64,000 nt of DNA from Sinomonas atrocyanea (GTDB lineage Bacteria > Actinomycetota > Actinomycetes > Actinomycetales > Micrococcaceae). Location: assembly GCF_030811715.1 (NCBI RefSeq), contig NZ_JAUSRH010000007.1, positions 124,001 through 188,000 on the forward strand, read 5' to 3'. Both the position numbers and the translations under genes were made by a program. The notes below the pieces were generated by a model that ran no database searches, had not been told where the DNA came from, and saw only the letters and a program-made list of their open reading frames with translations. This document shows, piece by piece, positions 1 through 64,000 of the stretch. How positions within the stretch are numbered: position 1 is the stretch's first letter; each line of letters opens with the position of its first letter.

Positions 1-47
1 GGGCATCATGTCCCATCTACCCCCACACGACCGACTGGAGGTTCCCC

Positions 48-162
48 ATGACCGAAACCGCCCTTGGGACGCAGATCCATGAGGTGAGGGGCGTGGTGGT
101 GCGCTCGAAGGGTGCCCCGGCGGCGGTGGAGACGATCCTGGTGCCGGATCCGGGCCCGCACG
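48..162 (+). pseudogene. mscR: mscR 5' fragment (S-(hydroxymethyl)mycothiol dehydrogenase), truncated
   Basis: The first 35 or so codons read like the start of mycothiol-dependent formaldehyde dehydrogenase: EVRGVVVRSKGAPAAVE followed by VPDPGP, the opening of this zinc alcohol dehydrogenase family. A good ribosome site (GGAGG) lies 8 bp before the ATG. After PDPGP the homology stops abruptly; the zinc- and NAD-binding parts are missing. The next bases belong to the end of a different gene in another frame, so an internal deletion has removed the body of mscR. The frame stays open by chance into the IclR gene downstream, which could mislead automatic annotation into a 365-residue fusion. Assignment rests on remembered family sequence. 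Confidence 0.72.
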
Positions 163-243
163 GTCAACACCGGCCACGGCGACCCGACCACGATCGGCAC
201 CGAGGCCCCCCACCTGCAGGAATGGATCGACCGCGGCCACTGA
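163..243 (+). pseudogene. MBL-fold hydrolase 3' fragment (mscR partner)
   Basis: Read from 163, this stretch encodes VNTGHGDPTTIG followed by EAPHLQEWIDRGH and a TGA at 241-243. That matches the C-terminus of the metallo-beta-lactamase-fold hydrolase that commonly follows mscR in Micrococcaceae. The fragment is shifted one base relative to the mscR fragment before it, so the two do not form one protein. The pair is best explained by one deletion from early mscR to late in its partner gene. Confidence 0.7.
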
Positions 244-254
244 CCGCCAGCCCC

Positions 255-278
255 CCCCCAGGCACGCTGCCTGTGGGG
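255..278 (+). terminator. Hairpin after the mscR/MBL relic
   Basis: AGGCA (260-264), loop CGC, TGCCT (268-272), extended outward by C-rich and G-rich arms with a one-base bulge. It lies 12 bp after the relic stop codon and before the IclR promoter, with no T tract. Probably the terminator of the former mscR operon. Confidence 0.45.
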
Positions 279-305
279 CGGCTCACTCGAAAGCACACGG
301 TCTGG

Positions 306-317
306 CAGAATCAGCCC
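306..317 (+). promoter_or_regulatory. Probable leaderless promoter of the IclR gene
   Basis: CAGAAT at 306-311 lies six bases before the ATG at 318, and there is no Shine-Dalgarno sequence. Transcription would start at or next to the start codon. The -35 region is not convincing. Confidence 0.45.
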
Positions 318-1145
318 ATGGGGAACCCATTAGTGTCTGATGACCCAGACGAGGCGCGCTCCACCAACGGCGTGCAGGCCGTGGAACGGGTCGTCAGGGC
401 CTTGGAAATCCTCGCCCAGGAGGGCAGCGCCACGGTGGGCGACATGGCCGAGCGCATGGCTGTCCACAAGTCCACGGCCTCGCGCATCCTCGGCGCCCTC
501 GAGTCCCACGGCTTTGTGCAGCAGAGCAGCCGGCGCGGCAAGTACCAGCTCGGAGTCGGCCTCCTGCGGATCGCGAGCTCCATCCCCCGCCGCCTCAGCC
601 TTGTCCACGCCGCACGGCCTGTGCTCGAGGACCTCGCCCAGCAGTATGGCGAGACCGTAAACCTCGCGGTGCGCCGCGACGTCTATGCAGTGAACGTGGA
701 CCAGGCGATGGGCTCAGCCAACCTCGCGAGCTTCGACTGGATCGGCAGCCTGACCCCTCTCCACTCGACGTCCAGCGGCAAGGTCTTCCTCGCCTACCTC
801 CCCGCGAACGAGCGGGAGCAGCTCCTCCAGCGGGTCGAACTGACCTCCTTCACGCCGCGCACGCTCGGCCGAGAAGGGCTCGTGAAGGAGCTGCCCGGCA
901 TCGTGCGCCAGGGCTACGCCTCGACGCACGGCGAACTGGAGGAGGGCCTCAACGCGATCGCGGCGCCCGTCTTCGGGCACACGGGCGACGTGATCGGCGC
1001 CGTGAGCCTCTCGGGCCCCGCCTTCCGCTTCGACCCGGCCACAGATCCCGGGATGGTGGACGCGGTGGTCAGGGCAGGGGCGGAGATCACCGAGCTCATG
1101 GGTGGTCCGGCCTCCCAGGATCGGTCCCGGGAGGCCGGACGCTGA
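318..1145 (+). CDS. IclR-family transcriptional regulator
   Basis: 275-residue IclR-type regulator. Residues about 18-80 form the winged helix-turn-helix (VERVVRALEIL ... HKSTASRILGALESHGFVQQ); about 95-260 form the effector-binding domain with the usual SSGKVFLAYLP and GLNAIAAPVFG segments. The start at 318 is chosen because family homology begins there and a -10-like CAGAAT sits just upstream; the longer upstream open frame belongs to a relic. It faces the betaine operon tail to tail (7 bp between stop codons). As the only regulator beside that operon, it is the likely reader of the paired TTGCA-N5-TGCAA sites upstream of betA. That role is inference. Confidence 0.9.
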   Translation: MGNPLVSDDPDEARSTNGVQAVERVVRALEILAQEGSATVGDMAERMAVHKSTASRILGALESHGFVQQSSRRGKYQLGVGLLRIASSIPRRLSLVHAARPVLEDLAQQYGETVNLAVRRDVYAVNVDQAMGSANLASFDWIGSLTPLHSTSSGKVFLAYLPANEREQLLQRVELTSFTPRTLGREGLVKELPGIVRQGYASTHGELEEGLNAIAAPVFGHTGDVIGAVSLSGPAFRFDPATDPGMVDAVVRAGAEITELMGGPASQDRSREAGR

Positions 1146-1152
1146 GCTTGGC

Positions 1153-2712
1153 CTAGCGGCCGCCTTCTCCTGTCCCCGCCTCTGCGGCGTCTGCGCCGAA
1201 CCACCCGCTGGGTGCGGGGCTGAGGTTCTGCCAGACGTGCTTGGCCTCGCGGTACTCGTCGAGGCCGGCCCGGCCGAGCTCCCGGCCGATCCCGGACTTG
1301 CCGAAGCCGCCCCACTCGGCCTGCGGGACGTAGGGGTGGTAGTCGTTGATCCACACGGTCCCGTGCCGGAGGGCACCCGCCACGCGCTGGGCCCGGGAGG
1401 CATCGGAGGTCCACACCGCTCCCGCCAGCCCGTACTCGGTGTCGTTCGCGATCGCGATGGCCTCGGCCTCGTCACGGAACGTTTCCACCGTCAGCACGGG
1501 ACCGAAGGATTCCTCCCGGACCACGCTCATGCCTGCACGGCAGGCGCCGAGCACGGTCGGCGGGTAGAAGAAGCCCTCCGCGAGCGGTCCCTCATCCGGG
1601 ATGTAGCCGCCGCACAGGAGCTCGGCGCCCTCGGCGATGCCCGCCTGGACGTACGCATGCACCTGTTCCCTGTGCTTGGCTGAGATGAGCGGTCCGGTCT
1701 CGGCCTGGGGATCGAAGGGGCCGCCCATCCGGATTGCCCTGGCCCGCTCGACGACCACGGCCACGAAGCGCTCCGCCACCGACTCCTCGATGACGAGCCG
1801 GGCCCCGGCGGAGCAGACCTGGCCGGAGTGCAGGAAGACGGCTGTCAGGGCATTGTCGACCGCGGCATCCCAGTCTGCATCGGCGAAGACGACATTCGGG
1901 TTCTTCCCGCCGAGCTCGAAGGCCACGCGCTTGACCGTCTTCGCGGCAGCCTCCATGATCGTCTGCCCGGTGGAGAGCCCCCCGGTGAGCGAGACGAGGT
2001 CGACCCGCGGATCGGCACTCAGCGGGCCCCCCACGGAGGATCCCCTGCCGGTGACGAGATTCGCGACACCGGCCGGGACGCCGGCCTCTGCGAGCGTCTC
2101 CATCAGCAGGATAGAGGTCGACGGCGTCAGCTCGCTCGGCTTGAGAATGAACGAGTTGCCGGCCACGAGCGCGGGTGCGACCTTCCACGCTGCCTGCAGG
2201 AGCGGGTAGTTCCACGGAGCGATCAGGGCGCAGACCCCGAGCGGCTCGTAGACCACGCGGCTGATCGCATCGCGGCGTCCGGTGTCGATCACCCGGCCGA
2301 CGTCGAGGCCCGCCACCTTGCCGTAGTAGCGGAAGCACGCCGCGATGTCGTCCATGTCGTACTCCGCCTCGACGAGGCGCTTGCCCGTGTCGAGCGCCTC
2401 GGCGCGGGCGTAGCGGGCCTTGTCCCGCTCGAGGAGGTCCGCGACGCGGAGCATCACGGCTCCCCGCTCGATCTCCGTCATGCGCCTCCACGGACCGCCG
2501 TCGAACGCCGCGCGGGCGCTCGCGATGGCCCGCTCTGCGTCCTGCGCAGCGCACGAGGCGACGACGGCCACCTCGCGCCCGTCCGCCGGGCAGCGGACCG
2601 TGGCCGTGGCTCCATCCGACGCCTGCTCCCAGGCGCCGTCGATGTAGAGCCCCTTCACCGGCTCGGGGCGCGTCTGCTCCATGGCCCCGGACAGGGTTGC
2701 TACTTGAGCCAT
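1153..2712 (-). CDS. betB: Betaine-aldehyde dehydrogenase family (NAD-dependent aldehyde dehydrogenase)
   Basis: 519-residue aldehyde dehydrogenase, expected to oxidise betaine aldehyde to glycine betaine. Catalytic Cys300 lies in HSGQVCSAG, general-base Glu266 in AFELGGK, and APWNYP (165-170) is the cofactor-binding segment. The TGGLSTG loop is the form seen in betaine aldehyde dehydrogenases rather than the common TGS form. It is last in the betA-proV-proW-proX-betB operon and overlaps the 3' end of proX by 13 bp; the ATG at 2712 has AAGGTGG upstream. An in-frame ATG at 2682 would give 509 residues and cannot be excluded. Together with BetA it makes the osmoprotectant from choline. Confidence 0.88.
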   Translation of the reverse strand: MAQVATLSGAMEQTRPEPVKGLYIDGAWEQASDGATATVRCPADGREVAVVASCAAQDAERAIASARAAFDGGPWRRMTEIERGAVMLRVADLLERDKARYARAEALDTGKRLVEAEYDMDDIAACFRYYGKVAGLDVGRVIDTGRRDAISRVVYEPLGVCALIAPWNYPLLQAAWKVAPALVAGNSFILKPSELTPSTSILLMETLAEAGVPAGVANLVTGRGSSVGGPLSADPRVDLVSLTGGLSTGQTIMEAAAKTVKRVAFELGGKNPNVVFADADWDAAVDNALTAVFLHSGQVCSAGARLVIEESVAERFVAVVVERARAIRMGGPFDPQAETGPLISAKHREQVHAYVQAGIAEGAELLCGGYIPDEGPLAEGFFYPPTVLGACRAGMSVVREESFGPVLTVETFRDEAEAIAIANDTEYGLAGAVWTSDASRAQRVAGALRHGTVWINDYHPYVPQAEWGGFGKSGIGRELGRAGLDEYREAKHVWQNLSPAPSGWFGADAAEAGTGEGGR

Positions 2713-3677
2713 GCCGCCACCTTGTCGGGGTTGGCGTCGATCCACTTCTTGGCAGCCGCGTCGGGGCTCATTCCGTCCTTCGCGATGTAGCCGGCGACCA
2801 CGTTCTGGTCCTGGTTGGTCCAGTGGAAGTTCTTCACGAGGTTGTACGCCGGGCTGCCGGAGTTGGCGAACTTGGTGGAGACGACCTTGTTGAGGTCGTA
2901 CTTCGGGTAGTCGCACGCGACCTTCGCCGCGTCGGCGTCGCAGCCGTTGGTGTAGGCAGGGAGGTTGACCTTCACGAGCGGCACCTCGGCCATGAACCAT
3001 TGGGGTTCGTAGAAGTAGCCGATGAGGGGGGTGTGGTTCTGCTCAGCCTGGCGGAATGCCTGGATGAGCGCCGGCTCGGAGCCTGCGTAGACGACCTTGA
3101 AGTTCAGGCCGAGGTTCTTCACGAGCGCCTCGTCATTGGTGACGTAGGAGGGGTCGCCGTCGAGCAGCTGGCCCTGGCCTCCCGACTCGGAGGTCTTGAA
3201 CAAGTCGGCGTACTTGTTGAGGTTCTTGGAGTCGGTGATGTCCGGGTACTGCTTCGCCATCCATGGCGGCACGTACCAGCCGATCACCCCGGTGTTGCCG
3301 GTGGAGCCTGCATCGACCGCGGTCTTCTGCTGCTTGATGTACTTGTCGGTGAGGTCGGGGTGTCCCCAGTTCTCGAGGACGGCGTCCACCTCGCCGCTGC
3401 CGAAGCCCTGCCACGCGACCTCTTCCTTGAGGGTCTTGTAGTTGACGGTGCAGCCGAGCTTCTCCTTGGCCAGGGTGCCGACGACGTAGGCGTCCGCCTC
3501 GTAGCCGACCCAGGGGTTGACGGCGACGTTGAAGGCGCCGCACTTGGCGCCCCCGCTCGCGGTGGACGAGGCGGCGGAGATGTCGCCGCCGCAGGCAGTG
3601 AGCCCGAGGAGGGCGGTGAGCAGGGCGGCGCCGCAGGCTTTCTTCTTCAGCGCCGGTGCAATGCGGGTTTTCTTCAT
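2700..3677 (-). CDS. proX: Glycine betaine/choline ABC transporter, substrate-binding lipoprotein
   Basis: 325-residue OpuAC/ProX-type binding protein. A lipoprotein signal ends in LTACGG with lipid-attachment Cys29. The mature part has family landmarks including AVNPWVGYEADAYV, VLENWGHPD and a Trp-rich segment (IGWYVPPWMAKQYPD) of the kind that forms the cage for quaternary amines. It would deliver substrate to the fused permease just upstream (13 bp gap). GGAAG precedes the ATG at 3677. Glycine betaine or choline is the likely ligand given the oxidation genes in the operon; which one cannot be read from sequence. Confidence 0.9.
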   Translation of the reverse strand: MKKTRIAPALKKKACGAALLTALLGLTACGGDISAASSTASGGAKCGAFNVAVNPWVGYEADAYVVGTLAKEKLGCTVNYKTLKEEVAWQGFGSGEVDAVLENWGHPDLTDKYIKQQKTAVDAGSTGNTGVIGWYVPPWMAKQYPDITDSKNLNKYADLFKTSESGGQGQLLDGDPSYVTNDEALVKNLGLNFKVVYAGSEPALIQAFRQAEQNHTPLIGYFYEPQWFMAEVPLVKVNLPAYTNGCDADAAKVACDYPKYDLNKVVSTKFANSGSPAYNLVKNFHWTNQDQNVVAGYIAKDGMSPDAAAKKWIDANPDKVAAWLK

Positions 3678-3690
3678 GGCACTTCCTTGG

Positions 3691-5760
3691 TCAGGCCTTG
3701 CCCAGGCGGGCAGCGGCATGCTGGGTGATGCGGTCGAGCATGACTCCGAGTGCGGTGATGGCGATGCCGGCTGCGAGGCCCTTGCCGAAGAGCTGGCTCT
3801 GGGAGAAGCCGGAGACCACGAGGTAGCCGAGGCCCCCGCCTCCGACCAGTCCGCCGACCACGACCATGGACAGGACATACAGCAGGCCCTGGTTGGCGGC
3901 GAGGACCACGGCTGCCCGGGACATGGGCAGCTGGACCTTGGCGACCATCTGCCAGGAAGTGGTCCCCATCGATTCCGAGGCCTCGACCGTTACCGGCGAG
4001 ACTCCGCGGATGCCGTCGGCGACGAGCTTGGTGGCGATCGGCACCCCGTAGGCGACCGCGGCAACGATCGCAGTGAACCGGGTGGGCCCGAACAGGGCCA
4101 GGGCAGGGACGAGGTACACGAAGGACGGGATGGTCTGGAACGCGTCCAGCACCGGCCGCACGATCGAGTCGACCATCCTGCTGCGCCCCATCAGCACGCC
4201 CACGATGACGGCGGCGATGACCACGAGGAAGGTCGCCACGAGCGTGGTCGCGAGGGTCTTCATGCTCTCGTTCCAGAGCCCGGTGCCGAGGATGACCGCC
4301 TCGCACACGAGCGTCGCTGCGCAGGCGCGCCGGCCGCCCAGGGCGAAGGCGATGCCGAGCAGCACGAGGGCCATGGCCCACCAGGGCGACTGCGCCAGGA
4401 GGGATTCGAGCGGGTTGACCAGGAGGGCGGTGACGGCCTCCTTGAGCCACTCCGTGAATCCGGAGAACGTGTGGACGGTCCAGTCGGTGGCCGCGGAGAC
4501 GGCCTGGGCGAGCGGTCCGCCGAGGTCCGGCGAGGAGGGGAACTTCGCGAGCGCGAGGTAGTTGTGCGAGAGCCAGATGGCCGCGGCCGCGACGGCGGCA
4601 CCGACGATGGCGGCGGCACGTCGTCCCTTGGGCCCGCGGAGCCCCCCGCTGCGGGAGCCGCGCTGGACGCGGGCCTCGATCCCGGAGCGCTCGGAGGCGG
4701 CCGTCGTCGTGCGGTCGAGCATGATCGCCATGAGGACGATCGCGAGGCCCGAGACGAAGGCGGAGCCGACGTCGAGCGACTGCAGCGACTGCAGCACTGG
4801 CTGCCCGAGGCCGGGACCGTTGATGAGGGCGGCGATGGTTGCCATGGACAGGGCTGCCATCGTGCACTGGTTGATGCCGACGACGATGGTGCGCCGCGCC
4901 ATGGGCAGCTGCACCTTAGTCAGCGTCTGCCACGCCGTCCCGCCCATCGACGTGACGGCCTCGAGCGTGGTGGGCGAGACGTTGCGGATGCCGTGCTCGG
5001 TGATGCGCACCAGCGGCGGGAGCGAGTAGATGATCGTCGTGACGATCGCCGAGGCAGGACCGATCCCGAAGACGAGGGCCAACGGGGCAAGGTAGGCGAA
5101 CGAGGGCAGCGTCTGCGCCAGGTCCAGCAGCGGAGAGAGGACCGCGGAGACGCGGTGGCTGCGCGCCATCCAGATCCCCAGCGGGGGCCCGACCACGGCG
5201 CACAGGCCGACGGCGACGAAGGTCACGATGAGCGTGTCGATGCTCTGCTGCCAGTAGCCGAAGAACCCGAACAGCAGCACGCAGGCGGCCACGAGGATCA
5301 TCGAGCGGACGCCCGCGAGCACGAACGCCAGCCAGGTGAGCAGGGCAACGACCCCGAGCCAGCCGACCTCGGGCACCGGGCGCAGGGCGGAGGGCTGGCT
5401 CAGGAGGTGCTGCAGGAAGGCCACGGCGCCGTTGAGGCCGTCGGTGATGGGCTGCAGCACCGAGGTGAAGAAGGGCGACTGGCTGCGGGCGGCGTCGAAG
5501 CCGTCGCGGAGGCCGTTGAGCCACAGGTGGACGTCGGTCTTGTCCGCCCCGCCGAGCTCAAGGGTCTGGGTCCCCCGGAAGAGGCCCCACAGCACGAGCC
5601 AGGCCACCGCGACGCCGGCCAGCAGCACCGGACGCCAGTGGCGGCGGACGAGGGCTGCTGCGGATGTCGGCGGCCGGGTCGCCGGCTCCGCGCCCCGCTC
5701 GCGCGCGCCCGCGGGGGGTGCGGCGGCGGTCTTGGCGCGGTCGGTCGCGACGGTACTCAT
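3691..5760 (-). CDS. proW: Glycine betaine/choline ABC transporter permease, tandem-duplicated fusion
   Basis: 689-residue permease made of two homologous ProW-like halves in one chain, roughly residues 1-350 and 360-689. Each half has its own EAA-type cytoplasmic loop: [19 protein letters not shown] then KVQLPMARR in the first, [19 protein letters not shown] then KVQLPMSRA in the second. Each is preceded by the same [18 protein letters not shown] motif. The fused chain would replace the usual homodimer. Its ATG overlaps the proV stop (ATGA), so translation is coupled. The halves have diverged considerably, so the duplication is old. The first 30 residues are polar and probably cytoplasmic. 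Confidence 0.9.
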
Positions 5761-6869
5761 GCTGCACCGCCCTGGCCGGCCGCAGCGGAATCCTCCTCGG
5801 CCACGACCACGCGCAGGATGTCGTCGTCGTCGACCACGCCGAGGAAGCGCTCTCCGTCGTAGACCCGGACGGGCAGCGAGGACTGCAGCACCTGCCTGGC
5901 GGCGTCGCGCACCACGCAGTCCGCCTGCATCACGGGTCCCTCGAGCGATTCCTCGGACCGCGGGGGACGGACGACGTAGCGCAGGGTGAGCACGTGGGAG
6001 CGGGGGACGTCGGAGACGAAGTCGCGCACGTAGTCGTCCGCGGGGTGCGCCACGACCTCGGCCGGCGTGCCGATCTGGACGATCTCGCCGTCGCGCATGA
6101 TGAGGATGCGGTCGCCGAGCTTGAGCGCCTCCTGCAGGTCGTGGGTGATGAAGACCATCGTCTTCCCCACCTCCTCGTGCAGGCGGCACACCTCGTTCTG
6201 CATGTCCCGGCGGATGAGCGGGTCCAGCGCCGAGAATGGCTCGTCGAAGAGCAGCACCTGCGGATCCACCGCCAGTGCCCGGGCCAGGCCCACACGCTGC
6301 TGCATGCCGCCCGAGAGCTGGTCGGGGAACGAGTTCTCGTAGCCGGCCAGGCCCACGAGGTCGACCATCTCCTGGGCCCGGGCGAGCCGGGCGGCCTTGC
6401 CCTCGCCGCGGACTTCGAGGCCGTAGGCGACGTTGTCGAGCACCTTCCGGTGCGGGAGGAGGCCGAACTGCTGGAACACCATGGCCATGTGGTTGCGCCG
6501 CAGGGCGCGCAGCTTGGCCTTGCTCGCACAGGTGACGTCCTCGCCGTCGATCCTCACGCTTCCCGCGGTGGGCTCGATGAGCCGCGTCAGCAGCCGCACG
6601 AGGGTCGACTTCCCGGAGCCCGAGAGCCCCATGACCACGAAGACCTCGCCCGGGGCGACCTCGAAGGAGACGTCCTTGACTGCGGCAAGGCAGCCGGTCT
6701 TGCTCTGCAGCTCTTTCCGAGTCAGGTGCTCGTCGGGCGTGCCGATGATCTTGTCGGCCTTCGCACCGAAGATCTTCCACAGGCCCTCGACCTTCAGGGC
6801 CGGCTCGGTGGAGTCCGCGCGGCGTGCCGCGCGGCGGGCAGTTTCGGGGTCCAGGGTCGGGGCGCTCAT
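5757..6869 (-). CDS. proV: Glycine betaine/choline ABC transporter ATP-binding protein (ProV type with CBS region)
   Basis: 370-residue ATPase. Walker [10 protein letters not shown] is at 81-89, signature LSGGMQQR at 185-192 and Walker B LLFDEP at 206-211. The stretch of about 40 residues before the ATPase core is typical of ProV/OpuAA. The tail after about 285 has the length and [17 protein letters not shown] pattern of a CBS module, which in this family senses ionic strength. A strong ribosome site (GAGGAGG) precedes the ATG, which overlaps the betA stop by 4 bp. Energises uptake through the fused permease and ProX. Confidence 0.93.
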
Positions 6870-8545
6870 GATGCCTCCTCGAGTTGGCTGAGCGGGGTGT
6901 GGCGGTAGAAGGGTTCGCGTTCGGCCGGCAGCTCCCGGCCGAGGATGAGGTCCGAGGCCTTCTCCGCGAGCATCATCACGGGAGCGAAGATGTTGCCGTT
7001 GGTCACATACGGCATGGCGGAGGCGTCCGCGACGCGCAGCCCCTCGGTGCCGTGGACCTTCATGGTGTGGGGGTCCACGACGGCCATCGGGTCCGAGGCT
7101 GGGCCCATCTTCGCCGTGCACGAGGGGTGCAGGGCCGTCTCGGCGTCCCGGGCGACCCAGTCGAGGATCTCCTGGTCGGTCGTGACCGACGGGCCCGGAG
7201 AGATCTCGCCGCCGTTGAACGGTGCCATGGCCGGCTGCCGGAGGATCTCGCGGGAGACGTTGACGGCCTCGATCCATTCGCGGCGATCGTTCTCCGTCGA
7301 GAGGTAGTTGAACAGGATCGAGGGGCGCGCCGACGGATCCGCCGAGCGGATCCTGAGGTGACCGCGCACATCCGAGTACATGGGCCCGACGTGCACCTGG
7401 AAGCCATGCTCGACCTCGGCCTTCTTCCCGTCGTAGCGCACTGCTACGGGGAGGAAGTGGTACATGAGGTTCGGGTACGCGACGTCGTCGTTCGAGCGCA
7501 CGAACCCGCCGCCCTCGAAGTGGTTCGTCGCCGCTGGGCCCTTGCGCCCCAGCAGCCACTCGAGTCCGATGAAGGGCATCCGCCAGAGGTCGAGCGAAGG
7601 CTGCTGGGAGACGGGCTGCAGGCAGGCGTGCTGGATGTAGACCTCGAGGTGGTCCTGGAGGTTCTCACCGACGCCGGCGAGGGCGACGCGCGGGGCGATG
7701 CCGACCGACCGGAGGTGGTCCGGATCGCCGATGCCGGCGAGCTGGAGCAGCTGCGGGGTGTTGAAGGCGCCGCCGCAGAGGATGACCTCTCCCGCGCTCA
7801 CCGTGTGGCTCTGGCCGCCGCGGCGGTAGCTGACCCCCGTGGCGCGCGTTCCCTGGAACTCGATCCCGGTCACGGTCGCGAGCGTCTTCACCGTGACGTT
7901 GGGCCGCTTCCGGGCGGGGCGAAGGTAGCCGCGCGACGCCGAGTAGCGCTCACCCTTGTGGACGTTGCGGTCGAACGGGCCGAAGCCTTCCTGGCGGTAG
8001 CCGTTGACGTCCTCGGTGCGCGGGTAGCCGGCTTGGACGGCGGCGTCGAAGAACGCCTGGAACAGCGGGTTGGTGGCCGGCCCGCGCTCGAGGATGAGCG
8101 GGCCCTCATGGCCCCGGAAGGGGTCCTCTGGGGATGCGGCGAGGGCGTTCTCCATGCGCTTGAAGTAGGGGAGGCAGTGGGCGAAGTCCCAGCTCTCCAT
8201 GCCGGGATCCGCACCCCAGCGCTCATAGTCCAGCGGGTTCCCGCGCTGGAAGATCATCCCGTTGATCGAGCTCGAGCCGCCCAGGACCTTGCCGCGGGCG
8301 TGCGCGACCCTGCGCCCGCCCATGAACGGCTCCGGATCGGACTCGTAGCGCCAGTCGTAGAACGGGTTGCCGCTCGGGAAGGTGAGGGCGGCGGGCATCT
8401 GGATGAAGAGGTCCCAGGGGTAGTCGCTGCGGCCGGCCTCGAGCACGAGCACCGTACGGTCACCGTCGGCGCTGAGCCTGTCAGCGAGGACGGACCCGGC
8501 GCTTCCGCCGCCGACGATCACGTAGTCGTACGTCGCGGCCGTCAC
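6866..8545 (-). CDS. betA: Choline dehydrogenase (GMC flavoprotein oxidoreductase)
   Basis: 559-residue GMC-family flavoenzyme, expected to oxidise choline to betaine aldehyde. The N-terminal FAD-binding motif is [18 protein letters not shown] (from residue 8), followed by [13 protein letters not shown]; the C-terminal part holds the active-site stretch HPSCTAKMG and the closing [16 protein letters not shown]. The start is a GTG at 8545 that overlaps, as GTGA, the stop of a 22-codon reading frame with a far better ribosome site. Either that short frame is a translated leader feeding ribosomes to betA, or a frameshift has split the original N-terminus. First major gene of the betaine operon. 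Confidence 0.9.
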
Positions 8546-8610
8546 GACGCGCGCCGTTCCGTGACCCCATCCTTCGCTGCTTCGGCTCTCTGCGGTGCAG
8601 TCGTCGTCAT
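8542..8610 (-). CDS. 22-residue leader peptide or frameshifted betA N-terminus
   Basis: An ATG at 8610 with an excellent ribosome site (GAGGAGAAG, 3 bp spacing) opens a 22-codon frame, [12 protein letters not shown] then [10 protein letters not shown]. Its TGA overlaps the GTG start of betA. The betA GTG has no good ribosome site of its own, so this frame probably drives betA translation by coupling. The composition resembles the flexible leader seen before the FAD motif in some GMC enzymes, so a one-base shift relative to an ancestral longer BetA is equally possible. Confidence 0.5.
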
Positions 8611-8682
8611 GTCTTCTCCTCGGGGGATAGGCGGTGCAAAGACTCGGGGATTTCAGGGGGAGAGGCGGGGGCCTCGAGGGAA

Positions 8683-8850
8683 TTGCATAAGGTGCAACAG
8701 GCTTCGGGTGGCACAACAGTGGGCCACAGGCGAAGGGAGTGTCAAGCATTTTCGAGAGGGGTCAGAAGAATGTCACCGGCCGGAAACACCGGCCTGGATG
8801 ACCCATTGACCGCCGTCGGATATCGCTTGTACGCTGGTCAGGTATATCAG
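8683..8850 (+). promoter_or_regulatory. Control region A: divergent promoters with TTGCA-N5-TGCAA operator
   Basis: Leftward promoter for the betA operon: TTGACA (8745-8740), 18 bp spacer, CACTGT (8721-8716). The imperfect palindrome TTGCATAAGGTGCAA (8683-8697) sits about 20 bp downstream, a good place for a repressor. A rightward promoter follows: TTGACC (8806-8811), 18 bp, TACGCT (8830-8835), then GGTATATCAG (8841-8850). The same elements occur in the same order in control region B at 9464-9630, so the two are ancient copies. The rightward promoter here now reads into sequence without a recognisable gene. Confidence 0.6.
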
Positions 8851-9077
8851 TCGTATTCAGAAGGATGTGTTTTATATATCCGGCGGCCCGCTCTCCGACT
8901 GGCTGACGTCAGGGTGGTGCCGCCGACCTCTGAGGCGACCGGCTCCTCGCCGCAGGCATCCGCCTCGCCCATGACGTTCATGTCCCCGAGTCGGAGGCGT
9001 CGCTTCCGGAAGACCATGTGCGGCAGTGAGGGGCTCATCTCGACTCGCTCTGGCTCGACGAGGTGGCGCAGTTCCAT
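8847..9077 (-). other. Unrecognised 76-codon frame between two relics
   Basis: An open frame from ATG 9077 with a ribosome-site-like CGAGGAGA just before it. I do not recognise the product: it is Arg-rich, has no hydrophobic segment and ends in GRRIYKTHPSEYD, with its last codons running into control region A. It may be the remainder of a deleted gene rather than a functional protein. The surrounding 8.86-9.13 kb holds nothing else I can identify. Confidence 0.25.
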
Positions 9078-9120
9078 TCTCCTCGCGCCTCCTCAGACGT
9101 GGCCGTCCACCGTGATCCCT

Positions 9121-9130
9121 GGGGGGGGGG
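9121..9130. repeat. Run of ten G residues at the end of a gene relic
   Basis: Ten consecutive G on the + strand, at the point where homology of the ferredoxin-reductase relic to its left-reading frame ends. Such runs slip during replication and sequencing, so frames crossing it should not be trusted. Confidence 0.8.
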
Positions 9131-9430
9131 AGGTTGGGCGACCCTCTTCCCGTCCTCGAGCACCACGGCTCCGCCCCTTGGGTTGAGGGACGCTGCACGC
9201 TGCCCGAGGACCCACTCGGCGGCGAGGTCCCCATCATCGCTCTCGAGGCGCAGCGCCTCGAGCCCGACCTTCCCGCTGAGGAAGTCCTTGCTCAGCGGCG
9301 GGCGATCATAGGGACGGTGCCGCTCCTCGCCGATCAGGATGAGCCGACCGTCGAATCCCTCAGCTCGCGCTGCGCGGGCGGCGGAGAGTCCTGCGAGGGA
9401 CGAGCCTACGACGGCGAGAGTCTTCATCAT
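9131..9430 (-). pseudogene. Ferredoxin-reductase-like FAD oxidoreductase, N-terminal fragment
   Basis: From ATG 9430 the frame encodes KTLAVVGSSLAGLSAARAAR, a FAD-binding fold, then LILIGEERHRPYDRPPLSK, the hallmark of NAD(P)H:ferredoxin/rubredoxin reductases, continuing to VVLEDGKRV. About 100 residues remain of the usual 400; after a run of ten G the sequence becomes unrelated. It has its own upstream control region (B) matching that of betA. A reductase of this type would serve a Rieske or cytochrome P450 demethylase, for example in glycine betaine breakdown. This is a relic, not a functional enzyme. Confidence 0.75.
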
Positions 9431-9463
9431 GCTCCTGACATGAGCGGAACTGCGGCGAATCAA

Positions 9464-9630
9464 TTGCGTTTGATGCAACTGGTTTCGATATGCACAACAG
9501 TGAGCGACGCCACAGACCGCCGTCAAGAGTTTTTTGAAAGGTCAGAAAGATGGCGCGCAGGCGAAACGCGCGTACTCGCGAGTAGGGCGTTGACGGCGCC
9601 AACCCGGGAATCTAGGGTGTTGATATATCA
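9464..9630 (+). promoter_or_regulatory. Control region B: paralogue of the betA control region
   Basis: Palindrome-like TTGCGTTTGATGCAA (9464-9478), then on the minus strand CACTGT and TTGACG 18 bp apart reading toward the reductase relic, and on the plus strand TTGACG (9590-9595), 17 bp, TAGGGT (9613-9618), followed by GATATATCAG. Order and spacing match control region A, including GCACAACAGTG and GTCAGAA blocks. The rightward promoter now serves the 74-residue protein at 9668. Confidence 0.6.
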
Positions 9631-9667
9631 GATGCATACGAGGGATTCGACAGGGTGGTGGCCTGCG

Positions 9668-9892
9668 ATGAAGCGGACCAGTGCACTCAAGACGCACAAC
9701 GGGCGGGGCCAGCGCGAAGACTGGTCCCGCCTCATCGGCCGCACCGTGGAGGTCTGGCTCGAGGGCCAGCTCGTGGCCACGGGCGAGGTCGAGCAGGCAA
9801 CGGCGGACGACTCGGTCCTCTGGCTCGCGCCGTGGGGAGTCCAGCGCCGCAAGCTCTACGACAAGTGGGGCGGATACTCGGTCTGGGCCTGA
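9668..9892 (+). CDS. Small conserved-looking hypothetical protein (74 aa)
   Basis: 74-residue soluble protein of unknown function, starting MKRTSALKTHNGRG and ending KLYDKWGGYSVWA. The middle (LIGRTVEVWLEGQLVATGEVE ... DSVLWLAPWGVQRRKL) alternates hydrophobic and polar residues like a small beta-barrel. It is the first gene downstream of the rightward promoter of control region B; AGGGTGG lies before the ATG. Codon use matches the neighbourhood, so it is probably real. No family recognised. Confidence 0.65.
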   Translation: MKRTSALKTHNGRGQREDWSRLIGRTVEVWLEGQLVATGEVEQATADDSVLWLAPWGVQRRKLYDKWGGYSVWA

Positions 9893-9965
9893 CCGCTCCG
9901 ACCGCGTGCAGACCCCGCCCCTCCACCTTTTGCGCAATGGCCGGCCGGCAGTAGGGTCACCGTTC

Positions 9966-10301
9966 ATGGGGCAGAGGTCTCCTGGGTACGGCCGCGGTCC
10001 CGCACCGGGCCCGCGGCCCGGGTTCACCGGCAGCGGCTTCGGCGCGGGAATCGTCGCGGGCGCCGCCGTCCTCTTCATTGTCTACGGGGCGATCCTCGCC
10101 GCCGTCGGCACGCGTGGCGGCATCGGCACGCTCGCCTTCCTGCCGGCGTCCCTCTACCTCGCCGGGGCGCTCGTGCTCGCCATCCGCAAGGGTCCGTACC
10201 GAATCCTCGGGGCGGGCCTCCTCGTCGGCCTGGGGGTGTGGCTGTTCCTCGGCGGCGAAATCTGGCTCTCCATGCTTGCCCAGAGCGGCGGCATCGCCTG
10301 A
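9966..10301 (+). CDS. Small Pro/Gly-leader membrane protein (111 aa)
   Basis: 111 residues: a Gly/Pro/Arg-rich leader of about 25 residues, then three to four hydrophobic segments (for example IVAGAAVLFIVYGAILAAVG and LGAGLLVGLGVWLFLGGEIW). TAGGGT eight bases before the ATG and no ribosome site suggest a leaderless message. The last segments resemble the end of the protein at 14033-14407 (FGAGLLIAIGAWILIGAGLC), so the two are probably paralogues. Function unknown. Confidence 0.75.
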   Translation: MGQRSPGYGRGPAPGPRPGFTGSGFGAGIVAGAAVLFIVYGAILAAVGTRGGIGTLAFLPASLYLAGALVLAIRKGPYRILGAGLLVGLGVWLFLGGEIWLSMLAQSGGIA

Positions 10302-10355
10302 AACCCTGTGCCGGCAGGGGTCCCCAGAAAGCTACTCGTTGGTAACCTAGGTCAC

Positions 10356-11177
10356 ATGTACCGAGGAACCCGCCTGCGCGGCGCACGCATTCTGATCACT
10401 GGAGGAGCATCCGGAATCGGCCGGCTCATGGCCCTCGAGGCAGCCCGGCGGGGCGCCGAGGTGGTGGTCTGGGACCTCTCGGACGACGGCGGCGCGGCGG
10501 TTGCCGCGGAGATCGTCGCCGCCGGGGGCCTCGCCAGCTCGTACGCCGTCGACGTCACGGACGCCGCCCGGGTCACCGCAGCGGCCCGCGAGACGGGGGA
10601 CGTCGACGTGCTTGTCAACAACGCGGGCGTCGTGGCCGGAAAGCCCCTGCTCGAGGCGACCGAGGACTCCATCCGGCGCACCTTCGAGGTCAACACGCTG
10701 GCGCTCTACTGGGTGACGCGCGCGTTCCTGCCGGGCATGGTGGCGCGCCGGCGCGGCACCGTGGCGACCATCGCGAGCGCGGCGGGCCTGATCGGCGTCG
10801 CCCGCCAGACGGACTACTCGGCCTCCAAGTTCGCCGCGCTGGGCTTCACCGAGTCGCTGCGCGCCGAGCTCCGCGCCGAGGGGCACGGGGTCGGGACGCT
10901 CGTGGTCTGCCCTTACTACATCAACACGGGCATGTTCGCCGGCGTCGAGACCCGCTTCCCGCTGCTGCTGCCGATCCTCGAGGAGCAGGAGGTGGCGCTG
11001 AAGGTCATCGACGGGATCGAGTCCGGGCGGGAGCAGATCGTGCTGCCGCCGTTCGCCCGGCTCGTGCCGCTCATGCGGGCACTGCCCACACGGGCGTTCG
11101 ATCGGCTGGCCGACTTCTTCGGGATCAACCGGGGTATGGACCACTTCGTGGGGCGGGTGCCGCAGAAGACCCGCTGA
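10356..11177 (+). CDS. Short-chain dehydrogenase/reductase, lipid-type SDR
   Basis: 273-residue classical SDR. The NAD(P)-binding motif TGGASGIG is at 15-22, NNAG at 88-91, and the catalytic pair is Tyr154/Lys158 in YSASK. The C-terminal extension (PTRAFDRLADFFGINRGMDHFVGR) and substrate region resemble human DHRS3/SDR16C retinol or long-chain alcohol dehydrogenases. That would suit an oxidoreductase acting on a lipophilic alcohol near the membrane. The start lies seven bases after a TAACCT box without a ribosome site. It is followed 71 bp later by the Lgt-like gene. Confidence 0.87.
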   Translation: MYRGTRLRGARILITGGASGIGRLMALEAARRGAEVVVWDLSDDGGAAVAAEIVAAGGLASSYAVDVTDAARVTAAARETGDVDVLVNNAGVVAGKPLLEATEDSIRRTFEVNTLALYWVTRAFLPGMVARRRGTVATIASAAGLIGVARQTDYSASKFAALGFTESLRAELRAEGHGVGTLVVCPYYINTGMFAGVETRFPLLLPILEEQEVALKVIDGIESGREQIVLPPFARLVPLMRALPTRAFDRLADFFGINRGMDHFVGRVPQKTR

Positions 11178-11248
11178 GCGCGAGGACAGTTGTCCACATA
11201 GGCGTGCGTCGCCGCACCGTGCAGCGCTTTCCCGCCTAGGGTGGGGCC

Positions 11249-12016
11249 ATGACCTGGGGGTTGCCGTATGCGGGGAACGGTGTGGTCCACGGCGTGCTCA
11301 TGGGCTTGGGCATCGGCGCGGCGCTGGTGTTCTACGCCTTGGAGAAGCGCCGCCGCAGCCTGGACGATCCGCGCCTGTGGGCCCTCGCAGGGTTTGCGGT
11401 GGCCTTCGGCGCGATCGGCTCGCGCATCACGTGGGACCCGACCCGCTCGATCTCCCCGGTCGACTGGTGGACCGAGGGAGACCGCAGCGTGCTCGCCGGC
11501 CTCGTGGGGGCCTGGGTGGGCGTGCACCTCGGCAAGCGGCTCCTGGGCTACCGGGAGTCCACCGGGGACCTGTTCGCCCCGGCCGTGGCGCTCGCCATGG
11601 CCATCGGCCGGATCGGGTGCCTGCTCACCGAGCTCCCCGGCACGCCCACGGGCGGCGGCTGGGGCATCGCCCTCACCCCGCAGCAGGCGGCGATGTTCGG
11701 CGCGCCGGCCCGGGTCGGGCTCCATCCTTCCTTTGCGTACGAGATCGTGTTCCACGCGGCTGCCTTCGCCCTCATGATCCGGTACCGGGGGCGCGTGCGG
11801 CGCTCCGGGGACCTCTTTGTCCTCTATGTCTCGGCGTACGCCCTCTTCCGCTTCGCCGTCGAGTTCGTGCGCGGCAACGAGGACCTCTGGCTCGGCATGA
11901 GCCGGCCGCAGTGGTTCCTCCTCGCGATGCTGCCCCTGCTCGCGTGGCGGGTGTGGAAGCTCTTCGCCGGCAGCCCGCGCACCCAGAGCATCCACCCGAC
12001 AGGAGCACCGAGATGA
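11249..12016 (+). CDS. Divergent prolipoprotein diacylglyceryl transferase-like membrane protein
   Basis: 255-residue membrane protein of the Lgt superfamily with about seven membrane spans. It keeps GRIG (canonical GRIGNFIN) and HPSFAYE (canonical HPSQLYE), but the Asn after GRIG is Cys, and the His of the usual HGG motif is absent (SVLAGLVGAWVG). Those residues are important for acyl transfer in E. coli Lgt, so this is not a standard lipoprotein Lgt. Its stop overlaps the start of a radical SAM gene (ATGA), implying a joint task, probably on membrane lipids. TAGGGT six bases before the ATG suggests a leaderless message. Confidence 0.8.
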   Translation: MTWGLPYAGNGVVHGVLMGLGIGAALVFYALEKRRRSLDDPRLWALAGFAVAFGAIGSRITWDPTRSISPVDWWTEGDRSVLAGLVGAWVGVHLGKRLLGYRESTGDLFAPAVALAMAIGRIGCLLTELPGTPTGGGWGIALTPQQAAMFGAPARVGLHPSFAYEIVFHAAAFALMIRYRGRVRRSGDLFVLYVSAYALFRFAVEFVRGNEDLWLGMSRPQWFLLAMLPLLAWRVWKLFAGSPRTQSIHPTGAPR

Positions 12017-13635
12017 GCCCCTCTCCACCGCGCCGCGCTCCGCTGGGCCCCGGCCAGCCGCTGCGCGGCGACCGGATCCACCGGTACGTCACGGCCTTCT
12101 GCCCCGAGTGCCATGAGGAGAACCCGCCGCTCGCGCAGGTCCGCCGGCTCGCCGGAGCCCTCATGGTCCGCGACGACCGGGTGTGGCTCGAGCGCGGCTG
12201 CCCCGACCACGGACTCGTGCGGACCCTCTATGACGAATCCCCCGAGATCCTCGCCTACCTGGAGAAGTGGCAGGCGCCGACCAAGCAGCACGTCCCGGAT
12301 ATGGCGCCCAACTTCCGGCCCGTGCCCGAGGCCTACGCCTTCGGGCTGCCCGCCATGCAGACGCAGCACACGTGCATCCTGCTCCAGGACGTGATCGAAC
12401 ACTGCAACCTGCGCTGCCCCACCTGCTTCACGGCGTCCGGACCCCAGCTGCAGGGCGTCGCCCCGCTCGAGGAGGTCCTCGCGAACGTGGACACGCGTCT
12501 GGCCCGGGAGAACGGGCGGCTCGACGTGCTCATGCTCTCGGGCGGCGAGCCCACCCTGTACCCCCAGCTGGCGGAGCTGCTCGAGGAGCTCGTGGCGCGC
12601 CCGATCGTGCGGATCATGGTCAACAGCAACGGGGTGCTGATCGCCCAGGACGACGCCCTGCTCTCGATCCTGGAGCGGCACCGCGAGCGCGTGGAGGTCT
12701 ACCTGCAGTACGACGGGCCGTCGAGGGAGACCTCTGTCCACCACCGCGGCGGCGACCTCACCCGCATCAAGGACGCCGCGATCTCGCGCCTCTCGACGGC
12801 CGGGGTGTTCACGACCCTCACCATGACCGCCGCGCTCGGCGTCAACGACGGAGAGATCGGCGATGTGGTGATGCGCGCGCTCGAGACACCGTTCATGGGC
12901 GGCGTGGCCCTCCAGCCGGTCTTCGGCTCGGGCCGCGGCCACGGCATCGACCCCGCGGACCGCCTCACCCACGGCGGCGTCCTGGCGCGCCTCGAGGAGC
13001 AGACCGGCGGAGTGGTCTCATGGCATGACCTCACCGCACTGCCGTGCTCGCACCCGCACTGCGCGTCCGTCGGCTACATGCTCAAGGACGATTCGGGGGT
13101 CTGGCGGTCGCTCACCCAGCTCGTCGGCCACGACCGGCTGCTGTCATGGCTCGAGCTCGACCCGGACTCGCTTGCCAACCGGATCGCCGACAGCTCGCTG
13201 CCGCTCGGCATGCGCTCCATCATGAAGTCCTCGCTGCTGGACCTGCTCAGCGAGCAGTCCTCCCTCTCGCACCCGAGCACGGCCGAGCTGTGGAAGAACA
13301 TCTGCACCCAGTGCGACCTCGGCATCGGCACCCTCACCACGCTCGCGGCCGGCTCGCTCCCGGGCCAGCACCAGCGGCTGAGGAAGCTCTTGGCCGAGCG
13401 GGTCACCCGCATCACGGTCAAGCCGTTCATGGACATCTCGACCATGATCGAGGAACGGCTCATGCAGTGCTGCGTCCACGTGGGCACCAAGAGCGATGAC
13501 GGCGCCCACCAGTGCGCCCCGTTCTGCGCCGTGCAGGCGTGGCCGCAGCTCGCACGGCAGCGGATGAGCAGCGCCACGGGGGTCCCCCTGCCGCGGGCCC
13601 TCCCCCGGGAGCCTCTGCCGCTGGAGGTGCTGTGA
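12013..13635 (+). CDS. Radical SAM protein with Tes/MJ0619-like cysteine layout
   Basis: 540 residues. An N-terminal rubredoxin-like Cys set (CPEC at 30-33, and RGCPDHG with Cys63) precedes the radical SAM motif CNLRCPTC (Cys131, 135, 138) and GGEPTLYP. The C-terminal third adds more Cys groups (CSHPHC, CTQC, QCC, CAPFC), room for auxiliary iron-sulfur clusters. This order matches the family of archaeal tetraether lipid synthase (Tes, MJ0619), which joins lipid tails by carbon radical coupling. It is coupled to the Lgt-like gene before it (ATGA) and the small membrane protein after it (GTGA). A lipid substrate is inference; a pterin or peptide substrate remains possible. Confidence 0.85.
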   Translation: MSPSPPRRAPLGPGQPLRGDRIHRYVTAFCPECHEENPPLAQVRRLAGALMVRDDRVWLERGCPDHGLVRTLYDESPEILAYLEKWQAPTKQHVPDMAPNFRPVPEAYAFGLPAMQTQHTCILLQDVIEHCNLRCPTCFTASGPQLQGVAPLEEVLANVDTRLARENGRLDVLMLSGGEPTLYPQLAELLEELVARPIVRIMVNSNGVLIAQDDALLSILERHRERVEVYLQYDGPSRETSVHHRGGDLTRIKDAAISRLSTAGVFTTLTMTAALGVNDGEIGDVVMRALETPFMGGVALQPVFGSGRGHGIDPADRLTHGGVLARLEEQTGGVVSWHDLTALPCSHPHCASVGYMLKDDSGVWRSLTQLVGHDRLLSWLELDPDSLANRIADSSLPLGMRSIMKSSLLDLLSEQSSLSHPSTAELWKNICTQCDLGIGTLTTLAAGSLPGQHQRLRKLLAERVTRITVKPFMDISTMIEERLMQCCVHVGTKSDDGAHQCAPFCAVQAWPQLARQRMSSATGVPLPRALPREPLPLEVL

Positions 13636-14036
13636 GCGGCGAGGAGGACGCACGGCGCATCGCCTCCGGGCCGCTCCCCTCCAAGCTGGTGGGCGGCGCG
13701 GCAGATGCGGCTGCGCACGACGGCGCGCGGCCGGCGTCGTCCGGCCACTCGCCCCGGGAGGGCGGCGGCGACGGCGAGGGGGAGGCCGCGTTCGACCCGT
13801 TGCGGCTGTGCATCTTCGCGACGATTGCCCTGCTCGGCTGGCTCGCCGGCCCCGTGGCGCTCGTGGTGTTCGCCGCCGTGGGGTTCCTCGGCTACTGGAG
13901 GGCGCGGCGGGCCGGCCTGACCAGGTCAAAGTGCTACCTGCGCGACACGAGGCTCGTGCTCGCCTACCTTGCGGCGCTCACCGCCGCCGGGCTGTGGGGC
14001 ATCTACTCGCTGCTGACCCGAGGGGGACTCCTGTGA
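13632..14036 (+). CDS. Small membrane protein coupled to the radical SAM gene (134 aa)
   Basis: 134 residues: a polar leader of about 55 residues rich in Gly, Ala and acidic residues, then hydrophobic segments near 62-95 (LCIFATIALLGWLAG, VALVVFAAVGFLGYW) and at the end (LVLAYLAALTAAGLWGIYSLL), with a basic cytoplasmic loop between. The GTG start overlaps the radical SAM stop (GTGA) and has GGAGG five bases upstream. Always-coupled position suggests a partner or anchor for the radical SAM enzyme. No family recognised. Confidence 0.75.
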   Translation: MSGEEDARRIASGPLPSKLVGGAADAAAHDGARPASSGHSPREGGGDGEGEAAFDPLRLCIFATIALLGWLAGPVALVVFAAVGFLGYWRARRAGLTRSKCYLRDTRLVLAYLAALTAAGLWGIYSLLTRGGLL

Positions 14037-14407
14037 GCAACCGACCGCCCGGCTGGGGCCCGCCTTCCTACCCGCCGCCCCAGCAGCCCGGCTGGCCGCC
14101 GCAGCCGCCGCCCTATCCCCCGCCCCGGAGAGGGGGCGGCTCCATCGTGGGCGGGCTCTTCGCGGGGATCGGCGCCCTCGCCCTCCTCTTCGGCCTCTCG
14201 GTGGCTCTGGGCAGCATCCGCTGGGTGCCGGGCTACCTCGGCTTCCTGCTGTTCCTCGGGTATGTGGCCGGGGCGATCGTCCTCACCGTGCGGCCGGCGA
14301 CGATGCGCTTCGGCGCCGGCCTGCTGATTGCCATCGGCGCGTGGATCCTCATCGGCGCCGGCCTCTGCGTGGCCGCCCTGGTCGTGTTGCCCGCGCTGTT
14401 CCGCTAG
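14033..14407 (+). CDS. Proline-rich-leader small membrane protein (124 aa)
   Basis: 124 residues: Pro/Gly/Tyr-rich leader (about 1-38, with PQQPGWPPQPPPYPPP) followed by three to four membrane segments. The GTG start overlaps the previous stop (GTGA), making it the fourth gene of the lgt-like/radical SAM operon. The C-terminal part resembles the 111-residue protein at 9966, as does the Pro-rich leader, a style often used in actinobacteria for protein-protein contact at the membrane. It ends 6 bp from the convergent secreted-protein gene. Confidence 0.75.
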   Translation: MSNRPPGWGPPSYPPPQQPGWPPQPPPYPPPRRGGGSIVGGLFAGIGALALLFGLSVALGSIRWVPGYLGFLLFLGYVAGAIVLTVRPATMRFGAGLLIAIGAWILIGAGLCVAALVVLPALFR

Positions 14408-14413
14408 CGCGGC

Positions 14414-16573
14414 TCAGAAGCCGGTGGCCGCCCCGTCTGTGAACTGCTCGGCGACGCCGTACCCGTCCACATCCCTCGGCGGGGTCGTCGAATCGGGGAT
14501 GAACCCAGGCTTCCCGGCGCTGACGTTGTTGTTCGCCTGCCCGGAATTCAGCGTTCCGAGGGTGATCGTCAGGGTGGTCTCCGTCGCGTTGAGCTGCAGC
14601 GTCGCAGCGAAGACGAGGGGGCCCGCTCCAGAGCCATTGCTCTTCGCGTAGTTCGCCCCGAGCGGGACCGTCCCGAAGGGCGAACCGCAGCCTGACGTGA
14701 TGTCGAGCGTGTCGAGCGGGTTCGGGGACGCGACGGTCGTGGAGATCCTGGCCGTGACGTTCGCGCTCCACAGGGATCCGGTCTGCGTCAGCCCGCAGAG
14801 GGAGCTGGGGTTCATGGGGCCACTGAAGGTGATCGTCACCTTGTCACCCTGCGCCGCCTTGCCGCTGCCGGGGTTGCCGCCCCCATTCGTGAGCTGCACG
14901 GACGTGACGCCAGGAAGGATCCTCCCGGGGGCCGTGCCGATCGACGAGTTCCCGTAGGCATCCGTTGCCTTCGCCGAGAGGGTCAACGCCCCGGACGCCA
15001 ATGCGCTGAGATTGGCCTGGGCAGTCCAAATGCCCGCCGGACTCGAAGTGTTGATGGTGACGGTCTTGTTGGCGGAATCGGTCACCATGATGACGAGCGA
15101 AACCCCTGCCTCCGCGGTGCCGGAAATCGTCCAGGACGATGTCTTGCTGCTCGGAATCTGCCCCGTTCCCGCAGTGAAGGAGGGCGTCGTGGTGGTCGCC
15201 TTCTTCGTCCCGGCCGCGGTCACCGCAGCTCCGGAATTCCCGGCCCGGTCAATTGCCCCGGCCGTGTAGGTCAGCGGACCGTCACTGAGCGATGCCAGAT
15301 TGAGGGCGGTGACCGACCATGCACCGGAGGCGTCCGCCGTTGCTGTCCCCGGGACCGTGTGGACGGCGCCGGCATCGGAGACGCTGAGCGAAATCGCTGC
15401 GCCCGGCTCTGCCGTGCCGCCGACTGACATTGAGGCGACGTTCGCCGACGTCACAGTGGAGGGCTGCGTGATCGTGGTCCCCGTCGGGGCCTTGGTGTCC
15501 TTGGTCGACGTCGCCGTCGCCGCCGGGCTCACGTTGCCCGCGGCGTCCTGGGCGGTCGCGGTGAACGTGACCGTTCCGTCGGCCAGGCCGGAGAGGTTGA
15601 GGTTGGTCACGGTCCAGGACCCGTTCGACTGGGCGGTGGCCGTGGCCGGGGCCATGGTGTGCCCCGCGCCGTCGGACGCCGCGAGCGTCACGGTGCTGCC
15701 GGCCTCGGCGGTCCCGGACACGGACACGGTGCCGCCCGCGCTGGCCGCGTTGATGTAGGTGGGCACCACGAGGCTCGGGGTGCCCGGCGCCTGGGTGTCG
15801 ATCCTGATCGTGAGCGACTGGCTGACCGAGGCGTTCCCTGCCACATCGGTCGCGGAGTAGGTGAGCTTGTGGCCGCCGTCACCGGCCACCGGGACCGAGG
15901 CGCTCGTGCCCGCGACCGTGGCTGGCTGGCCGGCGTCGAGCGAGTAGGTGAGGGACGCGACGCCGCTGCCGCCGGCATTGTCCTGCGCCGCGAGCGTGAC
16001 GACCACCGGGGTCGTGCTGTTGTAGCCGGCCGCGTTGGGCGTGGGCGAGACCGAGGCCGATACGGTCGGAGCCGAGGCGTCCGCGAGCGCGGCTCCGCTC
16101 CGAGCGCTCTCGGCCCCGGACCAATTCCCGAGCAGCGGGGTGACTGCGTAGTACCAAGTCCCGTTGGGGACGGCGGACTCGGTGCATGAGCCGGTGGTCA
16201 CGACCCCGGCGCAGCCGCCGGTTGCCTGGACGGGCGCGCCCCCGGTCGCGGCGCCGTACCGGCGCACGGTGTAGCCAGACACGGCGCGGCCGCCCGCCGT
16301 CGTGCTTGCCGTCCACGCGAGGGCGACGCTCGCCTGCGTGGCGCGGGCGGACGGCGTGGAGCCCTGCTGGAGCGTGTCCGCGACGGCGAGTCCGTCCGGC
16401 GCGGTGGAGCTGGCCTGCCAGTAGGCGAAGGCCGCGGCGCCGCCGGTGACCACGAGGAGGAGGGCCGCGAACGCCGCCCAGCCGCGCCGCAGGGCGTGCC
16501 GGAGGGCGTGCCGGAGGCGGGTGGCCCGGGCCTGGCGGAGCCCGCGGGCGGGGCGGGGCTGGGTGACGGTCAC
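14414..16573 (-). CDS. Large secreted protein with Ig-like repeats and SipW-type signal
   Basis: 719 residues. A basic leader is followed by a hydrophobic stretch ending GGAAAFAYWQASS, the pattern of SipW-type (TasA/camelysin-like) signals. A fibronectin-III-like region (about 75-165) precedes four to five bacterial Ig-like repeats, each near 90 residues and containing variants of DGxxTFTATAQDAAGN and GTAEAGSTVTL. The end has a further beta-rich domain with paired Cys. No sortase motif is visible. The GTG start overlaps the preceding stop (GTGA). Probably a surface or matrix protein. Confidence 0.8.
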   Translation of the reverse strand: MTVTQPRPARGLRQARATRLRHALRHALRRGWAAFAALLLVVTGGAAAFAYWQASSTAPDGLAVADTLQQGSTPSARATQASVALAWTASTTAGGRAVSGYTVRRYGAATGGAPVQATGGCAGVVTTGSCTESAVPNGTWYYAVTPLLGNWSGAESARSGAALADASAPTVSASVSPTPNAAGYNSTTPVVVTLAAQDNAGGSGVASLTYSLDAGQPATVAGTSASVPVAGDGGHKLTYSATDVAGNASVSQSLTIRIDTQAPGTPSLVVPTYINAASAGGTVSVSGTAEAGSTVTLAASDGAGHTMAPATATAQSNGSWTVTNLNLSGLADGTVTFTATAQDAAGNVSPAATATSTKDTKAPTGTTITQPSTVTSANVASMSVGGTAEPGAAISLSVSDAGAVHTVPGTATADASGAWSVTALNLASLSDGPLTYTAGAIDRAGNSGAAVTAAGTKKATTTTPSFTAGTGQIPSSKTSSWTISGTAEAGVSLVIMVTDSANKTVTINTSSPAGIWTAQANLSALASGALTLSAKATDAYGNSSIGTAPGRILPGVTSVQLTNGGGNPGSGKAAQGDKVTITFSGPMNPSSLCGLTQTGSLWSANVTARISTTVASPNPLDTLDITSGCGSPFGTVPLGANYAKSNGSGAGPLVFAATLQLNATETTLTITLGTLNSGQANNNVSAGKPGFIPDSTTPPRDVDGYGVAEQFTDGAATGF

Positions 16574-17067
16574 TTGCGCACCTCAAGGGTCAGCGGGATG
16601 CGGAACGAGGCGCCTTGGCACCCGGGGTCTGAAGCGAGGCTCATCGCGATCGCGCCCGGGAGGACCACGGTGAGGCTCCCGTTGGCGGGGACCGTGACGG
16701 TTGGCGTCAGCGGTGCGGCCGGGTCTTGGAACGTGATGCCCGTGGCCACGCACTGGGGGTGCGCGGCGTCCGCGGTGGCGGCGCCGGCCGAAGACACGCG
16801 GTAGAGCTGTACCGCGTACGGGTTGGGGTTGGCGACGCGGACGGCGGCGTCCGCACTGCCGCCCGGGGAGATCGGCTGCTGTCCGGCGGCGGGCTGCGCG
16901 AGGGCCTGCGTGCTGAGGACCTGGAGCTGGCCCGCGGTCTGCAACCCAGATCCGGAACCGGAGGTGGCCCAGTACGCCGAGGCCGCTGCGCCGCCGGCAA
17001 GGACGAGTGCAGTGGCGGCTGCCGCGACGGCGGCCGGCCGGCGTGTGAGCTGCGAGATTGTTCCCAT
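16570..17067 (-). CDS. Secreted protein with SipW-type signal (165 aa)
   Basis: 165 residues with signal ALVLAGGAAASAYWATSGSGSG, the alternate signal type processed by SipW-like peptidases. The mature part is a beta-rich domain ending SDPGCQGASFRIPLTLEVRK; the C-x-G-A-S/T pattern near the end recurs in the two proteins encoded upstream. GGGGGAAC precedes the ATG. It begins one base after the upstream gene and overlaps the downstream one, so all are cotranscribed. Confidence 0.8.
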   Translation of the reverse strand: MGTISQLTRRPAAVAAAATALVLAGGAAASAYWATSGSGSGLQTAGQLQVLSTQALAQPAAGQQPISPGGSADAAVRVANPNPYAVQLYRVSSAGAATADAAHPQCVATGITFQDPAAPLTPTVTVPANGSLTVVLPGAIAMSLASDPGCQGASFRIPLTLEVRK

Positions 17068-17068
17068 C

Positions 17069-18211
17069 TCAGTTCCCCCCGGATCCGGAATATGCCAGCT
17101 GGAGGGTTGCACCCTTGCACCCGTCCTGGTTGGCGGCGGTATCGAGCATGGTGATCTTCGGCCACTGGCTCGTTGGCACCCCCAAGGAAGCGAGGGAGGC
17201 AGTTCCGCCCGCCGCGACCGTCTGGGGGTAGGGGCCGCTGTACTGGGCGACGGCGAAGTCCGCCACCGTGCACGGCAGGTTCTTGGCGACAGCGGTCGCG
17301 GTCCTCGTGACGCCGGTGAGGGTCACGGAGAGATTGGTGACCGAGAGGGCCTGGTTGTTCGGATTGCTGATGCTCAGGCCCACCGGCTGCGTCACCCCGG
17401 GCGCTATCCCCGGGGTGATGGTGCCCGCGAGGGTGAAGGCCTTGGGGCTGCTGAGGATCGCGAGCTGAACGCTCGCGGACGCGGACCTCGTGGCCCCGGT
17501 GGCATCCTGGCCAGAGGCGCCGATGGCGAGTGTCGCCGTCGTCGCCTTCGCTGAAGGGTCGACGCTGAGCTGGAGCGACGAGGTGGAGCCGGAGGTGCTG
17601 GCCGGGGCGAACACCGCGGTGACGCCGGGCGGCAGCCCCGCGACGGTGAAGCCGACCGGGCCCGTGAGGTTGGTCCGCGTGAGGCCGAGATCGTAGACGC
17701 CGCTCGACCCTGCCGCGAGTGAGAGCGAAGCAGGCGTACTGGCAAGCGCGAGGGATCCGGAGAGCGGGGTGTTCACGGTCAGCCCCGCCGTGGCGGACGA
17801 GGTGGTCTTCCCCGACGTACCGACGATCTGGAGGTCGTTCGCGCCTGCCGGGGTGGACGAGGTGGTCGTCACGGTGAGGGTCGAGGTCGTCGTCGAACCG
17901 GACGTGAGGGCGATGCTCGACGGCGCGAAGCCGGCGGTCGCTGCGGCCGGCAGCGAGCCTGCCGTGAGCGCCACGGGACCGGCAAAGCCGTTCTGCGACG
18001 AGACGGTGATGGTGTATGACGCCGCGGACCCGCGGACCACCGATTGGCTGGCCGGCGACACCTGGATGGTGAACGCCGGTTTGGCCGCCTGCCCTGCGGC
18101 CAGCAGCGCGCCGGCTGGCAGCACCACACCGAGCAGGCTGATCACCGCGATGACGATTGCTCTCCTGACACCCCGCGGCAAACCCGCCACGAGCTTCCCC
18201 AGACCCCGCAC
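17069..18211 (-). CDS. Secreted multi-domain beta-repeat protein (380 aa)
   Basis: 380 residues with a basic N-terminus and a signal segment (VRRAIVIAVISLLGVVLPAGALLAAG). Three to four beta domains of about 90 residues follow, with Ser/Thr-rich linkers (TSGSTTTSTLTVTTTSS), and the first begins FTIQVSPASQSVVRG as in bacterial surface beta-sandwich domains. The C-terminus, ANQDGCKGATLQLAYSG, is nearly the same as that of the protein encoded just upstream (ANQDACKGATITVNV). Starts at GTG with GAGGGGAC upstream. Likely cell-surface or released. Confidence 0.78.
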   Translation of the reverse strand: MRGLGKLVAGLPRGVRRAIVIAVISLLGVVLPAGALLAAGQAAKPAFTIQVSPASQSVVRGSAASYTITVSSQNGFAGPVALTAGSLPAAATAGFAPSSIALTSGSTTTSTLTVTTTSSTPAGANDLQIVGTSGKTTSSATAGLTVNTPLSGSLALASTPASLSLAAGSSGVYDLGLTRTNLTGPVGFTVAGLPPGVTAVFAPASTSGSTSSLQLSVDPSAKATTATLAIGASGQDATGATRSASASVQLAILSSPKAFTLAGTITPGIAPGVTQPVGLSISNPNNQALSVTNLSVTLTGVTRTATAVAKNLPCTVADFAVAQYSGPYPQTVAAGGTASLASLGVPTSQWPKITMLDTAANQDGCKGATLQLAYSGSGGN

Positions 18212-18310
18212 GCTTACGTCCCCTCTGGCCGGCGATGCCGGCTGTCGTCCACGACCGAAGCGGCCCCGGATCGGACGGGATCAGGCCCGTCCCATCCGGG
18301 GCACGAACTG

Positions 18311-18763
18311 CTAGTTGCTGGTCACGTTGACCGTGATGGTCGCGCCCTTGCACGCATCCTGGTTGGCGGCGTCGTCAAGGAACGTCAGCGTGCCGGTGCC
18401 GACCCGGGTGCCCGTGGACTTCGCGGCGACGTTCGTGTTGGACGTATCCGCCGTGACCGTGAACCACGCCGGCAGGCACTTGGCGTCGCTCGTTGCGACG
18501 GTGGCGGTGAGAGCGCCCACGACAGTGCTCGAATCGTTGGCGTTGTCCGCGGTGTACGTCACGGCGGTGTTCTGGCCCGGCGTGAGGCCAGCGGCGTACG
18601 AGGCGTGCAGGACGACCGTTTGGCCGCCGGCCGACGCCGCGGCGTTACCGGTACCGGTACCGGTGGTGGTCCAGTATGCGATGGCGGCTGTGCCGCCGAT
18701 GCCGACCAGGCCGACGGTAGCGACAGCGATCGCCGCCTTGCGCTTGAGAGACAGCTTGCTCAT
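18311..18763 (-). CDS. SipW-type-signal secreted protein (TasA/camelysin-like, 150 aa)
   Basis: 150 residues with signal KRKAAIAVATVGLVGIGG then TAAIAYWTTTGTGTG, a clear alternate-type signal. The mature domain is one beta sandwich with two Cys (KCLPAWF and DACKGAT) placed for a disulfide. AAGGAG lies eight bases before the ATG. First gene of the secreted set and probably the most expressed. No SipW-like signal peptidase is encoded in this window, so the processing enzyme must lie elsewhere. Confidence 0.82.
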   Translation of the reverse strand: MSKLSLKRKAAIAVATVGLVGIGGTAAIAYWTTTGTGTGNAAASAGGQTVVLHASYAAGLTPGQNTAVTYTADNANDSSTVVGALTATVATSDAKCLPAWFTVTADTSNTNVAAKSTGTRVGTGTLTFLDDAANQDACKGATITVNVTSN

Positions 18764-19127
18764 GGGAATGCTCCTTCGTGATGGGAGGAACAGCGCGATA
18801 CGAGCGGCGAAAGCCGAAGACCCCCACTGTTCAGACACTTCGCGGACCCGGATCGGATGATCTTTCAAGCCCGATGCGAAGACTTTTTCAGCCCATCAGG
18901 AGCGTGAGAACACGTAGTTGTACCTGTTCTTTTCGAGGGCGCCTCGAAAGCGGTACTTGGATTCCTACGCACCGGTAGGTGCGCGGAAGGGCGGCTCTTA
19001 GGCCGCGCCGTGCCGGCGCCCAGAAGAGTTGGGGGCCCTGCGGGCCGAGTAGGTGGTGCCACAGAAGGGCCCGGCGCCAAGGAAGGACGCCGGGCCGTGC
19101 GGGCAGGAATTCTCAGCCGAAAGGCGC
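18764..19127. other. Intergenic region, about 360 bp, no gene seen
   Basis: Holds the promoter side of the secreted-protein operon and the 3' end of the GntR gene. CGCACC-GGTA-GGTGCG at 18968-18983 is a perfect 6-bp hairpin of unknown role. I see no coding frame with plausible composition or start, and no recognisable riboswitch. Confidence 0.6.
19068..19096 (-). terminator. Strong hairpin after the GntR gene
   Basis: GGCCCGGCG (19068-19076) pairs perfectly with CGCCGGGCC (19088-19096) across an 11-base loop. It lies 32 bp past the GntR stop on that strand. There is no T tract, as is usual in this GC range. Confidence 0.6.
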
Positions 19128-19802
19128 CTAGAGTGCGGGGGCTACGTCGCTGACGAGGTTGTCCGACGCGGAGTCCATGTGGGCCAGGATCGTCTCGCGC
19201 GCCGTGGCGGCATCTCCGGACTCGACCGCGTCCACGATGGCCCGGTGCCGGTCCACGCTCATGTTGCTCGTGGCCCGCTCGAGCCCGGCGAACATGATCG
19301 ACATGCGGATGGACCCCTCGAGTGACTGCCATTGGTGGAGGAGGGTCTCGTTCCCGGAGAGCCGGCACAGGAGCCGGTGGAAGTCCAGGTCTGCCTCGAT
19401 CCTGTCCTCGAGGGACCGCCCCGCGGCCTCGTCCATGCGCTCGAGCGCGTCCCGGAGCTCGCCCACGGCCTTGGCCCGGCGCGGCTGCTCGATGAGAGTG
19501 CGCGCGGCAAGGGACTCGAGGGCCCCGCGTACCGCGAAGATGTCCCGGATCTCCTTCGCGTCGAGGTGCCGCACGCTCAGCCGGCCGCGCGGGCCCGCCG
19601 AGGCCAGGCCCTCCTGCTCGAGCTGCCTCAGGGCCTCGCGGAGCGTCCCCCGGCTGATGCCGAGCATCTCGGAGAGCTCGGTTTCCACGAGGTGCTGGCC
19701 CTGCGCGAGCTCCCCCGACGTGATGGCGCGGCGGAGCGCGGCGAGCGCCTGCTCGCGCAGGCTCCGCTTCTCGAGGCCCAGCAGGGATGCTGCAACAGCC
19801 AT
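19128..19802 (-). CDS. GntR-family (FadR subfamily) regulator of the sugar/polyol regulon
   Basis: 224 residues. The N-terminal winged helix (about 12-75: REQALAALRRAITSG ... ISRGTLREALRQLEQEGLAS) is followed by an all-helical FCD effector domain with the metal-binding His pattern (DLDFHRLLCRLSGN, then DRHRAIVDAV). GGGGAGG precedes the ATG at 19802. Its promoter holds one copy of the same 15-bp site that occurs three times between the divergent catabolic operons at 23.3 kb, so it probably controls itself and both operons. The ligand is unknown, presumably a pathway sugar or phosphate. Confidence 0.9.
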   Translation of the reverse strand: MAVAASLLGLEKRSLREQALAALRRAITSGELAQGQHLVETELSEMLGISRGTLREALRQLEQEGLASAGPRGRLSVRHLDAKEIRDIFAVRGALESLAARTLIEQPRRAKAVGELRDALERMDEAAGRSLEDRIEADLDFHRLLCRLSGNETLLHQWQSLEGSIRMSIMFAGLERATSNMSVDRHRAIVDAVESGDAATARETILAHMDSASDNLVSDVAPAL

Positions 19803-19819
19803 GGGTTCCTCCCCTGGTG

Positions 19820-19834
19820 TGTCGACTGTCACCC
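19820..19834. promoter_or_regulatory. GntR operator, autoregulatory copy
   Basis: TGTCGACTGTCACCC: the left half matches the consensus TGTYGAC-W-GTCRACA of the sites at 23271-23353, the right half is weaker. It lies 18 bp before the GntR start codon. Confidence 0.55.
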
Positions 19835-19910
19835 GACAGCCGTTGACACTCATGATAGGGCGGGCGAGGGCCCGAGGACCCCCGCCCGCCGGGTGATTCG
19901 GGCGCCCGTC

Positions 19911-20918
19911 TCAGCCGAGCTCGGCCAGCACCTTCGCGACGATCCGGTCCACGCTGAGCCCGTACTTGGTGTGCAGCGTGGGCAGGGCCCCGGCGTCGAG
20001 GAACTCGTCCGGGAGGCCGACCGGGACCACGCGGCGCGTCCGGCCGGCACGGACCAGCGCGGAGGCGACGGTCTCGAACAGGCCGCCCACCACCGTGTGG
20101 TTCTCGAGCGTGAGCGCGAGCCGGTCCCCCGCCAGCTCGGCGAGGACGGTGGCCTCGTCGAAGGGCTTGATCGTCGGGGTGTGGACGACGGCGACGTCCA
20201 CCTTGTGCTTCTCGAGCTCGGCCGCCGCCTGGAGCGCCCGCATGGTCATGAGCCCCGAGGAGACGAACACGACGTCGTTGCCCCCGCGCAGGACCTTGGC
20301 CTTGCCGAGCTCGAACTCGTAGTCGTACTCGTCCAGGACGGTGGGCACCTTGCCCCGCAGGAGGCGCAGGTAGGTGGGCCCGTCCGAGGCCGCGAGCTGC
20401 GGGACGGCGGCGGCGATGTCCACCGAGTCGCAGGGGTCCACGATGGTCAGGTTGGGCATGCCGCGGAAGATCGCCATGTCCTCCGTGGCCTGGTGCGAGG
20501 GCCCGTACCCGGTGGTCAGGCCCGGCAGTCCGCCGACGATGTTGACGTTCAGGTTCGGCTCGGCGATGTCGAGGCAGATGAAGTCGTACGCGCGCCGGGC
20601 CGCGAAGACCGAGTAGGTCGAGGCGAACGGCACGAGGCCGGCCTCCGCCATGCCCGCGGCCGCCCCGAAGAGCAGCTGCTCCGCCATGCCCATCTGGAAG
20701 AACTTCTCCGGGTGGGCCTCGGCGAAGATGTGCATGTCCGTGTACTTGCCCAGGTCCGCAGTGAGGCCTACGATCCGCGGGTCGGCCTCGGCGGCCGCGG
20801 CGAGCGCGTGCCCGAACGGCGCCGGGGCCGTCTTCTGGCCCGGGTCCGCGAAGGAGGCGATCATCGCCGAGGTCTTCAGCTTCGGTGCTGCGCCCGTTGC
20901 CACTGCTGCCGTGCTCAT
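19911..20918 (-). CDS. Transketolase, C-terminal subunit (split enzyme)
   Basis: 335 residues, the pyrimidine-binding and C-terminal domains of transketolase as a separate chain. The catalytic Glu that activates thiamine diphosphate is in MGMAEQLLFGAAAGMA; FASTYSVFAARRAYDFI and GYGPSHQATED are further family landmarks. It pairs with the N-terminal subunit encoded immediately upstream (ATGA overlap). Split transketolases in catabolic clusters usually serve one pathway, such as apulose-4-phosphate cleavage or erythrose-4-phosphate use, rather than the housekeeping pentose pathway. Confidence 0.9.
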   Translation of the reverse strand: MSTAAVATGAAPKLKTSAMIASFADPGQKTAPAPFGHALAAAAEADPRIVGLTADLGKYTDMHIFAEAHPEKFFQMGMAEQLLFGAAAGMAEAGLVPFASTYSVFAARRAYDFICLDIAEPNLNVNIVGGLPGLTTGYGPSHQATEDMAIFRGMPNLTIVDPCDSVDIAAAVPQLAASDGPTYLRLLRGKVPTVLDEYDYEFELGKAKVLRGGNDVVFVSSGLMTMRALQAAAELEKHKVDVAVVHTPTIKPFDEATVLAELAGDRLALTLENHTVVGGLFETVASALVRAGRTRRVVPVGLPDEFLDAGALPTLHTKYGLSVDRIVAKVLAELG

Positions 20919-21865
20919 GCCTTCTCCTCCTGGCTGCCGCGCTGGCCGGCCGCTTCCTGGCCGGCCGCTTCCTGCCGGGCGGCCCAGCCCGCCTCGAGCT
21001 GCTCGTTGCAGATTGCCCACTCGTGCTCCTCGATGCGCATGAAGTGCGCCTTCTCGCGCTGCTCGAGCAGCGGCACGCCGCGCCCCACCTTCGTGTCGCA
21101 GAGCACGACGGCGGGTGCGCCCTCGCCGTCGTCCGTCACCGCGGAACCCTGCCCGGCGGCGTCGAACGCCTCGAGGAGGGCGCCGACGTCGTTGCCGTCC
21201 ACGCGGAACACGCGCCACCCGCACGCGGCCCACTTGTCCGCGACCGGCTCGGTGCGCAGCACGCCCGCGGTCGCGCCGTCGGCCTGGAGTGCGTTGATGT
21301 CCACGACGGCGGTGAGCCGGCCGAGGCGGTGGTGCGCGGCGCCCATGGCGGCCTCCCACGTGGACCCCTCGTCGAGCTCGCCGTCGGAGAGGAAGTTGAT
21401 CACCCGGGCGGCGTTGCCGCGGTAGCGAAGCCCGAGCGCGAGCCCGACCGCGACCGTGAGACCGTGCCCGAGCGAGCCGCCCGAGATCTCCATGCCCGGG
21501 GTGTAGGTGGACATGCCGGACATCGGCAGGCGCGAGCCGTCCGAGCCGTAGGTCTCGAGCTCCTCGACCGGGATGGTCCCGGCCTCGGCGAGCGCCGCGT
21601 AGAGCCCGATCGCGTAGTGGCCGGTGGAGAGGAGGAACCGGTCGCGGTCCTCCCATGCGGGGTCCTCGGGGCGGAAGCGGAGCTGGTCCGTGTACACGGT
21701 GGCCAGGATGTCTGCGGCGCCGAGGGCCTGGCCCACGTAGCCCTGGCCCTGGACCTCGCCCATGAAGAGGGCGTGGCGGCGGATCCTGTGCGCGGCGGCC
21801 TCGACGGCGGCGCGGCGCTCGGCCATGCCTGCGGGGGTGCGGGTCTCGAGTGTCGATGAGGTCAT
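20915..21865 (-). CDS. Transketolase, N-terminal subunit (split enzyme)
   Basis: 316 residues, the diphosphate-binding domain. The thiamine diphosphate motif is SDGELDEGSTWEA ... VVDINALQADG (Gly-Asp-Gly-like start with Asn about 30 residues on). GGSLGHGLTVAVG is the conserved loop before it. The tail carries a short repeat, RQEAAGQEAAGQRG, probably disordered. It is translated between the MHS transporter gene (23 bp upstream) and the C-terminal subunit (4-bp overlap). Confidence 0.9.
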   Translation of the reverse strand: MTSSTLETRTPAGMAERRAAVEAAAHRIRRHALFMGEVQGQGYVGQALGAADILATVYTDQLRFRPEDPAWEDRDRFLLSTGHYAIGLYAALAEAGTIPVEELETYGSDGSRLPMSGMSTYTPGMEISGGSLGHGLTVAVGLALGLRYRGNAARVINFLSDGELDEGSTWEAAMGAAHHRLGRLTAVVDINALQADGATAGVLRTEPVADKWAACGWRVFRVDGNDVGALLEAFDAAGQGSAVTDDGEGAPAVVLCDTKVGRGVPLLEQREKAHFMRIEEHEWAICNEQLEAGWAARQEAAGQEAAGQRGSQEEKA

Positions 21866-21888
21866 CGGTGGAGTCTTCCTCGGTTCCT

Positions 21889-23229
21889 TCAGTGGTTGTG
21901 CGCCGGGGCGGGCGTCTGGGACGAGGCCAGCTCGGCGGCCTCACGCTCGCGGCGGCCCCAGGTCTCGCGGGTCACGAGCGCGGCCCAGAGGCCGATCGCG
22001 CCGTAGGCGCTGAAGAGCAGGGCAGGCCCGAGCCAGCCGAAGCTGACGAACAGCAGGGTGGTGATGAACGGCGTGAAGCCGGAAACCATGGCGGAGATCT
22101 GGTACGCGAGCGAGGCGCCCGAGGAGCGGGTCTTGGCCTGGAACAGCTCGGGGAACCAGGCGCCCTGGGCGCCCGCGAGGGAGTTCTGGCAGATGGCGTA
22201 GGCGATCACGATCGTGGCCACGATGAACAGGAACATACCGGTGTTGACCAGCAGGAACATCGGCACGCCGAACAGCACGGCGAAGGCGCAGGACCACACG
22301 TACACCGGGCGGCGGCCCACCTTGTCCGTCAGGGCGCCCCACTTCCAGGTGGCGATGATGCCGACGGCGGAGGCGATGCACAGGGCGATGAGCGTCTGGT
22401 TCTTGTCCGCGAGCTTGGACGAGTTGATGTAGGAGATCATGTACGTGATCGACACGGCGTAGCCGGCCGTCTCCGCGATGCGCAGGCCGATGCCGCGCAC
22501 GATGTTGCGCCAGTCCTCGCGGATCACCTGGCTGATGGGGGACTTGGCGATCTCGCCGCGGTCCCTGACGTCCTCGAACACGGGCGACTCGGGGACCTTG
22601 GACCGGATGATGAGGCCCACGATGACGAGCGCGAGGCTCGCGAGGAACGGGATGCGCCAGGCCCACTCGTCGCCGAGGTGGACGCTGAAGAGGAACACGA
22701 GGTTGGCCAGCAGCAGCCCCACGGGGAAGCCGGCCTGCACGATGCCGGTCACGGCGCCCTTGCGCCGCCAGGGGGCGTGCTCGTAGCTCATGAGGATCGC
22801 GCCGCCCCACTCGGCACCGAACGCGAGGCCCTGGATGATCCGGACGGCAACGAGCAGCACGGGGGCGAGGATGCCCACCGCGGCGTAGGTGGGCAGCAGC
22901 CCGATCGCGAACGTCGCGAGGCCCATGATGATGAGCGAGGTCACCAGGACGGGCTTGCGGCCCAGGCGGTCACCGAGGTGGCCGCCGATGATGCCGCCGA
23001 GCGGGCGGGCGGCGAAGCCGACGCCGAGCGTGGCGAACGAGGCCAGCGTTCCCGTGACCGGATCGGCGCCGGGGAAGAAGGCGTGGTTGAAGTAGAGGGC
23101 TGCCGCGGTGCCGAAGCCGATGAAGTCGTAGGTCTCGATGACGGCCCCGACGGCAGAGCCGACGGCGACGCGCTTGGCGTCCTTCGTGCCGTGGACCGGG
23201 CCGCGCATGGCCAGAGCCTCGTTGCTCAT
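21889..23229 (-). CDS. MHS-family MFS transporter (metabolite:H+ symporter)
   Basis: 446 residues, 12 membrane spans. The MHS signature is clear: VIETYDFIGFGTAAALYF at the start, then FAARPLGGIIGGHLGDRLGRKP in the first cytoplasmic loop and RIIQGLAFGAEWGGA in span 4. Members carry small organic acids, polyols, betaines and similar. First gene of the leftward operon with the transketolase pair, so it probably imports the substrate of this regulon. GGAAGGAA lies before the ATG at 23229; an upstream ATG at 23286 would fall inside an operator and is unlikely. Confidence 0.9.
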   Translation of the reverse strand: MSNEALAMRGPVHGTKDAKRVAVGSAVGAVIETYDFIGFGTAAALYFNHAFFPGADPVTGTLASFATLGVGFAARPLGGIIGGHLGDRLGRKPVLVTSLIIMGLATFAIGLLPTYAAVGILAPVLLVAVRIIQGLAFGAEWGGAILMSYEHAPWRRKGAVTGIVQAGFPVGLLLANLVFLFSVHLGDEWAWRIPFLASLALVIVGLIIRSKVPESPVFEDVRDRGEIAKSPISQVIREDWRNIVRGIGLRIAETAGYAVSITYMISYINSSKLADKNQTLIALCIASAVGIIATWKWGALTDKVGRRPVYVWSCAFAVLFGVPMFLLVNTGMFLFIVATIVIAYAICQNSLAGAQGAWFPELFQAKTRSSGASLAYQISAMVSGFTPFITTLLFVSFGWLGPALLFSAYGAIGLWAALVTRETWGRREREAAELASSQTPAPAHNH

Positions 23230-23270
23230 TGCGTTCCTTCCGGAGTGGGTTCTCTGACTGCCGCCGTCCC

Positions 23271-23353
23271 TGTTGACAGTCGACATGATATGCCAGTGTG
23301 CTTCGCGTCACCTCGCACTGTCAACAGTCGACGCTCGAGGTTGACTGTCGACA
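23271..23353. promoter_or_regulatory. Three GntR operators between divergent catabolic operons
   Basis: Three 15-bp sites fit TGTYGAC-W-GTCRACA: TGTTGACAGTCGACA (23271-23285), TGTCAACAGTCGACG (23319-23333) and GGTTGACTGTCGACA (23339-23353). The first and third are near-perfect palindromes. One lies beside the leftward transporter start, two beside the rightward promoter, so a single regulator can shut both sides. A fourth copy precedes the GntR gene. Confidence 0.75.
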
Positions 23354-23412
23354 ACGATTCCCCCTACCGTGGTTGACGTCACACCACAGCTCCATCCCCT
23401 GGAGGGACATCG

Positions 23413-24237
23413 ATGTTCCACGACCGACTCGGCTGCTCGTCGATCAGCTTCCGGCACCTGCCGCTCACCGAGGCCCTGGCCACCATGGCCGGGCTCGGCT
23501 TCGAGGAGATCGACCTCGGCGCGCTGCCCGGCGTGTGCGACCACGTCCGGTTCGAGATCACCGATGCGGACATCGCGGAGGTTGCGGCCCGCGTGGCGGA
23601 CTCGGGCCTGCGCGTCCGCTCGGTCAACGGGGACATCGGCGACCTCAATGCGACGCTCGACGGCGCACGGCTGGCCGCGCGGGCCGCACATCTCGACCGC
23701 CTGCTCACCCTGACCCGCGCGGTCGGGGCGGAGGCGCTCGTGCTCCCCTGCGGTGCCCTGGACCCGCAGCCGGTCCAGAGCCTCGGCGAGGACATCGACC
23801 TCGTGGCCCAGCAGCTCGCGGTGGCCGGCGAGCGCGCGGCTGCGTTCGGCGTCGGGCTCTGGACCGAGTCCCTGCACTACTACCGCCTGTGCGGGACCCT
23901 CGACCGCGCCCTAGCCCTCGCGGACCGGCTCGCGGGCACCCGGGTGCGGCACGTCGTCGACCTCTCCCACGTTGTCGCCTCGGGCAGCCGGCCCGAGCAG
24001 GCCATAGGCGCCCTCGCCGGCCGGATCGCCCACGTCCACCTCCGCGACGCGGTGCCCGGGAACATCAACCTCAGCATCGGCAATGGCTCCGTGGACTTCG
24101 CCGGCGCCCTCGCCGCACTGCGCGGGGCCGGCTTCCACGGGCACTTCTCGCTCGAGCTCGAGGCCCACGACCTCACGCACGAGGAGCGGCCTGCGGCCGC
24201 GGCCAAGGCCGCGAGCTTCATCTCCGACCTCATCTAG
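23413..24237 (+). CDS. Sugar (phosphate) isomerase/epimerase, AP-endonuclease-2 TIM barrel
   Basis: 274 residues of the xylose-isomerase-like TIM-barrel family: GCSSISFRHLPLTEALATM at the first strand, GFEEIDLGALPG, then metal-ligand regions GLWTESLHYYR (Glu), HVVDLSHVVASG (Asp/His), IAHVHLRDAVPG (His/Asp) and FSLELEAHD (Glu). These support a divalent-metal keto/aldo isomerase or epimerase. First gene of the rightward operon; GGAGG precedes the ATG. In apiose pathways a member of this fold isomerises apiose to apulose; in tetritol pathways a related step isomerises erythrulose phosphates. The exact substrate cannot be read. Confidence 0.85.
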   Translation: MFHDRLGCSSISFRHLPLTEALATMAGLGFEEIDLGALPGVCDHVRFEITDADIAEVAARVADSGLRVRSVNGDIGDLNATLDGARLAARAAHLDRLLTLTRAVGAEALVLPCGALDPQPVQSLGEDIDLVAQQLAVAGERAAAFGVGLWTESLHYYRLCGTLDRALALADRLAGTRVRHVVDLSHVVASGSRPEQAIGALAGRIAHVHLRDAVPGNINLSIGNGSVDFAGALAALRGAGFHGHFSLELEAHDLTHEERPAAAAKAASFISDLI

Positions 24238-24278
24238 ACCCCGCCACGACCTCACTGAGCAGAACAGAAGGAACCACC

Positions 24279-25052
24279 ATGAGCAGCATCCAGCGCACCG
24301 CCGTCCTCACCGGCGCCACCTCCGAGAAGGGCATCGGCCTCGCCACCGCCCGCCGCTATGCCCGCGAGGGCTGGGGCGTGGTCATCCTGGACCTCGACGG
24401 CGAGAAGTCCGCGAAGACCGCCCAGGACATCGCGAACGAGTTCAATGTCCCCGCGTTCGGCCACCAGATCGACGTCGCGGACGAGGCCTCGGTCGCCGCC
24501 GCGGCCGGCGCCGTGGCCGCCGAGGTCGCCGCCGGCCGCCTGCCCGTGGTCGGGGCACTCGCCAACATCGCCGGCATCACCTCGCCCGTGCCGTTCCTCG
24601 AGACGGACCTCGCCCTGTGGAACAAGGTCATGGCGGTCAATGCCACCGGCACCTACCTCGTCACCAAGGCGTTCCTGCCTGCCATGATCGAGGCCGGCTG
24701 GGGCCGGATCGTGAACATGTCCTCCGTCTCCGCCCAGCGCGGCGGCGGCGTGTTCGGAAAGGTCCCCTACTCCGCCGCCAAGGCCGCCATCCTCGGCTTC
24801 ACCAAGGCCCTGGCCCGCGAGATCGCCCCGAGCGGCATCACCGTCAACGCCATCACCCCCGGCGCCGTGGACACCAACATCCGCGTGGGCAGCACCGAGG
24901 AGCAGGAGGCCGCGATCGCCCGCGACATCCCGCTCGGCCGCACCGCCACGACCGAGGAGATCGCCTCCGTCATCACGTGGCTCTCCTCCGACGGCGCCTC
25001 CTACCTCACGGGCACCACGGTGGACATCAACGGCGGCAGCCACATCCACTGA
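24279..25052 (+). CDS. SDR-family polyol/sugar dehydrogenase
   Basis: 257-residue classical SDR: LTGATSEKGIGLATA (nucleotide motif with an insertion, TGATSEKGIG), NIAG, catalytic Ser in MSSVSAQ and Tyr/Lys in YSAAK, and the closing TVDINGGSHIH. The length and neighbours match D-threitol dehydrogenase-type enzymes that feed erythrulose to a DhaK-like kinase. A ribosome site AGAAGGAA lies before the ATG. Likely NAD-dependent oxidation of a polyol or reduction of its ketose. Confidence 0.87.
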   Translation: MSSIQRTAVLTGATSEKGIGLATARRYAREGWGVVILDLDGEKSAKTAQDIANEFNVPAFGHQIDVADEASVAAAAGAVAAEVAAGRLPVVGALANIAGITSPVPFLETDLALWNKVMAVNATGTYLVTKAFLPAMIEAGWGRIVNMSSVSAQRGGGVFGKVPYSAAKAAILGFTKALAREIAPSGITVNAITPGAVDTNIRVGSTEEQEAAIARDIPLGRTATTEEIASVITWLSSDGASYLTGTTVDINGGSHIH

Positions 25053-25065
25053 CCCCGGGCGGTCA

Positions 25066-25123
25066 GGTCGAGCGGGGTTTCGACTCCGCTCAACCACCAC
25101 CGGGTCCCGACTCCGCTCAACCA
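25066..25123. repeat. REP-like palindromic element inside the operon
   Basis: GGTCGAGCGGGG (25066-25077) pairs with CTCCGCTCAACC (25084-25095) across TTTCGA. A second copy of the right arm, CGACTCCGCTCAACCA, follows at 25108-25123. Its look, a GAGCGGAGTCGAAA-type palindrome between two genes, is that of a dispersed repetitive extragenic palindrome. It separates the SDR gene from the kinase gene and may reduce downstream expression or stabilise the upstream mRNA. Confidence 0.7.
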
Positions 25124-25143
25124 ACGCCCATCAGGAAGATTCC

Positions 25144-26910
25144 ATGACGCGCATCTCCAACGATCCCGCGGACTTCGCCGACGAGGCCCTCGCAGGCTTC
25201 TGCGACGTGCACGCGGGCCTGGTCCGCCAGGTGCCCGGCGGGGCGGTCCGCCGGCGCCGCCCCGCCCAGCCCAAGGTCGCCGTGCTCGTGGGCGGCGGCT
25301 CGGGCCACTACCCCGCCTTCGCCGGGCTGACCGGCGCGGGCTTCGCCGACGGCGCCGTGGTGGGCAACATCTTCACCTCGCCATCGGCCCAGCAGGCCTG
25401 CACCGTGGCCCGCGCGGCCGAGTCCGGCGCCGGCGTCGTCTTCACCTACGGCAACTATGCCGGGGACGTGATGAACTTCGGGCTGGCCTCCGAGCGCCTC
25501 GCCGCCGAGGGCATCAGGGCCGAGAACGTGCTCGTGACGGACGACGTCGCGTCCGCCCCGCCCGCCGAGGCCGAGCGCCGCCGCGGGATCGCCGGGGACT
25601 TCGTGGTCTTCAAGGCCATGGGCGCGGCCGCCGAGGCCGGCCTGGGACTCGACGAGGTGGTGCGGATCGGCCGCAAGGCCAACGAGCGTACCCGCACCCT
25701 CGGCACCGCCTTCTCCGGGTGCACCTTCCCCGGCGCCGACGCTCCCCTGTTCAGCCTCCCCGAGGGACACATGGGCCTCGGGCTCGGCATCCACGGCGAG
25801 CCCGGCCTGCGGGACGTCCCGCTGCCCTCGGCCGCGGAACTCGGCCGCGCCCTCGTCGAGGGCGTCCTCGCAGAGGCCCCGGCGGACGTCTCCGAGGTCG
25901 CCATCTCCGGTGGCGGTGGGGCGCGCATCGCCGTCATCCTCAACGGGCTCGGCTCAACCAAGCACGAGGAGCTCTTCGTGCTGTGGGGCACCGTCGCGCC
26001 CCTGCTGCGCGAGGCCGGGTACGAGATCGTGGCCCCCGAGGTCGGCGAGCTCGTCACGAGCCTGGACATGGCCGGCGTCTCGCTGACCCTGACGTGGCTC
26101 GACGAGGAGCTCGAGGAGCTCTGGCTGGCCCCCGCGGAGACGCCCGCGTTCCGGCGCGGGTCCGTCGCCGCCACCTCCGCCGTGGAGTCCGCGCACGACG
26201 ACGGCGGGCCGGCCGCCGCCGCCGAGGCACCGCCGTCGTCCGAGGCCTCGCGCGAGTACGCTGCCGCGGTCGTCGCGGCGCTCGACGCCGCCTCCAGCCG
26301 GCTCGCGGAGCTCGAGGCGGATTTGGGGGCGATGGACGCGGTCGCGGGCGACGGCGACCACGGCCGCGGCATGGTCCGCGGCGCCGGGGCCGCCGTGGCC
26401 GCGGCGCGCGAGGCGCTCCAAGCCGGACGCGGGGCCGGGTCCGTGCTGGCCGCGGCCGGGGACGCTTGGGCCGACCGCGCCGGCGGGACCTCCGGAGTCC
26501 TGTGGGGCGCGGGGCTCCGTGCCTGGGGCGAGTCGACCGGAGACCTCGACGCACCCCGCGCCGGGGGTGTGGCGTCCGGGATCTCAGCCTTCGCCGCTCG
26601 GATCGCGGCCCTCGGCGGGGCCCAGCCCGGCGACAAGACGCTCGTCGACGCCTTGGTGCCCTTCGAGGAGGAGCTGCGCGGCGCCGTCGTGCGCGGGGAG
26701 AGCCTCGCGGAGGCATGGGACGGTGCGTGCCGGGCGGCGGAGTCCGCCGCCGCGGCGACCGCCGGGCTCCGGCCGCTCAAGGGCCGCGCTCGTCCGCTCG
26801 CCGAGAAGAGCGTGGGGACCCCGGATCCCGGCGCGACGTCCCTCGCCGCCGTATTCGCCGCGCTGGGGCCGGCCATCGTTTCAGCTACCCCTCAGGAGGT
26901 GTCCGCATGA
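25144..26910 (+). CDS. Dihydroxyacetone kinase-like protein, DhaK-DhaL fusion (erythrulose/DHA kinase family)
   Basis: 588 residues, ATP-dependent type. The DhaK half (about 1-340) has [15 protein letters not shown] and GLGIHGEPG, whose His forms the covalent hemiaminal with the ketose. The linker (about 345-375) is Ala-rich. The DhaL half has [13 protein letters not shown], the Asp cluster that binds Mg-ATP. The family phosphorylates dihydroxyacetone and, in tetritol clusters, L- or D-erythrulose. With the SDR before it and the RpiB-like isomerase after it (ATGA overlap), a C4 ketose is the most economical substrate. A C5 branched ketose or DHA remains possible. Confidence 0.9.
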
Positions 26911-27401
26911 GCGGCCAGACTACGGGATCCGCAGCGGACGGCCTGCGCATCGTCCTCGGCTCGGACGAGGCCGGGGTGGACTACAAGGAGGCCCTGCGCA
27001 AGGACCTCGAGGCGGACGGGCGGGTGGCCGAGGTGATCGACATCGGCGTGCACCGTGAGGACGAGGACTTCGCCCGCCCCTACCCCTATGTGGGGATCGC
27101 GGCCGGGCAGCTGATCAGCGAGGGCAAGGCGGACCGGGCGCTCCTGTTCTGCGGGACCGGGCTCGGCGTGGCCATCGCCGCGAACAAGGTCCCCGGGATC
27201 CGGGCCGCGACCGCGCACGACTCGTTTTCCGTGGAGCGCTCGATCCTGTCCAACAACTGCCAGGTCCTCACGATGGGCCAGCGGGTCGTGGGGCTCGAGC
27301 TCGCGCGGCGCCTCGCCAAGGAGTGGATCGGGTACACGTTCGACCCGTCCTCGGCCTCCGCCGCCAAGGTCCAAGTGCTCAGCGACTACGAGGGCTGCTG
27401 A
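26907..27401 (+). CDS. RpiB/LacA-LacB-family isomerase (probable erythrulose-4-phosphate isomerase type)
   Basis: 164 residues. Family motifs: [14 protein letters not shown] at the N-terminus and [20 protein letters not shown] with the catalytic-region Cys. The usual GSDHAG His is Glu here (GSDEAG), so the active site differs from ribose-5-phosphate isomerase B, as expected for a member acting on another phosphate. In tetritol pathways an RpiB-like enzyme converts D-erythrulose-4-phosphate to D-erythrose-4-phosphate. Coupled to the kinase by ATGA. Ends the rightward operon. Confidence 0.87.
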
Positions 27402-27414
27402 CCGCGTCTGGGCG

Positions 27415-28245
27415 TCACCCCACTTCGGCGGGGCGCCGGGGGTCTGCGGCGTACTCAGACCAGCCGCCCACGTAGAGACGCCCGCGGCCGAACCCCGCGT
27501 GCTCGAGGGCCAGAAGGTTGTGGCACGCGGTGATGCCGGAGCCGCAATAGGACACCACTGCTGCCCCGTCCTCGACCCCCGCCGCCGCGAACGCCGCCCG
27601 GACCTCGTCGACGGGGCGCAGCCGCCCGGCAGGCGTGAGGTTCGCACGGCAGGGGACGTTCAGAGCCCCGGGGATGTGCCCGGCCCGTGGATCAGTGGGC
27701 AGCTGCAGGCTGCCGTCAAAACGGTCGCGGTTGCGCGCATCCACGACGGTGCCCGTCCCGGCCGCGACCTCATCGAGCTGGGCGAGCAGGGCGTTGGGCC
27801 ACGGGCAGGGCGTGAAGGTTGCCGGGGCGGGCTCCACGGGCGCCGTCTCGAGCGGCCCAGCCCAGGCGGCGAGTCCTCCGTCCAGGAGGGCCGCCCTGCC
27901 CCCGAGCGCACGCAGCATCCACACGAGACGGGCGGCGATCACTCCCCCGGCATCGTCATAGGCCACGACCGTCGTGCCGTCGCCGATACCAAGCGAAGAC
28001 ATCCCCCGCGCGAACACCTCCGGGTCGGGAAGGGGGTTCAGCCCGTGCGGCCCGGACTCCCCCGACAGCCACGCATCGAGGTCCACGAACACCGCGCCGG
28101 GAAGGTGCCCGGCATCGTAGGCCGCGCGGCCGGACGTGCCGTCGAGGTACCAGCGGGCGTCCGCGACGACGACGCCCCCTCTGTGCGCAGCCAGCCACGC
28201 CGCGTCGACGAACGGGGGCAGGTCCCGGGCTGAGGGGCTGGTCAT
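27415..28245 (-). CDS. Sulfurtransferase with tandem rhodanese domains
   Basis: 276 residues: an inactive N-terminal rhodanese domain (VAYDDAGGVIAARLVWML in place of the Cys loop) and an active C-terminal one with SYCGSGITA. The CGSG(I/V)TA loop is that of thiosulfate or 3-mercaptopyruvate sulfurtransferases. TATCGT lies seven bases before the chosen ATG at 28245, consistent with a leaderless message; upstream in-frame ATGs have no support. It stands alone, converging on the RpiB-like gene. Confidence 0.88.
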   Translation of the reverse strand: MTSPSARDLPPFVDAAWLAAHRGGVVVADARWYLDGTSGRAAYDAGHLPGAVFVDLDAWLSGESGPHGLNPLPDPEVFARGMSSLGIGDGTTVVAYDDAGGVIAARLVWMLRALGGRAALLDGGLAAWAGPLETAPVEPAPATFTPCPWPNALLAQLDEVAAGTGTVVDARNRDRFDGSLQLPTDPRAGHIPGALNVPCRANLTPAGRLRPVDEVRAAFAAAGVEDGAAVVSYCGSGITACHNLLALEHAGFGRGRLYVGGWSEYAADPRRPAEVG

Positions 28246-28375
28246 GTCGTGCACGATAGCCCGTCGGTCCACCATGCGAGCATGATGTCTCATCATGTGG
28301 ACCTACGGCTGTGGCCGCGCCAGCCCGGTGCGCGGTTGCACGGTGCTGACGCGGCCATGCCTGCGCCCGTCGGGG

Positions 28376-29431
28376 CTACGAGGACGGGACCTTGCTCACG
28401 AAGTCTGTCGTGTAGGTCTTGGACAGATCGATGGAGCCGCCCTTGCCCTTGACGTTGCTCGAGTAGCTGTCCAGGATCCGGAGCACGTTCTTGGCGCCGT
28501 CGGCATCCATGATGCCGTCCTTGGTGAACATCGCCTTGGTGTCCGCGATCGACTTCTCGTACAGGTCTGCCCCCGCGTTCGCGTACTCCTTGGGCATCTT
28601 CGCAGCGATCTCGGCGGCGCTGTGGCCATTGATGAAGCGCAGGGCCCCGACGAACGCGTTGGCGACCTTCTGGACGGTCTTGGGGTTCTTCTGCACGAAG
28701 TCGCAGGACATGTATACGGACGCGGCCGGGTAGAGCCCCCCGAGCGCAGCCTTCGTGCCCTCCTCGGTGCGCATGTCCACCATGACTTTGCCCTTGCCGG
28801 TCGTGACGAGCTGGGCGATGGTCGGGTCCGTGGTCATGCCGGCGTCGATGCCGCCGTTGTCCATCGCAGCGATGAACGTCTGCCCGGCGCCGACCTTGGC
28901 CGGGGTGTAGGCCTTGACGCCCGCCTGGCCCGCGAGCGCCTGGGTCAGGAAGTCGGTCGAGGACCCGAGCGAGGTGATGCCGAGGTTCCTGCCCTCGAAG
29001 TCCTTCGGGCTCTTGATCGCGCCCGCCTTCGAGGACGCGACGACCTCGGCCTCGCCGGGGATGTTCGCCAGCTGCACCACGGAGGTGATGCACTGGTTCT
29101 TGGCCGCGAGGTCGATCGTGTGGTCGTAGAAGCCGACCACGGCCTGGGCGTTGCCCGTGAGGAGCGAGTTCTCGGCGGTGGCACCTGACTGCTCGCCAAG
29201 CAGGTTGACCTTCACGCCTTCCTTCTCGAAGTAGCCCAGACCCTCGGTGAGCTTGGCCGGGAGATAGATGACCTTCTCGAGGCCGCCCACGATGATGTTG
29301 ACCTCGGGTGCCTCCTGGGAGTCGACGGCGGCGGAGCGCGAGTCGCGGCAGCCGCTGAGGCCGGCGGCGAGCCCGAGAGCGAGCAGCGCCGCCCCCGCCT
29401 GGGCCATCCGGCGCTTGGTGGTGGTCTTCAT
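28376..29431 (-). CDS. ABC transporter substrate-binding lipoprotein (NMT1/SsuA-TauA type)
   Basis: 351 residues. The lipoprotein signal ends LAAGLSGCRDS. Mature sequence is of the NMT1/SsuA-like fold: VNIIVGGLEKVIYLPAKLTEGLGYFEKEGV, then GFYDHTIDLAAK, and GRNLGITSLGSSTDFLTQ. Such proteins bind sulfonates, nitrate, pyrimidines, aromatic acids and others. It is last in the leftward operon ATPase-permease-binding protein. No sulfonate- or nitrate-using enzyme is nearby, so the ligand is unknown; the divergent CitAB-like sensor suggests an organic acid. Confidence 0.88.
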   Translation of the reverse strand: MKTTTKRRMAQAGAALLALGLAAGLSGCRDSRSAAVDSQEAPEVNIIVGGLEKVIYLPAKLTEGLGYFEKEGVKVNLLGEQSGATAENSLLTGNAQAVVGFYDHTIDLAAKNQCITSVVQLANIPGEAEVVASSKAGAIKSPKDFEGRNLGITSLGSSTDFLTQALAGQAGVKAYTPAKVGAGQTFIAAMDNGGIDAGMTTDPTIAQLVTTGKGKVMVDMRTEEGTKAALGGLYPAASVYMSCDFVQKNPKTVQKVANAFVGALRFINGHSAAEIAAKMPKEYANAGADLYEKSIADTKAMFTKDGIMDADGAKNVLRILDSYSSNVKGKGGSIDLSKTYTTDFVSKVPSS

Positions 29432-29435
29432 GTCG

Positions 29436-30338
29436 TCAGATTCCTTCCGTGTGGGCCTGGGCCTGGGAGGGCCGCCAGGTGAGGAGCTTGTTCTCGAGCG
29501 CGGTGATGAGGGACTCGGCGAGGAGCGCCACGACGGTGACGATGATCATGCCGGCGTAGATGCCCGCGGAATCGAAGGTGCCCTGGGCGTTGGCGATGAG
29601 CATGCCCATGCCGTGCTTGGCGCCGGCGTACTCGCCGACGATCGCGCCGATGAGCGCGAACCCGAAGGCGGTGTGCAGCGAGGAGAGGATCCAGGTGGTC
29701 GCGCTGGGGAGCACGATCGAGGTGAGGATCTTGCGCTTGCTCGCCCCGAGGATGCGGGCGTTGTTGACCACGTTGCCGTCCACCTCGCGGGCGCCGGTGA
29801 AGGCGTTGAAGAACACCGCGAAGAACACGAGGACCACCACCGTCGCCACCTTGGAGCTGATCCCGAACCCGAACCAGATGATGAACAGTGCGGCCAGGAC
29901 GATGCGCGGGACAGCGTTCGCGGCCTTGATGAACGGCGAGAAGACCCGGGCCATGTAGCGGCTGCGCCCGAGCAGGACGCCGAGCACGATGCCGGCGACG
30001 GTGCCGATCGCGAACCCGACCGTGGCCTCGAGCACGGTGTACCCGATGTTCTCCCAGACGCTGCCGAACTGCGTCCCGGAGGTGAACCACTGGACGAGCC
30101 GGTCCCAGATGAGCGAGGGCTTGGAGTAGAAGAACTCGTCGATGAGGAACGTCGCGGTGAGCTCCCAGGATCCGAGCCAGAGCGCCACGATGAGGGCGCG
30201 CAGGCCCCACACGCGCAGCGCGTCGGCGCGCTGGGCCTTCCGGGCCGTGGCGAGGAGCGCCGCCTCCTTCTCGGCGCTCAGCATTCCGGCCGCGCGGGCA
30301 CCCGGCTGGGTCGTGGGCGGGGTGGTCATGGTGCTCAC
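29436..30338 (-). CDS. ABC transporter permease (SsuC/TauC type)
   Basis: 300 residues with six membrane spans. The EAA loop is visible as VNNARILGASKRKILTSIVLPSA. GTG at 30338 is chosen because it overlaps the ATPase stop (GTGA) and has GAGGAGA upstream; an ATG at 30329 would give 297 residues. Works with the ATPase upstream and the binding protein 4 bp downstream. Confidence 0.88.
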   Translation of the reverse strand: MSTMTTPPTTQPGARAAGMLSAEKEAALLATARKAQRADALRVWGLRALIVALWLGSWELTATFLIDEFFYSKPSLIWDRLVQWFTSGTQFGSVWENIGYTVLEATVGFAIGTVAGIVLGVLLGRSRYMARVFSPFIKAANAVPRIVLAALFIIWFGFGISSKVATVVVLVFFAVFFNAFTGAREVDGNVVNNARILGASKRKILTSIVLPSATTWILSSLHTAFGFALIGAIVGEYAGAKHGMGMLIANAQGTFDSAGIYAGMIIVTVVALLAESLITALENKLLTWRPSQAQAHTEGI

Positions 30339-31165
30339 TTCTCTCCTCGGGCCGGGACCGGGTTGCCGGCGGCGGCACGCGCCAGCTCCACCTCTTCGCG
30401 CAGGCTCTCCCACACGCGGCGGTACAGGTCGAGGAAGTCCTCGGTGAGGCGGACCTCCTCGACGTTGCGGGGGCGGGGCAGGTCGACGCGGAAGTCGGCC
30501 TTGATGGTGGCGGGGCTCGCGGTCATGACGACCACGCGGTCGGCGAGCGCGATGGCCTCCTCGAGGTCGTGGGTGACGAACACGACCGCGGCGTCGCTCT
30601 CGCCCCACAGGCGCAGGAGTTCCTGCTGCATGAGCTGGCGGGTCTGCACGTCCAGTGCGCTGAAGGGCTCGTCCATGAGCATGATCTCGGGCTCGTTGAC
30701 GAGGGTCTGGGCCAGGGCCACACGCTTGCGCATGCCGCCGGAGAGCTGGTGCGGGTAGTAGGACTCGAACCGGCCCAGGCCCACGCGCTCGACCCATTCG
30801 CGGGCCTGGCTCCGGGCCGCTGCCTTGGGCGCGCCGCGGTACTCGGGCCCGGAGGCGACGTTGTCCAGGACGGTCTTCCACGGCAGGGTCGCGTCCGCCT
30901 GGAACATGTACCCGATGCCCTTCGGAATGCCCGTGACGCGCTCGCCGCGGACGTAGGTCTCGCCCTCAGAGGCAGGGGCGAGGCCTGAGATGAGGGAGAG
31001 GGTCGTGGACTTCCCGCACCCGGTCGGGCCGACGACGGCGACGAACTCGCCGGGTGCGATGGAGAGGGTCACGTCCCGGATGGCGGTGTGGATCCCGCCG
31101 CCGTTCTTGGGGAACCTCTTGGTGGCGGCCCTCAATTCGATGAGGGGCGCCGCGGGGGCAGTCAT
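30335..31165 (-). CDS. ABC transporter ATP-binding protein (SsuB/TauB type)
   Basis: 276 residues. Walker A GPTGCGKST, Q-loop FQADATLPW, signature LSGGMRKR and Walker B IMLMDEP are all intact. The Asp-Ala-Thr-Leu-Pro-Trp stretch after the Q-loop is typical of the nitrate/sulfonate/taurine group. AAGGAG precedes the ATG at 31165. First gene of the importer operon, divergent from the sensor kinase gene 200 bp away. Confidence 0.9.
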   Translation of the reverse strand: MTAPAAPLIELRAATKRFPKNGGGIHTAIRDVTLSIAPGEFVAVVGPTGCGKSTTLSLISGLAPASEGETYVRGERVTGIPKGIGYMFQADATLPWKTVLDNVASGPEYRGAPKAAARSQAREWVERVGLGRFESYYPHQLSGGMRKRVALAQTLVNEPEIMLMDEPFSALDVQTRQLMQQELLRLWGESDAAVVFVTHDLEEAIALADRVVVMTASPATIKADFRVDLPRPRNVEEVRLTEDFLDLYRRVWESLREEVELARAAAGNPVPARGEK

Positions 31166-31365
31166 GGGGACTCCTTCGTCTCTGCGCTGCCGTGCCGGCG
31201 ACGCTGTGCCGCCGGTCACGTGGTGTGTGCCACAGACGCTACGAAGGGCTGAGAGGTCGCGTCTCGCTTTGCCGCATTGGCAGCGAAGAACCCGTTCTTC
31301 CCCTTCTGCGCATTGTGCTCACCGGCCGGTGGCACGCGCCCTCCCGAGTCCCTACTGTGGCCGGT

Positions 31366-33120
31366 GTGCAGACAACGGACACGGTGGTCCCCGTTCCCGG
31401 CGACCGCCGGGTCCCCAGACGCCGCGGGATCGCCTTCTCGACCCGCATGATGGCGCTCCAGCTTGGCGTCGTCGTGCTCGTCGTGGTGCTCACTGCGGGC
31501 ATCTACGGGTGGCTGTCCTACCAGCGGCTCGTCGCCGAGATCGGTTCGAAGGCGCTCGCCGTGGCGCAGAGCGTCGCGGTTGAGGACGCCGTGCAGGACT
31601 CGCTCGCCGCGGCAGCGACGGCCGGGACCACGCCGGCGAACGCGGCCCTGCGGGACGGGGCCGTGCAGCGGCTCGCCGAGGCCCTCCGGGACCGCACTGA
31701 CTCCCTGTTCGTGGTCATCACCGACCGGCGCGGGAAGCGCTGGTCCCACCCCGACCCGACCAGGCTCGGCGAGACCGTGTCCACGAGCCCCGAGGAGGCC
31801 CTCGCCGGCCGCGAGGTGACCACGCTCGAGACCGGCACGCTCGGGCCGTCGGTGCGGGCGAAGGTCCCCGTGTGGGCCCCGGACGGCCGCACCGTGGTGG
31901 GTGAGGTCAGCGTCGGATTCTCCACCGACGACGTCGCCGAGGCCCTCGCCGGCGCGCTCCCGCCGATCCTCGCCGTGGCGGCGCTCGCCGTCGTCACCGG
32001 CGGGACCGGCACCGCGCTGCTGAGCCGGCGGCTGCGCTCCGACACCCTCGGCCTCGAGCCCGCCGAGGTCGGCGAGCTCGTCCAGGACCAGGCCGTGGTG
32101 CTCTACGGGGTGAGCGAGGGCGTGATCGGGGTCGGCGAGGACGGCCGGGTCACCATCTGCAACGACCGCGCCCGCCGCCTGCTCGGACTCACCGATCCGG
32201 CGGGCCGCACCCTCGCGGACCTCGGCCTCCCGCCGCGCGTCCTCGCTCTCCTGGATGCCGCGGACGACGCCGCGCGCCCGGGTGTGCAGGTCGTGGCCGG
32301 CGGGTCGGTGCTCATCGTCACGGCGAAGCGGGTCACGCGCGGCGGCCGCAAGCTCGGCTGGGTGGTGGTGGTCCGGGACCGCACCGACGTCGAGGCGCTC
32401 AGCCGCCAGCTCGACGCGGTGGGTGCGCTCTCGACGGCCCTGCGGGCGCAGCGGCACGAGTTCGCCAATCGGCTGCACGCGATCTCCGGCTTCCTGCGGA
32501 TCGGACGGCACGCCGAGGCCACCGAGTACCTCGACGAGGCGCTCAGGTCAGGGCCGCTGAAGTACCCTGTGGACTTCGCGGGCACGCTCGAGGACCCGTT
32601 CCTGCAGGCGTTCCTGGGCGCGAAGGCCATGCGCTCGGCGGAGATGGGCGTGCCGCTGCGGCTCGGCGGGGCGACGCTCATCGAGGGCAGGGTCTCGGAC
32701 CCGCAGGACGTGACGACCGTGCTCGGCAACCTCGTGGACAACGCCGTCACCGCCGCCGTCCGGGGAATGGCCGGGGAGCGGTGGGCTGAGGTCGAGCTGC
32801 TCAGCGACGCGGCCACCCTGTACGTGACGGTCTCCGACTCCGGGGACGGGCTCGCCGGGGCAGACGCCGAGGAGCTCTTCGCGGAGGGCTACTCGACCGC
32901 AGCCGGTGCCCGCGACCAGGCCGGGAGGGGCGAGGGCTTCGGCCTCTCCCTCTCGCGGCAGATCGCCCGGAGCCTGGGGGGTGACCTGTGGGTCCTCTCC
33001 CCCGGCGACGCAGGGGGGCCGGGGGCGGTGTTCTGCGCCCGGCTGCCCGGGGTCCTGGACGCCGGCGCGGACGCTTCGGCCGGCGCGGGGACCGGATCCG
33101 GGACCGAGGAGGGCGCATGA
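31366..33120 (+). CDS. CitA/DcuS-type sensor histidine kinase
   Basis: 584 residues. Membrane span 1 (about 30-50) and span 2 (about 193-215) flank a periplasmic sCache/PASp domain of about 140 residues with RDRTDSLFVVITDRRGKRWSHPDP. A cytoplasmic PAS follows (GVSEGVIGVGEDGRVTICNDRA), then the SpoB-like dimerisation helix with phospho-acceptor His in LRAQRHEFANRLHAISGFL, and an ATPase with NLVDNAV and GEGFGLSLSRQIA. These senses usually respond to citrate, malate or related carboxylates. Start is a GTG seven bases after TACTGT, so probably leaderless. Confidence 0.9.
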   Translation: MQTTDTVVPVPGDRRVPRRRGIAFSTRMMALQLGVVVLVVVLTAGIYGWLSYQRLVAEIGSKALAVAQSVAVEDAVQDSLAAAATAGTTPANAALRDGAVQRLAEALRDRTDSLFVVITDRRGKRWSHPDPTRLGETVSTSPEEALAGREVTTLETGTLGPSVRAKVPVWAPDGRTVVGEVSVGFSTDDVAEALAGALPPILAVAALAVVTGGTGTALLSRRLRSDTLGLEPAEVGELVQDQAVVLYGVSEGVIGVGEDGRVTICNDRARRLLGLTDPAGRTLADLGLPPRVLALLDAADDAARPGVQVVAGGSVLIVTAKRVTRGGRKLGWVVVVRDRTDVEALSRQLDAVGALSTALRAQRHEFANRLHAISGFLRIGRHAEATEYLDEALRSGPLKYPVDFAGTLEDPFLQAFLGAKAMRSAEMGVPLRLGGATLIEGRVSDPQDVTTVLGNLVDNAVTAAVRGMAGERWAEVELLSDAATLYVTVSDSGDGLAGADAEELFAEGYSTAAGARDQAGRGEGFGLSLSRQIARSLGGDLWVLSPGDAGGPGAVFCARLPGVLDAGADASAGAGTGSGTEEGA

Positions 33121-33779
33121 GCGAGGACCTGCGCGTCCTGATCGTCGACGACGACTTCCGCGTGGCCAGGCTGCACGCCGAGTATGTCGGCTCGGCCCCC
33201 GGCTTCACGGCGCTGGACCCGGTGGGCACGGGGACCGCCGCGGTCGAGGCGGCCCGCGCATTCGGGCCGGACCTCGTGCTCGTGGACGTGTACCTGCCCG
33301 ACGCGAGCGGGATCGATATCCTCCCCGAGCTCGACGTGGACGCGTTCGTGCTGAGCGCCGCCTCGGATGCGGCCTCGATCGCCCGGGCCTTCCGGCGCGG
33401 TGCCCTCGGCTACCTCATCAAGCCGTTCACCCAGAAGCAGCTCACCGAGCGCCTGCGCGGCTACTCGCGCTACCGCCGTGTCCTCGAGTCCACCCCGGAC
33501 CTCACGCAGGACACTGTGGACCGGGCCCGCCGGCACCTCCTGCCGGCGGCGGTCCAGCTCACCAAGTCCCGGACCGTGACGGAGGGCGCGGTGCTCGACG
33601 CGCTCGGCTCGGCGCCCGCGCCCCTGACGGCGGTGGACGTCGCCGCCGCGGTGGGCATCTCCCGAGCCACCGCGCAGCGGCACCTCTCGGCGCTCGTGGA
33701 CGAGGGCGCTGTGGAGATGGGCCTGCGCTACGGCAGCACCGGACGCCCCGAGCACCGGTACAGCCAGCGCCGGGAGTGA
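33117..33779 (+). CDS. CitB/DpiA-type response regulator
   Basis: 220 residues. Receiver domain with acidic pocket DDD (11-13), phospho-acceptor Asp57 in LVLVDVYLPDASG and KPF near 100. The C-terminal part has a winged-helix (VAAAVGISRATAQRHLSALVDEGAVEMGL) as in the CitB/MalR group. ATG overlaps the kinase stop (ATGA). The target promoter may be the divergent ABC importer. Confidence 0.92.
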   Translation: MSEDLRVLIVDDDFRVARLHAEYVGSAPGFTALDPVGTGTAAVEAARAFGPDLVLVDVYLPDASGIDILPELDVDAFVLSAASDAASIARAFRRGALGYLIKPFTQKQLTERLRGYSRYRRVLESTPDLTQDTVDRARRHLLPAAVQLTKSRTVTEGAVLDALGSAPAPLTAVDVAAAVGISRATAQRHLSALVDEGAVEMGLRYGSTGRPEHRYSQRRE

Positions 33780-33788
33780 GGAAGGCTC

Positions 33789-34079
33789 CTAGTCCTCCTG
33801 GCCGTGGAAGGGCGGATCGTCGCTCGCGTCGCTGTTGAGGTCCGCGTCCGGGACGTCGAAGCCCGCCATGGCCTTGTCGACATCGGAGTTGTCGCGCGGC
33901 ACATTGTCCTTCTGGGCCCGGATCCCCTGCGCCTGCTCGCGGATGAGCTGCTCCTCCTCGCTGAAGCGGATGTCATTGGCCTGGTCGCCCGAGTCGCGGG
34001 GCTCGAGATCCGGGTTCCCGGTCTTGTAGTCGTTCTCGTGGAGGTTCGCGGTCTGGTCGATGTCTGGGTTCTCAGTCAT
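33789..34079 (-). CDS. Small acidic hydrophilic protein (96 aa), unknown function
   Basis: 96 residues, rich in Asp, Glu, Asn and Gln, with almost no hydrophobic core: MTENPDIDQTANLHEND ... DNSDVDKAMAGFDVPDADL. Probably intrinsically disordered, like many actinobacterial stress-related small proteins. AGGTG precedes the ATG at 34079. It converges on the response regulator gene 10 bp away and is divergent from the Rieske gene. No family recognised. Confidence 0.65.
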   Translation of the reverse strand: MTENPDIDQTANLHENDYKTGNPDLEPRDSGDQANDIRFSEEEQLIREQAQGIRAQKDNVPRDNSDVDKAMAGFDVPDADLNSDASDDPPFHGQED

Positions 34080-34185
34080 GCCGCACCTGTACCCGGCGGC
34101 GGAGGCCGTCAATCTGGCCTGCGTCAGCCGCGCGCACGCGGGTAGGACTGACCTTGACCCTGCCCCGCCGCCAAGGAGAACACCG

Positions 34186-35055
34186 ATGAACCTGTTGGAC
34201 GACGCCGTCAGCCGGCTCGAGCGCTGGGAGTTCCTCGACCGGGTGGCCGAGCCCGTGCGGAAGGCGGCCCACGCCCTCGTCAAGCCTCGTGCGGTCCGCA
34301 ACGCGCTCAGCGGCATCCCCACCGGCCACCCCCTGCACGCCGTCCTCACCGACGTTCCGATCGGAGCCTGGAGCATGGCGGCCCTGCTCGATGTGAAGGC
34401 CCTCCTCGAGGGGCCGGGCGGCCGCGGCACCGAGGCCGCCGCCGACCTGCTCGTCGCGGCCGGCCTCGCAGCCGCCGTGCCGACCGCCGCCGCGGGCCTC
34501 AACGACTGGTCGGACACCTACGGTCCCACCGAGCGCGTGGGCCTGGTCCACGCCGCGGCGAACACCGCCGCACTCGGGCTCTACGCCGCCTCCCTCGCCG
34601 CCCGCCGCGCAGGACGCCGCCCCGCCGGCCGCGCGCTCGGCCTCGCCGGGCTCGGGGTGCTGACAGTGGGCGGGTACCTCGGCGGCCACCTCACCTACTC
34701 CAAGGGCGTCAAGGTCAGCCACACCGCCTACCACGAGGGCCCGCTCGACTGGGAGGACCTCCTCGGCGAGGACGAGCTCGAGGGAGGGGCGCCGAAGGTG
34801 GTCCAGCTCGGCGAGATCCCGCTGCTCGTGATGCGCGACGGCGGGCGCATCGTCGCGCTCGACAACATCTGCACGCATGCGGGCGGCCCCCTGAACGAGG
34901 GGACGTTCGAGGGCGGCTGCGTCACCTGCCCGTGGCACGGCAGCCAGTTCCGCCTCGCCGACGGCGCCCCCGTGCTCGGCCCCGCGAGCGCGCCGCAGCC
35001 GAGCTACGAGACCCGCGTCCGGGACGGCCGCGTGCAGGTCCGCGCCAAGAAGTAG
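34186..35055 (+). CDS. DUF2231 membrane domain fused to Rieske [2Fe-2S] domain
   Basis: 289 residues. The N-terminal part (about 1-170) is a DUF2231-type region with GHPLHAVLTDVPIGAW and four membrane segments. The C-terminal part is a Rieske domain with CTHAGG and CPWHGSQF, the two Cys-X-His motifs binding the cluster. The architecture indicates a membrane-bound electron carrier on the cytoplasmic face; partners are unknown. AAGGAGA lies before the ATG. It converges with ku. Confidence 0.9.
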   Translation: MNLLDDAVSRLERWEFLDRVAEPVRKAAHALVKPRAVRNALSGIPTGHPLHAVLTDVPIGAWSMAALLDVKALLEGPGGRGTEAAADLLVAAGLAAAVPTAAAGLNDWSDTYGPTERVGLVHAAANTAALGLYAASLAARRAGRRPAGRALGLAGLGVLTVGGYLGGHLTYSKGVKVSHTAYHEGPLDWEDLLGEDELEGGAPKVVQLGEIPLLVMRDGGRIVALDNICTHAGGPLNEGTFEGGCVTCPWHGSQFRLADGAPVLGPASAPQPSYETRVRDGRVQVRAKK

Positions 35056-35068
35056 GGCCTCCCGGCGC

Positions 35069-36004
35069 TCAGCCGGTCTTGCGGGTGCGCCGCTTGGGGG
35101 GCGCCTTCTCCTCCTGAGGCGACCCCTCGGCGTCGTCCTTCACCGCCTTCTTCGCGCGGCTCCGGGTGGCCGCGGACGCCTTGGCGCCCGCGGACTCCTT
35201 CGCGCCGCCGGCGGCCTTGCGGCGGCTCTCGACGCTGCGGCGGAGGGCCTCCATGAGGTCCAGGACCTCCGCGCCCTCGCCCTCCTCGGCCGGGGCGCCG
35301 AACGTCTCCTCGGTGTCCACGGCGTCCCCCTTGGCGAGCTTCGCCTCGACCAGCTGGGTCAGCTGGGCCTGGTACTCGTCGGTGAACTGCTCGGGCTCGA
35401 AGTCGGAGGAGAGGCTCTCCACGAGGGAGGAGGACATCTTGAGCTCCTTGTCCGAGATCTTCACCTCGGTGTCCTCGAGCACGGGGAACGCGGCCTCGCG
35501 CACCTCGTCGGGCCACAGCAGCGCCTGCAGGACCATGACGTCCCCGCGCACTCGGAGCGCTCCCAGGCGGGACTTCTGCCGCAGGGCGAACTTCACGACG
35601 GCGGTCAGCTCGGTCTGCTCGAGGGTGCGCCGCAGGAGCTGGTACGGCTTCACACCGACCTTCTCGGGCTCGAGGTAGTAGCTCTTCTCGAAGTACATGG
35701 GGTCGATCTGCGTATCGGGCACGAACTCGACCACCTCAATCTCCCGGCTGCGCTCCACCGGCAGGGACTTCAGGTCCTCATCGGTGAGGACCACCGTGTG
35801 GCCGCCCTCCTCGTACGCCTTGTCGATGTCCGCGTACTCGACGACCTCGCCGCACACCTCGCAGCGGCGCTGGTAGCGGATGCGCCCCCGGTCCTTGTCG
35901 TGGACCTGGTGCAGCTTGAGGTCGTGGTCCTCGGTGGCGCTGTAGACCTTCACGGGCACGCTGACCAGGCCGAAGCTGATGGCGCCCTTCCAGATAGACC
36001 GCAT
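35069..36004 (-). CDS. ku: Ku protein, non-homologous end joining
   Basis: 311 residues. Starts MRSIWKGAISFGLVSVPVKVYSATEDHD, the near-invariant Ku opening, and contains the RCEVCGEVVEYADIDKAYE zinc-finger-like segment and the ring core. The C-terminal 60 residues are Lys/Arg/Ala-rich (SRAKKAVKDD, PKRRTRKTG), the extended tail that binds DNA and contacts LigD. The ATG at 36004 fits the family start. With LigD at 37.8 kb it forms a two-component bacterial end-joining system. Confidence 0.95.
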   Translation of the reverse strand: MRSIWKGAISFGLVSVPVKVYSATEDHDLKLHQVHDKDRGRIRYQRRCEVCGEVVEYADIDKAYEEGGHTVVLTDEDLKSLPVERSREIEVVEFVPDTQIDPMYFEKSYYLEPEKVGVKPYQLLRRTLEQTELTAVVKFALRQKSRLGALRVRGDVMVLQALLWPDEVREAAFPVLEDTEVKISDKELKMSSSLVESLSSDFEPEQFTDEYQAQLTQLVEAKLAKGDAVDTEETFGAPAEEGEGAEVLDLMEALRRSVESRRKAAGGAKESAGAKASAATRSRAKKAVKDDAEGSPQEEKAPPKRRTRKTG

Positions 36005-36159
36005 GAGCCCAGTGAACCGCACATTCCACACGATGGATAGGTCCTCGGCCCCCGCGCGGCGCGGACAACGGGCCCTTGTCCCCTTGGCGCCCCGGCCAGC
36101 GGCGCCGCACCGTGGGAGCAGCTTCACACCTGCCGACACCGTCCACCGAAGGAGCAGCC

Positions 36160-36696
36160 GTGAACGTCCTCATCGCCTATGCGAGCAAGCACGGGGCCAC
36201 CGAGGAGATCGCCGAGCGGATCGGCTCGACGCTCACCGCGGAGGGCTTCGCCGCCACCGTCAGAGCCGTCGCGGACGTCGACGACGTCAGCCACTTCGAC
36301 GCGGTCGTCCTCGGCAGCGCCGCGTACGCGTCCCACTGGATGCACGAGGCCAACGCCTTCGCCAGGCGGCACCACACGTCCCTGGCCCAGCGGCCCGTCT
36401 GGCTCTTCGCGAGCGGCCCCCTCGGCGAGGAGAAGGTGGACAAGCAGGGCCGGGACGTCCGAGAGCACAGCGAGCCCCGGGAGTTCGAGAAGTTCGCCGA
36501 CCTGCTGGGCGTCCGCGGCGACCATGTCTTCTTCGGCAAGTGGGACCCGGACTCCGAGCCCGTGGGGCTCATGGAGAAGGTCATGGACCACCTGCCCGGG
36601 CATCCCCGCGAGGCGCTGCCCGCCGGCGATTTCCGCGACTGGGACGAGGTCGAGGCCTGGGCGCACGGCATCGCCGAGGAGCTGCGGGCCGGGTAG
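36160..36696 (+). CDS. Flavodoxin-domain protein (HemG-like)
   Basis: 178 residues. The phosphate-binding loop of flavodoxins is at the start (IAYASKHGATEEIAERIG), followed by VVLGSAAYASHWMHEANAF and VWLFASGPLG. Homologues include oxygen-independent protoporphyrinogen oxidase HemG and general FMN proteins. GTG start at 36160 with AAGGAG upstream. Role here is unclear; it stands alone, divergent from ku. Confidence 0.82.
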   Translation: MNVLIAYASKHGATEEIAERIGSTLTAEGFAATVRAVADVDDVSHFDAVVLGSAAYASHWMHEANAFARRHHTSLAQRPVWLFASGPLGEEKVDKQGRDVREHSEPREFEKFADLLGVRGDHVFFGKWDPDSEPVGLMEKVMDHLPGHPREALPAGDFRDWDEVEAWAHGIAEELRAG

Positions 36697-36837
36697 GTCT
36701 GGGCCGGCGCCGGAGGCCAGGGCCGGCGCCGCTCGGGGGCTGGTGCCGATCGAGACCCGCTCCGGACCCGCTCGGATATGGCGGCTGCGTCCCAGACGTG
36801 CGCGGGAACGAGGTGAGGGGCGAACGAGGTGAGGGAG

Positions 36838-37668
36838 ATGCGGGAGGGCCTCCCGGTGCGGCACGGGCTGGGGCACGGGACCGTGGCCTCCCTGACAGCC
36901 GCCGCGGCCCTCCTGCTGGCCTCTGGCGCCGGGCTTGCGGCCGGGCCGGCCCGGTATGCCCTGTCGCAGTCGGTCTTGGTCTCCCGGGGCGCTGACGCGG
37001 CGAACCTGATCGCCGTGCTCTTGGTGGCGGCTGCCCCGTGGCTGGCGCGGCGCAGCTCGCTGGCGGCGCTCCTGCTGTGGCCCGGTGCGCTGTTCTACGT
37101 GGCCTACGCCTGCCTCCCGTACCTCATCGGGGCGCCGTTCACGCCTCTGCTCTTCGCCCATGTCGTGGCGTTCCTCGCCGCCGCCTACGCCTTGGCGTCC
37201 TTGGCGACCGGGATCGACGGGACGGCGCTGCGCGAGCACTTCGCCGTGGCGCCGGCCAGGGCGGTGGGGGCAATCTTGGCGGTCATCGGGGTGCTCGCCT
37301 ATGCCGGGCTCCTCTCCACCGCGATCGGTGCCTTCGGCAACGGCGCGACCGAGGCGGCCTGGCGCGGGCACTGGGCCGCCGACTGGATCCTGGGCACCCC
37401 GGCGCTCATCACGGGTGGGGTCCTGCTGTGGGCCAGACTCCCCTTCGGCTACACGGTGGCTCCAGGGCTGCTGCTGGTCTCCGCGCTCGGCGGAGTGGTC
37501 TTCGCTGTCGCGGCGGTCGTCGACAACCTCTCCGGGGGCATCCGGACAGAGGGCTCGGTTGTGGTCGTCCACCTGGTCATCAGCGCAGGAGCGCTGGCAG
37601 TCCTGGCCTGGTTCCTCACCGCACCCCACCGTGCAGCCCTGAGGGCCCCGGCGTCAGGGACAGCCTGA
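36838..37668 (+). CDS. Membrane protein of unknown function (276 aa)
   Basis: 276 residues with seven to eight hydrophobic segments spread along the length and short loops. Nothing identifies a function. The ATG at 36838 has GAGGTG six bases ahead; a GTG at 36829 in frame is an alternative. The 140 bp before it (36697-36837) show no gene. It precedes ligD by about 115 bp. Confidence 0.72.
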   Translation: MREGLPVRHGLGHGTVASLTAAAALLLASGAGLAAGPARYALSQSVLVSRGADAANLIAVLLVAAAPWLARRSSLAALLLWPGALFYVAYACLPYLIGAPFTPLLFAHVVAFLAAAYALASLATGIDGTALREHFAVAPARAVGAILAVIGVLAYAGLLSTAIGAFGNGATEAAWRGHWAADWILGTPALITGGVLLWARLPFGYTVAPGLLLVSALGGVVFAVAAVVDNLSGGIRTEGSVVVVHLVISAGALAVLAWFLTAPHRAALRAPASGTA

Positions 37669-37783
37669 GCGGGCGCGCCGCGCTGGACCGTGGCGAGCGC
37701 GAGCATCGGTTCGACCGGTGGCCCGACGGGTAGATCCAAGGGGACATCTTCCCCTGGACCGGGGCGCATGGGAGGTTAGCCGC

Positions 37784-40447
37784 ATGGCAGCGCAGCGCGA
37801 GACCGTCGAGATCGAGGGCCGCAGGATCAGCCTGTCCAATCTGGACAAGGTCATGTACCCCGAGTCCGGCACCACCAAGGGCGACGTCATCGAGTACTAC
37901 CGCATGGTCGGCCCCGTCATGATCCCGGCCATCCGGGACAGGCCCGCCACCAGGAAGCGGTGGGTCCACGGGGTCGGCACCGCGGACGACCCGGGTGAGC
38001 TGTTCTTCCAGAAGAACCTGGACGACCGGTCCACTCCCGAGTGGGTCCAGCGGGTCACCCTCCACCACCGCCGCTCGACCAACACCTACCCCCTCGTCAA
38101 CGACCTGCCCACCCTCATCTGGCTCGCCCAGATCGCGGCGCTCGAGATCCACGTTCCGCAGTGGCGCGCGGTCGAAGAGGACACGATGATCAACCCGGAC
38201 CGGCTCGTGATCGACCTCGACCCGGGCCCCGGCGCGGGGCTGCCCGAGTGCGTCGAGGTCGCGCACCTGGTCAAGCCCATCTTCGACGACATGGGCCTGC
38301 TGTCCGTCCCCGTCACGTCGGGGTCCAAGGGCATCCACCTCTACGCGAAGCTCGACGGCAGCCAGGAGTGGGAGGCCGTCTCCGCCGTGGCCCGCGAGCT
38401 CGCGAAGTCCCTCGAGGCGGACCACCCGGCCCTCGTGGTCGCCGACCAGAAGAAGACGCTGCGGCACGGCCGCGTGCTCGTGGACTGGAGCCAGAACAGC
38501 GGGCAGAAGACCACGATCGCCCCCTACTCGCTGCGCGGCCGCGTCCAGCCCATGGTCGCCGCCCCGCGGACCTGGGAGGAGATCCACTCCCCCGATCTGG
38601 CACACGTGCGCTACAGCGAGATGGCCGAGCGACTCGAGACGTACGGGGACCTGTTCGCGCCCCTGCATCCGCCGGCGCTGGCCGGGACGCACGACGCCGG
38701 CCGCTCGTCCCGCCCACGCGCCCGCGCCGGGGCCGGTGCACGCTCCGGCGCCCGCTCCGGCTCCCGCTCCTCCGGTGAGGACGACGACGGCGGCCGCCCC
38801 GCGCCGTCGTCCGCCCCCGTCTCTGGGGTCACCGCAGAGGCCGACCCGCTCACGGCCTACCGGGCCAAGCGGGACGCCGCCAAGACCCCCGAGCCCGTCC
38901 CGCTCGAGGCGCCGACCCCCGGCTCGGGGGACGCGTTCGTGATCCACGAGCACCATGCGCGGCGGCTGCACTGGGACCTGCGGCTCGAGCACGAGGGGGT
39001 GCTGGCCTCGTTCGCGATCCCCAAGGGCATCCCGACCAGCACCGGGAAGAACCACCTCGCCGTGCACACCGAGGACCACCCGCTCGAGTACCTCACCTTC
39101 GCCGGCAGCATCCCGCAGGGCGAATACGGCGCCGGCGACATGTCTGTCTGGGACACCGGCACCTACGAGGCCGAGAAGTGGCGCGAGGACGAGATCATCG
39201 TGATCCTCCACGGGCGCGAGGGCGGCGGCCTCGAGGCTGTGGCCGAGGGCCTGGGCCAGGCGGAGGACGGCGGCCCGGCGGGCGAGGGCGTGCGGCTCGC
39301 GCTCATCCGGACGGAGAAGGGCTCCGCGACCGGATCCGGCGGGTCGAGCGGCAAGGAGAACTGGCTCGCGCACCTCATGAAGGACCAGGCCAAGGGCCAC
39401 TGGCGGCGCGGCACCCACGCCGAGATCGGGCCCCCGGACACCGAGGTCGGGCCCCCGGACGCCGAGGTCAGGCCCCCGGACGCGCGCGGCGGCCCGCCTC
39501 CCTCCCCGATGCTCGCCCAGTCCGGCACGGCGGGCCTCGTGCGGGAGGGCGACTGGATGTTCGAGATGAAGTGGGACGGGATCCGCGCGATCGTGGACAC
39601 CCGCTCCGGCTCCGCCCGCCTGATCAGCCGCAACGGGATCGACCAGACCCTCACGTATCCCGAGCTCGCCGACCTCGCCGAGCTCGGACCCGCGGTGCTC
39701 GACGGCGAGATCATCGCCCAGGCCCCGAGCGGCCGCCCGGACTTCGGGCTCCTGCAGCAGCGCATGAACCTCAGCCGGCCGGCCGACGTCGAGCGGGCCC
39801 GGCGCGCGGTGCCCGTGCGGATCGTGCTGTTCGACCTGCTCGAGTACGAGGGGCGCGACCTCACAGGCCTTCCCTTCCGCGAGCGGCGCGCCGCCCTGGA
39901 GCTCCTCGCCGAGGGCGGCCTGCCGGCGAGCGCGCAGCTGTCCCCCGTCTTCGACGGCAGCATCGACGACGTCCTGGAGGCCTCCGACGAGCACGGCCTC
40001 GAGGGCGTCATCGCCAAGCGCCCCTCAGCGCGCTACGAGGCCGGCCGGCGCTCCGGGGCGTGGGTGAAGATCAAGCACGAGAAGACCCAGGAGGTCGTGG
40101 TGGCGGGCTGGCGCGAGGGCAAGGGCGGCCGAGCGGGGACCGTCGGCTCGCTCCTGCTCGGCATCCCGGACGACGACGGCGTGCTGCGGTACGCGGGCCG
40201 GGTCGGCTCGGGCTTCACGGACCGCATGCTCGCCGAGGTCTCCTCCCGGCTGCGCCCCCTCGAGCGCAAGACGCCGCCCCTGGAGGATGTGCCCCGGGAG
40301 GACACGCGGGACGCGCACTGGGTCACCCCGAAGCTCGTGGCCGAGGTCCGGTACGGGGAGCTCACGAGCGGCGGCCGGCTCCGGCATCCCGTGTGGCGGG
40401 GCTGGCGGCCGGACAAGGCCGCGGCGGATGTGGTGCTCGAGGGCTGA
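37784..40447 (+). CDS. ligD: ATP-dependent DNA ligase LigD (polymerase-phosphoesterase-ligase)
   Basis: 887 residues with the mycobacterial domain order. Polymerase/primase (about 5-295) with metal-binding DLD at 144-146 in VIDLDPGPG. 3'-phosphoesterase (about 360-520) with HEHHARRLHWDLRLE (first His 388). Ligase (about 570-887) with catalytic Lys596 in FEMKWDGIRAI and closing TTTT-like motifs. Linkers are Arg/Ser/Gly-rich (near 310-355) and an acidic 8-residue repeat (about 547-567). GGGAGG precedes the ATG. Seals and processes broken ends held by Ku. Confidence 0.95.
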   Translation: MAAQRETVEIEGRRISLSNLDKVMYPESGTTKGDVIEYYRMVGPVMIPAIRDRPATRKRWVHGVGTADDPGELFFQKNLDDRSTPEWVQRVTLHHRRSTNTYPLVNDLPTLIWLAQIAALEIHVPQWRAVEEDTMINPDRLVIDLDPGPGAGLPECVEVAHLVKPIFDDMGLLSVPVTSGSKGIHLYAKLDGSQEWEAVSAVARELAKSLEADHPALVVADQKKTLRHGRVLVDWSQNSGQKTTIAPYSLRGRVQPMVAAPRTWEEIHSPDLAHVRYSEMAERLETYGDLFAPLHPPALAGTHDAGRSSRPRARAGAGARSGARSGSRSSGEDDDGGRPAPSSAPVSGVTAEADPLTAYRAKRDAAKTPEPVPLEAPTPGSGDAFVIHEHHARRLHWDLRLEHEGVLASFAIPKGIPTSTGKNHLAVHTEDHPLEYLTFAGSIPQGEYGAGDMSVWDTGTYEAEKWREDEIIVILHGREGGGLEAVAEGLGQAEDGGPAGEGVRLALIRTEKGSATGSGGSSGKENWLAHLMKDQAKGHWRRGTHAEIGPPDTEVGPPDAEVRPPDARGGPPPSPMLAQSGTAGLVREGDWMFEMKWDGIRAIVDTRSGSARLISRNGIDQTLTYPELADLAELGPAVLDGEIIAQAPSGRPDFGLLQQRMNLSRPADVERARRAVPVRIVLFDLLEYEGRDLTGLPFRERRAALELLAEGGLPASAQLSPVFDGSIDDVLEASDEHGLEGVIAKRPSARYEAGRRSGAWVKIKHEKTQEVVVAGWREGKGGRAGTVGSLLLGIPDDDGVLRYAGRVGSGFTDRMLAEVSSRLRPLERKTPPLEDVPREDTRDAHWVTPKLVAEVRYGELTSGGRLRHPVWRGWRPDKAAADVVLEG
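39422..39486 (+). repeat. 24-bp in-frame tandem repeat in the LigD linker
   Basis: About 2.7 copies of a 24-bp unit encode EIGPPDT, EVGPPDA, EVRPPDA between the phosphoesterase and ligase domains. It keeps frame, so copy-number change would alter linker length only. Confidence 0.75.
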
Positions 40448-40489
40448 ACGCCGGAGCACTCCGCTGAGGCGGCCGGCGGCCCCAGAGGA

Positions 40490-41287
40490 TCACGGGATCA
40501 GGTACTCCGAGTCGGGCACATCACTGATGAACATGTATCCGGGGGCGTGGGTGATCGCGAAGGGTGGCTTGGAGGCCAGCAGTGCGGCCTGCGGGGTGAC
40601 GCCGCACGCCCAGAACACCGGGACGTCGCCGGGCGCGGGCGCGACCGCGTCCCCGTAGTCGGGGGCTGCCAGATCGGCGATGCCGAGGGCCGCCGGATCG
40701 CCCACATGGACCGGGGCTCCGTGGACCGCGGGCATCCGGGCACTGAGCCGGACCGCAGTGTCGACGAGGTCCTCCGGGACATACCGCATCGAGACGACCA
40801 TCGGCCCGTGCATCCGGCCCGCAGGGCGGCATTCGATCGCCGTCCGATACATGGAGACGTTCCTGCCCTGATCGACATGCCTGAGGGGAATGCCGGCCTC
40901 GACCAGCGGCGACTCGAACGTGAAGCTGCAGCCGATCAGGAAGGTCACGAGGTCGTCGCGCCACACGTCGACCACCTCGGCCGGCTCCTCGTCGAGGTGG
41001 CCGTCGCGCCACACACGGTAGCGCGGAATGTCGGTGCGCAGGTCCGCGTCGGAGGCGAGCGCCGTCGTCGTCGCTCCCGGGTCTGTCACATCCAGCACGG
41101 GACAGGGCTTCGGGTTCCGCTGGCAGAACAGCAGCACGTCGTAGGCCCAGTCGGCGGGGACTGAGATCATGTTCAGCTGGGTGTAGCCGGCGGACCAGCC
41201 CGAGGTGGGCACCGCCAGGCCGCCGCGGAATTCCGTCCGGGCCTGGCGCGGGTGCGCGGACTGGGGGACTGCGTTCATGGTCGTCAA
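40490..41287 (-). CDS. D-glutamate cyclase family protein (DUF1445, 'putative hydro-lyase')
   Basis: 265 residues of the DUF1445/D-Glu_cyclase family: the opening ([28 protein letters not shown]) and later [24 protein letters not shown] and [12 protein letters not shown] are family blocks. Relatives of mammalian D-glutamate cyclase turn D-glutamate into 5-oxoproline, which fits the PxpABC genes just across the divergent promoter. A TTG start at 41287 is favoured by AGGAG seven bases upstream; the ATG at 41278 gives 262 residues. It follows the transporter gene by 34 bp. The reaction is inferred from family and context. Confidence 0.85.
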
Positions 41288-41321
41288 GGTGGGTCTCCTC
41301 TTCGGGCGATTCTTCGGGCGA

Positions 41322-42584
41322 TCAGGCGAGTTCGCGGTTCTTGGTCTCCGGCAGGCCCAGCAGCGCCAGGACGGCGATGCCATAGCCCGCGGCGCCGAAG
41401 ATCATGGCCCCTCCCACGCCCAGCGTCGTGGCGAGGAATCCCACGAGCGTGGGGAAGAACGCCCCGACGGCCCGGCCGAAGTTGTACGTGAACCCCTGGC
41501 CGGTGCCGCGGAGGTGAGCCGGGTAGAGCTCCGAGAGGAACGAGCCGAACCCGCTGAAGATCGCTGACGTGAAGAAGCCCAGGGGGAAGCCCAGGATGAG
41601 GACCAGCGTGCTGGCGCCGGCGGGGATGTTGACGTAGGCGAAGATGATCAGGGCCGACAGGACCGAGAAGAGCAGGAACGTCTTCTTCCGTCCAAGACGG
41701 TCGGTGAGGTACCCGCCGGAGACGTACCCGATGAAGGCCCCGGAGATGAGGAATGTCAGGTAGCCGCCCGTTCCCACCACGCTGAGGCCCCGATCGACCT
41801 TCAGATAGGTCGGGATCCACGAGGCCAGGGTGTAGTAGCCGCCCTGGACCCCGGTTGCCAGGAGTGAGGCGAAGAGCGTGGTGCGGCCCAACGGGCCGGT
41901 GAAGATGTCCCGGAAGCTGCCCCGCTTCTCGCTCGAGAGCCTCCGCTCCGTCGCCGCGTCGGCGTCCGTGACATTGCGGCGGAGGAACAGGAGCAGCACG
42001 GCCGGGAGCGCACCGGTCCAGAAGAGCACGCGCCAGGCCGTGGCCGCAGGAACGAAGCTGAACACCAGGGTGTAGACGAGGACCGAGAGGGCCCAGCCGA
42101 CCGCCCACGAGCTCTGGATGAACGCCACCGCGCGGCCGCGGTACTTCGGCTTGGCGTACTCGGCCACGAGGATCGCTCCCGTGGCCCACTCGCCGCCGAA
42201 GCCGAGTCCCTGGAGGGTGCGGAAGGCCAGCAGCTGCTCGAAGCTGCTGGCGAAGCCGCACAGGACTGTGAACAACGCGAAGGTGCCCACCGTGATCATG
42301 AGCGTCTTGGTGCGCCCGATGCGGTCGACCAGCACCCCAGCCAGCGCGCCGCCGATGGCCGACACGACCAACGTGACGGTCGTCAGGAGGCCGGCCTGGC
42401 CGGTCGAGAGGTGGAAGTAGGCGCCGATCGCGACGAGCGAGAGGGGCAGTACCTGGAAGTCGTAGGAGTCGAGGGCGTATCCGCCGAAGGCGCCGATCCA
42501 CGCCTTCCGGCCGCGCTCCCCGAGGGTGCGGTACCAGGCGAAGCGCCCAGTGTCGTCGCTGACCTGGTTCTCGACATCTGACAT
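41322..42584 (-). CDS. MFS transporter, organic-acid/amino-acid type
   Basis: 420 residues, 12 spans. [20 protein letters not shown] at span 1, [15 protein letters not shown] in the first cytoplasmic loop, and [23 protein letters not shown] in span 4-5 mark the aromatic/sialic acid-like symporter group. The final residues are short and polar. GAGGTTG precedes the ATG at 42584. Its promoter holds the GATTGTTGAACAATC-type operators, so it belongs to the 5-oxoproline regulon and may import 5-oxoproline, D-glutamate or a related acid. Confidence 0.88.
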
Positions 42585-42675
42585 GGCAACCTCACGATTT
42601 TTGAGGGGCGGACGCCCGGAGACTGTGCCGGGCGGCGCCACTGCGTCATCGCCCGAGGTACCCACCACAGTAGAG

Positions 42676-42770
42676 GTTTGTTCAACAATCTGTCCAGAGG
42701 TTTTCGTGACCCAGCTCACGCTCGAGCGGCGGGGGAGTCGGAACGAGCTGGGAAAGATTGTTGAACAATC
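42676..42770. promoter_or_regulatory. Two GntR operators between the MFS and pxpA genes
   Basis: GTTTGTTCAACAATC (42676-42690) and the perfect palindrome GATTGTTGAACAATC (42756-42770), 80 bp apart between divergent starts. Two further copies lie at 47761-47799 before the DUF969 operon. The GntR-family regulator at 47036 is the likely binder. Confidence 0.75.
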
Positions 42771-42820
42771 TGCTGTCATGATGCATGCTTGGATCACCAC
42801 CTCGTGAGACGGAGATCACC

Positions 42821-43576
42821 ATGGCAAGCATCGACCTCAACAGCGACGTCGGCGAGTCCTACGGCAACTGGACCTTCGGAGACGACGCCGCGATCTTCGA
42901 GAGCGTCTCGAGCGCCAACGTCGCCTGCGGCTTCCACGCCGGCGACCCGAGCGGCATCCGGGCCACGTGCGAGGCGGCGGCCGCGGCCGGCGTCGTGATC
43001 GGCGCGCACCCCGCGTACCGCGACCTCGCGGGGTTCGGCCGGCGCTTCATGGACGTGGCGCCGAAGGAGCTCATCGACGACGTCATCTACCAGATCGGCG
43101 CCCTCGAGGCCCTGGCCCGCTCGGCCGGCACCGAGGTCCGCTACGTCAAGCCGCACGGCGCGCTCTACAACACGATCGTGCACCACGAGGCCCAGGCGAA
43201 GGCGGTCGCGAAGGCCGTGGCCGAGGCGGCCCCGGGCCTGCCGCTGCTCGTCCTGCCGAACTCCGAGATCCAGCGCGCCGCCGAGGCCGCGGGCCTGCGC
43301 ACCGTCACCGAGGCGTTCGCCGACCGCGCCTACACCCCCGAGGGCACCCTCGTCTCGCGGCGCGAGCCGGGCTCGGTGCTGCACGACCTCGACGGAATCG
43401 TGGACCACGTGCTGCGCATCCTCGACGGCAAGGTCCAGGCCATCGACGGCTCGATCGTCCGCATCGCGGCGGACAGCATCTGCGTCCACGGGGACACCCC
43501 GGGCGCCGTCGCCATGGCCGCCCGCGTCCGGGCGGCGGTGGCCGAGGCCGGCGTCGGGATCGCGAGCTTCGCATGA
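42821..43576 (+). CDS. pxpA: 5-oxoprolinase subunit PxpA (LamB/YcsF family)
   Basis: 251 residues. [15 protein letters not shown] and [20 protein letters not shown] are the family opening; [13 protein letters not shown] and [13 protein letters not shown] carry conserved His/Lys residues. PxpA acts with PxpB and PxpC to open 5-oxoproline to glutamate using ATP. Start ATG at 42821 with GGAG upstream. Overlaps the pxpBC start by 4 bp (ATGA), so the subunits are made together. Confidence 0.93.
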
Positions 43577-45249
43577 CCGCCCACGCGGCCGCGGTCCAGA
43601 ACCCCGTCCTCGGCCTCCGCCCCGCCGGCGACCGCGCCGTCCTCGTCGAGCTGCGCACCCTCGGCGCCGTCCTGGCGCTGACCTCCAAGCTCGCCGCCGC
43701 CCAGCACGCGGGGGACCTCGAGGTCGTCGACGTGGTCGCCGCCGCGACCACGGTGCTCATCGTCGCCGCCTCCCCCGACGCCGTGGCCCGGGCGGCCGCC
43801 TACGTGCGGGCCCTCCACCTCGAGGACGCCGAGCGCGCGCCCGGCCGGCTCGTGCAGATCGAGACGGTCTACGACGGCGCCGACCTGGAGGAGGCCGCGC
43901 GCCTCACCGGGCTCTCGCCGGAGGCGCTCGTGGCCGCGCACAGCGGGGCCGTGTGGGACGCGGCGTTCGGCGGCTTCGCGCCCGGGTTCGCCTACCTGAC
44001 GCACGACGGCGCCCCGTCCGTCCCGCGGCGCTCCTCGCCGCGCACCGTGGTCCCCGCAGGATCCGTGGCCCTCGCGGGCACGTACTCGGCCGTGTACCCC
44101 GGGGAGTCGCCGGGCGGGTGGCAGCTGATCGGGCGCACCGACGCCGTGATGTGGGACCTCTCCCGCGAGGACCCCGCGCTCGTGGCGCCCGGCGACCGCG
44201 TGCAGTTCGTGCCGGTCCGGGCGTCCGCCGCCCTCGCCTCACCCTCGTCCGCCGCCGGCGGGAACGCACCGGAGGCGAGGGCGCGCGCGGAGGCAGGGCT
44301 CGTCGTCGTGCGCCCTGGCCTGCAGACCACGGTGCAGGACGCGGGGCGCCCCGGCCGCGCGGCGCTCGGCGTGAGCCCCGCTGGGGCGCTGGACCGCGGT
44401 GCGCTGCGGCGTGCCAACCGCATGGCCGGCAACACCCCGGATGCGGCCGGGCTCGAGGTGCTCCTCGGCGGGCTCGAGCTGCGCGCCGAGCGGGACCAGG
44501 TGCTCGCCGTGACCGGCGCCCGCGTCCCGCTGCGCATCATCCCGCCCGATGGCGCACAGGGACATGACCCCTCAACGCAGGGACATGACCCCTCACGAGG
44601 GAGGGAGGCGCCGCTGGATGCCCCGTTCGCCCTCCTGGCCGGGGAGACCCTCGCCGTCGGCGCGCCGACCCGCGGGCTGCGCACCTACGTCGCCGTACGC
44701 GGCGGCCTCGAGGCCGAGCGCGTGCTCGGCAGCGCCTCCACCGACACGCTCTCCGGGATCGGCCCCGCCCCGCTCGCGGCCGGGGACGCCCTCGCCGTGG
44801 CCCCGCCCCGCGGCGCGCACGTCGTGGGGCTGCCCGAGGTCCCCCCGCGGCTCCCGGACCCCGCCACGCCCACCGAGCTGCGCGTGCTCCCCGGGCCCCG
44901 GCAGGACTGGTTCACCGACGCGTCAGTGCGGGCCTTCTTCGAGCAGGAATGGACGGTCACGGCGCAGTCGAACCGCGTGGGCGTCCGGCTCGACGGCGCC
45001 CCGCTCGAGCGCGCCCGCGACGGCGAGCTCACGAGCGAGGGCACCGCGCGCGGCGCCATCCAGGTCCCCGCGAGCGGCCTGCCCGTCCTGTTCCTGGCCG
45101 ACGCCCCGGTGACCGGCGGGTACCCGGTGATCGGCGTCGTCGTCAGCGCCGACCTCGACCTCGCGGCCCAGCTTCCCCCCGGCGCAATGGTGCGCTTCGT
45201 CCGCCAGCCCGGCGCCCCCACGACCCCAGAAGGAAATGCCCATGCTTAA
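43573..45249 (+). CDS. pxpBC: 5-oxoprolinase PxpB-PxpC fusion
   Basis: 558 residues joining PxpB (about 1-225, KipI-like: [39 protein letters not shown]) and PxpC (about 235-558, KipA-like: [17 protein letters not shown] and [11 protein letters not shown]). Usually separate in E. coli and Bacillus. Residues about 328-342 ([15 protein letters not shown]) are an in-frame insertion made of a dispersed 21-bp repeat, placed between two beta strands of PxpC. The ATG overlaps pxpA; the end overlaps the biotin carboxylase start. Confidence 0.93.
44557..44598 (+). repeat. Two copies of a 21-bp repeat inside pxpC
   Basis: Two tandem units containing GGGACATGACCCCTCAA/C with a 21-bp period. The same unit appears six times at 54819-54962 between genes. 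The insertion adds 14 residues without breaking the frame. Best seen as a dispersed intergenic repeat that has invaded a coding sequence. Confidence 0.8.
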
Positions 45250-46999
45250 GGTCCTCATCGCCAACCGCGGCGAGATCGCCGTCCGGATCGCCCGCGCGTG
45301 CGACGACGCCGGGCTGGCCAGCGTCGCCGTCTACGCCGACCAGGACGCGGACGCCCTGCACGTCGAGGCGTGCACCGAGGCGTACGCGCTCGGCGGCACC
45401 GCACCCGCCGAGACGTACCTCGACATCGAGAAGCTCCTCGCCGTCGCGGAGCGCTCCGGCGCCGACGCCGTGCACCCCGGCTACGGGTTCCTCTCCGAGA
45501 ACGCCGGCTTCGCCCAGGCCGTCCTCGACGCCGGCCTGACCTGGATCGGCCCGTCCCCCGCCACCATCCGGCTCCTGGGGGACAAGGTCAGCGCCCGCGA
45601 GGTCGCCGTGCGCGCCGGTGCGCCGCTGGCCCCGGGCAGCGACGGCCCCGTCGCGAGCGCCGAGGAGGTGCGCGCCTTCGCGGTGGAGCACGGACTCCCG
45701 GTGGCGATCAAGGCCGCGTTCGGCGGCGGCGGCCGCGGCCTCAAGGTCGCCCGCGCGATGGAGGAGATCGAGGAGGCCTTCGACTCGGCGGTCCGCGAGT
45801 CCCGCGCGGCCTTCGGGCGCGAGGAGTGCTTCGTCGAGAAGTTCCTCGACCGGCCCCGGCACGTCGAGGCCCAGGTCCTCGCGGACACGCACGGCAACGT
45901 GATCGTGGTCGGCACCCGCGACTGCTCCCTCCAGCGCCGCCACCAGAAGCTCGTGGAGGAGGCCCCCGCGCCGTTCCTCACCCCCGAGCAGCGCGAGCGC
46001 ATCCACTCCTCGGCGAAGGCGATCTGCCGCGAGGCCGGGTACGTCGGGGCGGGCACGGTCGAGTACCTCCTCGACAGCCAGGGCACCATCAGCTTCCTCG
46101 AGGTCAACACGCGCCTGCAGGTCGAGCACCCCATCACCGAAGAGACCTCGGGGATCGACCTTGTCGCGGCGCAGCTCGCGGTTGCCGACGGCCACGTGCT
46201 GCCCACCCTCGAGGACCCGGAGCCGCGCGGCCACTCGATCGAGTTCCGCATCAACGCCGAGGACCCGGGCCGGGGCTTCCTCCCCGCCCCCGGCACCATC
46301 GAGCGCTTCGCCCCGCCCGCCGGTCCGGGCATCCGCGTGGACGCGGGCGTGCGGGACGGCATCACCGTCCCCGGCCAGTTCGACTCCCTCCTGGCCAAGC
46401 TCGTGGTCACCGGGGCAGACCGGCAGCAGGCGCTGCGCCGGGCCCGCCGCGCGCTGCGCGAGTTCGAGATCCGCGGCCTGCCCACGGTCCTGCCCTTCGA
46501 CCGCGCCGTCGTGGACTCCCCCGCCTTCGCCGCCGAGGACGGCGCGTTCGGCGTCTACACGACGTGGATCGAGTCCGAGTTCGCCGAGGAGCTCGCGGCC
46601 AGCCCCGAGTTCACCGCCCCGACCGCGCACGACTCCGGCCGCCGCACCTTCGCGATCGACCTCGACGGCCGCCGCATGACCCTCGGGCTGCCCGAGTCCC
46701 TGCTCGCCGGGCTCGCGGCCGGCGCCGGCGCTCCCGGCGCCCACCAAACCCGGGACTCCGCGGACGACGCCGCCGCCCCCTCCGCGGCGGACCTCACCGC
46801 CGCGATGGGCGGCACCGTGGTCAAGTGGCTCGTCGAGCCCGGCACCGAGGTCGAGGCCGGGGACGGCGTCGTGGTGCTCGAGGCCATGAAGATGGAGACC
46901 ACCGTGCAGGCCCACCGGGCCGGGACCGTCGGCGAGCGGGCCGCGGCGGCGGGCGACGCCGTCGTGCCCGGGACCGTGCTGACCACGATCGCCGGCTGA
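45242..46999 (+). CDS. Biotin carboxylase with fused biotin carrier domain
   Basis: 585 residues: biotin carboxylase (1-450; [13 protein letters not shown]-grasp [24 protein letters not shown]) plus a C-terminal biotinyl domain with Lys550 in EAMKMET. Architecture of acyl-CoA carboxylase alpha chains. No carboxyltransferase of the usual acyl-CoA type is near; instead it is translationally linked to pxpABC. PxpB/PxpC resemble allophanate hydrolase and biotin-linked enzymes, so a biotin-dependent role in 5-oxoproline opening is conceivable. ATG at 45242 has AGAAGG seven bases upstream; ATG 45236 has poor spacing. Confidence 0.9.
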
Positions 47000-47035
47000 G
47001 CGCAACGCCCCCTCGGGCGCCGATAGGCTGGCAGC

Positions 47036-47713
47036 ATGACGTCCGAGGGGGTCCTGACGAGCCTGCGCCGCGCCGCGGGGAACACGAAGCACGCCGAGAC
47101 GAGCTCGTGGGTCGCCGCGCAGCTGCGGCAGGCGATCGCCGATGGCCGCCTCGCCCCCGGCGCCAAGCTCGCCGAGGAGGAGCTGCGGGAGGCCCTCGGG
47201 GTCTCCCGCAACACCCTGCGCGAGGCGTTCGCGACGCTGACCACCGAGCGGGTCGTGACGCGCATCCCGAACCGGGGCGTCTTCGTCTCGCATCCCACGG
47301 CGGAGGACATCCGCGAGATCTACCGGGTGCGGCGGCTCGTCGAGCCGGGGGCGCTGCTGTGGTCTCCGGCGCAGCCCACGGACGGGCTGGCCGGCGTCGT
47401 CCGCGCCGCCCGGGCCGCGGCGGCGGCCGGCGACGTGGCCGCGATGGCGGGCGCGAACCAGGAGTTCCACCGCGGCATCGTCGCCAGGGCCGGCAGCGAG
47501 CGGCTCAGCGCGCTCATGGAGCAGGTCCTCGCCGAGATGCGCCTCGTGTTCGCCACGATGGGCGCCGACCCGCGCTTCCACGAGCCGTACGTCGAGGAGA
47601 ACGCCAGGATCCTCGCCCTCCTCGAGGCGGGCCGGAACGCGGAGGCGGCCGAGGCCATGGCCCGCTACCTCGACCGTGCGGAGCACCAGCTCCTCGACGC
47701 GGTCGGCGGCTGA
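47036..47713 (+). CDS. GntR-family (FCD) regulator of the 5-oxoproline regulon
   Basis: 225 residues. Winged helix at about 22-85 (WVAAQLRQAIADGRLAPGAKLAEEELREALGVSRNTLREAFATL) and an FCD domain with metal-ligand His in NQEFHRGIVARAG and a C-terminal AEHQLLDAV. TAGGCT six bases before the ATG suggests a leaderless transcript. It sits between the pxp genes and the DUF969/DUF979 operon, whose promoters share GATTGTTGAACAATC-like sites; it is the natural reader. Confidence 0.9.
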   Translation: MTSEGVLTSLRRAAGNTKHAETSSWVAAQLRQAIADGRLAPGAKLAEEELREALGVSRNTLREAFATLTTERVVTRIPNRGVFVSHPTAEDIREIYRVRRLVEPGALLWSPAQPTDGLAGVVRAARAAAAAGDVAAMAGANQEFHRGIVARAGSERLSALMEQVLAEMRLVFATMGADPRFHEPYVEENARILALLEAGRNAEAAEAMARYLDRAEHQLLDAVGG

Positions 47714-47760
47714 CGGAGCCCGCACGGCCGCCGTCTCCCCGCCGGAGGGGATCACCCACA

Positions 47761-47799
47761 GATTGTTCAACAAACCCCTTGCTTGATTGTTGAACAACC
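47761..47799. promoter_or_regulatory. Two GntR operators before the DUF969 operon
   Basis: GATTGTTCAACAAAC (47761-47775) and GATTGTTGAACAACC (47785-47799), ten bp apart (24-bp centre spacing), variants of the perfect palindrome at 42756. They lie just upstream of a GATATGCTCT stretch that can serve as a -10 region. Confidence 0.75.
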
Positions 47800-47886
47800 C
47801 GATATGCTCTAGCTCACAGCGCCGTCGGCGCGCACTCATCGGGGCCCTGTCGCAGGGCTCGTGCACCCCCACCGGAACGGACCACC

Positions 47887-48624
47887 ATGCTTGTACTCAT
47901 CGGGGTACTCCTGGTCATCGTTGGCTTTGCCATCCGACTGAACCCCCTCGTCGTCGTCACCGTGTCGGGCATCGTCACGGCGCTGCTCGGCGGCCTCAAC
48001 CCCCTCCAGATCCTCGAGGCCTTCGGCTCCGGATTCGCCAGCAGCCGCTCGGTGACGATCTTCGCGGCAGTGCTGCCCGTGATCGGCATCATCGAGTACT
48101 CCGGCCTCCAGGAGCAGGCCAAGAATCTCATCGGCAAGCTCGCCAAGCTCACCGCGGGCCGCGTGCTCCTCGCCTACCTCGCGATCCGCCAGCTCACCGC
48201 CGCGGTGGGCCTGACCACCGTGGGCGGCCACGCGCAGACCGTCCGCCCGCTCGTGTTCCCCATGGCCGAGGGCGCGGCGATGCGCCGCTACGGGCATGTG
48301 CCGGAGAAGGTCAAGGAGAAGATCAAGGGCCACTCGGCCGCCGCGGACAACGTGGGCGTGTTCTTCGGCGAGGACGTCTTCGTGGCCGTCGGCTCGATCC
48401 TCCTCATCACCACCTTCGTGGACACCACCTACCACCTGCACCTCGAGCCGCTCCAGCTCGCCCTCTGGGCCATCCCGACGGCGATCGCGGCCTTCCTCAT
48501 CCACGGCTTCCGGCTGCTGCGCCTCGACCGGGCGCTCGACCGCGAGTACGCCGGCGCCACCCGCGACGACGCGGACAGCACCGCGGCCGTCGACGCCACC
48601 ACCGAGCTGGGAGATGCCAAGTGA
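47887..48624 (+). CDS. DUF969 membrane protein (probable transporter subunit)
   Basis: 245 residues, about six hydrophobic segments: VLIGVLLVIVGFAIRLNPLVVVTVSGIVTALLGG, then VTIFAAVLPVIGIIEYSGLQEQA and LAYLAIRQLTAAVGLTTVGGHAQTVRPLV, typical DUF969. It is almost always paired with DUF979, as here (GTGA overlap). In Firmicutes the pair often sits beside pyroglutamyl-peptidase, which with the operators here suggests 5-oxoproline uptake. The last 30 residues are acidic. Confidence 0.87.
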   Translation: MLVLIGVLLVIVGFAIRLNPLVVVTVSGIVTALLGGLNPLQILEAFGSGFASSRSVTIFAAVLPVIGIIEYSGLQEQAKNLIGKLAKLTAGRVLLAYLAIRQLTAAVGLTTVGGHAQTVRPLVFPMAEGAAMRRYGHVPEKVKEKIKGHSAAADNVGVFFGEDVFVAVGSILLITTFVDTTYHLHLEPLQLALWAIPTAIAAFLIHGFRLLRLDRALDREYAGATRDDADSTAAVDATTELGDAK

Positions 48625-49589
48625 TCAACGTCGAAGCCGTCTACTGGCTCATCGGGGCCCTCTTCATCGCCTGGGCCTCGCTGATCGCCCGCGACGAGAA
48701 CCACCCGCACCGCGTGGGCGCGTCCTCCTTCTGGGGCCTTCTCGGCCTCTGCTTCTTCTACGGCACCTGGGTGTCCGCCGGGACCGCCCCCGCGTGGGTC
48801 CTCGGCGTCGCGGTCCTGGTCCTCGTGGCCCTCGCCGCCACCGGCCGCCTCAAGCACGGCCAGACCAGGACCTCCACCCCGGAGGAGAGGGTGCAGTACG
48901 CCGCGAAGTTCGGCAACCGGCTCTTCGTCCCGGCCCTCGCCATCCCGGTCGTGACCGTGGTCCTCGTCCTCCTGGCGCCCGTCCTGACCATCGGCAAGAC
49001 CCCCATCCTGGATCCCAAGAACACGACCCTCGTGGCCCTGGCCATCGGCGCGATCGTGGCGGCCGTCCTCGCCGTCGTGCTCCTGAAGCCGAAGAACAAG
49101 CTGAACCCGATCATCGAGAGCCGCCGCATCCTCGAGTCGATCGGCTGGGCCGCGCTCCTGCCGCAGATGCTCTCCACCCTCGGCATCCTCTTCACGAAGG
49201 CCGGCGTCGGCACCGCCGTCGGCACGCTCACCACGGCCGTGATGCCCAAGGGCTCGCTCATCGCCGGCGTGATCGTCTACTGCCTGGGCATGTTCATCTT
49301 CACCATCCTCATGGGCAACGGCTTCGCGGCGTTCCCGATCATGACGGCTGCGATCGGCTGGCCGGTCCTCGTCCAGCAGTTCCACGGCAACCCGGCCATC
49401 GTGTTCGCGATCGGCATGCTCGCGGGCTTCTGCGGAACCCTGTGCACCCCGATGGCCGCGAACTTCAACCTCGTCCCGTCCGCGCTGCTCGAGATGAAGA
49501 ACAAGTACGGCGTGATCACCGCTCAGGTCGGGACCGCGATCCCGCTGCTCGTGGTCAACACCGCCCTCATGTACTTCCTCGCGTTCTAG
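48621..49589 (+). CDS. DUF979 membrane protein (probable transporter subunit)
   Basis: 322 residues with nine to ten membrane segments: VEAVYWLIGALFIAWASLIARD at the start, GWAALLPQMLSTLGILFTKAGVGTAVG and LMGNGFAAFPIMTAAIGWPVL further on. GTG start overlaps the DUF969 stop. With DUF969 it would form a two-subunit permease; the substrate 5-oxoproline is proposed from regulon membership. Not characterised biochemically as far as I know. Confidence 0.87.
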   Translation: MINVEAVYWLIGALFIAWASLIARDENHPHRVGASSFWGLLGLCFFYGTWVSAGTAPAWVLGVAVLVLVALAATGRLKHGQTRTSTPEERVQYAAKFGNRLFVPALAIPVVTVVLVLLAPVLTIGKTPILDPKNTTLVALAIGAIVAAVLAVVLLKPKNKLNPIIESRRILESIGWAALLPQMLSTLGILFTKAGVGTAVGTLTTAVMPKGSLIAGVIVYCLGMFIFTILMGNGFAAFPIMTAAIGWPVLVQQFHGNPAIVFAIGMLAGFCGTLCTPMAANFNLVPSALLEMKNKYGVITAQVGTAIPLLVVNTALMYFLAF

Positions 49590-49609
49590 GCGCACCAAGA
49601 AAGGACCCC

Positions 49610-50692
49610 ATGGACCACGAGCCCTTCCCCGCAGCCCCGTTCCCCGACGCCGCACGGCGGTGCGCCGAGATCGTCCTGGACAACCTCGGCCGCCCCTACC
49701 CGTATGCGGCGCACCATGTGCGGCGCTCCGCCGAGGACACGGCCATGCCGCACGAGCTGCACCCCGCGTTCGGCACGTCCTTCGACTGGCACTCGTGCGT
49801 GCACATGCACTGGCTCGGGGTCAGCGTGCTGGACTCCGGCGCCCTGCCGGAGGAGGCCGCCGCCGAGCTCCGCGCGGCCCTCGGCGAGAACCTCACCGCG
49901 GAGAAGCTCGCCGTCGAGGCCGCCTACCTGGCCGCCAACCCCTCGTGGGAGCGGCCGTACGGGTGGGCCTGGCTCGTGCGCCTCGCCGCGGCCTGCTCCG
50001 GCTCGGACGACGCCGGCCTGCGCGCCTGGGGCGAGAACCTCGCCGGCTGCGTCGACACGGTCGCGGGCCTGGCCACCGCCTGGCTCGGCACCGCCGAGTA
50101 CCCCGTCCGGCACGGCCTCCACACCAACTCCGCGTTCGGGCTGGCCTGGATGGTCGACGCGTTCCGGGCCCTGGGCCGCACCGGCGCGGCCCGGGCCTGC
50201 GAGGCGGCCGCCCGCCGCTGGTTCGCCGACGACGCCGGCTGGGCCACCGAGTGGGAGCTGTCCGGCCAGGACTTCCTCTCCGCCGGGCTGTCCGAGGCGG
50301 ACCTCATGGCCCGCGTCCTGGCCCCCGAGGAGTTCGCCGCCTGGCTGGGCTGGTTCCTCCCGGACCTCGCCACGGGCTCGCGCATGCTCGCGCCCGTCGG
50401 CGTCGCCGACGAGACCGACGGCTACATGGTCCACCTGCACGGCCTGAACCTCAGCCGCGCGGGGCAGCTCGCCCGCATCGTCGCGGCCCTCCGCACCGCG
50501 CACGACGCCGCCGGCTCGCCGTCCGCGGCAGGCTCGCCCGAGCCGGTGCTCGCAGCAGCCGTGCAGCCCCTCTTCGCCGCCGGGCTCAGGGGGCTGGACA
50601 GCGGGGACTTCATGTCCACCCACTGGCTCGCGAGCTTCGCGTGGGACGCGGCCGAGTCGATCGAAGTGCTCGGGGAGCACGAGCCGGCCTGA
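49610..50692 (+). CDS. DUF2891 protein
   Basis: 360 residues, soluble. Family marks: RCAEIVLDNLGRPYPYAAHHV, HPAFGTSFDWHSCVHMHWLG, NPSWERPYGWAWLVRLA, and DFMSTHWLASFA. The many conserved His and Trp in an alpha/alpha-like layout suggest a hydrolase or lyase fold, but no reaction is established. It follows DUF979 by 20 bp with AAGGAC before the ATG. In this place other genomes encode pyroglutamyl-peptidase, so a role in releasing or handling 5-oxoproline is plausible. Followed by a strong hairpin. Confidence 0.87.
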   Translation: MDHEPFPAAPFPDAARRCAEIVLDNLGRPYPYAAHHVRRSAEDTAMPHELHPAFGTSFDWHSCVHMHWLGVSVLDSGALPEEAAAELRAALGENLTAEKLAVEAAYLAANPSWERPYGWAWLVRLAAACSGSDDAGLRAWGENLAGCVDTVAGLATAWLGTAEYPVRHGLHTNSAFGLAWMVDAFRALGRTGAARACEAAARRWFADDAGWATEWELSGQDFLSAGLSEADLMARVLAPEEFAAWLGWFLPDLATGSRMLAPVGVADETDGYMVHLHGLNLSRAGQLARIVAALRTAHDAAGSPSAAGSPEPVLAAAVQPLFAAGLRGLDSGDFMSTHWLASFAWDAAESIEVLGEHEPA

Positions 50693-50706
50693 CCGCCCTC
50701 GCGGTG

Positions 50707-50731
50707 CCGGGCGCCGCTCAGCGGCGCCCGG
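50707..50731 (+). terminator. Perfect 11-bp hairpin after the DUF2891 gene
   Basis: CCGGGCGCCGC (50707-50717), loop TCA, GCGGCGCCCGG (50721-50731), starting 14 bp after the stop codon. The next gene's -10 box begins only 4 bp later, so termination and initiation are packed together. Confidence 0.75.
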
Positions 50732-50746
50732 CCGTAGGATGCGAGC

Positions 50747-51991
50747 GTGAGCGGGCCCGAGACGAACGGCTGGCAGGCCCCGCCGCCCGCGCACCGTCGG
50801 CCCAAGGACATGGTGCGCGTGCTGGGCGTGCCGAACTTCGCGCTGTTCTGGACCGGGCAGCTCGTCTCGGGCACCGGGACATGGATGCAGACGGTGGCCA
50901 TGGCCTGGCTCGTGCTGCAGATCAGCCACTCCCCCGGCATCCTCGGCACCGTGACCATGCTGCAGTTCCTGCCGATGATGCTCTTCACGCTCCCGGCCGG
51001 CGTCCTGGCCGACAGGGTGCCGAAACGCCGCCTGCTCCTGGCAACGCAGGGCCTCGCGGCGCTGCAGGCGGTGGTGCTGGGCGCCCTGACACTGGTCGGG
51101 ACGCCGCAGGTGGGGGTGCTTGCGGTGATGGCGTTCGTCCTCGGGCTCTCCAACGCGTTCAACAACCCGACCCAGCAGGCGTTCCTGCCCGAGCTCGTGG
51201 GCCGCTCCCTGCTGCCCGACGCGGTCACGATGAACAGCATCCAGTTCAACGGCACCCGCATGGTCGGGTCCGCTCTGGGCGGCCTCGTGCTCGCGCAGTC
51301 CTCGGCCGCCGCAGTGTTCCTCCTCAACGCCGCGAGCTTCCTGGCCTCCCTCTCCGCGCTCCTGCTCCTGCGCGGCTCCGCGCTGCATCCGCCGGCGGGA
51401 GAGCGTCCCGGCCGCCGGGCCCTGCGGGAGGGGCTCGCCTACACGTTCCGCACCCCGGCGGTGCTGTTCGTCCTCGCGTCGCTGGCCGTGGTGGGCACCT
51501 TCGGGTTCAACTGGCCCGTGGCCGGCCCGCTCATCGCCCAGGATCTCCTCGGGGTGGGCGCGGACGGCTTCGGCGCGCTCATGGGCGCGTTCGGGGCCGG
51601 CTCGCTGCTGGCCGGAGCCGGGCTGATCGTCCTGGGGGTGGGCGGACGACGCCGCATGGTCGCCGCGGCGGCCGTCCTCGCCGTCGTGCTCGTGGCCCTG
51701 GGGGTCTCCCGTTCGTACCCGGTGAGCCTGGCGCTCATGGTCCTCGCGGGGATCAGCGGCACCGTCTACACGACCACCGCGAACAGCACGCTGCAGCGCG
51801 AGGTGCCCGACCGGCTGCGCGGGCGGGTCATGAGCCTGTTCGTGCTGCTCATGGCCGGCAGTACCCCGATCGGTGCCACGCTGCTGGGCTGGGGAGCGGA
51901 CGCGTTCGGCATCGCGGCGACGATCGTCGGCTTCGGAACCGTCACGGCGGCCGGGCTCCTCGCGCTCGTCGTCCGCCGCCGGCCCGCGTGA
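50747..51991 (+). CDS. MFS exporter (EntS/DHA3-like)
   Basis: 414 residues, 12 spans, DHA3-type: NFALFWTGQLVSGTGTWMQTVAMAWLVLQ, LPAGVLADRVPKRRLLL and NSTLQREVPDRLRGRVMSLF. Members export siderophores, macrolides or other small molecules. The GTG start lies six bases after TAGGAT with no ribosome site, so probably leaderless. No biosynthetic genes are adjacent, so the cargo is unknown. Confidence 0.87.
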   Translation: MSGPETNGWQAPPPAHRRPKDMVRVLGVPNFALFWTGQLVSGTGTWMQTVAMAWLVLQISHSPGILGTVTMLQFLPMMLFTLPAGVLADRVPKRRLLLATQGLAALQAVVLGALTLVGTPQVGVLAVMAFVLGLSNAFNNPTQQAFLPELVGRSLLPDAVTMNSIQFNGTRMVGSALGGLVLAQSSAAAVFLLNAASFLASLSALLLLRGSALHPPAGERPGRRALREGLAYTFRTPAVLFVLASLAVVGTFGFNWPVAGPLIAQDLLGVGADGFGALMGAFGAGSLLAGAGLIVLGVGGRRRMVAAAAVLAVVLVALGVSRSYPVSLALMVLAGISGTVYTTTANSTLQREVPDRLRGRVMSLFVLLMAGSTPIGATLLGWGADAFGIAATIVGFGTVTAAGLLALVVRRRPA

Positions 51992-52041
51992 ACCCGCCGG
52001 CGCCGATGTTCGTTGTCCCCCGTGGGAGAGGGAGGACGAGA

Positions 52042-52527
52042 ATGGGACTCGACGGCATCGAGGTCACCATGCTGGACGGGCGCACCACGACGTTCGGCGA
52101 GTGGGCGGGCAGGGTCCGGCTCGTGGTCAACGTGGCGAGCCGGTGCGGGCTCGCCCCGCAGTACGAGCAGCTCGAGGAGCTCCAGCGGCGGTACGCCGGG
52201 CGCGGCTTCACGGTGCTCGGCGTCCCCAGCAACCAGTTCCTGCAGGAGTACCGGGACGCGGACAAGATCGCCGCGTACTGCTCCGGCACATGGGGCGTGA
52301 CCTTCCCGATGCTGGCCAAGGCGTGGGTGAACGGCCGCGGCCAGCACCCGCTCTACCGCGAGCTGACCAAGGCCCCGGACGCCGCAGGCCGCGCCGGCCG
52401 CGTGCAGTGGAACTTCGAGAAGTTCCTCGTGCTGCCCGACGGCGCGGTGCACCGTTTCCGCCCGCAGACCCGGCCGGACGACCCGGCGATCGTGGCCCTC
52501 ATCGAGGATGCGCTCGCCGCGGCCTGA
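52042..52527 (+). CDS. Glutathione peroxidase-like thiol peroxidase
   Basis: 161 residues with the Cys type of GPx active site: peroxidatic Cys35 in NVASRCG, Gln in VPSNQF and Trp/Asn in WNFEKF, the catalytic tetrad. In organisms with mycothiol rather than glutathione such enzymes use thioredoxin or mycoredoxin. The usual FPxxKxxVNG is partly changed (FPMLAKAWVNG). GGGAGGA precedes the ATG at 52042. Confidence 0.9.
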   Translation: MGLDGIEVTMLDGRTTTFGEWAGRVRLVVNVASRCGLAPQYEQLEELQRRYAGRGFTVLGVPSNQFLQEYRDADKIAAYCSGTWGVTFPMLAKAWVNGRGQHPLYRELTKAPDAAGRAGRVQWNFEKFLVLPDGAVHRFRPQTRPDDPAIVALIEDALAAA

Positions 52528-52536
52528 CTGAGCACA

Positions 52537-53661
52537 TCACTGCGGCGGCCTCGACTGCCCGAGCTTGGGCCTCTGAGGGGGCGTAGGCTGCGACGGCCAC
52601 CTCCGGGGCCCGGTCCACAGGGCAGGCGGCGCGTCGAGCTCGCGGCACAGCGCCAGCGCCGTTCGGTCGTAGTTCTGCCGCCATCCCACGAAGTGCGGCC
52701 ACGCGTCTTCATCAGTCTCGGTGACGGGATAGCCGACGGCGCGGAGCGATTCCGCCGCGCGGGCGAAGTCGTCGAACGGGACCGAGATCGGCATCGGGTC
52801 CACGGAGATGTCGGCAAGGTCGGGCACCTGCAGCTTCATGGCCTTCGCCATGCCGGCGAGCGTCTCGAAGCCCATGCGGAGCATGAGCCGTGCGGTGATC
52901 TTGGGGTCGGAACCGGGGGCGAGGGCGAGATGGAGGGCTGCGGCATCCATCACCGCGATCAGGGACGTGAGCCAGTGGGAGTTGGTCCTCGGCGACCTCA
53001 GGCGGAGCAGCGACGTGTACGTGGTGTGGGACTCGGCAACCTCGGCCGTCCAACGCTCCCACCGCACAAAGAGGTCGCCGAGGACGGGGCCAGAGTCGCC
53101 TCCGCCGGTGCCCCAGTGCGTGCGCACCAGGATCTCCGGGCCCCACGCGGGGGCTCCGGCCCGGGCAACGAGGAGGGTGACCTCCGTCTCGCGACGGTTG
53201 AACGCGGCGTACACGGTCGGCAGGTACCCGACCTGAAGCCCGATGACGGCGATGCCGGCGAATCCCGCGAGGTAGGCGGCGAACTGGCCGCCGCCCCCGT
53301 GTGGGACGGCGAAGCCCAGTGTGAACACGGATGACCCCGCATCCTCGAGTGCCGCGCCGAGGTCATCGGTGTCCGGCAGCATCACGAGCGCGAAGCCGAG
53401 CACGAGCATCGCCATCCAGGCGGCCAGGCGGGCCACGAGCGTCAGCGGTGACTGCCAGCCGAGGGCTCGGTCGCGCTGGCCATAGGACCGAACGCCGCCG
53501 AGGGCGAGCAGGAAGGCCCGATCGAGCAGGGCCTCGATCACCCCGGTCAGCCGCGAATCGACGCGTCGGGGAACCACGAGGGCCCCGACGATGCTCATCG
53601 AAGTCCCGACTACCAGACAGACGCCCGCCGCGAAGGCCGTCCAGACCAGCACGTCAGGCAC
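52537..53661 (-). CDS. Membrane protein of unknown function (374 aa)
   Basis: 374 residues. Membrane segments occur near 5-28, 78-98 and 130-150; the last is followed by YLPTVYAAFNRRETEV, a pattern also seen at the exit of two-span ion-channel-like proteins. The rest (about 170-374) is a soluble helical domain with VRWERWTAEVAESHTTYTSLLRLRSP. GTG start with GAGGGAGG upstream. No annotated function recognised; an ion-channel-like protein is only a guess. Confidence 0.72.
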   Translation of the reverse strand: MPDVLVWTAFAAGVCLVVGTSMSIVGALVVPRRVDSRLTGVIEALLDRAFLLALGGVRSYGQRDRALGWQSPLTLVARLAAWMAMLVLGFALVMLPDTDDLGAALEDAGSSVFTLGFAVPHGGGGQFAAYLAGFAGIAVIGLQVGYLPTVYAAFNRRETEVTLLVARAGAPAWGPEILVRTHWGTGGGDSGPVLGDLFVRWERWTAEVAESHTTYTSLLRLRSPRTNSHWLTSLIAVMDAAALHLALAPGSDPKITARLMLRMGFETLAGMAKAMKLQVPDLADISVDPMPISVPFDDFARAAESLRAVGYPVTETDEDAWPHFVGWRQNYDRTALALCRELDAPPALWTGPRRWPSQPTPPQRPKLGQSRPPQ

Positions 53662-53751
53662 GGGGCCTCCCTCGTCGCCGACACCTCAGCATGCCCTCAA
53701 GTCTCGGGTCGCGCCGCGACGACGGCAACCTCGGCTCGAGGACAGGCGTGC

Positions 53752-54795
53752 CTAGCCGACGTCGAGGAGGACCTTGCCCACGGTGCCGGCCTCGACGGCG
53801 TCGTGCGCGGCGGCGGTCTCAGCGAGCGGGAACCGCGTCAGCGGCAGCCCGTGCTCCTCGCCGACCCGCAGCGCGCCGTCGGCGAGGGCCGCGCCGACGG
53901 CGGCGACGGCGTCGTGCTTCTGCTGGTCCGAGACGGTGTAGGTGAGGATGAACTGCAGGCGCGCGTTCTTGCCCATGGCGCCGCGGACGGGGACCGAGAC
54001 GGCCTCGTCGCCGGTGCCGGCGTAGATCGCGACGGTGCCGCCGGGGGCGAGGGCGTCGAGGTCGGCGGCGATGTTCGCGGCGGCGTTGACGTCCACGATC
54101 ACGTCCGCGCCGCCCGGGGCCACGCGCCGCAGCTCGGCGGCGACGTCCTGCTCGCGGTAGTTGACGACGACGCCGGCCCCCGCCGCGCGGGCGAGCGCCG
54201 CCTTTGCGTCGCTGCTCACCGTCGCGACGACCTGCGCCCCGGCCCAGCGGGCGAGCTGGATCGCGGCGTGCCCGACCGCACCCGCGCCCCCGGTGACGAG
54301 GACAGTCCTGCCGGCCAGGGCGCCGGGGGCGAGCCGTGACGGGCCCTGCTCGCTCGCCGTGAGCGCACGGTGGGCCGTGAGGGCCGGGATGCCGAGGGAG
54401 GCGCCCGTCTCGAAGGACTCTGCGTCCGGCAGCGGCTGGGCGTGCGCGGCCGGGACGATGACGTACTCCTGGGCGGTGCCCTCGGCCCCGCCGTAGGCGA
54501 CGTCCCACAGCCAGACCCGCTGCCCCGGTTCGAGGCCCGCGGCACCCGGCCCGACGGCGTCGACCGTCCCCGCCGCGTCCTGGCCAGGAACGTGCCAGCC
54601 GTCGAGGGCGCCGGGGTATGTGCCGCCGGCGCGGGCCTTCCAGTCCGTGGGGTTCACGCCCGCGACCGCGATGCGGACGCGCACCTGGCCGGCGCCGGGC
54701 TCGGTGAGGTCGCGCTCGCGCAGGGTCAGGACGGAGGAGGGGCCGGTCGCGTTGTACTGGACCGCGGTGTAGGTCTTGCTGTCGTTCTCAGCCAT
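53752..54795 (-). CDS. NADPH:quinone oxidoreductase, zinc-less MDR family
   Basis: 347 residues. GroES-like N-terminal domain (AGVNPTDWKARAG, HVPGQDAAGTV) and Rossmann domain with VTGGAGAVGHAAIQLARWAGAQVVATVS; no zinc-binding Cys cluster, as in quinone oxidoreductases. The ATG at 54795 fits the family; the frame continues upstream only through the 21-bp repeats. It follows murA-like sequence on the same strand by 178 bp. Confidence 0.9.
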   Translation of the reverse strand: MAENDSKTYTAVQYNATGPSSVLTLRERDLTEPGAGQVRVRIAVAGVNPTDWKARAGGTYPGALDGWHVPGQDAAGTVDAVGPGAAGLEPGQRVWLWDVAYGGAEGTAQEYVIVPAAHAQPLPDAESFETGASLGIPALTAHRALTASEQGPSRLAPGALAGRTVLVTGGAGAVGHAAIQLARWAGAQVVATVSSDAKAALARAAGAGVVVNYREQDVAAELRRVAPGGADVIVDVNAAANIAADLDALAPGGTVAIYAGTGDEAVSVPVRGAMGKNARLQFILTYTVSDQQKHDAVAAVGAALADGALRVGEEHGLPLTRFPLAETAAAHDAVEAGTVGKVLLDVG

Positions 54796-54818
54796 GGGCC
54801 CATCCTGCCCTCCCCAGC

Positions 54819-54962
54819 GTTGTGGGGTCATCTCCCAGCGTTGTGGGGTCATCTCCCTCCGTTGTGGGGTCATCTCCCAGCGTTGTGGGGTCATGTCCCT
54901 GCGGCCGGGCGATGCCGACCGCAGGGACATGACTCCTCAACCTAGGGACATGACCCCTCAGC
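54819..54962. repeat. Array of 21-bp repeats, four plus two inverted
   Basis: Four tandem 21-bp units in one orientation (54819-54902, core GTTGTGGGGTCATCTCCC) and two in the opposite orientation (54921-54962, core GGGACATGACCCCTCA) around an 18-bp spacer. It fills the gap between the HTH-MurA gene and the quinone oxidoreductase gene. The unit equals the one inserted in pxpC at 44557. The whole can fold into a long stem. The gap holds no other gene. Confidence 0.85.
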
Positions 54963-54973
54963 GGGAGTGGGTG

Positions 54974-56515
54974 TCAGTCCTGGAAGTACTCGATCTTGGC
55001 ACCGATCGAGTTGAGCCGCTCGGCGAGGTCCTGGTAGCCCCGCTCGATCACGTAGATGTTGCGCAGCTCGCTCGTGCCCCGCGCGGCGAGCATGGCCAGC
55101 AGGATGCAGGCCGCCGGACGCAGCGCCGGCGGGCACCCGACCTCGGCCGCGCGCCACTTGGTCGGGCCGTTGACGTAGATGCGGTGCGGGTCCAGCAGCT
55201 GGACGTGGGCGCCGAGCCGGTTGAGCTCCGTCAGGTAGATGGCCCGGTTCTCGTAGACCCAGTCGTGGATCATCGTCTGGCCGGTCGCGTTCGCGGCGAT
55301 GACCGCGAAGAATGGCAGGTTGTCGATGTTCAGGCCCGGGAACGGCATGGGGTGGATCTTGTCCGTCGGCGCGTGGAGGGTGGACGGCAGCACGGTCACG
55401 TCCACGAGGCGGGTGTGGCCGTTGCGGGCCATGTACTCGCCGGAGACCGCGAGCTTCTGGCCCATCGAGGCGAGGGTCGCGAGCTCGATCTCCATGAACT
55501 CGATCGGGACGCGGCGCACCGTGACCTCGGAGTTGGTCACGATCGCTGCGGTGATGAGGCTCATCGCCTCGATCGGGTCCTCACTGGGCCAGTAGTCGAT
55601 GTCCGCATCGATGCGCGCCTTGCCGCGGATCCGCAGGGTCGTGGTGCCGACGCCGTCGATCGCGACCCCGAGCGCCTGCAGGTAGAAGCACAGGTCCTGG
55701 ACCATGTAGTTCGGGCTGGCGTTGCGGATCACGGTCACGCCCTCGCGGTGCGCGGCGGCCATGATCGCGTTCTCGGTGACGGTGTCGCCGCGCTCGGTGA
55801 GCACGAACGTGCGGTCGGCGCGGTCTGCCTCGGGGGCGCGGACGGTGTAGAAGCCGGCGGTGGCCTCGACGGCGAGCCCGAACTCGCGCAGGGCCTGCAT
55901 GTGCGGCTCGACCGTGCGGGTGCCGAGGTCGCAGCCGCCCGCGTACGGCAGCCGGTACTCGCTGCGCTCGTCGAGGAGGGGCCCGAGGAGCATGATGACG
56001 CTCCGGGTGCGCCGGGCGGCCTCGACGTCCATCCCGTCCAGGTTGAGGGTGGCGGGGCGGCGGATCAGGAGGTCCCGGGCCTGCTCGCCGTCCTCGCTGG
56101 GGAGCCAGGCGCACTCGACGCCGATCGAGGTCAGGACCTCGACGATCCGGTTGACCTCCTCGATCCGGGCGAGGTTGCGCAAGGTCGTGGTGCCGCGGTT
56201 GATGAGCGAGGCGCACAGGAGGGCCACGCCCGCGTTCTTGGACGTGTTGACGTCCACGGCGCCGGAGAGCCGGTGCCCGCCCTCGACCCGCAGGTGGGTC
56301 ATCTTGGGGGCGCCGATGTTGACGATCCGCTGGCCGAGGATGTCCTCGATCCGCTGGATCATCTTCAGGCTGAGGTTCTGCTTGCCCTGCTCCATACGCG
56401 CGACGGCGCTCTGGCTGGTTCCCAGTTCGGAGGCGAGCTGTCCCTGGGTCCAGCCCCGGTGGGAGCGGACCTCGCGCAGGAGGACGCCGACGGTTTCAGC
56501 AGTCTGTTGTGCCAT
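54974..56515 (-). CDS. HTH-XRE fused to UDP-GlcNAc 1-carboxyvinyltransferase (MurA-like)
   Basis: 513 residues: an XRE-type helix-turn-helix at about 8-62 (WTQGQLASELGTSQSAVARMEQG) followed by a complete EPSP-synthase-fold MurA domain. Key MurA residues are kept: Lys93 (TSKNAG) and Cys195 in YAGGCDLGTRTVEPHM, the enolpyruvyl-transfer and fosfomycin-target Cys. MurA makes the first committed precursor of peptidoglycan. The DNA-binding domain suggests an enzyme that also regulates, possibly a second MurA. Its promoter has an inverted repeat fitting autoregulation. Confidence 0.9.
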   Translation of the reverse strand: MAQQTAETVGVLLREVRSHRGWTQGQLASELGTSQSAVARMEQGKQNLSLKMIQRIEDILGQRIVNIGAPKMTHLRVEGGHRLSGAVDVNTSKNAGVALLCASLINRGTTTLRNLARIEEVNRIVEVLTSIGVECAWLPSEDGEQARDLLIRRPATLNLDGMDVEAARRTRSVIMLLGPLLDERSEYRLPYAGGCDLGTRTVEPHMQALREFGLAVEATAGFYTVRAPEADRADRTFVLTERGDTVTENAIMAAAHREGVTVIRNASPNYMVQDLCFYLQALGVAIDGVGTTTLRIRGKARIDADIDYWPSEDPIEAMSLITAAIVTNSEVTVRRVPIEFMEIELATLASMGQKLAVSGEYMARNGHTRLVDVTVLPSTLHAPTDKIHPMPFPGLNIDNLPFFAVIAANATGQTMIHDWVYENRAIYLTELNRLGAHVQLLDPHRIYVNGPTKWRAAEVGCPPALRPAACILLAMLAARGTSELRNIYVIERGYQDLAERLNSIGAKIEYFQD

Positions 56516-56525
56516 GCGGTCGAAA

Positions 56526-56541
56526 ATATCACAGGTGCTAT
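56526..56541 (-). promoter_or_regulatory. Inverted repeat in the HTH-MurA promoter
   Basis: ATATCAC-AG-GTGCTAT, 7-bp arms with one mismatch, 11 bp before the ATG and overlapping the probable -10 region (GATATT on the gene strand). A good position for autorepression by the gene's own HTH domain. Confidence 0.5.
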
Positions 56542-56644
56542 ACGGGAGGGCAAATCGATGCCCCGCCCGGGCGTTTTGGAGGTCTAGACCGGCCCTGATC
56601 CTCGTCCGGTGAGATAACGGCGTGTCGCGCGGTCCGTCGCGCGA

Positions 56645-57052
56645 TCATGGGCGCGCGGCTGCGGCGCCCCCTCGCGAGAGGACCGAGAGCACGTTACCCG
56701 CCGGGTCGGTGAACCAAGCAATTCCCATGCCGCTTTCGGGATCGCGCAGCACGCCCCGCTCGTCCACGGGCATCTCGGGGGTGCTCGGGTAGTGCTTGAG
56801 GTGCACGCCGAGCCCCTCGATCTCGGCGATCGCGGCCTCCAGATCGCCGACCTCGAAGTTGAGCACGGTGAACGTGGCGGGCGTGTGGTCGGGCTTGGGG
56901 TAGGCGAACACGGTCTGGCCGCCGGGGACGGTGACGAGCAGGCCGCCCATCGTGTCGGCCACGTCGAAGCCGAGGGTGCCGCCGTAGAAGGCGCGGGCCT
57001 TCTCGACGTCGTCGACGCTGAAGCTCGAGAACGAGGCGGTGGGCTGGAACAT
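56645..57052 (-). CDS. VOC-family (glyoxalase/bleomycin-resistance) protein
   Basis: 135 residues, two beta-alpha-beta-beta-beta modules: FSVDDVEKARAFYGGTLGFDVAD and later IAWFTDPAGNVLSVL, whose PAGN is typical of the fold. Start chosen at 57052 (MFQPTASF). A hairpin with 7-bp arms (56625-56644) sits at its 3' end. Substrate unknown. Confidence 0.85.
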   Translation of the reverse strand: MFQPTASFSSFSVDDVEKARAFYGGTLGFDVADTMGGLLVTVPGGQTVFAYPKPDHTPATFTVLNFEVGDLEAAIAEIEGLGVHLKHYPSTPEMPVDERGVLRDPESGMGIAWFTDPAGNVLSVLSRGGAAAARP

Positions 57053-57131
57053 GGTGGGCTCCTTGGAGGTGGTGCCGGCTCCTCCCCCGGCCACGATCGC
57101 ACGTCCGGCCCGCGGCGCGCCAGAGGTCGCG

Positions 57132-57947
57132 CTAGCCCCAGACCACGTTCCACGTGCCCAGCACGACGGCGGCCGTCACAGCGAGCGCGGCGATGCCCAC
57201 TCCGGCGGCCAGCACCCACGCGTCCAGGCGGGAGAAGCTGGACTCGCGGGCCCAGGTGCGGGGGGCGGGGCGGCCGTCCACGCTGCCGCCGAAACCCCGG
57301 GCCTCCATCGCGACCGCGAGCCGGGTGGCCCGCCGGATCGCCTGGACGAGGAGGGCGAAGGCCTGGCCGAGGAAGGCCCGGGCCCGGGCCACGGGGCTGT
57401 GCCCGCTGCCGACCCCGCGGGCGCGCCGCGCGAGCCCCAGGGTGCGCCACTCGTCCACGAGCAGGCCCACGAGCCGCATCCCGGCCAGGGCCCCGAGGAC
57501 GAACCGGCTCGGGAGGCGCAGCTTCTGGGCGAGGCCGTCGGCGAGGTCGGTGGGGTCGGTGGAGAAGAGGAGGAACACCCCTGGGAGGGCGATCGCGAGT
57601 CCGCGCAGCCCGATCGCGGCGCCGGCCAGCACCGAGTGCTCGGTCATCACCACGGGCCCGAGGTGGACCCAGACCGGTCCGGTCTTGGCGCCGAGGAGGG
57701 CCGTCGAGTAGGCCGCGAGAGCCGCGGCGACGGCCAGCGGCCAGGTGCGCTTGGCGAGGGTCGCCGGTCGGACGCCGAGGAGGGGCACGAGGGCGAGCTC
57801 GCACGCGAGCGCCACCGAGGCCGAGACCGGGTCCACGCTGAACAGGAGCGCCACGGTGATGCACAGCCCGGCGGCGAGCTTCGCGACGGGGTTGGCGCGG
57901 GCCAGGACCGAGTTGGCGACCTCGGGGGTGAGGATGTCCGCGCTCAT
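57132..57947 (-). CDS. ykoC: ECF transporter T component (YkoC-like)
   Basis: 271 residues with about five membrane segments; FLGQAFALLVQAIRRATRLAVAMEARGFGG contains the Ala-Arg-Gly signature (EARGFG) by which EcfT couples to the ATPases. Overlaps the ATPase gene stop by 4 bp. Third gene of the thiamine-precursor uptake operon. Confidence 0.9.
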   Translation of the reverse strand: MSADILTPEVANSVLARANPVAKLAAGLCITVALLFSVDPVSASVALACELALVPLLGVRPATLAKRTWPLAVAAALAAYSTALLGAKTGPVWVHLGPVVMTEHSVLAGAAIGLRGLAIALPGVFLLFSTDPTDLADGLAQKLRLPSRFVLGALAGMRLVGLLVDEWRTLGLARRARGVGSGHSPVARARAFLGQAFALLVQAIRRATRLAVAMEARGFGGSVDGRPAPRTWARESSFSRLDAWVLAAGVGIAALAVTAAVVLGTWNVVWG

Positions 57948-59476
57948 GCCGCCGCCCCCACCGGAGCCGCCCGGCCGCCGTCCACCCGGTGCACCGAGTC
58001 GGAGAGTGCGGCAGTGAAGTCCTCGTCGTGGGTGACGGCAAGCAGGGACGTGCCCTGGTCGAGGAGCTCGGCGAGCAGCCGCACGAGCTCGGCCCACGTG
58101 AGGGCGTCCTGGCCGAAGGTGGGCTCGTCGAGCATGAGGATGCGCGGGGAGGTGGCGAGCATCGTCGCGACGGAGAGGCGCCGCTTCTCCCCGCCCGAGA
58201 GCGTGAAGGGGTTGGCGCCCGCGAGCCTGGTGAGCCGGAGCCGCTCGAGGAGGGGGTCGACGGCGGCCCGCACCTCGGCCTCGCCCAGCCGGGCCACGCG
58301 GCGGGGTCCGAACTCGAGCTCGTCGAGAACGCGCGGGGTGAGGAACTGGTGCTCGGGCTCCTGGAAGACGCTGCCGATCCGGGTGACGAGCTCGCTCGAG
58401 CGCCACCGCGCCGGGCTGGGGCCAGCGCCGCCGGCGAGTGCCGGGAGCGCCTCGAGCCGGCCTCCGGCCGCGGGGAGCAGGCCCGCGAGGGTCAGCGCGA
58501 GCGTGGACTTCCCGGCGCCGTTGGGGCCGGTCACGCTCACCGACTGGCCCGCGCGGAGGGCCAGGTCGATCCCGGTCACCACGGGCGGGGCCTTCCTCGC
58601 GCGCCCGACGGCGAGCCCCTCGCCTGCGAGCAGCAGCTCACCGGGCGCGCCGCCCGGCCCGGGCTGGGGGCGCAGCGGCCTCACCGGCGTGTCTCCGGTG
58701 AGCGGGTGCCAGCCCGGGACCCACACGCCTGCGGCGGCCAGCCGGCGTCGTGCGTCCGTGTCGGCGAGCACGGCGTCGGGTGGGCCGTCGGCGAGGAGCC
58801 CCCCGGCGGCGTCGAGCACCACGACGCGGTCCACGAGGCCGGCCCAGACGGCGACCCGGTGCTCGACCACCACGAGCGTCGCGCCGGTGCGGTCGAGGCT
58901 GCGGCGCACGGCCTCGCGGACCTCCTCGACCCCGGCCGGGTCCAGGTTGGCCGTGGGCTCGTCGAGGAGCACGAGGCCGGGCTCCATCGCGAGGATGCCC
59001 GCGAGGGCGAGGCGCTGCTTCTGGCCGCCGGAGAGGGAGGAGGTGGGGTGGTCGAGGGGGACGGCGAGGCCCACGTCGTCGAGCGCGCGGTGCACCCGGG
59101 GCCAGATCTCCTCCCGGGGCACGGCGAGGTTCTCACAGCCGAACGCGACCTCGTCGCCGACCCTGGCCATGGCGATCTGCCCGTCCGGGTCCTGGAGCAC
59201 CAGCCCGGCGCGGCCGCGCGCGAGGGGCGCGGGAACGCCGTCTACCGTGAGGGCGCCGAGTTCCTCGCCCTCCTCCGCCGCGCCGAGCACGCCGGCGAGC
59301 GCGTGGAGGAGGGTGGACTTGCCGGCCCCGGACGCGCCGAGGAGCAGGACCCGCTCCCCAGGTGCGATCGTCAGGTCCAGGTCCTTGACGGCGAACGCCT
59401 TCCGGCCCGCGTGCCGCCAGCCCCAGCCGCGGGCGCTGACGCCCGCGGGCCCTCGCCGCGCGCCTCCCTGCGTCAT
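57944..59476 (-). CDS. ykoD: ECF transporter ATPase, double-domain (YkoD-like)
   Basis: 510 residues with two ABC ATPase domains: Walker A GASGAGKST (about 48) with LSGGQKQR and Walker B, and GPNGAGKST (about 325) with LSGGEKRR. The second half's VFQEPEHQFLTP and the first half's LQDPDGQIA are ECF-type Q-loops. It replaces the usual EcfA1/A2 pair. It starts 2 bp after the S component gene. Confidence 0.92.
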   Translation of the reverse strand: MTQGGARRGPAGVSARGWGWRHAGRKAFAVKDLDLTIAPGERVLLLGASGAGKSTLLHALAGVLGAAEEGEELGALTVDGVPAPLARGRAGLVLQDPDGQIAMARVGDEVAFGCENLAVPREEIWPRVHRALDDVGLAVPLDHPTSSLSGGQKQRLALAGILAMEPGLVLLDEPTANLDPAGVEEVREAVRRSLDRTGATLVVVEHRVAVWAGLVDRVVVLDAAGGLLADGPPDAVLADTDARRRLAAAGVWVPGWHPLTGDTPVRPLRPQPGPGGAPGELLLAGEGLAVGRARKAPPVVTGIDLALRAGQSVSVTGPNGAGKSTLALTLAGLLPAAGGRLEALPALAGGAGPSPARWRSSELVTRIGSVFQEPEHQFLTPRVLDELEFGPRRVARLGEAEVRAAVDPLLERLRLTRLAGANPFTLSGGEKRRLSVATMLATSPRILMLDEPTFGQDALTWAELVRLLAELLDQGTSLLAVTHDEDFTAALSDSVHRVDGGRAAPVGAAA

Positions 59477-59478
59477 GC

Positions 59479-60084
59479 TCAGACGTCCGCCGCGCGGCCC
59501 GCCGCGAACGCCGAGAGCGCCCCCGTCCGGGCCAGCCCGCGCACGGCGAGCCAGCTGAGCAGGCCAGCGATGACCGCGCCGGAGAGGACGGCGAGGGCTG
59601 TGTACACGGCCTGCCAGCCGAACTCCCACTCGGGGAAGTAGATGATCACCTCGGACACGCCCAGTGCGAGGCCCGAGAGCGCTCCGGCCAGCAGCGCGAC
59701 CCCGAGGTTCCAGCGGCGGTAGCGGAAGGCCGCGAAGGCGACCTCGGCGCCGGCGCCCTGCACCAGGCCGGAGAGCAGCACCGCGAGGCCGAACTGCGAG
59801 CCCAGCAGCGCCTCGACCACGGCTGCGAGGATCTCGCAGAACAGCGCCGCTCCGGGCTTGCGGATGATCAGGCCGCCGAGCACGCCGGCGATCACCCAGC
59901 CGCCCGCGTAGATCCCGCCGAGCGGCGCGAAGGCGGCCGTGGCGGCCTGCACGCCCACGTAGCCCTGGTCCCAGAGCCAGAAGATGACGCCGCAGGCCAC
60001 GGAGACGACCGCGGCCACGACGATGTCGACGACCCGCCAGCTGTAGGCGGCCTTGGCGGGTGCGTTGCGGGTGGTTCCAGACAT
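59479..60084 (-). CDS. ykoE: ECF transporter S component, YkoE-like (thiamine precursor)
   Basis: 201 residues, about six membrane segments; DIVVAAVVSVACGVIFWLWDQGY and GSQFGLAVLLSGLVQGAGAEVAFAAFRYRRWN are YkoE landmarks. YkoE binds the hydroxymethylpyrimidine moiety or thiamine. The TPP riboswitch and the ribosome-site hairpin upstream support that substrate group. ATG at 60084 has AGGAGG seven bases upstream. Confidence 0.9.
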   Translation of the reverse strand: MSGTTRNAPAKAAYSWRVVDIVVAAVVSVACGVIFWLWDQGYVGVQAATAAFAPLGGIYAGGWVIAGVLGGLIIRKPGAALFCEILAAVVEALLGSQFGLAVLLSGLVQGAGAEVAFAAFRYRRWNLGVALLAGALSGLALGVSEVIIYFPEWEFGWQAVYTALAVLSGAVIAGLLSWLAVRGLARTGALSAFAAGRAADV

Positions 60085-60091
60085 TGGTTGT

Positions 60092-60110
60092 CCTCCTGTG
60101 CTTCAGGAGG
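60092..60110 (-). promoter_or_regulatory. Hairpin masking the ykoE ribosome-binding site
   Basis: On the gene strand CCTCCTG (60110-60104), loop AAGCA, CAGGAGG (60098-60092). The right arm is the Shine-Dalgarno itself. With a neighbouring palindrome GGCAGCCGCGGCTGCC (60115-60130), it forms a plausible expression platform that blocks translation when TPP is bound. Confidence 0.7.
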
Positions 60111-60142
60111 GGAGGGCAGCCGCGGCTGCCTTGAGAACTCGA

Positions 60143-60255
60143 CTCCCTTCGCCGGTACTAGCCGGAGCAGGTTCGAGGGTCTGCGGTGTCCCGCACTCTC
60201 AGCGCCCTGTGCTCCCGCCCGGCAGCCGTGCCGGTGCGGGGGCGACGCTCCCCTG
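60143..60255 (-). promoter_or_regulatory. TPP riboswitch (THI element)
   Basis: The gene strand reads GGGCGCTGAGAGTGCGGG, then ACCCTCGAACCTGCTCCGG, CTAGTACCGGCGAAGGGAG. CTGAGA, the ACCTG-ATC/CTC core and the GGCTAGTACC-GCG-AGGGA end are the conserved pieces of the TPP aptamer. The P1 arms are AGGGGAGC at the 5' side and GGGAG at the 3' side. Controls the ykoEDC-like operon. Confidence 0.93.
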
Positions 60256-60354
60256 TCGTTTGTGCGCCCAGTCTACGCGGTCCGGGGCACCCTGCGCCCG
60301 CCGCGGCGGCCCAAACCCGGGGCGCCGCGGCCAGCGCACGTTAGGCTGGCCACC

Positions 60355-60615
60355 ATGAGCATCCTCATCAAGCTCCTCGGGACCGCCATCAGCATCGGCG
60401 CCGGCATCGTGGCGACGAAGCTGGTCGATTTCGTCTGGGAGAAGAGCACCGGGAACGCGCCGCCCAAGGACGCGACCAACCTCGAGGAGAGCCTGCGGGA
60501 CACGCTCGTGTTCGCCCTCGTCTCCGCCGGGGTGGGCGCCGTGATCCAGACCCTCACCCAGCGCTACACGCAGCGCGCCATCGCCAACTTCAAGAAGACC
60601 CCCGAGCTCACCTGA
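60355..60615 (+). CDS. DUF4235 small membrane-associated protein
   Basis: 86 residues: ILIKLLGTAISIGAGIVATKLVDFVWEKSTGNAPP then a second hydrophobic segment FALVSAGVGAVIQTLTQRYTQRAI, the pattern of DUF4235. Common single-gene family in actinobacteria, function unknown. TAGGCT seven bases before the ATG suggests a leaderless message. Confidence 0.87.
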   Translation: MSILIKLLGTAISIGAGIVATKLVDFVWEKSTGNAPPKDATNLEESLRDTLVFALVSAGVGAVIQTLTQRYTQRAIANFKKTPELT

Positions 60616-60626
60616 GCGCCGCCCCC

Positions 60627-61058
60627 TTCTGGGGGCCAGCTACTGGGGGCCACCTTGTGGGGTCCCTTCTTGCGCGTGTGAGTCCGACCGGCTTTGCCTG
60701 CCGCCCTCCCGCGGGTCCCCCGGAAAGGCGGCGTGTCCCCGTGTGCGCCGGGGGAAAGCCGGTCGACTTCGGTCGCTGCGGCGAGCCCGCGGCGGTGAGG
60801 GACGCGCACGACGCCGGGCACTCGCCGTCGTGCGTCCGGGCCGCCTCCCGCCGCGACCGGGTCTTCCCCTCCGGCCCGCTGGCCGCCGATGAGCAGGATT
60901 CCCCAGAGCCGTATCCCGCTCCACGGCGAGTCATGGGGAGCGGTCGGCGCGTCGCCCGCGCAGAGGCGTCGGCTCTGGGGAGACCTGCGCGCACACCAAC
61001 CGGCCGACCCACAGGATCCGGCCCACAGAAGGTGGCCAACTGGACGTGACCCCCAGAA
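60627..61058. mobile_element. MITE-like element with imperfect inverted ends and nested stems
   Basis: The left end TTCTGGGGGCCAGCTACTGG (from 60627) and the reverse of the right end, TTCTGGGGGTCACGTCCAG (from 61058 inward), match over about 35 bp with small gaps. Ends contain short doubled units (CTGGGGGCCA twice at left, ACGTGACCnCCAG twice at right), as in IS21-like termini. Between them are three separate stems: GACCGGCTTT/AAAGCCGGTC (60686-60764), GCACGACG/CGTCGTGC (60806-60833) and CCCCAGAGCCG/CGGCTCTGGGG (60901-60980). No plausible coding frame. Fills the gap between convergent genes. Confidence 0.55.
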
Positions 61059-61080
61059 CGTGACCACCAGTCGGGCCGGG

Positions 61081-61470
61081 CTAGGGGGCGTCGCCGTCGG
61101 TGCCGTGCTCCCGCTCGACGCGGGCCACGACGTCGTCGAGCTCGTCGACGGAGAGTTTCGACCGGTCGTAGTGCTTGGTCCGGTAGCCGGCGCGGCCGAC
61201 CATGTGGGCCGAGACCGGCGCGGTGAGCAGCTGGAAGATCCACGCGACGGCGAGCAGCGGCACGAGCGCCCAGGCCCGCCACTGCAGCCCCACGGCCGTG
61301 AGCAGCAGGAGGGACCCGAGCACCTGCGGCTTGGTGGCGGCGTGCATGCGGGTGAGCAGGTCGGGGAAGCGCAGGAGCCCGATCGCCGCGCCGAGGGACA
61401 GGGCCGAGCCGAGGACCATGAGCACGGCGGCGACCCAGGTGAGGACGGTGTCGAGGGTTTCCGGGCTCAC
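61081..61470 (-). CDS. mnhG: Na+/H+ antiporter subunit G
   Basis: 129 residues with three membrane segments; IGLLRFPDLLTRMHAATKPQVLGSLLLL is the MnhG/MrpG/PhaG signature. GTG start overlaps the mnhF stop (GTGA). Last gene of the Mrp operon. The C-terminal tail is charged. Confidence 0.92.
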   Translation of the reverse strand: MSPETLDTVLTWVAAVLMVLGSALSLGAAIGLLRFPDLLTRMHAATKPQVLGSLLLLTAVGLQWRAWALVPLLAVAWIFQLLTAPVSAHMVGRAGYRTKHYDRSKLSVDELDDVVARVEREHGTDGDAP

Positions 61471-61754
61471 GGGCGCCTCCTCTCCTGCACGAAGCGGGCC
61501 ACCGTGACGGAGCCGATGAAGCCGATCAGGGTGATGCCCGCGACCAGGGCGAGGTGGTTCGTGTGCCGGTTGGCGGCCATGTCGAGCAGGAGCGCGCTGG
61601 CCACGACGACGAGGAGCACGTCCGCCGCGAGGACGCGGTCCAGGAGCGCGGGGCCCTTGATCATCCGCAGGATCGCGCCGAAGCCCGCGAGGGACAGCAG
61701 CACGCTGCAGACGGCGAGCACCGCGGGCATGATCTGCGCGGCGGCCCCGGTCAT
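61467..61754 (-). CDS. mnhF: Na+/H+ antiporter subunit F
   Basis: 95 residues, three membrane segments; GFGAILRMIKGPALLDRVLAADVLLVVVASALLL matches MnhF, in particular the KGPxxxDRVLAxD pattern. Overlaps both neighbours by 4 bp. Confidence 0.92.
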   Translation of the reverse strand: MTGAAAQIMPAVLAVCSVLLSLAGFGAILRMIKGPALLDRVLAADVLLVVVASALLLDMAANRHTNHLALVAGITLIGFIGSVTVARFVQERRRP

Positions 61755-62338
61755 CCCAGGCCCCCCTCGCCCTTCTCGGCGGAGAGCATGCGGTCCAGGT
61801 GCGCCTCCTCGTTCACGAGTGCGAGTTCCTCCTTGGTGCCCATGATGCGGATGAGCTCGGCCTCGGCGGCCAGCACCTCGCGGCGTACGCGCTCGGCGCC
61901 GGCCTCGTCCTCGACGTTCACGTAGTGCACGTAGAGGGTGGCGTTGGCGCGGTCGACGTCGACCACGAGCGAGCCGGGCACGAGCGAGATGACGTGGCCC
62001 GTGGCAGTGACCATGAGGTCGGCATGGCTGCGCAGCGGGACGGCGACGACGGCGCTGCGCACGCGGGGCCCCTTCGCGACGGCGAGCCAGAGCAGCTGCG
62101 CGCTGGCCACGATGACCTGCCACACAAACACGAAGGCGTACCGCACGGCATGCAGCACGCTGAACCGGCCGCTCAGCTCGACCGGCGGCAGGTAGAACAG
62201 GCGCGTGACAACGAGCGCCACGATGACGCCGAACAGCACGTTCCCCGGCGAGAAGTCCTGCCAGAGGGCGCCCCACACGATCACGAGCCACGCGAGCAGG
62301 GGCAGTTCGGTGCGCAGCGAGGTCCTGGACCGGCTCAT
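61751..62338 (-). CDS. mnhE: Na+/H+ antiporter subunit E
   Basis: 195 residues: two to three N-terminal membrane segments, then a cytoplasmic part with GPRVRSAVVAVPLRSHADLMVTATGHVISLVPGSLVVDVD, the MnhE core (ISLTPGT-like). ATG overlaps the mnhD stop. The C-terminal extension is acidic and helical. Confidence 0.92.
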   Translation of the reverse strand: MSRSRTSLRTELPLLAWLVIVWGALWQDFSPGNVLFGVIVALVVTRLFYLPPVELSGRFSVLHAVRYAFVFVWQVIVASAQLLWLAVAKGPRVRSAVVAVPLRSHADLMVTATGHVISLVPGSLVVDVDRANATLYVHYVNVEDEAGAERVRREVLAAEAELIRIMGTKEELALVNEEAHLDRMLSAEKGEGGLG

Positions 62339-63909
62339 CGGCGGCCCCCCGGAGTGGGCTGGGCGTGGGCGGCCGCGGCGGCATCGGTGCCGAGGACAGC
62401 CGAGATGTAGCCGGTGCGGTCCAGCATCTCCTGCGCGGACTGCGCGCTGAGCCGGAACAGCGGGCCGGCGAAGACGGTCAGGGCGAGGCCGACGGCGACG
62501 AGCCCCGCCGTCGCGCCGACCATCGACTTGGGCAGGGCGTTGGCCGCGGCGGGGGCGAGGAGTGCCCGGTCGGGCGCCTCGGCGTCCTCGGGTCTGCGCC
62601 AGAAGGCGCGGCTCCACACGCGCGCCATCGCGAGCAGGGTCAGCAGGCTCACCACCACGCCGGCCGCCACGAGGACGAGCGCGAGCGGCGTGCCCTGTGC
62701 CACGCCGGCCTGCAGGAGCCCCAGCTTCCCGAGGAACCCGGACAGGGGCGGGATCCCGGAGAGGTTCATGGCCGGCAGGAAGTACAGCAGGGCCAGCAGG
62801 GGCGAGAGCTTGGCGAGGCCGCCGAGCCGGTCGATCGAGGATGAGCCGGCCCGGCGCTCCACGAGCCCGGCCACGAGGAACAGCGAGGTCTGCACGGTGA
62901 TGTGGTGCACCACGTAGTAGACGGCGGCGGCGAGCCCCAGGACCGAGCTGAGGGCCGCGCCGAAGACCATGTAGCCAATGTGGCTGACGAGGGTGAAGGA
63001 CAGCAGCCTCTTGATGTCCGTCTGGGCGATCGCGCCGAGGATGCCGACCACCATGGTGGCCAGGGCGACGACCATGAGCGGGACGTTGAGCGTGTCCCCC
63101 GGGAACAGCAGCGTCTCGGTGCGGATGATCGCGTACACGCCGACCTTCGTCAGCAGGCCCGCGAACACCGCCGTCACGGGCGCCGGCGCGGTCGGGTAGG
63201 AGTCCGGCAGCCAGAACGACAGCGGGAACACGGCCGCCTTGATCCCGAAGGCCACGAGCAGCATTGCGTGCAGGAGCGTCTGGGTGCCCGGCTCGAGCTG
63301 GCCGAGCTTGACCGCGAGGTCGGCCATGTTCACCGTGCCCGTGGCGGCGTAGACCATCGCGATCGCGATGAGGAACAGCAGCGAGGACACGACGCTGACC
63401 ACCACGTAGGTGACGCCGGCGCGGATGCGGGGCCCGGTGCCGCCGAGGGTCATGAGCACGTAGCTGGCGGTCAGGAGGATCTCGAAGCCGACGTAGAGGT
63501 TGAACAGGTCGCCGGCGAGGAACGCGTTGGAGACCCCGGCGACGAGGATCATGTAGCTGGGGTGGAAGACCGAGATGGGGCCGTCCTTGTCCCCGTCCGC
63601 CATGCCCTGCCCGGTCGCGTACACGAGCACCGCGAGGCTCACCGTGGTCGAGATGACGAGCATGAGCGAGGAGAACTGGTCGACCACCATCGTGATGCCG
63701 AACGGGGGCGCCCACCCGCCGATCGTCACCGCGGTGGTGCCCCCGTCCCACACGGAGGCGAGGAGCACGCACTCGAGCGCGAGGGTGAGCGCGAGGACGG
63801 AGATCGTCGCGGTGCGCTGGGCGCGCTCCTGGCGCAGGAGCACGAAGGCGAGGGCGGCCCCGAAGATGGGGAGGACGACGGCGAGCGGCGCCAGGCTGGC
63901 GATGTTCAC
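62335..63909 (-). CDS. mnhD: Na+/H+ antiporter subunit D (NuoM/N-like)
   Basis: 524 residues, about 14 spans, related to complex I antiporter-like subunits. Key charged residues of the proton path are seen in FNLYVGFEILLTASYVL (Glu) and FGIKAAVFPLSFWLPDSYPTAPAPVTA (Lys). GTG start at 63909 overlaps the mnhC stop. Confidence 0.93.
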   Translation of the reverse strand: MNIASLAPLAVVLPIFGAALAFVLLRQERAQRTATISVLALTLALECVLLASVWDGGTTAVTIGGWAPPFGITMVVDQFSSLMLVISTTVSLAVLVYATGQGMADGDKDGPISVFHPSYMILVAGVSNAFLAGDLFNLYVGFEILLTASYVLMTLGGTGPRIRAGVTYVVVSVVSSLLFLIAIAMVYAATGTVNMADLAVKLGQLEPGTQTLLHAMLLVAFGIKAAVFPLSFWLPDSYPTAPAPVTAVFAGLLTKVGVYAIIRTETLLFPGDTLNVPLMVVALATMVVGILGAIAQTDIKRLLSFTLVSHIGYMVFGAALSSVLGLAAAVYYVVHHITVQTSLFLVAGLVERRAGSSSIDRLGGLAKLSPLLALLYFLPAMNLSGIPPLSGFLGKLGLLQAGVAQGTPLALVLVAAGVVVSLLTLLAMARVWSRAFWRRPEDAEAPDRALLAPAAANALPKSMVGATAGLVAVGLALTVFAGPLFRLSAQSAQEMLDRTGYISAVLGTDAAAAAHAQPTPGGRR

Positions 63910-64000
63910 TCTCGCTCCGCCTCCTTCCGTTGCGCGGCATGGGAGCGGGGATCGGGCGCGGCGAGCGCGGCCTGGTCGGCGGCGGCCGCGGCCTCGGGGC
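63906..64000 (-). CDS. mnhC: Na+/H+ antiporter subunit C, C-terminal end (partial)
   Basis: The last 30 codons of the gene before mnhD, ending in a charged tail (RSHAAQRKEAERE) with TGA at 63908-63906 overlapping the mnhD GTG. Family assignment rests on its place in the operon, since the visible part is a non-conserved tail. Continues beyond the right edge. Confidence 0.65.
   Translation of the reverse strand, partial: PEAAAAADQAALAAPDPRSHAAQRKEAERE

Follow-up and report, generated by a model that had tools for sequence, protein, structure and literature searches.

Which pathway a nine-gene block of Sinomonas atrocyanea serves, and why a dedicated biotin carboxylase should accompany a 5-oxoprolinase with carboxyltransferase-fold subunits, are the questions raised by the PxpR-linked locus at positions 40490–50692 of the 64,000-nt stretch of DNA analysed here (the window). 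We propose that the locus is a PxpR regulon for the use of 5-oxo-L-proline, comprising a repressor, import and opening to L-glutamate, a reading to which we assign a probability of about 0.88. The computations made here cover the gene content, the sites, how far site and regulator co-occur, and how far site position is conserved in relatives; 5-oxoproline as the ligand, repression, 5-oxoprolinase activity and transport by DUF969/DUF979 are carried over by analogy with published homologues.

Gene content and operators of the locus

Domain and profile matches identified nine genes, in agreement with the content originally predicted. On the reverse strand lie a DUF1445 protein (40490–41278; PF07286 'D-Glu_cyclase', NCBIfam 'putative hydro-lyase') and an MFS transporter (41322–42584), which is the first gene of the MFS–DUF1445 unit. 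The start of the DUF1445 gene was placed by judgement near 41278, because the longer frame, which reaches 41383, runs into the MFS gene. The forward strand carries PxpA (LamB/YcsF; 42821–43576; NF003814, 362 bits, cut-off 226), a fused PxpB–PxpC (43573–45249; CT_C_D then CT_A_B domains), a biotin carboxylase with BCCP (45242–46999), the GntR-FCD regulator PxpR adjoining the pxp genes (47036–47713), the adjoining DUF969 (47887–48624; PF06149, 285 bits) and DUF979 (48624–49589; PF06166, 387 bits) genes, and DUF2891 (49610–50692; PF11199). The domains of PxpA, PxpB and PxpC are all present, the PxpB domain scoring below the TIGR00370 equivalog cut-off (116 versus 145.6 bits), the PxpC domain below that of NF045499 (203 versus 500 bits), and the fused protein above the domain model TIGR00724 (251 versus 230 bits). 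PxpB and PxpC form one fused protein, and the regulator gene, described as lying between the two promoter regions, in fact ends the pxpA unit after the biotin carboxylase, directly before the second promoter region. A second pxpABC, with neither the operator nor an adjoining biotin carboxylase, is found elsewhere in the same genome, and two Hydantoinase_B matches were found in the genome; therefore, the PxpR-linked set is not the sole possible oxoprolinase.

The results of the motif scans bore out four operator copies in two promoter regions. At ≤3 mismatches the motif occurred at four places in the window, giving 8 strand matches versus 0.14 expected, a number reached by 0 of 100 shuffles. 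A genome scan with GATTGTTSAACAAWC at ≤2 mismatches returned the same four places and none else in the 4.23-Mb draft (27 contigs), and the reversed-pattern control gave 0 matches. The predicted operator OP1 (42676–42690) lies within the spacer of a putative MFS promoter on the reverse strand, read by eye as a −10 element TACTGT (42667–42672) 18 nt from a putative −35 element TGGACA (42691–42696), and OP2 (42756–42770), a perfect copy (GATTGTTGAACAATC), lies 50 nt upstream of pxpA. OP3 is predicted at 47761–47775 and OP4 at 47785–47799, the latter in the spacer of a putative DUF969 promoter on the forward strand (TTGCTT-18-TATGCT, 47779–47808), likewise read by eye. A sigma-70 scan at its thresholds found no promoter at the MFS or DUF969 promoter region. 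The TATGCT and a TTG-type −35 element of the DUF969 promoter are kept in loci L008, L009, L010, L012, L013 and L015; a second site left of pxpA is found in only two of seven Sinomonas loci, those with MFS–DUF1445.

By analogy with the known switch, PxpR would occupy the four palindromes and block transcription when 5-oxoproline is lacking, one palindrome falling within the −35/−10 spacer of the putative DUF969 promoter and one within that of the putative MFS promoter, and binding of 5-oxoproline would release it. DUF969/DUF979, and possibly the MFS protein too, would import 5-oxoproline, and PxpA with the fused PxpB–PxpC would convert it to L-glutamate with expenditure of ATP. MFS–DUF1445 may supply a related compound, DUF2891 may be an accessory enzyme, and the biotin carboxylase/BCCP may serve some carboxylation tied to the pathway, with PxpBC as the nearest candidate partner.

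The PxpR switch in known systems and in relatives

The PxpR-type switch and most parts of the Sinomonas regulon are already known from print. In the B. subtilis work of Niehaus from 2017, PxpA, PxpB and PxpC reportedly occur with a carrier, as in the Sinomonas set, but the carrier is said to be the Nramp-type YcsG, which differs from Sinomonas. The B. subtilis pxp genes presumably include the DUF1445 gene ycsI, a further likeness, and to our knowledge they include no biotin carboxylase, a further difference.

In C. glutamicum, according to PMC13274462, PxpR binds 5-oxoproline with a KD of 0.73 µM, and change or deletion of its 17-bp site AGATTGTTCAACAATCT leads to 6.5-fold derepression. Positions 42755–42771 of the window are the reverse complement of this site, identical at 17 of 17 positions. 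Both systems have a GntR regulator, the same palindrome, pxpABC and a carrier gene in the regulon, but the C. glutamicum target described in that text is a PxpT-type carrier and not DUF969/DUF979, whereas Sinomonas has DUF969/DUF979 (plus MFS), a fused PxpB–PxpC, four sites versus the one described, and in addition DUF1445, DUF2891 and the biotin carboxylase/BCCP (PMC13274462). The original prediction of a single GntR regulon for 5-oxoproline is upheld by the identity of the operator and its co-occurrence with the regulator, and such a regulon is already published.

Among 91 chosen loci, the operator (≤2 mismatches) was present in 34 of 39 PxpR-type loci (L145 being counted as such though its stretch gave no PxpR match) versus 0 of 52 others. 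By group, it was present in 8/9 Micrococcaceae, 18/21 PxpR-positive Microbacterium and 8/9 Streptomyces-like PxpR-type loci, compared to 0/10, 0/30 and 0/12 of the other loci, and the reversed-motif control gave 0/91. The five PxpR-type loci without a site are L152, L019, L034, L039 and L161. Loci outside the 91 include the short or truncated L041, L044, L055, L059, L062 and L064 as well as L049 and L050; L059 carries a site. In L181, which belongs to a deep group, a weak PxpR match (30%) lies distant from pxpA.

The exact operator was found in 21 of 396 genomes of the order. Counted as one locus per genome, with second exact sites of G347 and G127 outside the count, 18 of the 21 lie within 1.5 kb of pxpA, pxpBC, pxpR or DUF1445; one of the other three is upstream of an Nramp gene and two are without explanation. 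In L011 the operator lies upstream of an MFS gene, and DUF969 was not found in this locus. A separate arrangement, L146, comprises pxpABC, the operator, PxpR, DUF969, DUF979, Pcp and DUF2891. These loci take the newly described PxpR switch from Corynebacterium into Micrococcales and Streptomyces-like genomes, and in two lineages they bring DUF2891 and the DUF969/DUF979 permease under PxpR.

The biotin carboxylase beside PxpB–PxpC

The biotin carboxylase/BCCP encoded with the pxp genes is a paralogue dedicated to them and has a BCCP signature not shared with AccA3, which is new here; no paper linking a biotin carboxylase to the pxp genes was found among open-licence articles. The expected biotinyl-Lys codon is at 46889–46891, within MKMET. 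The signature (K/R)WL...MKMET was present in 29/29 pxp-linked rows (the tree and this count omit L035 and L038, both of which show the same signature) versus 0/15 AccA3-type rows, which have MKMEQ; the 19 'other' BCCP rows consist of these 15 (L188 and L210 being the same gene), two with MKMEH and two without MKM in the scanned part. In Microbacteriaceae-type loci, the biotin carboxylase was present with PxpR in 21/21 and absent along with PxpR in 10/10, the latter being nine named Microbacterium loci and L185. In the PxpBC tree, which gave a long-branch warning, L185 groups with Microbacterium and L030, one of the nine, is placed with Micrococcaceae.

It is possible, though we would not favour it, that this protein is a co-regulated acyl-CoA carboxylase alpha subunit that pairs with AccD elsewhere. 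It is 59–60% identical to the genome's own AccA3-type protein, and the Micrococcaceae pxp-linked clade lies closer in the tree to AccA3 than to the Microbacterium pxp-linked clade (support 99/93). However, the pxp-linked clades are separate from AccA3, the residues flanking the biotin lysine are distinctive and common to two families, and the gene tracks PxpR in the Microbacteriaceae-type loci.

A more doubtful proposal is a biotin-dependent enzyme that opens lactams in the manner of urea carboxylase, with PxpBC receiving CO2 from the biotin carboxylase/BCCP; 5-oxoproline would be N-carboxylated and then hydrolysed by PxpA, replacing phosphorylation or taking place beside it. The carboxyltransferase fold of the PxpB and PxpC domains, the position of the gene in the pxp unit (none of the nine genes codes for an acyl-CoA carboxyltransferase), the BCCP signature and the separation from AccA3 in the tree all point in this direction, as do six loci of family f42 in which a different biotin carboxylase occurs with DUF1445 and PxpA, accompanied in five by an AccB-type BCCP. 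A biotin carboxylase, a BCCP with MKM and two CT domains, the domain set of urea carboxylase, are found together at the Sinomonas locus, but on two proteins, and at the urea-carboxylase-conserved positions checked the CT residues are PxpBC-type (e.g. S488, W183 and R152 instead of D, Y and K). In no alignment column did urea carboxylase and each of the four biotin-carboxylase groups share a residue that was missing from the rest, and the ten Microbacteriaceae-type loci lacking the adjoining gene retain pxpA–pxpBC. Furthermore, C. glutamicum pxpTABC is functional with no biotin carboxylase gene in the operon (PMC13274462) and ATP hydrolysis is reported for PxpB/PxpC (PMC8453981). One shared origin of the pxp-linked biotin carboxylases is unsupported, because their two clades do not join as one. 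The f34 loci have CT domains of urea-carboxylase-like type but their stretches gave no BCCP motif, so these loci give weak support. A CT residue signature that goes with the biotin carboxylase was rejected, the Microbacterium proteins being alike at most of the positions compared whether or not the gene is present. The fuller proposal, in which the biotin carboxylase/BCCP partners PxpB–PxpC and some Micrococcales open 5-oxoproline (or else 5-oxo-D-proline or a different lactam provided by MFS–DUF1445) in a biotin- and bicarbonate-dependent manner distinct from the ATP-only PxpABC, is considered rather unlikely.

Transport, DUF2891 and the source of 5-oxoproline

DUF969 and DUF979 are read as the halves of a split IT-superfamily permease, following PMC11467057. 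They had already been proposed as a 5-oxoproline transporter, with preliminary mutant support from C. jejuni; in the text available from PMC12795558, a cj0552-4 triple mutant fails to use 5-oxoproline, a phenotype that its authors call preliminary. DUF969, DUF979 and DUF2891 stand in the same order in cj0552–cj0554, but the triple mutant, with its 5-oxoproline growth phenotype, leaves the three genes unseparated, and a PxpR operator is not mentioned in that text (PMC12795558). As a reading, the predicted 5-oxoproline permease agrees with this phenotype and with the operators common to DUF969/DUF979 and PxpA–PxpBC, and it is already published (PMC12795558). Sinomonas, a soil genus, offers a clean test of the DUF969/DUF979 and DUF2891 families.

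Pcp adjoins DUF979 in 6/7 actinobacterial DUF969 genomes; Fisher and hypergeometric values, which take no account of kinship, were set aside. In all four DUF969 genomes of family f35, Pcp stands beside DUF979 with neither PxpA nor a Hydantoinase_B match; in these genomes 5-oxoproline may thus leave the cell through the permease. That DUF969/DUF979 is an exporter or exchanger and not an importer is, however, very improbable in view of the C. jejuni mutant, which did not use 5-oxoproline (PMC12795558), and of the operators shared with PxpA–PxpBC in Sinomonas.

The assignment of DUF2891 to the same pathway holds at the Sinomonas locus, where the gene is within the regulon, but among 296 actinobacterial genomes, 6 of the 9 with DUF2891 lack DUF969. 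The protein is predicted to be all-helical and toroid-like, matching Cj0554 (8iev/8ieu) with a query-normalised TM of 0.81–0.83. The next fold match, a GH76 enzyme (TM 0.44, E 0.011), is too weak for a function to be assigned. The ten neighbours scanned in the six DUF969-less genomes (amidase, MaoC, kinase, two ABC, two DUF72, beta-lactamase and two matchless) were varied and gave no guide to function.

The predicted sources of 5-oxoproline fared less well. Pyroglutamyl peptides are unsupported as a source, because a search of the Sinomonas genome for a PF01470 pyroglutamyl peptidase found none. Conversion of D-glutamate to L-glutamate through DUF1445 and PxpABC is highly unlikely. Pfam names DUF1445 D-Glu_cyclase, and the domain frequently occurs with pxp genes and an MFS, but the characterised mouse cyclase is a DUF1445 + DUF4392 protein yielding 5-oxo-D-proline, whereas the Sinomonas protein matches PF07286 only. 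None of the nine genes was identified as racemising, and the work on C. glutamicum PxpR and PxpABC used 5-oxo-L-proline (PMC13274462). In 5/7 Sinomonas loci keeping pxpA–pxpBC, neither DUF1445 nor a close homologue of the MFS was found to the left of pxpA. The DUF1445 protein is 90% identical in L010 and 55–69% identical in the other listed loci. Fungal LamA/LamB, which act in 2-pyrrolidinone use, are a possible link, for which the literature looked at gave no confirmation. An MFS protein 69–71% identical to that of Sinomonas stands beside DUF1445 and pxpABC in L161, L165, L167, L173 and L179.

The PxpR operator and its distribution

Grouped by spacing and strand, the genes at 40490–50692 form three units: a leftward one with the MFS and DUF1445 genes, a rightward one encoding PxpA, a fused PxpB-PxpC (PxpBC; 88% identical to that of S. 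atrocyanea, its nearest named relative), a biotin carboxylase with carrier part (BCCP) and the GntR-FCD regulator PxpR (47036–47713), and a second rightward one with DUF969, DUF979 and DUF2891. Four palindromes, OP1 to OP4, start at 42676, 42756, 47761 and 47785. A whole-genome search at up to two mismatches returned the same four and no others, confirming beyond chance the four operators of the original prediction.

For Corynebacterium glutamicum, one study gives the PxpR site as AGATTGTTCAACAATCT, a 6.5-fold rise in expression when it is altered or deleted, and a 5-oxoproline KD of 0.73 µM for PxpR (PMC13274462). Positions 42755–42771 are the reverse complement of that site (17/17), and judged by sequence the window operator is the PxpR operator. 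The core prediction of a 5-oxoproline regulon is correct, but work published in 2026 and older proposals had made it known before; what appears to be new is the extension of PxpR control to DUF969/DUF979/DUF2891 and MFS-DUF1445, together with a dedicated biotin carboxylase.

The exact 15-bp core was present in 21 of 396 genomes of the order. When one locus per genome was read, 18 of the 21 cores lay within 1.5 kb of pxpA, pxpBC, pxpR or DUF1445, one preceded an Nramp gene resembling PxpT, and two adjoined genes without evident connection. Exact operators at position 1501 of loci L067 and L071 stand beside genes identified by eye as putative amino-acid permease and band-7 genes (L067) and a putative zinc alcohol dehydrogenase gene (L071); the surrounding 1.5 kb yielded no pxp homologue. 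At up to two mismatches, sites occurred in 8/9 Micrococcaceae loci, 18/21 PxpR-positive Microbacterium loci and 8/9 Streptomyces-like loci, a group that includes L145 (sites present, PxpR not found in the fetched stretch). None was found in 10 Microbacteriaceae-type loci without PxpR, 30 other pxp loci or 12 deep loci, and the reversed-pattern control gave 0/91.

Promoter placement and natural variants

Putative promoter hexamers separated by 18-nt spacers were read by eye upstream of DUF969 (TTGCTT and TATGCT) and of the MFS gene (TGGACA and TACTGT); OP4 (47785–47799) falls within the first spacer and OP1 (42676–42690) within the second. A promoter scan returned none at its thresholds in either region. 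In L008, L009, L010, L012, L013 and L015, the operator before DUF969 is conserved together with TATGCT and a TTG-type −35. Such placement in putative promoters would fit repression.

Relatives act as natural tests of the operator–gene association. Among seven Sinomonas loci, a second site lies left of pxpA in the two with MFS-DUF1445 (the window and L010) and is absent from the five in which no MFS-DUF1445 homologue was found there. L010 has lost DUF969 and DUF979 residues 1–209 and kept operator, promoter and DUF2891; in L011 the operator precedes an MFS gene instead of DUF969.

DUF1445-MFS and the biotin carboxylase

The DUF1445-MFS pair adjoins pxpABC in five Streptomyces-like loci, with identities to the window proteins of 67–69% (DUF1445) and 69–71% (MFS) versus 53–57% for PxpA, which would make the pair part of the pathway. 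The proposed supply of L-glutamate from D-glutamate and pyroglutamyl compounds found no support. The D-glutamate route was rejected because the mouse cyclase yields 5-oxo-D-proline and carries DUF4392 beside DUF1445, and a domain search found no DUF4392 in the window protein; for the pyroglutamyl part, pyroglutamyl peptidase was not found in the window genome.

The biotin carboxylase/BCCP is domain-complete, with the expected biotinyl lysine within MKMET, and the genome holds three further Biotin_carb_C genes. In the tree, pxp-linked copies formed two clades, not joined together and each apart from the clade of acyl-CoA carboxylase alpha-type (AccA3-type) proteins. All 29 compared pxp-linked rows showed (K/R)WL and MKMET, and all 15 AccA3-type rows MKMEQ. 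In Microbacteriaceae-type loci, biotin carboxylase and PxpR were both present (21/21) or both absent (10/10); searches for DUF1445 detected it in 15 of the 21 and in none of the 10. Mapped on the PxpBC tree, biotin carboxylase presence requires eight changes, at least four of them forced by well-supported branches, as would fit joint losses on several occasions. In family f42, six loci carry a separate biotin carboxylase with DUF1445 and PxpA, five of them with an AccB-type BCCP. That the lactam is opened in a biotin-dependent manner seems rather unlikely, as window PxpBC residues at the positions checked match those of PxpBC proteins occurring without biotin carboxylase, and ATP hydrolysis is reported for PxpB/PxpC (PMC8453981).

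In five loci of family f34 (L166, L174, L177, L181 and L182), PxpA adjoins a biotin carboxylase and urea-carboxylase-like CT genes, whose products group with urea carboxylase (support 100/99; long-branch warning on the tree).

DUF969/DUF979, DUF2891 and other genomic elements

Transport of 5-oxoproline by DUF969/DUF979 was proposed previously, as PMC12795558 and PMC11467057 state; the latter assigns DUF979 to the IT superfamily, in which it would represent one repeat and DUF969 its partner, and the former describes, as preliminary, no 5-oxoproline use by Campylobacter jejuni without cj0552-4 (DUF969, DUF979, DUF2891). Across 296 actinobacterial genomes, DUF969 occurred in 7, DUF2891 in 9 and PxpA in 66, and in all three genomes with both DUF969 and DUF2891 both adjoin pxpA. 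Pyroglutamyl peptidase adjoins DUF979 in 6/7 DUF969 genomes, the exception being the window genome. Four of these six (L141–L144, in G470, G406, G669 and G608) showed no PxpA and no Hydantoinase_B match, so the permease there may well export 5-oxoproline.

The DUF2891 model (pLDDT 87) matched the crystal structure of C. jejuni Cj0554 (TM 0.81–0.83) and next, weakly, GH76 enzymes. DUF2891 is probably an enzyme, because many polar residues are invariant in 15 aligned proteins (D59, H61, H67, E114, R115, H171, N173, D221, H275, R283 and H338). Its predicted place in the pathway holds in part: it belongs to the PxpR regulon here, but the family is not confined to 5-oxoproline metabolism, DUF969 being missing from 6/9 actinobacterial DUF2891 genomes, in which the ten neighbours scanned were varied.

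A second pxpA-pxpB-pxpC set, 32–44% identical, lies at about 4531–7050 of L007 (G000:C4:78000-92000, window genome); no PxpR operator or adjacent biotin carboxylase was found there, and the upstream ORF resembles, by eye, a LysR regulator. Hydantoinase_B matches also occur at G000:C9:34711-36294 and G000:C11:16672-18267, one in a 1305-codon frame comparable in size to eukaryotic-type 5-oxoprolinase. A dispersed repeat, CAGGGACATGACCCCTC, at 44557–44594 and 54885–54959, often with 21-bp head-to-tail spacing, gave 33 forward and 34 reverse genome-wide matches at up to one mismatch (reversed control, 0). One repeat pair forms an in-frame 13-residue stretch within the PxpC part, and L010 and L011 carry similar protein stretches.
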